The notes below the pieces were generated by a model. It searched no databases and was not told where the DNA came from. It was given only the letters and a program-made list of their open reading frames with translations. From a virus, in IMG/VR virus record IMGVR_UViG_3300049927_000040, positions 1 to 28,780 of that record: DNA of 28,780 nt, one strand, 5' to 3'. Positions 1-28,780 of the stretch are shown here, in pieces (position 1 is the stretch's first letter; each line of letters starts with the position of its first letter). A program made the position numbers and the translations under genes.

Positions 1-396
1 GCGGCTACAACCAAGTGGGGGGCTGATGTGACCAAGTGGCCGACGAATCTTCGGAATCCGTTCCGTGATCAGAAGGAGAAAGATAAAGAAGGCTATGTGC
101 CGGGTAACATCTTCATCACAGCAACTTCGGCTAGCCGGCCTGGGCTTGTCGATAATATGTTGCAGGACATCATTGAGGAGAAGGATTTCTATAGCGGATG
201 CTACTTTCGTGCAGAAGTCACAGCCTTTGCGTATGACAAAGCCGGCAATCGCGGCGTAGCGTTTGGATTGAATCACATTCAGAAGCTTGCGGATGGCCCG
301 CCGTTATCTGGACGTGGCACTCCTCAAGATGCGTTCGACGCTGTTGAAGGCGCACCAACGTCCACGGGTTCTAGTCCAGCATCGATCTTTGGATAG
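1..396 (+). CDS. ssDNA-binding protein, DUF2815-like (5' end outside window)
   Basis: The frame is open from the first base, so the gene starts before the window; a GTG at 28 is probably internal because the residues before it (KWGADVTKWPTNLRNPF) belong to the conserved stretch. The motifs NPFRD, a GYVPGNIFITA-like strand, FYSGCYFRAEV, and the pair VAFGLNHIQKL / DGPPLSGR are those I know from the DUF2815 family, phage proteins usually assigned as single-stranded DNA-binding proteins with an OB fold similar in role to T7 gp2.5. The C-terminal tail is short, polar and serine/glycine rich. The position at the head of a replication cassette fits a role in coating ssDNA at the fork. The family assignment is from recall of motifs; the function is inferred from family and context. 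Confidence 0.8.
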   Translation, partial: AATTKWGADVTKWPTNLRNPFRDQKEKDKEGYVPGNIFITATSASRPGLVDNMLQDIIEEKDFYSGCYFRAEVTAFAYDKAGNRGVAFGLNHIQKLADGPPLSGRGTPQDAFDAVEGAPTSTGSSPASIFG

Positions 397-401
397 ATCT
401 C

Positions 402-466
402 GGCTGGGCAAGGCGCGGCTGGGCGGGGCATGGCGAGGCAAGGCGGGGCAAGGCAAGGTTCCCATT
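402..466 (+). repeat. GGCNN pentanucleotide tract 1 (11 units) plus conserved tail
   Basis: Eleven uninterrupted 5-base units GGCNN run from 402 to 456 in the gap between the ssDNA-binding protein and the 181-aa gene. The dinucleotides are TG, AA, GC, TG, GG, AT, GA, AA, GG, AA, AA. The tract ends in GGTTCCCATT (457-466). The last two units plus this tail form the 20-mer GGCAAGGCAAGGTTCCCATT shared with the other two tracts. An ATAAAGGAG ribosome-binding site and the next ATG follow. The fixed GGC with free NN is not a simple microsatellite. Confidence 0.95.
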
Positions 467-489
467 TTAACTTATAAAGGAGCTATACC

Positions 490-1035
490 ATGAAGAGTTT
501 GCGAGTGACCATCACAGGGAAGACACCTCTCTTGATGCACGCATGGCACCATCTCGAAGCGGATCGGTCAAACAAACTGCAATCCCCACTTGAGCAAGCA
601 GAAGCAGGAACATACCGTACCGCAGCAGGCGAATTGTGTGTGCCGGGTTATAACCTTCAGCGCGCGTTGATTGCTGGAGCGACGTTCAGTAAGGGGAAGG
701 GAAAAGGTACACAGAAGCGAAACATCGCAGCGGGTCTGTTCGTGAGGGAACTTGAGATCGGGTTAGGACAGAAAGAATTTGTTGTTGCAATGCACCGAGT
801 CGTGATTGCGGCGTCAGGGAAAGGGACAGCGGTTACTCGATATCGTGCGCGAATCGATAAGTGGGAGTTGGTGTTCACGATAGACTATGATGAAGTGTTG
901 TTGAACAAAACTATTATTGAGAAAGTCATCACAGACACCGGAAATTTAATTGGAATTCTGGACTTCAGACCCGAGAAGCTTGGACCGTTTGGTAAGTTTG
1001 AACTTACCAGGATCACAGAAGCCAAAGCCATTTAA
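490..1035 (+). CDS. Conserved phage protein with N-terminal TPLLMH motif, unknown function
   Basis: The 181-aa protein starts at an ATG seven bases after AAAGGAG. The visible pattern is an N-terminal strand followed by ITGKTPLLMHAW, an acidic EQAEAGTYR segment, a C-V-P-G-Y-N-L-Q-R-A-L stretch, a lysine/glycine-rich loop (about residues 69-76), an RYRARIDKWELVFTIDYD segment and a C-terminal GILDFRPEKLGPFGKFEL. I recall similar unnamed phage proteins with PLLMHN near the start and an FRP...G.FG.F ending, usually close to replication or recombination genes. The opening strand and TPLLMH motif faintly recall RAMP (Cas5/Cas7-like) proteins, which is only a hypothesis. It sits between two GGCNN tracts. 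The basic loop and location suggest nucleic-acid binding. Function is unknown. Confidence 0.75.
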   Translation: MKSLRVTITGKTPLLMHAWHHLEADRSNKLQSPLEQAEAGTYRTAAGELCVPGYNLQRALIAGATFSKGKGKGTQKRNIAAGLFVRELEIGLGQKEFVVAMHRVVIAASGKGTAVTRYRARIDKWELVFTIDYDEVLLNKTIIEKVITDTGNLIGILDFRPEKLGPFGKFELTRITEAKAI

Positions 1036-1038
1036 CCT

Positions 1039-1093
1039 GGCCAGGCTAGGCGTGGCACGGCGCGGCTAGGCAAGGCAAGGCAAGGTTCCCATT
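1039..1093 (+). repeat. GGCNN pentanucleotide tract 2 (9 units) plus conserved tail
   Basis: Nine in-phase GGCNN units run from 1039 to 1083, with dinucleotides CA, TA, GT, AC, GC, TA, AA, AA, AA, followed by GGTTCCCATT (1084-1093). The tract begins three bases after the stop codon of the 181-aa gene. As in tract 1, an ATAAAGGA ribosome-binding site follows, and the distance from tract end to start codon (32 nt) almost equals that of tract 1 (33 nt). Confidence 0.95.
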
Positions 1094-1115
1094 TACATGA
1101 TAAAGGAAACACATT

Positions 1116-1976
1116 ATGGAGATGATCAAGTACAAAATTCCTGGGGGTCCATACAATCAAGTCTGCATCGCCCCGTTAGGCGATATCCAATGGGCGGGAA
1201 AGAATGGGCACACAGCTCTTGGGCACTTGAGAAAGTATATCGAGGATGCGCTCCAGTACAAAGCCCACTTCATTGGTATGGGTGATTACATCGATTTCAT
1301 GAGTCCGTCGAATCGAAGTCGGATCAAGTCAGCAAACCTCTATGACACAGCAGAAGAGGTGATCGATAATGTAGGGATCGCGCTTGCTGAGGAAATATAT
1401 CAAGAAGCTCTTCTGCCAACAAAAGGACGATGGATTGGGTTGTTAGAAGGGCATCATTTCCTTGGTTTGAAAGATGGAACCACGACTGACACTCTGCTAG
1501 CCAAGAGGCTTGATACAGTCTCTCTTGGAACATCGGCGTTGATTCGTGTAGAATTTCTCGCGAATCCATGTGGAGAGAAGAAAAAGCCGTTCTTGGCGTC
1601 CTCGATTCTCTGGGCACATCATGGACAAGGTGGGGGTATGCTACCAGGCGGACCATTGAATAAACTCTACCACGTGTCAGCCGGATGGGAGCAGATTGAT
1701 ATCTTCATGATGGGGCACACAACGAAGATGCCTGTGTCTCGGCATTCCAGGCCGTTCCCAGACTGGAAGACGATGAAGCTTGAGCATCGGGATATGTTGC
1801 TTGTGAATACAGGTGGATTCTGTAAAAGCTCCATTGTGGGTAGTCGCTCTGGACCGATACCGAGAGGGGACTATGCGGAGCAAGGGATGATGTGTCCGAG
1901 TCCGTTATCGGCTCCTCTGATATTCCTACGGCCGAATGAAGAAACAACTCGTGCGTCAGTCGGTGTCTTGATTTAA
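1116..1976 (+). CDS. Calcineurin-like metallophosphoesterase (divergent)
   Basis: The 286-aa protein shows the ordered signature of the metallophosphoesterase fold. LGDIQWAG lies at residues 21-28 (Asp23), FIGMGDYIDF at 53-61 (Asp57), LLEGHHF at 109-115 in the place of GNHE/D, WAHHGQGG at 166-173, and MMGHTTKMP at 198-206 as the late GHxH-like metal site. Such enzymes hydrolyse phosphoesters with two metal ions. Phage versions are found among replication genes and may act as nucleases or nucleotidases; the substrate here is unknown. Two ligands look substituted: a Gln where the D-x-H His is usual, and no Asn in the GNH position. The start follows AAAGGA with 8-nt spacing. It lies between GGCNN tracts 2 and 3, directly before the DNA polymerase. 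Confidence 0.8.
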   Translation: MEMIKYKIPGGPYNQVCIAPLGDIQWAGKNGHTALGHLRKYIEDALQYKAHFIGMGDYIDFMSPSNRSRIKSANLYDTAEEVIDNVGIALAEEIYQEALLPTKGRWIGLLEGHHFLGLKDGTTTDTLLAKRLDTVSLGTSALIRVEFLANPCGEKKKPFLASSILWAHHGQGGGMLPGGPLNKLYHVSAGWEQIDIFMMGHTTKMPVSRHSRPFPDWKTMKLEHRDMLLVNTGGFCKSSIVGSRSGPIPRGDYAEQGMMCPSPLSAPLIFLRPNEETTRASVGVLI

Positions 1977-1984
1977 TAGATCAA

Positions 1985-2044
1985 GGCACGGCAGGGCTCG
2001 GCGGGGCAGGGCGTGGCTGGGCGGGGCAAGGCAAGGTTCCCATT
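1985..2044 (+). repeat. GGCNN pentanucleotide tract 3 (10 units) plus conserved tail
   Basis: Ten in-phase GGCNN units run from 1985 to 2034, with dinucleotides AC, AG, TC, GG, AG, GT, TG, GG, AA, AA, followed by GGTTCCCATT (2035-2044). Unlike tracts 1 and 2 there is no separate ATAAAGGA site: the polymerase ATG at 2047 follows two bases after the tail. The only purine-rich ribosome-binding candidate (AAGG, 2033-2036) therefore belongs to the repeat itself. Confidence 0.95.
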
Positions 2045-2046
2045 AT

Positions 2047-4026
2047 ATGCGGACACTTCATATAGATTTTGAAACGAGATCGACACAGGATCTCAAGGCT
2101 GTCGGGGTTGAGAATTATGCTTCTCACCCCGATACCCATGTTTGGTGTCTCGCTTATGCCTTCGATAGCGAAGAGCCGAAGATCTGGACGCCGGCTCATC
2201 CACTTCCGGAATTTCTGAATCATATTGCTGAAGGTGGATTAGTCATGGCCCACAATGCCGCGTTCGAGCTGTCGATCTGGAACAAACTGATGGTTCCACA
2301 CTACTATTGGCCACAGCTTCGACCTGAACAGACTCGCTGTACAATGGCTATGGCCTATGCGATGGCGCTTCCCGGCGCGCTTGACAATGTTTCATCGGCT
2401 CTCGCGCTCATACAGCAAAAAGATGAGGTTGGGCATCGGCTCATGCTCCAAATGTGCAAGCCAAAGACTGAATCACCTCTAACATGGTGGGATGATCCAT
2501 CCTATATTAAACGGCTCTGTGACTACTGCATTCAGGATGTTCGAGTCGAACAAGCGATATGTAATCGGCTTTTATCACTTTCCCCGGCTGAACAGAATCT
2601 CTGGGCAATCGATCAACATATCAATGAACGCGGGGTTCATATAGATGTAGAAACGATTAAAAAAGCGATCGTGGTTGTCGAGAAAGAACAGGCCAGGCTC
2701 ACGACACAAATGCGAGAGGTGACGAAAGGCGCGGTAGGATCTCCTTCTCAGATTGCGGCGATCATCGCATGGGCTGCTGATAAATGGCCACTCGACGGGC
2801 TCGCGAAGCAGGATATCATAGACGTGTTGCTGCTACCTATCCCGGACGATGTACGCGAAGTGCTCAAGATCCGCCAGGAATATGCGAAGACCAGCACGAC
2901 AAAACTCAAATCTATGATCACAGCGAAGAGCACAGATAACCGCGTGCGTGCGACGATGCAGTTCCACGGCGCGGGAACTGGGCGATGGGCCGGCCGGCGC
3001 ATCCAGCCACACAACATGCCCAGACCGATCATGAAACCTGGTGAAATAGAAAATGTGATCCATATCCTTAATCACTACAATCCCGATAATGCAATACGAA
3101 GAATAGAAACGCTCTTTGGGCCGACGATCAGTTCTGTCTCTGAATGCCTCCGTGCGATCATCTGTGCGGCTCCAGGGAACGAGTTAATCATAGCGGACTA
3201 TAAGAACATCGAGGGTCGTGTGCTCGCGTGGCTTGCCGGCGAAGAGTGGAAGCTGCAAGTCTATCGTGACTTCGATCAGGGCCGTGGACCAGATGTATAT
3301 ACCCACGGCTACGCGAAGTCATTTCACGTTCCCATTGAGACCGTGACAAAGGCACAACGGCAGATCGGGAAGATACAAGAACTTGCGCTTGGCTATCAAG
3401 GTGGAGTCGGCGCGTTTAAGAAGATGGCTTTTACGCACGGCGTAAAAATAGAGGATACCGAAGCGGATATGATTAAATGTCTCTGGCGGGAAGCCCATAA
3501 AAACATTCAGCAGTATTGGTGGGATCTTGAACGCGCAGCAATCGACGCGGTGAACTATCCCGGCCAAGTCTTCTCAGCCGGTTGGCACGGCCGGCAAGTG
3601 CAGTATAAGAAAAGTGGCTCGTTCCTCTTCTGTCGGCTCCCGTCAGGCCGGCTCTTGTGCTATTGTTATCCGATTGTGAAGGAACGAATGATGCCGTGGG
3701 GGGATCTGAAGCTCACCCTTCACTATAAGTGTGTCGATAGTCTCACGAACAAATGGGTTGAAACACATACCTATGGTGGGAAGCTCTCGGAGAACGTGAC
3801 ACAAGCCGTGTCTCGCGACGTGCTCGCTGAAGCGATCGTGCGCTGCGAAGCGAACGAATTTCCCGTTGTGCTTCACGTTCACGATGAGATCATTGTGGAA
3901 TTACCAGCAGGGGAAGCCCAAGCCAAAGAACAAGCGGTGTTCAAAGAGATAGGCTCGCAGCCGGCATGGGCTGAGGGATTACCGATCGCGATGGACACCT
4001 ATAGAGGAGTCAGGTACAATAAATGA
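2047..4026 (+). CDS. DNA polymerase I family (family A) with 3'-5' exonuclease
   Basis: The 659-aa polymerase replicates phage DNA. The N-terminal DnaQ-like proofreading exonuclease has IDFETRS (Asp7, Glu9; Exo I), MAHNAAFELSIW (Asn70; Exo II) and YCIQD (Tyr160, Asp164; Exo III). The C-terminal polymerase has motif A IIADYKNIEGR (Asp384), motif B RQIGKIQELALGYQGG (about 438-453) and motif C HVHDE (Asp613). A TGRWAGRRIQPHNMPRP segment at 311-327 matches the template/primer-binding region of phage family A enzymes. All catalytic residues expected for both activities are present, so it should be proofreading-competent. The start is placed at an ATG giving the usual family beginning, a few residues before the DFET motif. 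The stop overlaps the next start as ATGA. Confidence 0.96.
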   Translation: MRTLHIDFETRSTQDLKAVGVENYASHPDTHVWCLAYAFDSEEPKIWTPAHPLPEFLNHIAEGGLVMAHNAAFELSIWNKLMVPHYYWPQLRPEQTRCTMAMAYAMALPGALDNVSSALALIQQKDEVGHRLMLQMCKPKTESPLTWWDDPSYIKRLCDYCIQDVRVEQAICNRLLSLSPAEQNLWAIDQHINERGVHIDVETIKKAIVVVEKEQARLTTQMREVTKGAVGSPSQIAAIIAWAADKWPLDGLAKQDIIDVLLLPIPDDVREVLKIRQEYAKTSTTKLKSMITAKSTDNRVRATMQFHGAGTGRWAGRRIQPHNMPRPIMKPGEIENVIHILNHYNPDNAIRRIETLFGPTISSVSECLRAIICAAPGNELIIADYKNIEGRVLAWLAGEEWKLQVYRDFDQGRGPDVYTHGYAKSFHVPIETVTKAQRQIGKIQELALGYQGGVGAFKKMAFTHGVKIEDTEADMIKCLWREAHKNIQQYWWDLERAAIDAVNYPGQVFSAGWHGRQVQYKKSGSFLFCRLPSGRLLCYCYPIVKERMMPWGDLKLTLHYKCVDSLTNKWVETHTYGGKLSENVTQAVSRDVLAEAIVRCEANEFPVVLHVHDEIIVELPAGEAQAKEQAVFKEIGSQPAWAEGLPIAMDTYRGVRYNK

Positions 4027-4220
4027 GTGACATCATCGATACTGCTAATGATACTGCGGATCTCTTTCTGGCGGATAGTCTCACCCATCGACAAACGCCG
4101 GCCCCTATCCCGAAAGGTATAGGTCTTTGCTTGGAGTGTTTGACGGATCTCAATACAGACCGGCGATGGTGCGATGCCACATGCCGTGATGAATGGGAGC
4201 GCGCACATGTCCCGCGTTGA
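4023..4220 (+). CDS. Small C4 zinc finger protein
   Basis: The 65-aa protein starts in an ATGA overlap with the polymerase stop, implying coupled translation. The N-terminal half is acidic and probably flexible. The C-terminal half holds CLEC (Cys36, Cys39) and WCDATC (Cys50, Cys54), a C-x2-C...C-x3-C spacing of the small treble-clef/zinc-ribbon type that phages often place next to replication enzymes. It might help a polymerase or primase touch DNA or a partner protein, but no specific function can be assigned. Its last codons overlap the start of the primase-helicase gene, whose GGGAG ribosome-binding site (4195-4199) lies inside this gene. Confidence 0.75.
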   Translation: MSDIIDTANDTADLFLADSLTHRQTPAPIPKGIGLCLECLTDLNTDRRWCDATCRDEWERAHVPR

Positions 4221-6399
4221 TGAGGCTCTATCTTTAGCCGCACAAGGATTCTGGGTGTTTCCGATCGTGGCCGGTAAGAAGTCCCCTCCACTCGAAACCG
4301 GCTGGCAAGACTCCGCGACACGAGATCCGCGTGCGATCCTCGATATATGGGGAAATTATCCCGCGTTGAACATTGGGATCAGTACATCGAAGTTCGGTGA
4401 CGACAAAGCCTTACTTGTGATCGATGTTGATAATAAGGGAGAGAAATATGGAGACGCCACATTGCTGCGGCTTGAAGTCATGGAAGGATGGGATCTGCCC
4501 GAAACCTATGAGCACAGTACACCAAGCGGAGGACGGCACCTCGTATATTCTTGTGACACACCCTTGCGCCAGGGCACGGATGTTCTCGGTTCAGGTCTCG
4601 ATATCAGAAGTCGAGGGGGTTATATTGTTGCTGTTGGAAGTGCCGTGCAGTATGGAATATACACCTCCAACGGACTTAAAACCGTTCAAGCTCCCGACTG
4701 GCTCATTGAACGATGCGCTCTCCCTAGCGAGTATGATGGACAAAGTGATCGTGGACAGCCTGTGCCCCCAATCGACGAGGCTAGGGCTAGTGCGAGAGGA
4801 CGGCACTATCTATTATCCGAAGCTCCGATCGCGGTAGAGGGACAAGGCGGGGATCAAACGACGTTCAAGGTCGCGTGTAAGCTGAAAGACTTTGGGCTGT
4901 CCGGTATGGACGCTCTCTCACTTATGCGCGCCCATTGGAATGATCGCTGTGTGCCCCCGTGGGCTTTTGATGAACTAGTCATGAAGGTTCATAACGCTTA
5001 CGAATACGGAACGAAAGCGCCGGGGAGCAATACCCCAGAGGCCGCATTTGCGGAGCCGTATATCGAACCTAAAGTAGAAGAGCCGGCGAAGTCAGAACAT
5101 CCGGTCGAGAAGTTTAACAATGAATACGCCTTCGTATTAGCGGGAGGAGGCGCGCACATTCTGTGGGAAACTACAGATCTATTCGAGAACTATCATCTCA
5201 TACATCTGGCACTCTCCGCGTTCCACTCAGCGTTCGCTCCTGAGACCATGATGGTAGGGAAGCGAGAAGAACAGACAAGCCAGCTCTGGATGAAATGGAA
5301 GGGTCGGCGCGCGTATGACGGTCTCGTGTTCTCGCCTGGACAGAAGACTCCGGATAGATTTTTCAATCTCTGGAAAGGATTCGCCTATGAGCCAGCCGAT
5401 ACAGGTAGTCATCCCGCTGTCGAAGCGTTTTGTGAACACCTTCTCGTCAATGTATGTCACGGTGAAAAAGCCCTGGCTCATTGGCTCACCGCCTACTTTG
5501 CAGATCTTATACAGCGACCGTACAACAAACCACTTGTCGCACTTGTATTGCGAGGTGCTAGGGGAGTCGGTAAAAATGCACTCGTCGAACGAGTCGGAGC
5601 ATTACTCGGTCACCATTTCCTTCTTACTTCCAACAGGCGATATCTTGTGGGAAACTTCAATGGACATCTTGAGAACTGTCTTCTGTTCGCACTCGACGAA
5701 GCCTTTTGGAGCGGAGATAAACAAGCTGAGGGAACTCTGAAAGATCTGATAACCGGGAGGGAACATGTTATCGAACATAAAGGACAAGAGCCTTATACTG
5801 TCAGTAACAAAACACGTATTGTTATCATCGGGAACGAGGACTGGTTGGTGCCCGCGTCTTACGATGAGAGACGTTTTGCAGTGTTTGATGTTGGAGATGG
5901 ACGAAAACAAGACCGCAGATTTTTTGAAGACATGCGAAGAGGAATGGATCAAGGAGGGTATCGACACTTACTCCGTTACTTGCAGGATTATGATTGTACC
6001 GGAGTAGAAATTAACCAAGCCCCCTCGACAAAAGGACTGAACGAACAAAAGCTCCACTCTCTCGATTCGTTCCACCAATGGTGGCTCGCCTGTATCGAGG
6101 ATGGACGTATTGGAGAATTCGAGCTAGGGACCGATACGATTAGTATCGAGTGCGAGCGTTTTAAGGGGCTCTTCAGAAGGGATGCACAAGAGCGGCAGAT
6201 CCGATCGAGACTCCTTGAGCCCAGAACGATCCGGCGACTTATGAAGCTATGTGTCAAAAGTGCAACAAAGATTAGACTAGCCAAGAAAGATGGGATTCAG
6301 CCATACGCATATCGTATACCAAATCTAGAGACATGCCGGCAAGAATGGAATTGCTTTATCGGACATACCCATATTTGGCCTGAAGAACGAACAGATTAG
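4207..6399 (+). CDS. Primase-polymerase fused to superfamily 3 helicase
   Basis: ATG 4207 is chosen because GGGAG lies seven bases upstream and MSRVDEAL begins a normal primase-polymerase domain; an in-frame ATG at 4174 lacks such a site. In the 730-aa product the N-terminal domain (about 1-170) has the catalytic VIDVDNKG (Asp73, Asp75) and STPSGGRH (His111), typical of bifunctional primase/polymerase. The C-terminal ATPase (about 430-570) has Walker A GARGVGKN (Lys456), Walker B LFALDEAFW (Asp497, Glu498), sensor IIGNED (Asn543) and the DERRFAVFD arginine element (556-557). This matches the DUF5906/virus-type primase-helicase arrangement. A basic C-terminal region (about 600-730) may be a DNA-binding winged helix. 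With the polymerase and ssDNA-binding protein it makes a nearly complete minimal replisome. Confidence 0.93.
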   Translation: MSRVDEALSLAAQGFWVFPIVAGKKSPPLETGWQDSATRDPRAILDIWGNYPALNIGISTSKFGDDKALLVIDVDNKGEKYGDATLLRLEVMEGWDLPETYEHSTPSGGRHLVYSCDTPLRQGTDVLGSGLDIRSRGGYIVAVGSAVQYGIYTSNGLKTVQAPDWLIERCALPSEYDGQSDRGQPVPPIDEARASARGRHYLLSEAPIAVEGQGGDQTTFKVACKLKDFGLSGMDALSLMRAHWNDRCVPPWAFDELVMKVHNAYEYGTKAPGSNTPEAAFAEPYIEPKVEEPAKSEHPVEKFNNEYAFVLAGGGAHILWETTDLFENYHLIHLALSAFHSAFAPETMMVGKREEQTSQLWMKWKGRRAYDGLVFSPGQKTPDRFFNLWKGFAYEPADTGSHPAVEAFCEHLLVNVCHGEKALAHWLTAYFADLIQRPYNKPLVALVLRGARGVGKNALVERVGALLGHHFLLTSNRRYLVGNFNGHLENCLLFALDEAFWSGDKQAEGTLKDLITGREHVIEHKGQEPYTVSNKTRIVIIGNEDWLVPASYDERRFAVFDVGDGRKQDRRFFEDMRRGMDQGGYRHLLRYLQDYDCTGVEINQAPSTKGLNEQKLHSLDSFHQWWLACIEDGRIGEFELGTDTISIECERFKGLFRRDAQERQIRSRLLEPRTIRRLMKLCVKSATKIRLAKKDGIQPYAYRIPNLETCRQEWNCFIGHTHIWPEERTD

Positions 6400-6407
6400 G
6401 CCCAGGA

Positions 6408-6818
6408 TTAACTTTTCTTGGTTTGCTCGATGAGGTTCTGTCCCCGTGTATAGGCTGTCACTCCGACCACGGTTGTTAGCAAATACCAGACCTCTATTGG
6501 AACGGTGAGAGGAGTTAGACCATATTTCGCGAAGTATGAGGCGAGAACGTAGTTATGGATGATCAGCAGGATACCAGTGTACCCGTAGAGGGGTCTCCAA
6601 CTATATTGGAGCCAATGCTCGCTATTCGCTTCCGCCTGCATGGTGGCGTTGATTGCTTGGGACATGGACGCTTGCGCGTTCAAGGTGGCAGTTTCTATAG
6701 CGGCGTCAAACTCTGCCACTTTTGTAGGGTCCGCTTTGAAGGCTCCTACGGCTTCCTTGACAGCGGACCCCAGACCTTCTACTGCCCCCTTCGCTGCATC
6801 TGAGAATGGGTTAAACAT
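6408..6818 (-). CDS. Holin, three-transmembrane GTA/phage type
   Basis: The 136-aa protein is the last gene of the late strand. Residues 1-65 are an amphipathic, alanine-rich stretch. Then comes the WLQYSWRPLYGYTGI segment characteristic of the 3TM holin family (the WRP...G motif), followed by hydrophobic segments at about 78-93 and 105-122 and a basic end. Holins of this type permeabilise the inner membrane to trigger lysis. The start overlaps the stop of the upstream 45-aa membrane peptide as TAATG. Its stop is 8 bases from the stop of the convergent primase-helicase gene, with no terminator between them. Confidence 0.85.
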   Translation of the reverse strand: MFNPFSDAAKGAVEGLGSAVKEAVGAFKADPTKVAEFDAAIETATLNAQASMSQAINATMQAEANSEHWLQYSWRPLYGYTGILLIIHNYVLASYFAKYGLTPLTVPIEVWYLLTTVVGVTAYTRGQNLIEQTKKS

Positions 6819-6955
6819 TAGAGCTTTTTAATCTCCGTCTTGATCGTGTCAATCGTCTTCTGCGCTTTCTGTGCGAGATACGTTCCATAGCGGTAACCAG
6901 CATAGAATACTCCACCAATCGACGCGGCTATGAGTGTTGCATAGAACCAATACAT
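6818..6955 (-). CDS. 45-aa single-span membrane protein of the lysis cassette
   Basis: This short gene was found by reading the gap between the holin and the DUF5675-like gene. It has a perfect AGGAGG five bases before its ATG, and its TAA overlaps the holin start as TAATG. The product starts MYWFYATLIAAS, has one hydrophobic span (about residues 3-21) and then a lysine-rich amphipathic helix (AQKAQKTIDTIKTEIKKL). Position and shape suit a holin partner such as an antiholin or pinholin-like peptide, or a small membrane anchor. No family was recognised. The ribosome-binding site and coupling make translation very likely. Confidence 0.8.
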   Translation of the reverse strand: MYWFYATLIAASIGGVFYAGYRYGTYLAQKAQKTIDTIKTEIKKL

Positions 6956-6964
6956 GGTGTCCTC

Positions 6965-7378
6965 CTATTCGACCGTGAGTTGAAAACGATCAATGTCATC
7001 TTGTCCAGCCATAAACCTCTGGAACGTCTTCACGCTATCGGTGACCATTTTCCCACTCGGAGAATCAACGATAGATGCACCAAGGAGTATACACGCTTTG
7101 CTGTCTTTATTCCAGTTCCCCCAATGAAAGATCACTCCAGTATGCCCCACGATCCCTGTCACCTCAAATGTCTCGAAGTCATGAGTCATGCCGTCAAGTC
7201 TGTGATTGCCTCGCACACAGATATAGGAACCTTTCTTAATGACAGGCTCCCAAAGCCCGGCCGGTGTGTCTGGAAACTGAAAGGCATGTTCAAGAGTCAC
7301 GCACATAAGACTCTCATCGTCATGCCACAGTCGGCTAAAAATACCATCGGGTCTGTAGATGAGTCGCGAGAGAATCAT
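6965..7378 (-). CDS. DUF5675-like protein, candidate peptidoglycan-active lysis protein
   Basis: The 137-aa protein starts in an ATGA overlap with the upstream gene. The motif VIFHWGNWNKDSKACILLG (residues 82-100) matches the HxGNxxxDTxGCIL signature I associate with DUF5675, a family found in phage lysis regions. The His...Cys pairing (His85, Cys96) resembles the His/Cys centre of YkuD-type L,D-transpeptidase folds, so an action on peptidoglycan cross-links is an attractive inference, not an established fact. Here the usual Gly before Cys is Ala. No other lysin-like gene is present in the window, which makes this the best candidate endolysin. There is no signal peptide. Confidence 0.7.
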   Translation of the reverse strand: MILSRLIYRPDGIFSRLWHDDESLMCVTLEHAFQFPDTPAGLWEPVIKKGSYICVRGNHRLDGMTHDFETFEVTGIVGHTGVIFHWGNWNKDSKACILLGASIVDSPSGKMVTDSVKTFQRFMAGQDDIDRFQLTVE

Positions 7379-7572
7379 AGGACAGCCTTTGGGATTTCAA
7401 ATCTCGAATCCACGCACGGCGTTATGCTATAGCCGCGTCCTTCGACTTTCGTGATCGTCTCATCTCGCTTCTGTTGGCATTCAGCCATCGTTGCGGATTC
7501 AACCGTCACCTGAAGAAGGCCATCGGGTGTGGTGAGGATAAACGAGAAGAATAAAAACAATGTCGCGATCAT
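7375..7572 (-). CDS. Small exported or membrane-anchored protein of the lysis cassette
   Basis: ATG 7572 is chosen over a GTG at 7584 because it forms an ATGA overlap with the stop of the upstream gene. The 65-aa product opens with a hydrophobic segment (MIATLFLFFSFILTT) that could be a signal peptide or anchor, followed by a polar domain with two cysteines (CQQKRDET and TPCVDSRF) that could form a disulfide outside the cytoplasm. There is no lipobox cysteine after the hydrophobic part, so it is not a typical outer-membrane spanin lipoprotein. It may work with the neighbouring membrane/coiled protein. Function unknown. Confidence 0.7.
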   Translation of the reverse strand: MIATLFLFFSFILTTPDGLLQVTVESATMAECQQKRDETITKVEGRGYSITPCVDSRFEIPKAVL

Positions 7573-7877
7573 AGCCCACCACACCGTCGCCTAGCATTAT
7601 CATTTTGAGCTGTGTTGAAACAGATTTCTTTAAGCGCGTTAAGATTGCGATTAGACATTATTTGTAGATCCCGTGTCTGAAGAATAAGCTTTTCCGCTTG
7701 CACGATATGCTCGCCTTTTAATGTTTCTGCGGCAGCTTCCGATGCCTTCTCAATCTTCATGGCTACAGTATCGACGGGAGTGAGTCCAAAGTCAAGACCG
7801 ATGACAACGGCTATAATGACCGCAGCCGGCAGACCAAGCCATGCGATAACACCTTTAAACACTTCTTCATAAATCAT
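7569..7877 (-). CDS. Single-span membrane protein with helical tail, spanin-like candidate
   Basis: ATG 7877 is chosen because it overlaps the stop of the upstream gene (ATGA), giving 102 aa. A hydrophobic span at about residues 8-28 (VIAWLGLPAAVIIAVVIG) is followed by a long polar helix-forming region (about 37-90, rich in Ala, Glu, Lys, Gln) and a short Cys-Arg-rich end. An N-terminal anchor plus an extended helical domain next to holin and lysin genes is the layout of inner-membrane spanins (Rz-type), but the following gene is not an obvious lipoprotein partner. It could instead be another membrane lysis regulator. Family not recognised. Confidence 0.7.
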   Translation of the reverse strand: MIYEEVFKGVIAWLGLPAAVIIAVVIGLDFGLTPVDTVAMKIEKASEAAAETLKGEHIVQAEKLILQTRDLQIMSNRNLNALKEICFNTAQNDNARRRCGGL

Positions 7878-8068
7878 GATGCTGATCCTACCGGCTGTTC
7901 CCAGACAACCCAGGCAACTACCGTGCCCCCGGATAATTGAACCACACTCATTTGCTTGATGTACCACACGCCTACTTTTGCCGCAACATCCGCCTGAATA
8001 AGTGGTGGAATGTTCGCGGGAGAAACATCTGAATAGATCTTAAATTCATTTCTGAACATGTTCGCCAT
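7874..8068 (-). CDS. Small phage protein after the tail fibre, unknown function
   Basis: ATG 8068 overlaps the fibre stop as TAATG and is preceded by GCGAGG, giving 64 aa; an ATG two codons upstream would lie inside the fibre gene. The sequence (FRNEFKIYSDVSPANIPPLIQADVAAKVGVWYIKQM...VVAWVVWEQP) looks like alternating beta strands without a membrane span. A role as a fibre accessory or chaperone is possible from position only. No family recognised. Confidence 0.65.
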   Translation of the reverse strand: MANMFRNEFKIYSDVSPANIPPLIQADVAAKVGVWYIKQMSVVQLSGGTVVAWVVWEQPVGSAS

Positions 8069-10311
8069 TACCAACCTCGCTGTACCATGATGAAAATTTT
8101 TACGTTAGTTCCCGTCAATGGCACCTGAACACCTCCTGTAGCTGTTCTGATTTGCAACGCCGTACCCGTATCAGTCGTAATTGCTGCAACGTTTCGGGAT
8201 TCGAATTGCGTATAGACCGGCGTAGCATAGGTTGCATTCACAGTAAACGCAGGCACGACTTGTCCAGGGCTAAATCCCGCTTGTGAGGTATAAAAGCGAA
8301 TGAAGACTGAACCGGACAGCAAGGGAATCACACCGAGATTCATCGAAAATCCTATACGTGTACTTGTTGCTGGAGCGACCGTATCTGGGCTGACATAGCG
8401 TCCACGATAGGCATATGATCGCACTGCGGTAATGGCGGCTCCGCTTGAATCACATTCTCCTACGAAGACGCGAGTCGATCTACTCGTCATGCCTGGATCG
8501 GATGCCGCTGTGCCAGAGGCGCTTGTGATCTGGAACATCTTCATCTGTGGGATCGAAAAGAAATGTCCGTCCACAGTGAATGCCGAACCCGCTGGCGTAA
8601 ATGTCGTTCCAGCAGGATAGCGCGTACACGGGCTTACGCGCACTTCGTCAACCCATCCGTTCAGCTGAACCGCCGCTGCGTCAAGCTGTTCTCCGATACG
8701 GGCGCGAATAATCTGTGCAACGAGGACTGAAGACGTGATACTGATATCCTGTGCTCCGTTGAAGTACACAAAGTATTTCCCCGCCAAGGCGTCAAACACG
8801 ATTGCAATATGGTACTGCGTGTTAATCGCCCATGTTGTGTTGACCCCAACCTGAAGACTTGCAATATCCGCGCTTGTTCCGTTCGAGGAAAGAGACAATT
8901 CGAGTTTTGTAGAACCCGCGTTATTGAAGAGGCTTAACAAAATACCGAATGTGGTCGCATTCTGTCCGAAGTTAAACAACGTCATGTGCTGCGCGGCTGT
9001 CGGGAGTACGTTGAATCTCACCCATCCTTCAATCGTCCAGCCATATCCTTGCTGTGTGAATCGCGCTGGAGGCGATGGTACCCATTCCGCATAATCTCCC
9101 GTTCCGTCGAGCTTCAGAGACGATGGACCAAACTTGGCTTGGGAGGTGTCAAGTTGTGCGTTCGCCACTAATGCCCAGGTATTTCCATAATCGTCTGTCG
9201 TGGTGGTCTGCCCGTTTGTTCCGTCGAAATGCAACAGACAATTCTGAGTTTGATCGAAGATTTCACCGTATTGAGGTGGAATAGGCGAACTCGCGCCTGT
9301 GATCGTGGTTGCGCTCGCGCGATCACAGTAAACGAAGTTGGTTGTATTCGCCGGAATTGCACCGAACTGGTTTGTTTGATCGACTGCGAGCACAACGAGT
9401 GAATCGATTTCTCCACTCGCTCCGTATCCGTTCGCGCCTGTAATGACAGCAGGAGTCAGCGTGCCTTTGTAATCGACCTGCAATCCCGTTCCTATCGAAA
9501 GCCAGTTCGCCGCTCCGTTTGCATCGGCATTCCCGGCTAGAACCGTTTGTCTCACTGGAACGCGCGGACTCGTAGCAAGATTCGACGCGATCTCTTGCTG
9601 CACAAATGACGTAGTAGAAATCTTTGTGCTGTTATCGCCTGGAGCCTGAAGTACGGCAATCGTTCCGGTCGGCAATGTCGGCGTCCCTGTGAAGACAGGA
9701 GAAGCGAGTGCGGCCGCTGTTAAGTACGCGAGCGCGGTAGGCGCATCGGCTGCTGAAAGTAAGCCCTGAATATAGGCAGAGACTGGCGTGAGTGTGGAGC
9801 TTGTCGCAGCAGAGACAATAGGATTGCCGGCTGCGTCAAACGCGAGAAACTTCAGTGCCCGTGTGACGGCGGGCGGGAGCTTTCCTATACTTACAACATC
9901 GCCGTCAGGCTGCACGATGCTTCGTGTAGACAGATCGCGCGAACGCTGCTCTAGCATCGTCAGATAGTCCAAGGGGGATTCGATCGACGCTTTGACCGGC
10001 AAAGCCCCACCTTCTGTCAGCGAGACAAGTTGTAAGGACACGGGATCACGGTAGACGACCCACTGCACGGTAGACGGGGGAGCGACGGCGGCATTCACCG
10101 TTCCGCCATTTGGGTAGTGCCCAGAGGCATCTTGAGCCCCAGAGATCGTATAATCACTGTTGAGCGTCTTGACCACTTGCGCGCCAGTCGCGATCGTCAC
10201 TTCGAGCACCACAAGATCGGCCTGTGCAAAGAAGGTATAGGTGATTGGGAATGCAGTTGTCACACCATTACAAGTGAACGGAATACGGTTCAAAGTGTTG
10301 GATATCGTCAT
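8068..10311 (-). CDS. Tail fibre: T7 gp17-like N-terminus with LamG/concanavalin-like domain
   Basis: The 747-aa fibre binds the host surface. Residues 1-150 match the virion-attachment domain of T7-type fibres: NTLNRIPFTCNGVTTAFPI, a DLVVLEV strand, a TLNSDYTISGA turn, VVYRDPVSLQLV and SPLDYLTMLEQRSRDLS. A short SPVFTGTPTLPTGT fibre repeat lies at 204-217. Residues about 353-575 form a LamG-like jelly-roll: LLHFDGTNG opening, FGPSSLKLDGTGDYAEW, WTIEGWVRF, a central YHIAIVFD...KYFVYFNG, and the WVDEVRVSPCTRY closing strand. This domain commonly binds glycans and is the likely receptor-recognition part. The last 170 residues are beta-rich. The start overlaps the preceding stop (ATGA). There is no pectate-lyase or endosialidase signature. 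Confidence 0.88.
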   Translation of the reverse strand: MTISNTLNRIPFTCNGVTTAFPITYTFFAQADLVVLEVTIATGAQVVKTLNSDYTISGAQDASGHYPNGGTVNAAVAPPSTVQWVVYRDPVSLQLVSLTEGGALPVKASIESPLDYLTMLEQRSRDLSTRSIVQPDGDVVSIGKLPPAVTRALKFLAFDAAGNPIVSAATSSTLTPVSAYIQGLLSAADAPTALAYLTAAALASPVFTGTPTLPTGTIAVLQAPGDNSTKISTTSFVQQEIASNLATSPRVPVRQTVLAGNADANGAANWLSIGTGLQVDYKGTLTPAVITGANGYGASGEIDSLVVLAVDQTNQFGAIPANTTNFVYCDRASATTITGASSPIPPQYGEIFDQTQNCLLHFDGTNGQTTTTDDYGNTWALVANAQLDTSQAKFGPSSLKLDGTGDYAEWVPSPPARFTQQGYGWTIEGWVRFNVLPTAAQHMTLFNFGQNATTFGILLSLFNNAGSTKLELSLSSNGTSADIASLQVGVNTTWAINTQYHIAIVFDALAGKYFVYFNGAQDISITSSVLVAQIIRARIGEQLDAAAVQLNGWVDEVRVSPCTRYPAGTTFTPAGSAFTVDGHFFSIPQMKMFQITSASGTAASDPGMTSRSTRVFVGECDSSGAAITAVRSYAYRGRYVSPDTVAPATSTRIGFSMNLGVIPLLSGSVFIRFYTSQAGFSPGQVVPAFTVNATYATPVYTQFESRNVAAITTDTGTALQIRTATGGVQVPLTGTNVKIFIMVQRGW

Positions 10312-13300
10312 GGCTTTACCGCTTCCTCAATGTTACGCAAGGCGGAATTGCCGGCGTGTGCAAGTTCACTCATCCTGAAATACATTGAATCGATCAACTG
10401 GCGTTTCTCCTCTGAGGGAATGTCTGGATTCTTATACACTAACCGAATGAGCTGCGAATGCTGCGTTAAGGCTTCACGCATCCCGTCTAACTGAGCGATC
10501 GCGCTTGGATCGAACTTCATAGACTGGAACACCGCTTGTGTATCGCCCTCTTTCGCCTTCGCCATTATAGTATCATAGACCTTCTTCTTTTCGTAGTAGC
10601 TATCGTAGAAATCCTGAATCGATTGCGCACTCGATGACGGATACCGAACCACGAAGGCTTTCACAAAAGAAATGTCCGCCAGCGTCTTCGCCGGGAGTAC
10701 GGGATCGGGTAGAACACCCGATTCTCGAAGGGCTTTGTCCGCGATACGAAGCGCGTACATACCGATCCCGCCTGTCCAAGCATGGAGGTAGTTCTCTAAG
10801 AGAACGGGAGTCGTAAGTGCCCTGGCAGTACCCCCCACGAACGGATCTTTTTCGTCGAGCGATTGTTTCTTCATCCCGGGAAACGCGCCGAACCACTGAC
10901 CAAGAGCTTTTGCAGCTTCGGTTGTGTACTCCGTGTACTGATATTCAGGCAAGAGCTTTTCTGTGTTCGAGGGAACAATAGGATTGCCCGTAAACAAACT
11001 GCGGTTTGCAAACTGTTCCACGATCGGAGATATAGCCGTTGGCACAACATTTGTGCCGAAGGCAGTAATAAGACTTTCCATAAGACCTTTTGCAGCATCG
11101 GGATTTTCGCCCACGAATTTATCGAGGATCATTTCTGGCATCGTGGAAAACACCATGCCAAGCCCAAAGTCCTTCGGAATACGATAGATATGATCTTTCG
11201 TCATGATAATGTGAAAGATCGCCTTTTCCCATCGCGGGATATCATCGTATCGTGGATCGTCATGATTCGCCCACCACAGCAAGAGTGTCGGAATCGTGAT
11301 CGCGCCGAACGCGCGGGCCGAGAGTCCGAGCGGATTCTTCTGAAACCCTTCAACCATCTGTCTCATCCCTTGAATAGAGGGATTCATAAACGCCGTGGCA
11401 TGAGTCCACTTCTGAAAGAATTCATCCCCGCCGTGTACATTGAAGTCTACCGTCGCGTTCCGAGAGATCATCGCGAGGGCTTGCATCGTCGCTTTGTTCT
11501 TCGCAACTTTCATTTCATCGCGCACTGTGCCGAGTCTCGTCGCGTTCTCGAATAGCTCCGACGTAGCTTGTAGCACGCGCAAAGGCGACGAAATGACGTT
11601 CCAGGAACGCTGCATGAGCCCCGTCTTCACGTTCAGATCGATCAGTTCTTTCGAGATATAGTCTCTATCGACGGATACCATCGTCGCGTTCGCGCCCCCA
11701 CTCTTGAGCCAGTTCTGAAACGCTTCGTCTTGTCTTATAAGAGAGATTGCCCCCTTGCCAGTTTTAATTGGATTCGACGCAGCGTACACGAATGACGAGA
11801 CCGCATCGCGAATGAGGTTGCGTGGAAAGAAGTCTGGGCTAATAACCGTACCAGCACGCAGCATTGCAGCCGGCAAATTGAGCATATCCGCCAGGAAAGA
11901 GGCTGTGGCTTTGTCAGTTTGATTGAACGCTTCTGCAACCTTCGGATCGACCTTGTATACATCGCGTTTTCCTCCTGTGTAGACCACGACTCTATCAGAA
12001 CCCGGTAATACGGCTTCCGCTCGAAATATCGTCGCGATGTCACTTGGTAAAGGAACGCCGAGTGAATCGGTCATCTTTTTTATCTCATAGTCCGTCAACT
12101 TCACCGGCTTAATCGGTTGCGGTATCTTCTCAGCCACTTCAGGACCAAGTCGTACTAACTCTTGCCGAGCCATGTTCTTCTCAGCGAGAGACATAAAGAG
12201 GAACGTGTCTTTCACGTCGCTTTCGATCGGATCATATATTTTACGTTCGCTCCCTGTGATCTTCTTAATAGGATTGCGCGCGGATTTCCCGGTCGCCGGC
12301 CGAGTTTGATCCTCGAAGTACCTATAGAACGGAACGTGATCCTCGTTCGCTGCTCTCATCTGGGCTAGCGTATCTTCGTTCAGAATGCCGGAGCCCTTGA
12401 GATAGTTCAGGAGTTTATCCTTATATTCACGCCTGGCATCAAATACTGCCTGATACTTCGCCTTCCCCTCTTTCACAACTTGCTTCGCAGCATCCAGATC
12501 AAATCCAGTTTCCACATGTTCAGCCGTTCCTGGTTCGCCGCGCTTGCTCAACTCAATAGCGCGTTTCGACGCCATATATGCGCGGAAGCCGTCCAGATCG
12601 TTCTTCACCGGCTTGATCGTTTCTTCGTAGCTCTTCCCGTTCGTCTCGTAGGTCCGAGGATCATACGTACCGAATTTAAGGAACTGTAGACCCTTGCCGT
12701 AGATCCCGGCTGTAAGACGTTCAAGTGTGTAGGGACTATTCGACGGGGGCAATGTCTCAGGGGCCTTGTTCAGCACCTCTGCACGGCGCGCCATCTCGCC
12801 CTTCTCCGCTTCCTTTATAGGATGCAAGCGATCAACATAGCTTGTTATGAGATCGTCCACGGTAGGAAGTTTATTCGTCTTCTCACCTTGCACGATACGC
12901 GAAAGGATCTTCTCCTGTGGCGTAGGTTCTTTCGGAACAGTCGGAGCCGGCTTGATCGCTTCCTTCATCCCTTCATAGGAATACATCTTGCCATTGACTG
13001 TATACTTCAGATCCTCTGGCTTTAACTTTTCGTCAACCAACGCTTCTCCGAACCGGCCGGATTCTGTGTGTCCACCAGGAGGAACGATATACCCGTGTCC
13101 ATCACCATAGACCGGGAATCCTTCAGGTGTAATGTGCGAGGCACTAATCCCTGGATTGCCCTCTGCATCCTCACCAACAGGAAGCCGGCCAGTCTTCGCT
13201 ATCTCTTGCAATTCAGCTTTTGAGGCACCACGGAACGCGGACCCTTCCTCGATATCGCCGGCCGAAAGCTTCTCAAGGATCATCCTCTTGGTGACATCTT

Positions 13301-14279
13301 TCATTGCCTGAGTGTCAGGCGCTTGAGCCCCGTATGTCTTGGGGACTTCTATATTGTCCGAGAGAATGTCCCCTAAGATGGTCGGATCTTTCTGTATATC
13401 CTGGAGCACGTCATGCGGATGGACGCCATGATTCTCATAAATGTTTCTGAACTTGCCGGCTATGTGTGTCGCAGTCCCGAACGCTGTCACAGCTATACCT
13501 GCGTCTTCGAAATCTTTTCTGTTCGGGACTCTGCCTTCCAGGGCCGCGCCTACTGTGGCCATAGTGGTAACAGCCGACGCCACAGTAGCCGCGTTCTTCA
13601 CCGTGGGTGACACTAGAGGTGCTAGTGCGGCCCTCGTGCCGAGCCCCGCTGCGCCTGTCGCAGCTCCAAAGACCCATCCTTTCATCGTTTCCATCACTGC
13701 CCCAGAAGCTCTATTCCAGAAGTCACCGAAATCTTGCACTTCACCTTTTGAGTATTTGTCCATGAGAACTTTACGCATTCCCATCGGAAGTGCAACCGCG
13801 CCAGCCATACTCGTAATCGCGGCTCCTGGACCTGTCTCTGCTCCCCCGGCTGCGCCGATCAGTCCTCCAGCAACCATAACCGGGAAGTCCGCAGCCATAG
13901 ACGCAACATTCGCCGTTATATCGAGGAGCCGACCCGAATCTTGCGTAATTTCTTTAGACGGACCCTTACCTCTTGCGAGGAGTCCGGGAACGGAGATCTG
14001 CCAACCAGCTTCGAGCGCGTCAGTAAACGTCTTTGCGGGAGCTGAAGCCGATGCCTCCTTACCAGCTTCCTTAGCCGCCGCTGAATCAAGATTTGCTTTG
14101 ACATGATCCACAATGGGCTTCGCGTCAAAGGGTTTTTGTCCAAACTCTGTATCGATTTCCTCATCATTAAACCCCGCTTGTGAAAGTTGTTTTCGACGAT
14201 TCACCGCCCATGCCGAGACTTCCTCTTGTGAGAAGCCGGATGATCCAAGTTGCTCCATCTCTTTTGTGGTGTCTGACAT
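10308..14279 (-). CDS. Large internal virion (DNA ejection) protein, LPD38-type C-terminus
   Basis: The 1323-aa protein is the largest in the window and occupies the T7 gp16 position, the internal core protein ejected into the cell to carry DNA inward. Glycine/alanine-rich hydrophobic segments at about 133-165 and 200-250 could insert in membranes. Residues about 340-440 carry FRG, GISAS and GEALVD elements in ADP-ribosyltransferase-like order. A helical middle region (about 450-720) contains PRTYETNGKSYEETIKPV and DHVPFYRYFED. The segment from about 755 (VVYTGGKRDVYKV...PDFFPRNLIRDAVSSF) resembles Large Polyvalent Protein associated Domain 38, usual in such ejected proteins. No lysozyme/transglycosylase motif is visible. 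The start overlaps the preceding stop as TAATG. Confidence 0.85.
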   Translation of the reverse strand: MSDTTKEMEQLGSSGFSQEEVSAWAVNRRKQLSQAGFNDEEIDTEFGQKPFDAKPIVDHVKANLDSAAAKEAGKEASASAPAKTFTDALEAGWQISVPGLLARGKGPSKEITQDSGRLLDITANVASMAADFPVMVAGGLIGAAGGAETGPGAAITSMAGAVALPMGMRKVLMDKYSKGEVQDFGDFWNRASGAVMETMKGWVFGAATGAAGLGTRAALAPLVSPTVKNAATVASAVTTMATVGAALEGRVPNRKDFEDAGIAVTAFGTATHIAGKFRNIYENHGVHPHDVLQDIQKDPTILGDILSDNIEVPKTYGAQAPDTQAMKDVTKRMILEKLSAGDIEEGSAFRGASKAELQEIAKTGRLPVGEDAEGNPGISASHITPEGFPVYGDGHGYIVPPGGHTESGRFGEALVDEKLKPEDLKYTVNGKMYSYEGMKEAIKPAPTVPKEPTPQEKILSRIVQGEKTNKLPTVDDLITSYVDRLHPIKEAEKGEMARRAEVLNKAPETLPPSNSPYTLERLTAGIYGKGLQFLKFGTYDPRTYETNGKSYEETIKPVKNDLDGFRAYMASKRAIELSKRGEPGTAEHVETGFDLDAAKQVVKEGKAKYQAVFDARREYKDKLLNYLKGSGILNEDTLAQMRAANEDHVPFYRYFEDQTRPATGKSARNPIKKITGSERKIYDPIESDVKDTFLFMSLAEKNMARQELVRLGPEVAEKIPQPIKPVKLTDYEIKKMTDSLGVPLPSDIATIFRAEAVLPGSDRVVVYTGGKRDVYKVDPKVAEAFNQTDKATASFLADMLNLPAAMLRAGTVISPDFFPRNLIRDAVSSFVYAASNPIKTGKGAISLIRQDEAFQNWLKSGGANATMVSVDRDYISKELIDLNVKTGLMQRSWNVISSPLRVLQATSELFENATRLGTVRDEMKVAKNKATMQALAMISRNATVDFNVHGGDEFFQKWTHATAFMNPSIQGMRQMVEGFQKNPLGLSARAFGAITIPTLLLWWANHDDPRYDDIPRWEKAIFHIIMTKDHIYRIPKDFGLGMVFSTMPEMILDKFVGENPDAAKGLMESLITAFGTNVVPTAISPIVEQFANRSLFTGNPIVPSNTEKLLPEYQYTEYTTEAAKALGQWFGAFPGMKKQSLDEKDPFVGGTARALTTPVLLENYLHAWTGGIGMYALRIADKALRESGVLPDPVLPAKTLADISFVKAFVVRYPSSSAQSIQDFYDSYYEKKKVYDTIMAKAKEGDTQAVFQSMKFDPSAIAQLDGMREALTQHSQLIRLVYKNPDIPSEEKRQLIDSMYFRMSELAHAGNSALRNIEEAVKP

Positions 14280-15853
14280 TACTTAATCAAATCCCTAAAT
14301 CGCTTTAGATACGACTCAGCATCTTCTCCTGGCTTACGTTGCTGTTCAGGATGCGTACCGCCTTTCGGCTCTTCAATGCCCTTTGACTTTCGAAACTGAT
14401 CCGTAAAATACCGCATCGATTCATCCATAGATTTAATAAATGGACGCAACGCTTCCGGCCGGCCAAGGAATTCATTTTCTTTCGCTGGATTAAAGAGGTT
14501 ATTGATATCCTTTCCCTCTTTCTGGTAGCGCGTTATTTCACTTTCCATGAATTGCTTAAAGCCGTAGAGCATGAGCCCGCCTGTCGGATCAATTTTTCCC
14601 ATGAGAGGGTTTGACTTATCAATCGTCTGTGTCACGGCTTTGATCATATCCGTCTTTTGCGATCCAAGCTTTTCGCCTTCTGGCGTGCGCGCATCATCCT
14701 GTTCTTTTCGTAAGTGCGTAAACATAGTCCAATCGAGTTGTCTAGATATATACGCCTTATTCAAAGGAATCTCGTTTTTCAACTTCCGGGGATCGTCTGC
14801 CGGTCGATGAATGTCTTCGAACAATCGTAGTGCAACCGTCGGATCTGTCTGAACAGGCTGTAGCCGTTCGCGAGACCGGGTGTGCAAGAGATTGATCATA
14901 GACTCTGCACCTACTGGATCTCTATCGAGGAACGTATGCCCATCCGCCGTTTTCTCGTTCATAATGTCCGAAACCTTAAGTGTCCCATTCCCAAGTTTCG
15001 CAACCAACTCACTTTTCATCGCCCTGATCTCTACCTGTCTCGCGTACTCTTCTTGTTGTTTCCCAGCGACTTTATCAACATTTTGAGCATGGATACCAAT
15101 CTCCGCTTGCCGTTCGAGTGTAAACGTCTTATCTGCATCCAAGTACTGCGCGAAGTATCCACCTTGTATTTTTTTGAGTGCTTCTGTTGGATCAATTTTA
15201 ATTTCACCTTGCGCGGCTGAAAGTGCTAGCTGTTCTTCTGTACTTTTAATCAATGCCTTGCGCGCGATCGCCGATATAAAGGCATATTGCCCGTTTTTAT
15301 CCGAGATAGACGCGATCATCGCTTCCATTTGATCGTGCATCGTGTTAGGACTTTGTAGAACCCCGTTCCGAACTGCGTCAAGAGACTTCGAATAATTTAT
15401 CGTGGCTGACTTTGCTGCAATACGAGAATCAGCTAGCGCCGCATCCGCACCAAGTTTAGCTGTTAATCGCGCGGCCCCGGATCTGAATGCTTCCTCACCA
15501 TGCCCAGTCTCGTACCGTGGCGCTATTTTATTCAGATAATCCCCAGCGAACGCATTGAACTTTTCAGGAAGAGTACGATCCTCTGGATCGTAAGTTGCTT
15601 CCATCTGTTGCAGATGCGTAGAGAGGTCATTTTCCGCAACGAATAACTTTGTCTGCGCGCTCGTCACCTCCTCGCGGCTCTTTACTTCCTGTATCGTCCT
15701 AGCGGCTGTGCGAACTTCACCTCCAGCTTCCTCCACGGCCCCGCCAAGGTGCGAAAGACCGTGCCCTACATCTCTGCTAGTCGTGCCCGGTGTCTCTTGT
15801 CGAATACCAGAATCGAAATTTACTTGCTGTGTGTATGGATCAATCCGCGCCAT
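14279..15853 (-). CDS. Internal virion protein, T7 gp15-like
   Basis: The 524-aa protein begins MARIDPYTQQVNFDSGIRQ and is almost entirely helical, polar and alanine/glutamate rich, with no membrane span. It lies between the gp14-like and gp16-like proteins, the order of the three ejected core proteins in podoviruses. In T7 the gp15 protein polymerises with gp16 into a tube across the periplasm; the same role is inferred here. The region around residues 60-150 (LFVAENDLSTHLQQMEATYDPED...YETGHGEEAF) fits the helical repeats of this family. A short charged, proline-containing tail (about 495-515) precedes the end. The stop overlaps the next start as TAATG. Confidence 0.82.
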   Translation of the reverse strand: MARIDPYTQQVNFDSGIRQETPGTTSRDVGHGLSHLGGAVEEAGGEVRTAARTIQEVKSREEVTSAQTKLFVAENDLSTHLQQMEATYDPEDRTLPEKFNAFAGDYLNKIAPRYETGHGEEAFRSGAARLTAKLGADAALADSRIAAKSATINYSKSLDAVRNGVLQSPNTMHDQMEAMIASISDKNGQYAFISAIARKALIKSTEEQLALSAAQGEIKIDPTEALKKIQGGYFAQYLDADKTFTLERQAEIGIHAQNVDKVAGKQQEEYARQVEIRAMKSELVAKLGNGTLKVSDIMNEKTADGHTFLDRDPVGAESMINLLHTRSRERLQPVQTDPTVALRLFEDIHRPADDPRKLKNEIPLNKAYISRQLDWTMFTHLRKEQDDARTPEGEKLGSQKTDMIKAVTQTIDKSNPLMGKIDPTGGLMLYGFKQFMESEITRYQKEGKDINNLFNPAKENEFLGRPEALRPFIKSMDESMRYFTDQFRKSKGIEEPKGGTHPEQQRKPGEDAESYLKRFRDLIK

Positions 15854-15854
15854 A

Positions 15855-16406
15855 TTACACCCTTACCTGTTTAGCCCAACCAGTGGCGTTCGAACTATCG
15901 TCCAGCATATAATCCGAAGCTGTCCCAGAGCCTGAATTCGATCCACCCCCGTCACCTCTTGACTTGAGCGCATTTGCTTGTACTCCAGTAGACCCAGCCT
16001 TCGCACTTCCACCAATCAACGCGCTTGACGCATCGAGATACCCTTGCTGCTTGGCAATCTTGCCGCCGTACACATCAAGCGCGGCTTGGTTCATGTACCC
16101 AGTAGATTGCACATGTCCCTTGTAGAGGATCGCTTGCTCATCGAGTTTCGCGTGCGCAACGCTCATCGCGAAAATGGAAAGAGCCGAACCCCCTGTTGTG
16201 ACGCCGGAAGCCGCTGCATTGGCCTCCTGTTGCCCGATCTGTTCCTTCGCCGCAACATCGTGCATCGCAGCATCGGCTGTCGCCTGCATTGATACGTTCG
16301 CAGCTTGCTGGCGCATGATGGTCGCGTTGTATTCATCGTTCGAAGCCTCTTGCTGCGAACTCTTTATTGCGCCGACCGCGCCTACAATTCCGCCTAACGC
16401 TTGCAT
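15855..16406 (-). CDS. Internal virion protein, T7 gp14-like
   Basis: The 183-aa protein starts MQALGGIVGAVGAIKS, a hydrophobic glycine/alanine segment suited to outer-membrane insertion, followed by a helical region rich in Gln, Ala and Glu and a flexible Gly/Ser tail (about 148-165). The composition and place before the gp15-like gene match the smallest ejected protein of T7-type virions, which forms a pore in the outer membrane. The ribosome-binding site is weak (GCGGGA directly before the ATG), and no alternative start is available between an upstream in-frame stop and this ATG, so low or coupled translation is possible. Confidence 0.78.
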   Translation of the reverse strand: MQALGGIVGAVGAIKSSQQEASNDEYNATIMRQQAANVSMQATADAAMHDVAAKEQIGQQEANAAASGVTTGGSALSIFAMSVAHAKLDEQAILYKGHVQSTGYMNQAALDVYGGKIAKQQGYLDASSALIGGSAKAGSTGVQANALKSRGDGGGSNSGSGTASDYMLDDSSNATGWAKQVRV

Positions 16407-16431
16407 TCCCGCTGCTGCTTCTGCCGTATAG

Positions 16432-16869
16432 TTACCCCGCCTTTCGTGCTATCTTCACATACATGTCTTGTGTCGTACCATTTGGGCTATAGTAAGGCAT
16501 CCGTGATTCGAAATGAAACCCTAACCGCTTTGCCCATTTCTCTGCCTTCGGAAACGTCGGATCAACCAATAACTCCAGCCGTTTCACTGGATTCTCTTTT
16601 ATCACCTTGCACACGGCGCGATGAATCGCGATCGTGTGCTTCGAAACATCACTGGACATCAGAGCCCATGCGATCGATCGGCCAGCCCAGAATGGCATAA
16701 TACCCGCGCATCCCACCACGTCTACTCCATCGAGCGCGGAATAACATGGTCCCGCTTTCTTGAGCCAGATCCCATACGCTGAAGTGAAATGCTCCTTCAT
16801 GTGGGCTTGCTCTGGTTGCAGCAAGATCCACTGCAAATGAAACGGTTCGAACGGAACGATCTCTACCAC
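16432..16869 (-). CDS. GNAT-like internal core protein, T7 gp13/DUF2833-like
   Basis: The 145-aa protein starts with a GTG immediately after the TAA of tail tube B. The elements VVGCAGIMPFWAGRSIAWALMS and RLELLVDPTFPKAEKWAKRLGFHFESRMPYYSPNG are arranged like an N-acetyltransferase (GNAT) fold: central strand, helix, then the xxxRLGF...E strand near the C-terminus. In T7-type phages the gene in this position (gp13, DUF2833) is needed for assembly of the internal core and shares this fold without proven acetylation. The Q/RxxGxG/A acetyl-CoA loop is not clear here, which fits a structural rather than enzymatic role. Confidence 0.75.
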   Translation of the reverse strand: MVEIVPFEPFHLQWILLQPEQAHMKEHFTSAYGIWLKKAGPCYSALDGVDVVGCAGIMPFWAGRSIAWALMSSDVSKHTIAIHRAVCKVIKENPVKRLELLVDPTFPKAEKWAKRLGFHFESRMPYYSPNGTTQDMYVKIARKAG

Positions 16870-19245
16870 TTATCCCCCGTCTTGTGTCTCAATCCTTGGC
16901 ATTATCGATATAACAGTTCCAGGCAAAGGCTGATCGAATCGGAAGCATACATAGTTCGCCGTCGAATAGGCACTTTCCCATATAAAGTCTGTTTTGTCCC
17001 CGGAGAACAACGGCACCACGGCATTGGTCGCCATTTTCGATGTTCGAAACGGGAGTCGCGTCAACTTGCCGAGCCCGCTTGTGTTAAAGGTCGGTCCCAC
17101 ACTGATATCCAAGCTATCATGCAACCGGAACGCGACTCTATGGTTACGCTGAATCTTTCCTTGTGCCGTGCCTTGCGCTGATCCTGCTTCCGGTCTGAGA
17201 GTCTGTCCATCGCTGTTGAATCCGTACCCGAAGTTCACCATTGAATACCCGGCTGGAGCAACTGTAAAATTCGGTGGAAGCGTCACATTCCCGAACGCAT
17301 CAACTGTGACATCTGGAACCGTTGCACCATCCGCAAGGACTTGGATCGTCTCACCGGCCAAGTGATTGAGTCCGCCGAACGTCAATGTCGGAGAGCCCGA
17401 ATATGTAAGACCAGCATCGACGAAGAATGCACTAGATTGCGCGTCCCCGCGCTCCCAGATCTTATTCATGAACTCGTTGTAGCGAACGATTCGACCTCCA
17501 ATGTATCGCTGTACGACTAAGTACACTGTATCAGTCAGGCTATCAATACTCGGAATGACACACATCGATTCTACCACAGGGGGCAGAGTGTGTCCCGCGT
17601 TTGAGAATCCCCCAAGTATATGCCGATGCCACGCTTCAACCTTATCATCTGTGCTGTATGTCATGCCCACAAGTACACCATCGAGTCGAACTCCCCAGAC
17701 TACAGAACTTAATTCCTGCTGATACGCAATTTCCCGTATACCAGTGAGTAAGGCTGTTGGACCCTTAGTGATATGTTCAGCCAAAATTGAGAGATTCTTT
17801 GATTTCAGCTTATTCTCATAGTAGAGGAATGAAATCTCACGGACCTTTCTGTTCCCGTGCTGGACGTAGATTAAATTTCCATCCGCGCGAGTCGGCTGAA
17901 GATTCGCGACTCCATTATCAAGGGATTGCTTTGCTGTTATGTTCAGAGATGAGATTGCTTCTCCCAAACTCGATGAACTCACCAACCACTCCCCCTGTGA
18001 CGTTCCACAGACCAGGCCGGCAGAGTTTCCACGCATCCAGAAGATTGCTTGTACATCATCCGAATCTAGCGTAGCATTGACGGCGCTTGCGGCTACGACA
18101 ACTCCGGTTGTATCAGTCTCCGCGAAGTTCAGATAGTCCCCAGACTTCGAACCATCAACTCGTTCTACTGCCGCTGGACATCCCCCCATCCAGAGCCGGC
18201 CGTTAAAGAAGGAGGGGCATGTTGGATAGCCGGTTGTCGCTGAGTAGAGTCCAAGTCTCCATGTCTTCACGGCTCCCGTTCCACCAAAGGCATTGATCAC
18301 AGTACAGACTGCGACGAGTGACGTGTTCACCGCCGTTATGAGCGCGTATCCCCAAACTCCAGTGACAAGCGTTCTCACATATCGGCCTACGTCAGTCGAA
18401 AGCCATCCTTGGTTATTGTTCACGCCGGTCGTCGATGAAAGGGTGAGTGTGATCCCCGCGCCCGGGCCAATCGCACTTGCGGCCATCGTGGTAGATCCAG
18501 CATTGATCAACATGTATGGACCGTCAAGGAATACGATCGGCGTGTACGTCCACGAAGCATCGCCAGTTCGCGAGAGTGTAGCCGGGGGATAACTCGGATG
18601 AGTAATATAAAACGTGTCAGCCGACTGTGTGAACTTCAGTTGAAATAGATCCGCGAACGCATAGGGAGTGACAACGGTATAGACACGGGCCATGCTCCCG
18701 CCACTCACATACGCTCCGTACCCGGATGCGTTGATCGGTACACCCACGATCGTACTCAAGTCGTTCAGCGAAAGGATCTTACTCGTGGTATTGACCGCGC
18801 CCACACGAAAGCGCCTATGATTGAGCTGAATCATACCCACAACGCCTGTGATATCCAGATCATCGCCAACGATCGGATCTGTTCCCGTATAGTTCACGAC
18901 CAACGGATTTGTGCTTGTAATTCCTGTGATACTTAATGTCGTATCGTAGATCGGTCCACCTTGCTTCTTAAATCGAACGTACAGATCCCCAAACTCAAGA
19001 TCATACGCTTGGATCGTGGAGAACTTAAATGCGACTGTTCGTGTGCCTAACGGATTCGAAGAATACCGAACTTCATCGATAAAATACGTTCCACCACGCC
19101 GCGTACATGGGCCTTGAATCATTGGAATGAGATTCAGACATACAGCCATCGCGTTTTTGTACTTGTCAAGTGTAACCTGGCCATACAAAAGCGGAGAGAT
19201 CTCCCCGGTATTAAAACTCGTTTGATTTGGATCTACACGAGGCAT
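16870..19245 (-). CDS. Tail tubular protein B (nozzle), T7 gp12-like
   Basis: The 791-aa protein opens with TSFNTGEISPLLYGQVTLDKYKNAM, and CLNLIPMIQGPCTRRGGTYF follows. This is the highly characteristic start of the podovirus tail nozzle family. The rest is beta-rich with repeated propeller-like blades, including DTFYITHPSYPP (about 212-223), PSFFNGRLWMGG and VEAWHRHILGG. In T7 the nozzle is a hexamer at the tip of the short tail and contacts the host envelope. It follows tail tube A directly (stop then start at 19245/19246), and the GNAT-like core protein follows it without a gap. Confidence 0.9.
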   Translation of the reverse strand: MPRVDPNQTSFNTGEISPLLYGQVTLDKYKNAMAVCLNLIPMIQGPCTRRGGTYFIDEVRYSSNPLGTRTVAFKFSTIQAYDLEFGDLYVRFKKQGGPIYDTTLSITGITSTNPLVVNYTGTDPIVGDDLDITGVVGMIQLNHRRFRVGAVNTTSKILSLNDLSTIVGVPINASGYGAYVSGGSMARVYTVVTPYAFADLFQLKFTQSADTFYITHPSYPPATLSRTGDASWTYTPIVFLDGPYMLINAGSTTMAASAIGPGAGITLTLSSTTGVNNNQGWLSTDVGRYVRTLVTGVWGYALITAVNTSLVAVCTVINAFGGTGAVKTWRLGLYSATTGYPTCPSFFNGRLWMGGCPAAVERVDGSKSGDYLNFAETDTTGVVVAASAVNATLDSDDVQAIFWMRGNSAGLVCGTSQGEWLVSSSSLGEAISSLNITAKQSLDNGVANLQPTRADGNLIYVQHGNRKVREISFLYYENKLKSKNLSILAEHITKGPTALLTGIREIAYQQELSSVVWGVRLDGVLVGMTYSTDDKVEAWHRHILGGFSNAGHTLPPVVESMCVIPSIDSLTDTVYLVVQRYIGGRIVRYNEFMNKIWERGDAQSSAFFVDAGLTYSGSPTLTFGGLNHLAGETIQVLADGATVPDVTVDAFGNVTLPPNFTVAPAGYSMVNFGYGFNSDGQTLRPEAGSAQGTAQGKIQRNHRVAFRLHDSLDISVGPTFNTSGLGKLTRLPFRTSKMATNAVVPLFSGDKTDFIWESAYSTANYVCFRFDQPLPGTVISIMPRIETQDGG

Positions 19246-19893
19246 TTAATACGTCCATCCACCAGACCCGGCCCAACTCGTACCGGATTGCCAGGCGCTA
19301 TCCCCGAACATCGTTCCATTGATCCGAGCGGAAATCCATGTATCGACAGGTTGATCGTCAACGATCTTCTCGAACGCATTCATCTTCCGAGCTTCGAAAA
19401 TCACATCCCTGTATTCTTCCTTCACGTCCTTTTTCTTCGTGTTTGATTGCGTGACTTGCTCGCACATGTGCCACGCCATCTTACATGCAAGAGCTTCGAC
19501 AAAGAGCGGATCAAATCGTGTCGTGTCCGTGATATCGATCAAGCACTTTACACTGAGGCTTGTCCCATCGTTCGTGTGAATCATCGTCTGTCCCTGAAAT
19601 GATTCTAATCTCCAATCGAGACCAGATCGCGCCGGTAACAGTACGCGCATACAGTTCGGGGGAACGGGAAACGCATACAAATAGGTGAACAACGGAACTC
19701 CCGTTGTCGGCGCAAGTACGAATCGCTGAATAGAAAAACTCCACGGATGCGCGCGCAGTTCCCGCTGTCTCATCACGTCATAACAGGTGTTACACGCGCG
19801 CCCGTTTGTCGAGTCTTCATCGATCGCGACGATACCCGATGATCCAAGTTTCTGAAGAGCGATGTTGCATATTGTCACTACGCTCGTTGCCAT
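19246..19893 (-). CDS. Tail tubular protein A (adaptor), T7 gp11-like
   Basis: The 215-aa protein starts after AGGAGG with five-to-six-base spacing. The N-terminal VVTICNIALQKLGSSGIVAIDEDSTNGRACNTCYDVMRQRELRAHPWSFSI is typical of the gp11-type adaptor: a helical bundle with the R-A-C...Y...R...L..HPW signature. A central beta insertion (FTYLYAFPVPPNCMRVL) and a C-terminal helix (CKMAWHMCEQVTQSNTKK) complete the fold. It forms a ring joining the portal to the nozzle. A hairpin pair lies directly upstream (19918-19980), so this gene may begin a separate or reduced transcript. Confidence 0.88.
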   Translation of the reverse strand: MATSVVTICNIALQKLGSSGIVAIDEDSTNGRACNTCYDVMRQRELRAHPWSFSIQRFVLAPTTGVPLFTYLYAFPVPPNCMRVLLPARSGLDWRLESFQGQTMIHTNDGTSLSVKCLIDITDTTRFDPLFVEALACKMAWHMCEQVTQSNTKKKDVKEEYRDVIFEARKMNAFEKIVDDQPVDTWISARINGTMFGDSAWQSGTSWAGSGGWTY

Positions 19894-19917
19894 AGAGAAT
19901 CCTCCTCACAACACAAC

Positions 19918-19945
19918 GGGGATCTCACGGTAACGCAAGATCCCC
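19918..19945 (-). terminator. Hairpin between virion gene blocks, weak terminator or processing site
   Basis: GGGGATCT and AGATCCCC form a perfect 8-bp stem with a 12-base loop just upstream of tail tube A. On the late strand it is followed by GTTGTGTTGTG, a broken rather than clean U-tract, so termination may be partial. The tail-tube ribosome-binding site AGGAGG lies immediately downstream. Confidence 0.55.
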
Positions 19946-19957
19946 ATGAACTCACCT

Positions 19958-19980
19958 TCGCGTAGGAGATTCTTACGCGA
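19958..19980 (-). other. Stem-loop at the stop codon of the 178-aa gene
   Basis: TCGCGTA and TACGCGA form a 7-bp stem around a 9-base loop. The stem contains the last codons and TAA stop of the 178-aa gene. With the 19918-19945 hairpin it makes a tandem pair. It has no U-tract of its own, so it is more likely an mRNA stabiliser or part of a compound terminator. Confidence 0.5.
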
Positions 19981-20509
19981 TGATTTCTTCCCACACAAGA
20001 GATCCAAATCCTGTCACGGCTGTCAACGCTCCTATACCGATGTACCCGCCAGGAAGAATAATGCTCACACCACGCATGTCTTCAACCTGAATAGGATTCG
20101 GAAATGCCGCCGCAGTAAATCCCCCCAGTAGCGGTATCATCCAAGTCGGTGTACCAACCAACGTCGCAGCGGCATCTGCAAGCCCCACTGGGGCTGTCAG
20201 GAATGCTGAACCAACGCTCATAGAGAACGGCACAAGCGGTGTAGTATGAGCCGTGATACCAGCCGCCAGCCATCCACCAAACAGCATGATTGGAGCGACG
20301 GCTGCTGGCGCGGCAGTAAGCGCGAGACCCGCCATAATCAATTCAAGATTGAACTTGCTACCCGCTGGATTCGAAAGCACAATGCCTGTATATGTGGTCG
20401 CCAAGGCCACAGAAAACGCCGTGGCAGATTGGTTCATCGCGCCGTAGAGCCTGCCTTTCCGAGCGGCTTGTTCGTATCCCCCGCCAGATTGAACTTTTTC
20501 CATCGTCAT
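19973..20509 (-). CDS. Beta-rich virion protein between capsid and tail genes, unknown
   Basis: The 178-aa protein starts at an ATG eight bases after AAGGAG. The middle contains TGIVLSNPAGSKFNLELIMAGLALTAAPAA, a pattern I associate with beta-sandwich phage surface or head proteins (a 'YNPxGSgkNL' strand pair). The rest is rich in Gly, Ala, Thr and Pro and hydrophobic without clear membrane helices. Position after the capsid gene suggests a head decoration or head-tail protein. No family name can be given with confidence. Confidence 0.65.
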   Translation of the reverse strand: MTMEKVQSGGGYEQAARKGRLYGAMNQSATAFSVALATTYTGIVLSNPAGSKFNLELIMAGLALTAAPAAVAPIMLFGGWLAAGITAHTTPLVPFSMSVGSAFLTAPVGLADAAATLVGTPTWMIPLLGGFTAAAFPNPIQVEDMRGVSIILPGGYIGIGALTAVTGFGSLVWEEIIA

Positions 20510-20521
20510 GGCGCAAACTCC

Positions 20522-20716
20522 TTATGCTGGAGCATTCGCCCGTTCAATAAACGACATGATCGCCCACGTTGCCGAATCTATTTTCATTTTGTCCATGCCG
20601 GTTACTCCGTCATGCACACGCAACTCTATATCAGAACCCGCTGAAGCCGTTCCGAACGTAACCGCAGAAGGATCAAGTCCCCCGCCTACATTGATACCGT
20701 AAAAGTGATCGGCCAT
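20522..20716 (-). CDS. Small virion-region protein, unknown function
   Basis: ATG 20716 (MADHFYGIN) is preferred to an upstream ATG at 20740 because AAGGAG lies seven bases before it. The 64-aa product (FYGINVGGGLDPSAVTFGTASAGSDIELRVHDG...KMKIDSATWAIMSFIERA) looks like a compact beta structure ending in a helix. It lies 12 bases upstream of the 178-aa virion gene and just after the capsid-unit terminator, so its transcription must depend on read-through or an unseen promoter. No family recognised. Confidence 0.7.
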   Translation of the reverse strand: MADHFYGINVGGGLDPSAVTFGTASAGSDIELRVHDGVTGMDKMKIDSATWAIMSFIERANAPA

Positions 20717-20759
20717 GTTAAACTCCTTCAGCCTCGACAAAAGTTGACTAGGGCCATCG

Positions 20760-20790
20760 AAAAAGTTGGCACTTACTCGGAAGTGCCAAC
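20760..20790 (-). terminator. Strong intrinsic terminator after the capsid unit
   Basis: On the late strand GTTGGCACTT and AAGTGCCAAC form a perfect 10-bp stem with a 6-base loop, followed directly by TTTTT. It lies 8 bases after the stop of the 179-aa gene. This is a textbook rho-independent terminator and closes the transcript that begins at the promoter before the capsid gene. Confidence 0.9.
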
Positions 20791-20798
20791 CTATTCGG

Positions 20799-21338
20799 TT
20801 AGATCTTGTACCGGACTCTCAGGGCCGCAGCGCCCGTGCCCGTAGTAATGGCTGTGGTATCCACAGTCATACACACATCAAGCATCGCCACTGGATCTGC
20901 CACCATCCCAATCGCTTGCCAGATCGGTTGATCCATCAGGGCCAAGCTGTTGAGCGACGTACCAACGCCAAACACGACTTCCGTTCCGTTCACAGCGGCC
21001 GCAATTGACAGGGCCTTTGTGAAGAACACATCCGAACCTGTACCCTGTGCGCCGAACGCAACTAGGCCACCGTCCTTCGTGTTGCGGTAGATCCCGATGC
21101 TCACCGCGCCTGCTGTCTGAGCCCCAGACCACACCTGGACAGAAGCCACAACAGCGTTCGAAGGAATAGAAGCGAACCGGAACACTGACAACACCGATGC
21201 AGCCGCCGTGATCGATGCGATGAAGTCATAGACTTCAACCAATCGAGCAGGCGAGCCTTGATACCCCGCAGTGTCGAGCACCGGGGGCTGCGCATCACGA
21301 TTCGTGATACTCGGAGATTTCAAAAAGACTACAGCCAT
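20799..21338 (-). CDS. Probable head decoration or minor head protein
   Basis: The 179-aa protein follows the capsid gene by 31 bases with GAGAGG six bases before its ATG. It is beta-rich and small-residue rich: SVQVWSGAQTAGAVSIGIYRNTKDGG (about 66-91), a GTEVVFGVGTSL strand, and ALRVRYKI at the end. The layout resembles a single beta-barrel domain. It shares the capsid promoter and lies before the strong terminator, so it should be made in amounts close to those of the capsid, which fits a decoration or stabilising protein. The function is inferred from context only. Confidence 0.65.
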   Translation of the reverse strand: MAVVFLKSPSITNRDAQPPVLDTAGYQGSPARLVEVYDFIASITAAASVLSVFRFASIPSNAVVASVQVWSGAQTAGAVSIGIYRNTKDGGLVAFGAQGTGSDVFFTKALSIAAAVNGTEVVFGVGTSLNSLALMDQPIWQAIGMVADPVAMLDVCMTVDTTAITTGTGAAALRVRYKI

Positions 21339-21369
21339 GACATACCTCTCTCGAACTCAAAATTGTGAA

Positions 21370-22281
21370 TTACCGGCACCAAATCTTGATAACCTTGTTC
21401 TCTTCTACACGAGTGGCCCCAAAGGTACCAATCGTATAAACCTGCCAGGGCTCTGCTTGCAGATCGTTTCTCCGCGATACCGTCGAGATAGGATCTTGCC
21501 ACAGGCCCAGGTGCATCCCGGACTTTGCCCACACCGGAATGGCTGTAGACGTTCCGCCGAGATCATCGCCGGCTGCCGGCCGAGACAAGGTGAACAGCAA
21601 CTCACAATGAATGAACTTGATTCCCAAGAAACTATGAACACGGCCCTCGTGCATCACCGGGCGATCCGGCTCATTGAAGTCAGACGAGATAACCTGTATC
21701 TCGTTCAACAGCGCATCATGCTCGTTCGAAGTAATCGCACAGAATACCTCGTCATTATCAAAATCGACGAAGTAGGACATGAGCAATTTCTTCGCAGCAC
21801 GTAACTTCGGCACATTGATATTCGAAGTCGTTCCACCAGTGCTCACACCAACCACGTTCGCAGAAGGGAACGTCACAGCGGTCGCGCCCTGAAGACCAGT
21901 CAATGCAGACGTGAAGAACCCGTTGATAATTTCTGAATCCATTGCACGGCCCATCGCGTAGACGGCGTTCGTGACGTAAGCGGACTCAGGATCAACGATC
22001 AAACGTAACTTGTCGAAGGTATCGATCAACTGAGGAAGATCATAGTCAACTGGATACACCCATCGCGATGTTTCCACAGCATCGACTCTGGACATCGGAG
22101 CAAAACGAGAGGTGACACGGTTTGCGTTCACCTGTGCAACTTGATCGATTGGACTTGCTTGTTTACCAACGTAGTGCCCTTCGGTCATGCCCTTCCGAAG
22201 CATCGACCCCTTTTGCTGCAAGAGGAGCCCTACGTTAGTCGCAAATTGTACGACATAGAACTGCGGTAGATTGATAGACAT
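21370..22281 (-). CDS. Major capsid protein (Phage_capsid_2/Bbp17-like, HK97 fold)
   Basis: ATG 22281 is chosen because GGAGGGGG lies just upstream; a GTG at 22296 would sit within that site. The 303-aa product (MSINLPQFYVVQFATNVGLLLQQKGSMLR...) matches the podovirus capsid family that begins with an N-arm of this type. The SRWVYPVDYDLPQLIDTFDKLRLIVDPESAYVTNAVYAMGRAMDSEII stretch is the spine-helix region, and the C-terminal WQDPISTVSRRND..PWQVYTIGTFGATRVEENKVIKI forms the closing strands. Hundreds of copies build the head. The gene has its own strong promoter with an overlapping palindrome, a structured leader and a terminator after the next gene, consistent with boosted expression. Confidence 0.9.
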   Translation of the reverse strand: MSINLPQFYVVQFATNVGLLLQQKGSMLRKGMTEGHYVGKQASPIDQVAQVNANRVTSRFAPMSRVDAVETSRWVYPVDYDLPQLIDTFDKLRLIVDPESAYVTNAVYAMGRAMDSEIINGFFTSALTGLQGATAVTFPSANVVGVSTGGTTSNINVPKLRAAKKLLMSYFVDFDNDEVFCAITSNEHDALLNEIQVISSDFNEPDRPVMHEGRVHSFLGIKFIHCELLFTLSRPAAGDDLGGTSTAIPVWAKSGMHLGLWQDPISTVSRRNDLQAEPWQVYTIGTFGATRVEENKVIKIWCR

Positions 22282-22326
22282 GGGAACCCCCTCCACAACA
22301 CAAAATTGGAATGTTGCTTCGAAGGG

Positions 22327-22392
22327 CTTCCCCGTCCTGGCGGGACTCTTCTAATCCGTTTCGCCGGATATGTGGCGGACGGCTTTCCCGTC
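22327..22392 (-). other. Structured 5' leader of the capsid mRNA, three tandem hairpins
   Basis: Within the capsid leader, short perfect stems follow one another: GACGG/CCGTC (22378-22392, 5-base loop), ATCCG/CGGAT (22354-22369, 6-base loop) and CCCG/CGGG (22331-22344, 6-base loop), with a weak GAAG/CTTC pair at 22321-22330. They lie between the promoter and the GGAGGGGG ribosome-binding site. Such leaders often protect abundant mRNAs or modulate initiation; the function here is inferred. Confidence 0.55.
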
Positions 22393-22402
22393 AGCACGAG
22401 GA

Positions 22403-22424
22403 TTTATATCGTGATCGATATAAA
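22403..22424. repeat. Perfect 9-bp inverted repeat in the capsid leader
   Basis: TTTATATCG and CGATATAAA flank a 4-base spacer, a perfect 22-bp inverted repeat just downstream of the predicted start of transcription. It could be a protein-binding operator or the first hairpin of the leader; the A+T-rich stem contrasts with the G+C-rich hairpins that follow. Confidence 0.85.
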
Positions 22425-22437
22425 CTTCCCTCGATTT

Positions 22438-22453
22438 ATACTGTCTACAGTAT
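22438..22453. promoter_or_regulatory. Operator-like palindrome overlapping the capsid promoter -10
   Basis: ATACTGT and ACAGTAT flank a 2-base centre, a perfect 16-bp palindrome that contains the whole -10 element TACTGT and reaches the expected transcription start. A dimeric regulator bound here would block or remodel the promoter. It has CTG-N4-CAG rather than the CTG-N10-CAG of the enterobacterial LexA box, so LexA is not implied. Confidence 0.7.
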
Positions 22454-22475
22454 CAAAACGCCTGAGAACTGTCAA
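22447..22475 (-). promoter_or_regulatory. Sigma70-type promoter for the capsid gene
   Basis: A perfect -35 TTGACA (22470-22475) and a -10 TACTGT (22447-22452) are separated by exactly 17 bases on the late strand. The -35 overlaps the stop codon of the scaffold gene. Transcription would start near 22440, giving a leader of about 160 bases before the capsid ATG. Confidence 0.8.
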
Positions 22476-23371
22476 CCCCCCTCAGTTCCCTTGATCTCCA
22501 CCATGCCCGGATACGCAATCTTATTCAGCGCGGCGAGCTGTGCGCGGGCGTCCATCCGTTGTTTTGGATCTCTGCTATTCCACTGTTGAACGAATGCCTT
22601 GTCCTTCTTCAATGATTCAATCTTGGCCATCGCGCCTTGAGATGTAAGCCCGGAGAATGCCGAATCCGGCGTGCGATTTCCACCGTCAATAAACTGTGTA
22701 TCCTCAACAGCAATGCGCGTGCCAATCGTATGCAAAAATTTCATCGCAGCTTTTGCTCCCATAGAAGACTTCAGAGCCTTCAATGTATCTGCTCCCATGC
22801 CAAACACCGTTGCAGCCTTATCGACAATAGAGCAATTCTTTTCGAACTGATCTCCCCACTCAGCCTTTAACTCCGTTGTATCTTTCACAAGCGCGGCTGC
22901 TTGTGCTTCACCTTGCGCCTTCACAGTCGCAGCAAGGTGAGCGTTCCATTTCTCTGAAACTTTGGTGACCGCGTTCTGTGAAAGACCAGCTTCGTGAAAC
23001 CACGTCGCAGCCGTCTTTGCGAATTCTCCTTTATCGCCTTCCGGCACAGGAATTTTATATTCCTCTGCTTTTGCCGGCCGGCCGAGCTTCGTATAGACTT
23101 CGTTCCATGCAGTCGGATCATTATCCTTCGGGAGCTTCACCATCAGCTCTGGCGGAACTCCTGTCAGCTTTTCCAAATTCTTGTAGGACGTTAAAACATC
23201 CTTCGGACCCTTCCACTGTCTCTCTGTGATCAATGGCATGTCCGCATCGTCGAGCCCCGCTGTCTTCCAATCATACGCGGCAGCCGGTGCAGGTGCGGGA
23301 GCAGCATTGGGAGCCGGAGCTGGAGCCGGCGCGGGCGTTCCTGAAGGTAATACGGTCGATGGTGCTGTCAT
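22472..23371 (-). CDS. Capsid scaffolding protein
   Basis: ATG 23371 (MTAPSTVLPSG) is chosen because AAAGGAG lies nine bases upstream and the ATG overlaps the preceding stop as TAATG. The 299-aa product begins with a flexible Pro-Ala repeat (about residues 12-32), then WKTAGLDDADMPLITERQWKGPKDVLTSYKNLEKLTG, a segment frequent in podovirus scaffolds. A long helical, alanine/lysine-rich body (about 90-230) follows, then a short C-terminal part that may contact the capsid. The position directly before the capsid gene and the high charge agree with an assembly scaffold that is removed from the mature head. Confidence 0.82.
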   Translation of the reverse strand: MTAPSTVLPSGTPAPAPAPAPNAAPAPAPAAAYDWKTAGLDDADMPLITERQWKGPKDVLTSYKNLEKLTGVPPELMVKLPKDNDPTAWNEVYTKLGRPAKAEEYKIPVPEGDKGEFAKTAATWFHEAGLSQNAVTKVSEKWNAHLAATVKAQGEAQAAALVKDTTELKAEWGDQFEKNCSIVDKAATVFGMGADTLKALKSSMGAKAAMKFLHTIGTRIAVEDTQFIDGGNRTPDSAFSGLTSQGAMAKIESLKKDKAFVQQWNSRDPKQRMDARAQLAALNKIAYPGMVEIKGTEGG

Positions 23372-23673
23372 TATGGCGTTCTCCTTTGTGTGAGTGGCAT
23401 TGGTGAAGTTGTGAACAACAGCCACAGTTGATCATTTGTTAAATTGAGATGCTGACTGATACGCAAAAACGCTTCTCGTCTCCCATCGAGTCGTGCAGCG
23501 ACGTGCGGATCTGGGTGAAACGTCGATTCGTGAGCCCTACAAAACTTCGCCAGATCAGAAAGGACCATGTGAGTATCATCCCCGTGCTCAAGGAAAATTC
23601 TCCGATATGCACGAGTGCGATGAAGTAAAAACTCCTTCGCCTGTTCACTTTTTGACTGTGACGCTTCGTCCAT
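23371..23673 (-). CDS. Bbp19-like phage protein
   Basis: The 100-aa protein contains LSDLAKFCRAHESTFHPDPHVAARLDGRREAFLRISQHLNLT (about residues 38-79), the signature of the small Bbp19-like family named from Bordetella phage BPP-1 and found between portal and scaffold genes. Its role is not established; the position suggests head assembly. Both ends are coupled: the start overlaps the portal stop and the stop overlaps the scaffold start, each as TAATG. Confidence 0.85.
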   Translation of the reverse strand: MDEASQSKSEQAKEFLLHRTRAYRRIFLEHGDDTHMVLSDLAKFCRAHESTFHPDPHVAARLDGRREAFLRISQHLNLTNDQLWLLFTTSPMPLTQRRTP

Positions 23674-25328
23674 TATTTCCCGGCCGGTTGCATGGTCTTC
23701 ATTACAGATGAAGCGGCGGGCGCAGCTTCAACCATTTGCTTCTGTTGTGCCTGTTGATTTCTTGCTTGCACTTTCGCAGCGACTTTTTCATCCGAACTCT
23801 GCCAACGCTTCGGAACGCTGTGAAGATCTAGTAGTTCTGGAGAGGCGGTATCCCAGTCAACGTGGTCCATCATAGAAAGATCGCCAGTCACGGCTGCAAC
23901 GTCTTTCGCTTCTGATACATACCGGAATAGCCCCGCCGCTTCTTCAGCTTTCGCCATGCGAGTAAGAGGAGAATCGTACTCCGTCTTATATTCCCCCATC
24001 GCGTCTTTGAGCATCTGTGGCATAGGCGAGATGAGACCCTGTTGCTGCATGACATCGATCTCACGCTCGATCTGAGGGCCAAGGGATTCGGATTGCTGCC
24101 GGCCCATCGTGGGTGAGAGTAACGCGCCTTTCTCTTTTGCTCGTTCTAGTACTTCAGTCGCCGTCATTTGCGGATTCTCAACGAGAATCTGGAACAGCGA
24201 CACAAGGAAAAAGTCATTGATCGTCGCGCGCTCTGCCTCCATCATTTCTTTTGCGAGCGAGAGATCTCCAACCGGCAACGGATGGACGAGAACTTTCCCG
24301 TCTGGGCTCACACCCCCAGGAACTATAGAGCCGGGGCGGAAAGAAATCGCATCCATAATTCCATCGTCATGGGCGAGCAATATTGGATCAACTGTTCTGT
24401 GCCCCTGTTTCAGGATAGTTTTCTTTTCCTCATTGAGGACTTTGAGAGACGGCAGAGCCATCATCGCCGGACTTCGGCCGTAGTTCTCACCGGGAGCGAG
24501 TACATATCGGCTGATCGCATAGGGGAATGTATGATATCCCCCTTTCCGAACAAGTTTCTCTCCTTCGATCGACACGTAGTAGGACGCTTGAGGCATCCCG
24601 GCGTAATCAACACGGTTCGGATCATAGTCCCCCATATACTCATCACGCGGTTCAACGCAATGAATAAACCAGAACGGTTCTTCAAGCGCAGCGGGATTCT
24701 TCGCCTTCTCCGCGATCGTGGCCGGCAACTGCTCTATTCCAAATTGCTGAACGGCTTGCCGCGCAGTGAGGCTGAATCGACGATATGCAGTATCAATAAT
24801 CCCTTGGTGATTCTCCAGGAAATACATCTGCCCAAGGTGAATTGATTTATATCGGATTCCTTTCTGTCCTTGATGTAGGAGCTTATCAATGAACATACAT
24901 CCAGTCCCGAACGCGCCAAGGCACATATAGTCTTCGTGTTTGTTGCTCGCATAGTTTGCCTTTGGCGCATAGCGATACTCAAACAGATCTTCCGTCAGTT
25001 CTTCGAACCAGAGACGCACCACTCTGTTCCGCTTCAGCGCCTTGTCAGTCGGAACGAGATAGTGCCACTTCGAATGACGCGGCGTCAGCATGGATTCCAT
25101 CGCGGCTGCAAAACGCATCAGCGCGATCGCGCCGGTTGCGTCAACCATCTCCTCAGTCCGTTGCGATCCGGGAACGAGATAGAAATTGTGACCGACGAAT
25201 TGCCGGGCATAATTCGGGAATATCCGTTGTGCTATCTGCTCCCAGAATTGCTCCCAGTTCCCACGCTTGCCTTGCATCGTGGTCTGCTTCCGGATCACTT
25301 CTTGTGCGATATCTTCATCTGAGCGCAT
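23673..25328 (-). CDS. Portal (head-tail connector) protein, T7 gp8-like
   Basis: The 551-aa protein matches the podovirus head-to-tail connecting protein family. The N-terminal WEQFWEQIAQRIFPNYARQF, TEEMVDATGAIALMRFAAAMESMLTPRHSKWHYLVP and the KHEDYMCLGAFGTGCMFIDKLLHQG stretch are diagnostic, as are the wing region and the QGHRTVDPILLAHDDGIMDAISFRPGSIVPGG segment. The long C-terminal helix and glutamine/lysine-rich tail (about 510-551) fit the crown/barrel. Twelve copies form the DNA-entry ring where the terminase docks. Translation is coupled to both neighbours by TAATG overlaps. Confidence 0.93.
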   Translation of the reverse strand: MRSDEDIAQEVIRKQTTMQGKRGNWEQFWEQIAQRIFPNYARQFVGHNFYLVPGSQRTEEMVDATGAIALMRFAAAMESMLTPRHSKWHYLVPTDKALKRNRVVRLWFEELTEDLFEYRYAPKANYASNKHEDYMCLGAFGTGCMFIDKLLHQGQKGIRYKSIHLGQMYFLENHQGIIDTAYRRFSLTARQAVQQFGIEQLPATIAEKAKNPAALEEPFWFIHCVEPRDEYMGDYDPNRVDYAGMPQASYYVSIEGEKLVRKGGYHTFPYAISRYVLAPGENYGRSPAMMALPSLKVLNEEKKTILKQGHRTVDPILLAHDDGIMDAISFRPGSIVPGGVSPDGKVLVHPLPVGDLSLAKEMMEAERATINDFFLVSLFQILVENPQMTATEVLERAKEKGALLSPTMGRQQSESLGPQIEREIDVMQQQGLISPMPQMLKDAMGEYKTEYDSPLTRMAKAEEAAGLFRYVSEAKDVAAVTGDLSMMDHVDWDTASPELLDLHSVPKRWQSSDEKVAAKVQARNQQAQQKQMVEAAPAASSVMKTMQPAGK

Positions 25329-25567
25329 TACATCCCCAACGATTTTGTCGCCATCACACGATTATCTTTACTCAGCATATTGTCTTCATCCGGTTGTGTC
25401 AGGATCGTGCTCGCACGGCCCATGCCCGCGCGCAATTGCATCTCGTCGGTCCCTGCTTTCTGGACAGAGGGGGATTGCGGAGTCGGAGGAGGAGGCGCGG
25501 CTTGAGGCTGTGGAACCTTTGGGTTCCCGAAGATACCGCCCATGAGTCCGCTCACCATCCCGCCCAT
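25328..25567 (-). CDS. Small proline-rich protein before the portal (GRASTILT motif)
   Basis: The 79-aa protein starts with a glycine/methionine-rich segment (MGGMVSGLMGGIFGNP), passes through a proline-rich linker (about residues 18-33) and contains AGMGRASTILTQPDED (48-63), a motif recurrent in small podovirus proteins encoded just upstream of the portal gene. Function is not established; it is probably a minor virion or assembly protein. It is coupled at both ends by TAATG overlaps. Confidence 0.75.
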   Translation of the reverse strand: MGGMVSGLMGGIFGNPKVPQPQAAPPPPTPQSPSVQKAGTDEMQLRAGMGRASTILTQPDEDNMLSKDNRVMATKSLGM

Positions 25568-25929
25568 TATGATCCCCCAGTTGTCGTAGTCGTGTCCCCA
25601 CCGCTTGGACCGAGAAGAGAACTCGACGCTCGATATTTTGTATTAGGATTCGTTGCCGCGAGCGCGGATGCTGCAACTTGCGCTCGATTGCGGCTTAACT
25701 GTTCATCTTCCGCTGTCATGCCAATTAACGCTTTTGAGGGAGTCATAGGTGCGGCAATACCAAGAGCAGGATTACCTGTAGGATTTCCACCAGTCAAACC
25801 CGCAGCCCCCGCGATACCGCCCCCAGTCGCGCCAGCAGCGAGACCTACTGATCCTCCTGTTGCGAGAGAGACGGACCCAAGAGTCGCGACATCAGCGATC
25901 TGTGCAAGTGGTTGAACAACGCCGCCCAT
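25567..25929 (-). CDS. Gly/Ala-rich small virion-region protein
   Basis: The 120-aa protein has a low-complexity N-terminal half rich in Gly, Ala, Thr and Val (about residues 12-62), then a charged helix (TAEDEQLSRNRAQVAASALAATNP) and a Ser/Gly/Thr tail ending in a run of five threonines. It starts two bases after the previous stop, with only GAG as a weak ribosome-binding element, so it probably relies on coupling. It may be a minor structural or membrane-associating virion protein. No family recognised. Confidence 0.65.
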   Translation of the reverse strand: MGGVVQPLAQIADVATLGSVSLATGGSVGLAAGATGGGIAGAAGLTGGNPTGNPALGIAAPMTPSKALIGMTAEDEQLSRNRAQVAASALAATNPNTKYRASSSLLGPSGGDTTTTTGGS

Positions 25930-25931
25930 GT

Positions 25932-26261
25932 TTACAACTCATGAGTCGGTACGCCGGTCGTGTCCGTCTTCCACACTCGGACATTCGTACCGTCATAATG
26001 TGTCACCTTATATTCAAGCCCGTTCGATCCATTCATCGGATCGTTTTCACGCTCTGTGATCTGCGGGGTTGAATCATCTTTCGGAAACGCGCGCGGATCA
26101 CCTTCATGTGGCTTCACTCCTGGCGTATCTCCGAGGCTGTGAGAATGCCGTTTCTCACTGTACGCGATCGCGACGGCTTGATTCTGGGGCTTGCCGGCGT
26201 GCATCTCAGCAGCGACGTTATGACTGAATGCAGCTGGGCTTTTACCTTTTTGTAGTGGCAC
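25932..26261 (-). CDS. DUF6496-like small protein with extra C-terminal domain
   Basis: GTG 26261 is chosen because AGGAGG lies six to seven bases upstream and gives VPLQKGKSPAAFSHNVAAEMHAGKPQNQAVAIAYSEKRHS, the pattern of short phage proteins beginning MPLxKGKS...NIxxEMxAGKPQKQAVAIAL (I recall this as DUF6496). The gene makes 109 aa, longer than usual for the family: after a His/Pro/Asp-rich linker there is a second strand-rich unit (LEYKVTHYDGTNVRVWKTDTTG) at the C-terminus. Function unknown. It overlaps the preceding zinc-ribbon gene by 20 bases. Confidence 0.75.
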   Translation of the reverse strand: MPLQKGKSPAAFSHNVAAEMHAGKPQNQAVAIAYSEKRHSHSLGDTPGVKPHEGDPRAFPKDDSTPQITERENDPMNGSNGLEYKVTHYDGTNVRVWKTDTTGVPTHEL

Positions 26262-26418
26262 AAGGCACCTCCTGATTCTGAAAAGGGCGGACATATCGCC
26301 CCCATGTTGATCGACATGAGGGGCAGATATGGCCGAAGCCTGGCGCTTGCCACGACTCCGTACAACAAAGTGAGCACTGTACAAGAACGAGATCGTTCGT
26401 TCGATTACAGTCCGCCAC
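26242..26418 (-). CDS. 58-aa zinc-ribbon protein (overlapping, short)
   Basis: This short frame lies in the apparent gap between the 73-aa and 109-aa genes and overlaps both. A GTG at 26418 gives a product with CSLC (Cys15, Cys18) and CPSC (Cys32, Cys35), a CxxC-13-CxxC zinc ribbon, with aromatic and basic residues around it (WGRYVRPF). Small Com-like zinc ribbons are common in phages and bind nucleic acids or regulate translation. The GGGGAG upstream is only one base from the GTG, so initiation may depend on coupling with the preceding gene. The paired cysteines argue that the frame is real. Confidence 0.55.
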   Translation of the reverse strand: MADCNRTNDLVLVQCSLCCTESWQAPGFGHICPSCRSTWGRYVRPFQNQEVPCATTKR

Positions 26419-26626
26419 TCTCCCCGCCAGTTCCGTAGTTCGCCTTCATCGGAGGCGCAGTTTCAATCTGCGGATCTTGATTCGAACTCACAATTGTATG
26501 AACGTGTGTGTCCTCAAGAATCGGACAATCCACGTGCTGATTGTCTGGATCGTTCTCAAGATCCAATCTGGCTTCGACGGTCGCCCCAATCTTGTCTCTG
26601 TGCCGGCCGTAGGTCGATGAACTCAT
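26405..26626 (-). CDS. Small acidic protein, unknown function
   Basis: The 73-aa protein starts at an ATG eight bases after AAGGAG and is the first gene after the promoter at 26676-26704. It is acidic and rich in Asp, His and Thr (LDLENDPDNQHVDCPILEDTHVHTIVSS) with a flexible proline/glycine-rich end. No membrane span, zinc pair or known motif is visible. Being first on a separate late transcript it might be made in quantity. No family recognised. Confidence 0.7.
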   Translation of the reverse strand: MSSSTYGRHRDKIGATVEARLDLENDPDNQHVDCPILEDTHVHTIVSSNQDPQIETAPPMKANYGTGGESGGL

Positions 26627-26649
26627 GGTAGTGCTCCTTGGTTTAGAAA

Positions 26650-26663
26650 TTGCACCAATGCAA
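26650..26663. repeat. Small inverted repeat in the leader after the 26676-26704 promoter
   Basis: TTGCA and TGCAA flank a 4-base spacer. It lies a few bases downstream of the expected transcription start and upstream of the AAGGAG of the 73-aa gene. It could be an operator half-site pair or a small 5' hairpin, a layout similar to the capsid promoter. Confidence 0.5.
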
Positions 26664-26675
26664 GGTGTAGACCAT

Positions 26676-26704
26676 AGTGTACTCTAACTCGTCAGTGAGG
26701 TCAA
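26676..26704 (-). promoter_or_regulatory. Sigma70-type promoter downstream of terL
   Basis: A -35 TTGACC (26699-26704) and a -10 TACACT (26676-26681) are 17 bases apart on the late strand, in the 90-base gap between terL and the 73-aa gene. It would drive the portal-to-capsid genes separately from the terminase. The matches are 5/6 and 4/6 to the consensus. Confidence 0.65.
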
Positions 26705-26716
26705 GAGCATCACAGT

Positions 26717-28249
26717 CTATCCGAATAGAGGGTAATCAATGTCACGCGCCATATGGGTAGACCGTGTACGACTCGTGCGCGTGTCACGCCGCGAAACTCG
26801 TATCGCGAAGGTCAACGCCAGCGCATCGCCATTATCCGGCGAAGGATATCCGATATCCACCAGCTCTTCCTTCGACTGAAGCATAATCTGATCTTGGGCC
26901 TTGCCGAAGTAATCGTATTCAGGCGTGGTGAGATCCTGGAAGAGCTGAGGAGACTTATCAATGCAACCGCCAGGCAACCAATCACGAACGTCAGCATACA
27001 TCTGTGTCCTTTTATTCGCCCACTGAGGCACTGTCGAACTCGACCCGAACCATATCTCGTTTACACGATACTTCATTTCTCTGAGCCTGTCGATCACGCC
27101 GGTCCCATTTCCCGCATCGATGTTCACCGCATCGGGACGATACTTGTCGATCGCCTTCGCAATCTCGTTCGCGACGTACATGTTGTCGCGTTGCTTAATG
27201 ATGATTGGGGGAATGCTCCGCGCGTCTCTCCCCTGCCGGAATCGCAACACGGTGTCCGCACTGCCGAAACGTGCGATGTCAACTCCCAATACGAGTGCCG
27301 CGTTCGCATCGTCAGGCACAGTCCGTTCTTGCGCGCCCGTCACCAACCCGTTCGAGATGAACTGTTTATCTCCAGTCTTCGGAAACTGGCCCCGGATCTC
27401 GACGCGCACGAAGTCTGAATCTTCGCCGTGCTGTTTTACTTGGGACTCAAAACGTACCAGATCGAGACCTTCAACAGTTCGACTATCAATGTGTCGACGA
27501 CGCCAAAATTCTTTGTTCTTGTCAAAACAATCAGCGAATGCACCTTTGTTCTTTCGAGGATTCGAATAGGCATTCCAGTACCGATGTAACACAGGCTCCG
27601 TGAAAAATCCTTCTGTCACGTCCCAAATCGGAATCGGTATTCCAGAGCCTTCATCGAAATTCACCATTACCCCGTTCGGATTGTGTACCCCCGCAAAGGC
27701 ATCAGGGTTCTCTTCAGACCACAATTGCCCTTGCACATAGTAATACCCGCAGTCGATACTCAACTGCTCTTTCAATACCTTCTCAAACCACGGCTGAGGG
27801 CGCACCGCTAGAATCGAAATATCAAACCAGTGCGCGTTCAGCATGAGCGAACTCCACTTGCCGATCTCCGCAAAGGTTCGCGTCTTCAACTGCGTCTCGC
27901 TGTTCGCCGATACGATCGTGGTTGAGCCAAGGTGACACGTCGCGTTCCAATCACTTAACCACGACACGAGCGCAGACTTGCCAGGCCCGCGCCCAGACGC
28001 CGTCGCCTTCTTCCACAGCAGCGGGGGCAGCCCTAATTCCATCCGCTGTTGATTGTTCCGGATGTGCTCCGAGATCTCGTCTAGCTCATCCCGCTGCCAA
28101 TTCCTTGGCCCCTTCTGATTCACGAGTGGGGTGTTCGCCCGGCCCCACGGATAAATGAACATCACGAAGTTATATAAATCCTCAGCGATCTGCGGATCGT
28201 TCACTTCCGATATCAGCATGTGCTCCGATTCAAGTGTATAAATCGTCAC
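26717..28249 (-). CDS. terL: Terminase large subunit (packaging ATPase-nuclease)
   Basis: GTG 28249 is preferred to ATG 28267 because GGAG lies eight bases before it and it overlaps the stop of the 41-aa membrane gene as GTGA; the ATG has no ribosome-binding site. The 510-aa protein has the ATPase Walker A ASGRGPGKSA (Lys91), Walker B VMVNFDEGSG (Asp199, Glu200), and the RNase H-like nuclease LGVDIARFGSADT (Asp324), VNIDAGNGTG (Asp378) and PSPDNGDALA (Asp472, Asp476). It pumps and cuts phage DNA at the portal. The length and motif set are complete. Confidence 0.94.
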   Translation of the reverse strand: MTIYTLESEHMLISEVNDPQIAEDLYNFVMFIYPWGRANTPLVNQKGPRNWQRDELDEISEHIRNNQQRMELGLPPLLWKKATASGRGPGKSALVSWLSDWNATCHLGSTTIVSANSETQLKTRTFAEIGKWSSLMLNAHWFDISILAVRPQPWFEKVLKEQLSIDCGYYYVQGQLWSEENPDAFAGVHNPNGVMVNFDEGSGIPIPIWDVTEGFFTEPVLHRYWNAYSNPRKNKGAFADCFDKNKEFWRRRHIDSRTVEGLDLVRFESQVKQHGEDSDFVRVEIRGQFPKTGDKQFISNGLVTGAQERTVPDDANAALVLGVDIARFGSADTVLRFRQGRDARSIPPIIIKQRDNMYVANEIAKAIDKYRPDAVNIDAGNGTGVIDRLREMKYRVNEIWFGSSSTVPQWANKRTQMYADVRDWLPGGCIDKSPQLFQDLTTPEYDYFGKAQDQIMLQSKEELVDIGYPSPDNGDALALTFAIRVSRRDTRTSRTRSTHMARDIDYPLFG

Positions 28250-28371
28250 GGCTGAATCTCCACCCATTGCGCGTAGAACACGATCAATTGCATGAGTATC
28301 CCCAAGAAGACGATGAGGAGAAACACCGCCACCGTGAATTCGCGCCCACCATCCGGATCTTCATCCTCCAT
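28246..28371 (-). CDS. 41-aa single-span membrane protein upstream of terL
   Basis: This short gene fills the apparent gap between the 65-aa gene and terL. The ATG at 28371 overlaps the end of the 65-aa gene by 11 bases, and the TGA overlaps the GTG start of terL. The product has an acidic N-terminus (MEDEDPDGGREF), one strong hydrophobic span (about residues 13-33) and a short end. GGAGAG just before the ATG supports initiation. A membrane peptide between terminase genes is unusual; the function is unknown. Confidence 0.7.
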   Translation of the reverse strand: MEDEDPDGGREFTVAVFLLIVFLGILMQLIVFYAQWVEIQP

Positions 28372-28558
28372 CACTCTCCTGTTCTGGCGTTGAGATGATC
28401 AACACATGCGAGACCGGGGGCTGACCGAGCGCAATCCTCTCTGCGGATGCAAGCGTGAGCGCAGCCTGCAATCCCTCTTCGCTGTACGCGAATTCTTCCG
28501 GGGTATCCTTCCCGGGGATGAATAGGTATATTGTATTAGGTGAAAACATTTCTAGCAT
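28361..28558 (-). CDS. Small protein before terL, unknown function
   Basis: The ATG at 28558 follows AAGGAG by only three to four bases, and a second in-frame ATG at 28549 (MFSPNTIYL) is 12 to 13 bases away, so either could be used. The product is 62-65 aa: FSPNTIYLFIPGKDTPEEFAYSEEGLQAALTLASAERIALGQPPVSHVLIIS, a compact alpha/beta-like sequence with no known motif. The frame stays open further upstream through an AT-rich leader, but no start there has a ribosome-binding site. Confidence 0.65.
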   Translation of the reverse strand: MLEMFSPNTIYLFIPGKDTPEEFAYSEEGLQAALTLASAERIALGQPPVSHVLIISTPEQESDGG

Positions 28559-28567
28559 ATTCTCCTT

Positions 28568-28608
28568 ACGAAAAATAAAATTCAAAAATAAAATAAAATT
28601 CAAAATTT
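28568..28608. other. AT-rich leader with a 15-bp direct repeat
   Basis: This segment is almost pure A+T in an otherwise balanced genome. It contains AAATAAAATTCAAAA twice (28573-28587 and 28591-28605), 18 bases apart. On the late strand the mRNA would be very U-rich just before AAGGAG, suited to ribosomal protein S1 binding. A poor promoter match (TTGAAT, 17 bases, TTTTAT) is also present. Confidence 0.6.
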
Positions 28609-28613
28609 GCAGA

Positions 28614-28707
28614 AAAAGGATTGCAGGTTGACCGCCAGTCCCGCACATACACAGTCGAGTCCTAATCTTGGGGGTCGGGTAGCCGGGCACCCCCCTTCAA
28701 TCCTTTT
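28614..28707 (-). terminator. Branched inverted repeat, possible terminator
   Basis: AAAAGGATTG (28614-28623) pairs perfectly with CAATCCTTTT (28698-28707). The 74 bases between contain a G+C hairpin, GGGGGT/ACCCCC (28670-28675 with 28689-28694). On the late strand the outer arm ends in CAATCCTTTTT followed by U-rich sequence, so it could end transcription from the partial gene upstream. It could equally be a cruciform or protein-binding site. Confidence 0.5.
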
Positions 28708-28715
28708 CTCCGCTC

Positions 28716-28780
28716 TCAGTCAGCGAACGGATCGTTGCTCGCTTCGAGTGCAGGGGCATTGATGATGCGTGTTCTGGATC
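28716..28780 (-). CDS. 3' end of an upstream late gene, possibly terminase small subunit
   Basis: Only the last 20 or so codons are in the window, reading SRTRIINAPALEASNDPFAD and then TGA at 28716-28718. The position before terL and an acidic short C-terminal tail are compatible with a terminase small subunit, but nothing diagnostic is visible. Two other reading frames of the same strand also end near here, so the frame is chosen on plausibility of composition. Confidence 0.35.
   Translation of the reverse strand, partial: SRTRIINAPALEASNDPFAD

Follow-up and report, generated by a model that had tools for sequence, protein, structure and literature searches.

GGCNN tracts of a virus contig as very probable guide RNAs of a divergent VIPR system

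The window analyzed here is a whole stretch of virus DNA of 28,780 bp (IMG/VR record IMGVR_UViG_3300049927_000040), in which tracts of GGCNN units lie in the gaps between neighboring genes, and the question raised by this locus is what kind of element these tracts are and which protein they belong to. We are highly confident that the three tracts are the guide RNAs (vrRNAs) of a phage-encoded VIPR (Viral Interference Programmable Repeat) and that the gene between tracts 1 and 2 encodes its Vipr protein. The kind itself has already been described, in a preprint of April-June 2026 (PMC13142463), and since the tracts and the RAMP protein match the VIPR of that preprint, the window is a new and divergent member of it. 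The identification is based on the sequence pattern, the homology and fold of the Vipr protein, the linkage between Vipr and tracts of diverse NNs across viruses, the shared tails, and the position of the block between the genes of a single-stranded DNA-binding protein (SSB) and a family A DNA polymerase (PolA).

VIPR consists of Vipr RAMP proteins and of vrRNAs of alternating GGY and NN with 9-16 YNNGG repeats and a constant 3' tail; a DNA target is defined by the NNs with one skipped base between them, the effect is transcriptional silencing, and the natural targets are competing phages and satellites (PMC13142463). An accessory gene, vap, is typical, and the tail of the SUSP1 clade has a conserved, pseudoknotted secondary structure (PMC13142463). 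Described systems include SUSP1 type II and that of a P. fulva prophage (PMC13142463; PDB 36pp). VIPR is a newly described mode of RNA-guided DNA recognition, proposed to predate CRISPR, and the locus in the window was reached independently, starting from raw sequence alone.

Repeat tracts in the window

Exact GGCNN runs were found on the plus strand at 402-456 (11 units), 1039-1083 (9 units), and 1985-2034 (10 units), and the scan of the whole 28,780 bp gave no run of at least four units on the minus strand or anywhere else. The three uninterrupted tracts of the preliminary description, and their absence from the other strand, are thereby confirmed. In simulations based on the window (first-order Markov, n = 200) the maximum was three GGCNN units. 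GGC was the sole triplet forming period-5 runs of at least five units on the plus strand, and at periods 4, 6, and 7 one run of that length was found, of AAA at period 6. GGC is constant in 30/30 units, while the variable NNs differ among the three tracts, which agrees with the earlier proposal that selection acts on a fixed three-base element with a five-base period and two free bases.

Reading in the YNNGG register adds one unit to the 5' side of each tract, with CTC, CCT, and CAA preceding the first GG, and every tract continues into GGT at its 3' end; counting both, the tracts contain 12, 10, and 11 GGY motifs. A 20-base 3' end, GGCAAGGCAAGGTTCCCATT, is common to all three (447-466, 1074-1093, and 2025-2044). 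The putative vrRNA 1 (399..466, plus strand) has 11 units at 402-456 after CTC, followed by the last part of the shared 3' end, GGTTCCCATT, at 457-466; its variable NNs are (TC) TG AA GC TG GG AT GA AA GG, then the constant AA AA. The putative vrRNA 2 (1036..1093, plus strand) has nine units at 1039-1083 after CCT and the shared 3' end at 1084-1093, with the NNs (CT) CA TA GT AC GC TA AA, then AA AA. The putative vrRNA 3 (1982..2044, plus strand) has ten units at 1985-2034 after CAA and the shared 3' end at 2035-2044, with the NNs (AA) AC AG TC GG AG GT TG GG, then AA AA.

The tracts occupy all three non-overlapping gaps of a cassette formed by SSB (ending at 396), a gene at 490..1035, a gene at 1116..1976, and PolA (starting at 2047). 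They abut ribosome-binding sites, and their constant 3' ends stop 2-23 bases upstream of the start codon of the next gene, the end of vrRNA 3 being 2 bases upstream of that of PolA. The tails in the window fold no better than shuffled sequence; since a structured tail is a feature specific to the SUSP1 clade, an unstructured one does not disqualify the window as VIPR. No Rfam match was obtained across positions 300-2200, and a tandem-repeat scan of the window found no CRISPR-type repeat-spacer array.

The vipr gene and its neighbors

The gene at 490..1035 (plus strand) encodes a Cas7/Csm3-like RAMP protein of 181 aa, assigned as Vipr from a PHROG match, a profile match to PDB 36pp, an AlphaFold2 model, and Foldseek. 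Its PHROG match is phrog_4652, of unknown function (E = 9.5e-19), and no match to Pfam or NCBIfam was obtained. When a family profile of 70 sequences was compared with all PDB sequences, one strong match was found, 36pp "SUSP1 Vipr protein" (E = 9.5e-43). As a single sequence the window protein aligns with 36pp through the glycine-rich loop region (E = 2.8e-4), and the homolog from SUSP2 aligns over its whole length. The model (pLDDT 91.9) has the Csm complex chain 9ash_F as its top Foldseek match (E = 4e-8), the nearest structures being RAMP subunits of the Csm3/Cas7 type. The protein thus has the features that define the Vipr of VIPR, a small RAMP with an RRM core and a glycine-rich loop, and homology to SUSP1 Vipr. 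It forms an isolated, long, and deep branch, with no relative found above 33% identity, and searches of IMG/VR by peptide patterns gave no close relatives.

The left neighbor is an Enc34-type SSB (28..396, plus strand; PF10991, E = 1.4e-30) whose reading frame extends beyond the contig start, and the right neighbor is PolA (2047..4026, plus strand), supported by PF00476 and by synteny. The second gene of what the preliminary description took for a replication cassette is a RAMP gene. Terminase, head, and tail genes are present on the same contig as the block. No other cas gene was recognized in the cassette, the single RAMP being the sole Cas-like protein, and a profile search found no vap of the phrog_5926 type beside the vipr gene of the window.

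Between vrRNA 2 and vrRNA 3 lies a gene (1116..1976, plus strand) for a predicted calcineurin-like metallophosphoesterase of 286 aa, in which the motifs GD, EGHH, HG, and GHTT were recognized by eye and for which no Pfam, PHROG, or NCBIfam match was found. Two IMG/VR contigs encode relatives with 47-55% identity, and part of the one in L275 has a weak match to phrog_7339 "DNA repair exonuclease" (E = 0.019). Neither Vipr nor long tracts were found near either relative; for this reason the phosphoesterase is probably not a dedicated VIPR gene, and we do not take it for a dedicated vap. It may be a cargo or accessory of VIPR. In the nearest polymerase relatives (L256-L258, with PolA 48-50% identical), PolA directly follows SSB and the same downstream genes come next, while in the window vrRNA 1, vipr, vrRNA 2, the phosphoesterase gene, and vrRNA 3 all sit between the two. 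The whole block has therefore been inserted in the window or lost in the relatives, and the polymerase relatives without Vipr also have no long tracts. Such relatives help to define the minimal system and the boundaries of its module, and the window contributes a Vipr that branches deeply and has no recognizable accessory gene.

Tracts and Vipr in other viruses and genomes

IMG/VR was scanned with a threshold of at least eight GGCNN units, which gave at least 120 loci, and 84,980 cellular genomes were scanned with a threshold of at least 11 units. Strand and distance to start codons were recorded, as the preliminary description had proposed. Among the matches listed, the IMG/VR loci have diverse NNs, often with many runs per contig (up to 11 runs of at least seven units in L117), nearly always in one orientation within a contig, and the unit counts across viruses range from 7 to 29. 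Among the matches listed, most cellular runs are true microsatellites, in which 1-4 different NNs occur, and prophage-like loci are among the few cellular runs that are diverse. Since the cellular runs are mostly of this type, the tract with degenerate NNs is mainly viral and unlike slippage repeats, as the earlier reading had held in setting the tracts apart from slippage microsatellites. Between tracts of one contig, the mean NN identity is 0.30, with 0.5 in the flanks (73 contigs). The median distances in other loci are about 41 nt to the downstream start and about 22 nt from the upstream stop.

A masked all-against-all comparison showed that the tract-bearing contigs share a protein of 180-230 residues encoded beside the tract, to which the product of 490..1035 belongs. 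With a local profile, a Vipr homolog was detected in 85 of 120 viral loci that had been picked by repeat pattern alone (among the matches listed). The gene shares its strand with the tracts in 84 of 86 loci including the window, and the two are usually less than 900 bp apart, again among the matches listed. Vipr is present at 88 of 124 loci with diverse NNs vs 2 of 116 loci whose repeats are simple or not diverse (Fisher p = 4e-33; among the matches listed), and in 0 of 14 viral loci taken for other reasons. This repeat search shows that uncultivated virus contigs commonly carry diverse-NN tracts in linkage with Vipr genes. For 28 of the 111 viral loci that have diverse tracts, no Vipr was found in the examined stretch; a search of the whole records found it in 3 of the 28, leaving 25/111 records without a detectable Vipr (e.g., L106, L118, L024, L047, L069, and L090). 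These may be fragments, may encode a very divergent Vipr, or may carry orphan guides used in trans, and no convincing second protein family is shared beside their tracts.

In INPHARED, Vipr homologs were found in 129 records. GGCNN tracts lie beside Vipr in Pseudomonas LESphi2, Mycobacterium LittleE, and Gordonia MakoManhole, and more degenerate ones in Mycobacterium prophiBWHA-1, while the AT-rich phages Felixounavirus wV8 and Suspvirus SUSP2 (L268) have GGTNN tracts beside Vipr. The GGTNN tracts of wV8 and SUSP2 favor GGY over GGC as the constant part: the invariance of GGC noted earlier holds in the window, and the third base is more generally a pyrimidine. In a profile search, phrog_5926 was downstream of Vipr in all named phages examined, and it is probably the counterpart of a vap. 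Not all tracts adjoin replication genes, since some lie in the lysogeny region of LESphi2 and between tail genes of LittleE.

Several further observations were made in these loci. In wV8 (L267), GGTNN tracts lie at 3730-3960 and 5110-5330, part of them annotated only as direct repeat DR_4. In LESphi2 (L262:3580-3900), a prophage of the Liverpool epidemic strain of Pseudomonas aeruginosa, Vipr and phrog_5926 are accompanied by three GGCNN tracts, and a small hairpin of the GCTG...CAGC type comes after each tract. A minihelix like a T-arm on an acceptor stem follows GGCNN tracts in L108, L122 (= Gordonia phage Trine, L263), L034, L265 (MakoManhole), L266 (LittleE), and L019; it has a TTCGANT loop (e.g., GCTCGG...GTGGGGTTCGACTCCCCACCCGAGC), resembles a minimal RNase P substrate, and is perhaps a tRNA-like vrRNA tail or a processing site. 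The main text of the preprint reports hammerhead-interspersed arrays and does not mention this minihelix (PMC13142463). One contig of an alphaproteobacterial MAG has two Vipr homologs (L190:895-1767 and 3765-4442), and the cultured bacterium Dokdonella fugitiva RH2WT43 (L219, NZ_JACGXL010000001.1), which has Vipr and diverse GGCNN tracts, is a possible experimental host. Related tandem arrays with shifts of about 12-14 bp and about 85-87% identity were found at L093:6171-6401 and L131:12619-12888, in contigs that are otherwise different and both VIPR. No literature was found on "GGCNN" by that pattern name, and the GGCAG repeats of Xanthomonas phage, found within tail-fibre genes and reported as GGCAG copies, were rejected as a counterpart.

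Function and comparison with known systems

By homology with SUSP1 VIPR, Vipr subunits would oligomerize along the vrRNA with one GGY bound per subunit; the NN dinucleotides left exposed would pair with double-stranded DNA having the same dinucleotides with one skipped base between them; and the bound complex would keep the target from being transcribed, the likely target being a rival phage or a satellite. The formation of the ribonucleoprotein, the one-base-skip recognition, and the silencing are what we infer from PMC13142463. The earlier view of the NNs as freely drifting spacers gives way here, since NNs carry targeting information in VIPR (PMC13142463). We decoded the guides with a one-base skip and searched IMG/VR with exact 18-base patterns, which gave two independent matches for vrRNA 1, one for vrRNA 2, and one for vrRNA 3. 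Those of vrRNA 1 are in a RecA/UvsX-like gene of a 429-kb contig and in a head-tail adaptor-like gene, and in both the skip falls on the wobble base; vrRNA 2 matches the same site in three contigs, not in the wobble register; and the vrRNA 3 match is in the wobble register. This number is not above the chance level of about 1-2 matches per pattern, which is our estimate from the collection size, and we claim no target. A control with a two-base skip gave no match for vrRNA 1 in IMG/VR, and a comparison of 307 tracts with the collected loci was too weak to separate the skip rules.

The position of the tracts in the window admits a variant of VIPR, which we think rather unlikely, in which a divergent type has guides that are excised from the 5' leaders of the replication operon or work inside these leaders. 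Since the vrRNAs end at the ribosome-binding sites of vipr, the phosphoesterase gene, and PolA, loading of Vipr on the guides would then also set the translation of Vipr and of the polymerase, and the phosphoesterase would possibly be a nuclease effector. Less probable still is a TRAP-like leader without DNA targeting, in which the tracts are operator-like RNA elements bound by the RAMP and control its own operon (vipr, phosphoesterase, PolA). The 3' ends 2-23 bases before the next start codon and the median distances in other loci (about 41 nt to the downstream start, about 22 nt from the upstream stop) suit such control, but it has no need of hypervariable NNs or of many tracts per locus, such as those of L117, and SUSP1 VIPR, which has the same parts, silences DNA targets (PMC13142463).

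The preliminary description had offered TRAP as the precedent, and the unit number (9-11) and five-base period of the window are indeed similar. The triplet is, however, GGY and not NAG, the counts of 7-29 units across viruses (among the matches listed) are far from fixed, and the linked protein is a RAMP, so that we give a TRAP-type ring ligand next to no probability; what survives of that idea is an RNA ligand of an oligomerizing protein, now the most likely reading. As little weight goes to a two-tier G-quadruplex (G2N3 repeats) acting alone in RNA or DNA, which GG at every five bases would allow but which leaves the fixed pyrimidine, the shared 3' end, and the linkage to a RAMP unexplained. 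A role in double-stranded DNA, as an iteron, origin, or protein-coated spacer, is only slightly less remote: two units make one helical turn and replication genes adjoin, yet the orientation follows vipr transcription in 84/86 loci (among the matches listed) and tracts are also found away from replication genes, in the LESphi2 lysogeny region and among LittleE tail genes.

Compared with known systems, the VIPR proposed for the window resembles TRAP in that a protein oligomer reads a triplet at every five bases of RNA, while the ligand triplet and the protein are unrelated and the viral tracts have no fixed count of about 11. Class 1 CRISPR RAMPs (Csm3/Cas7) share the RRM core fold and the glycine-rich loop, and Csm subunits are the top Foldseek matches. 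Membership in class 1 CRISPR-Cas was nevertheless rejected, for the window has a single small RAMP as its one Cas-like protein, no repeat-spacer array, and no other cas gene recognized in the cassette. The codes also differ, being of five bases and non-contiguous in VIPR and contiguous pairing with every sixth base flipped in class 1 CRISPR. At the level of sequence, every window feature open to testing fits VIPR, except the structured tail and a clear vap gene. The window differs from SUSP1 in its short, unstructured 3' end, and from VIPR as described in having no vap of the phrog_5926 type, in vrRNAs that lie within a replication operon and abut the ribosome-binding sites of vipr, phosphoesterase, and PolA, and in a Vipr with no more than 33% identity to its relatives. 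It shares with the systems of SUSP1 and P. fulva a phage-encoded RAMP of about 20 kDa, GGY/NN tracts in the intergenic gaps around vipr, hypervariable NNs beside constant GGY, an invariable 3' part (GGCAAGGCAAGGTTCCCATT in the window), and numbers of GGY motifs (12, 10, and 11) that lie within the 9-16 repeats described.
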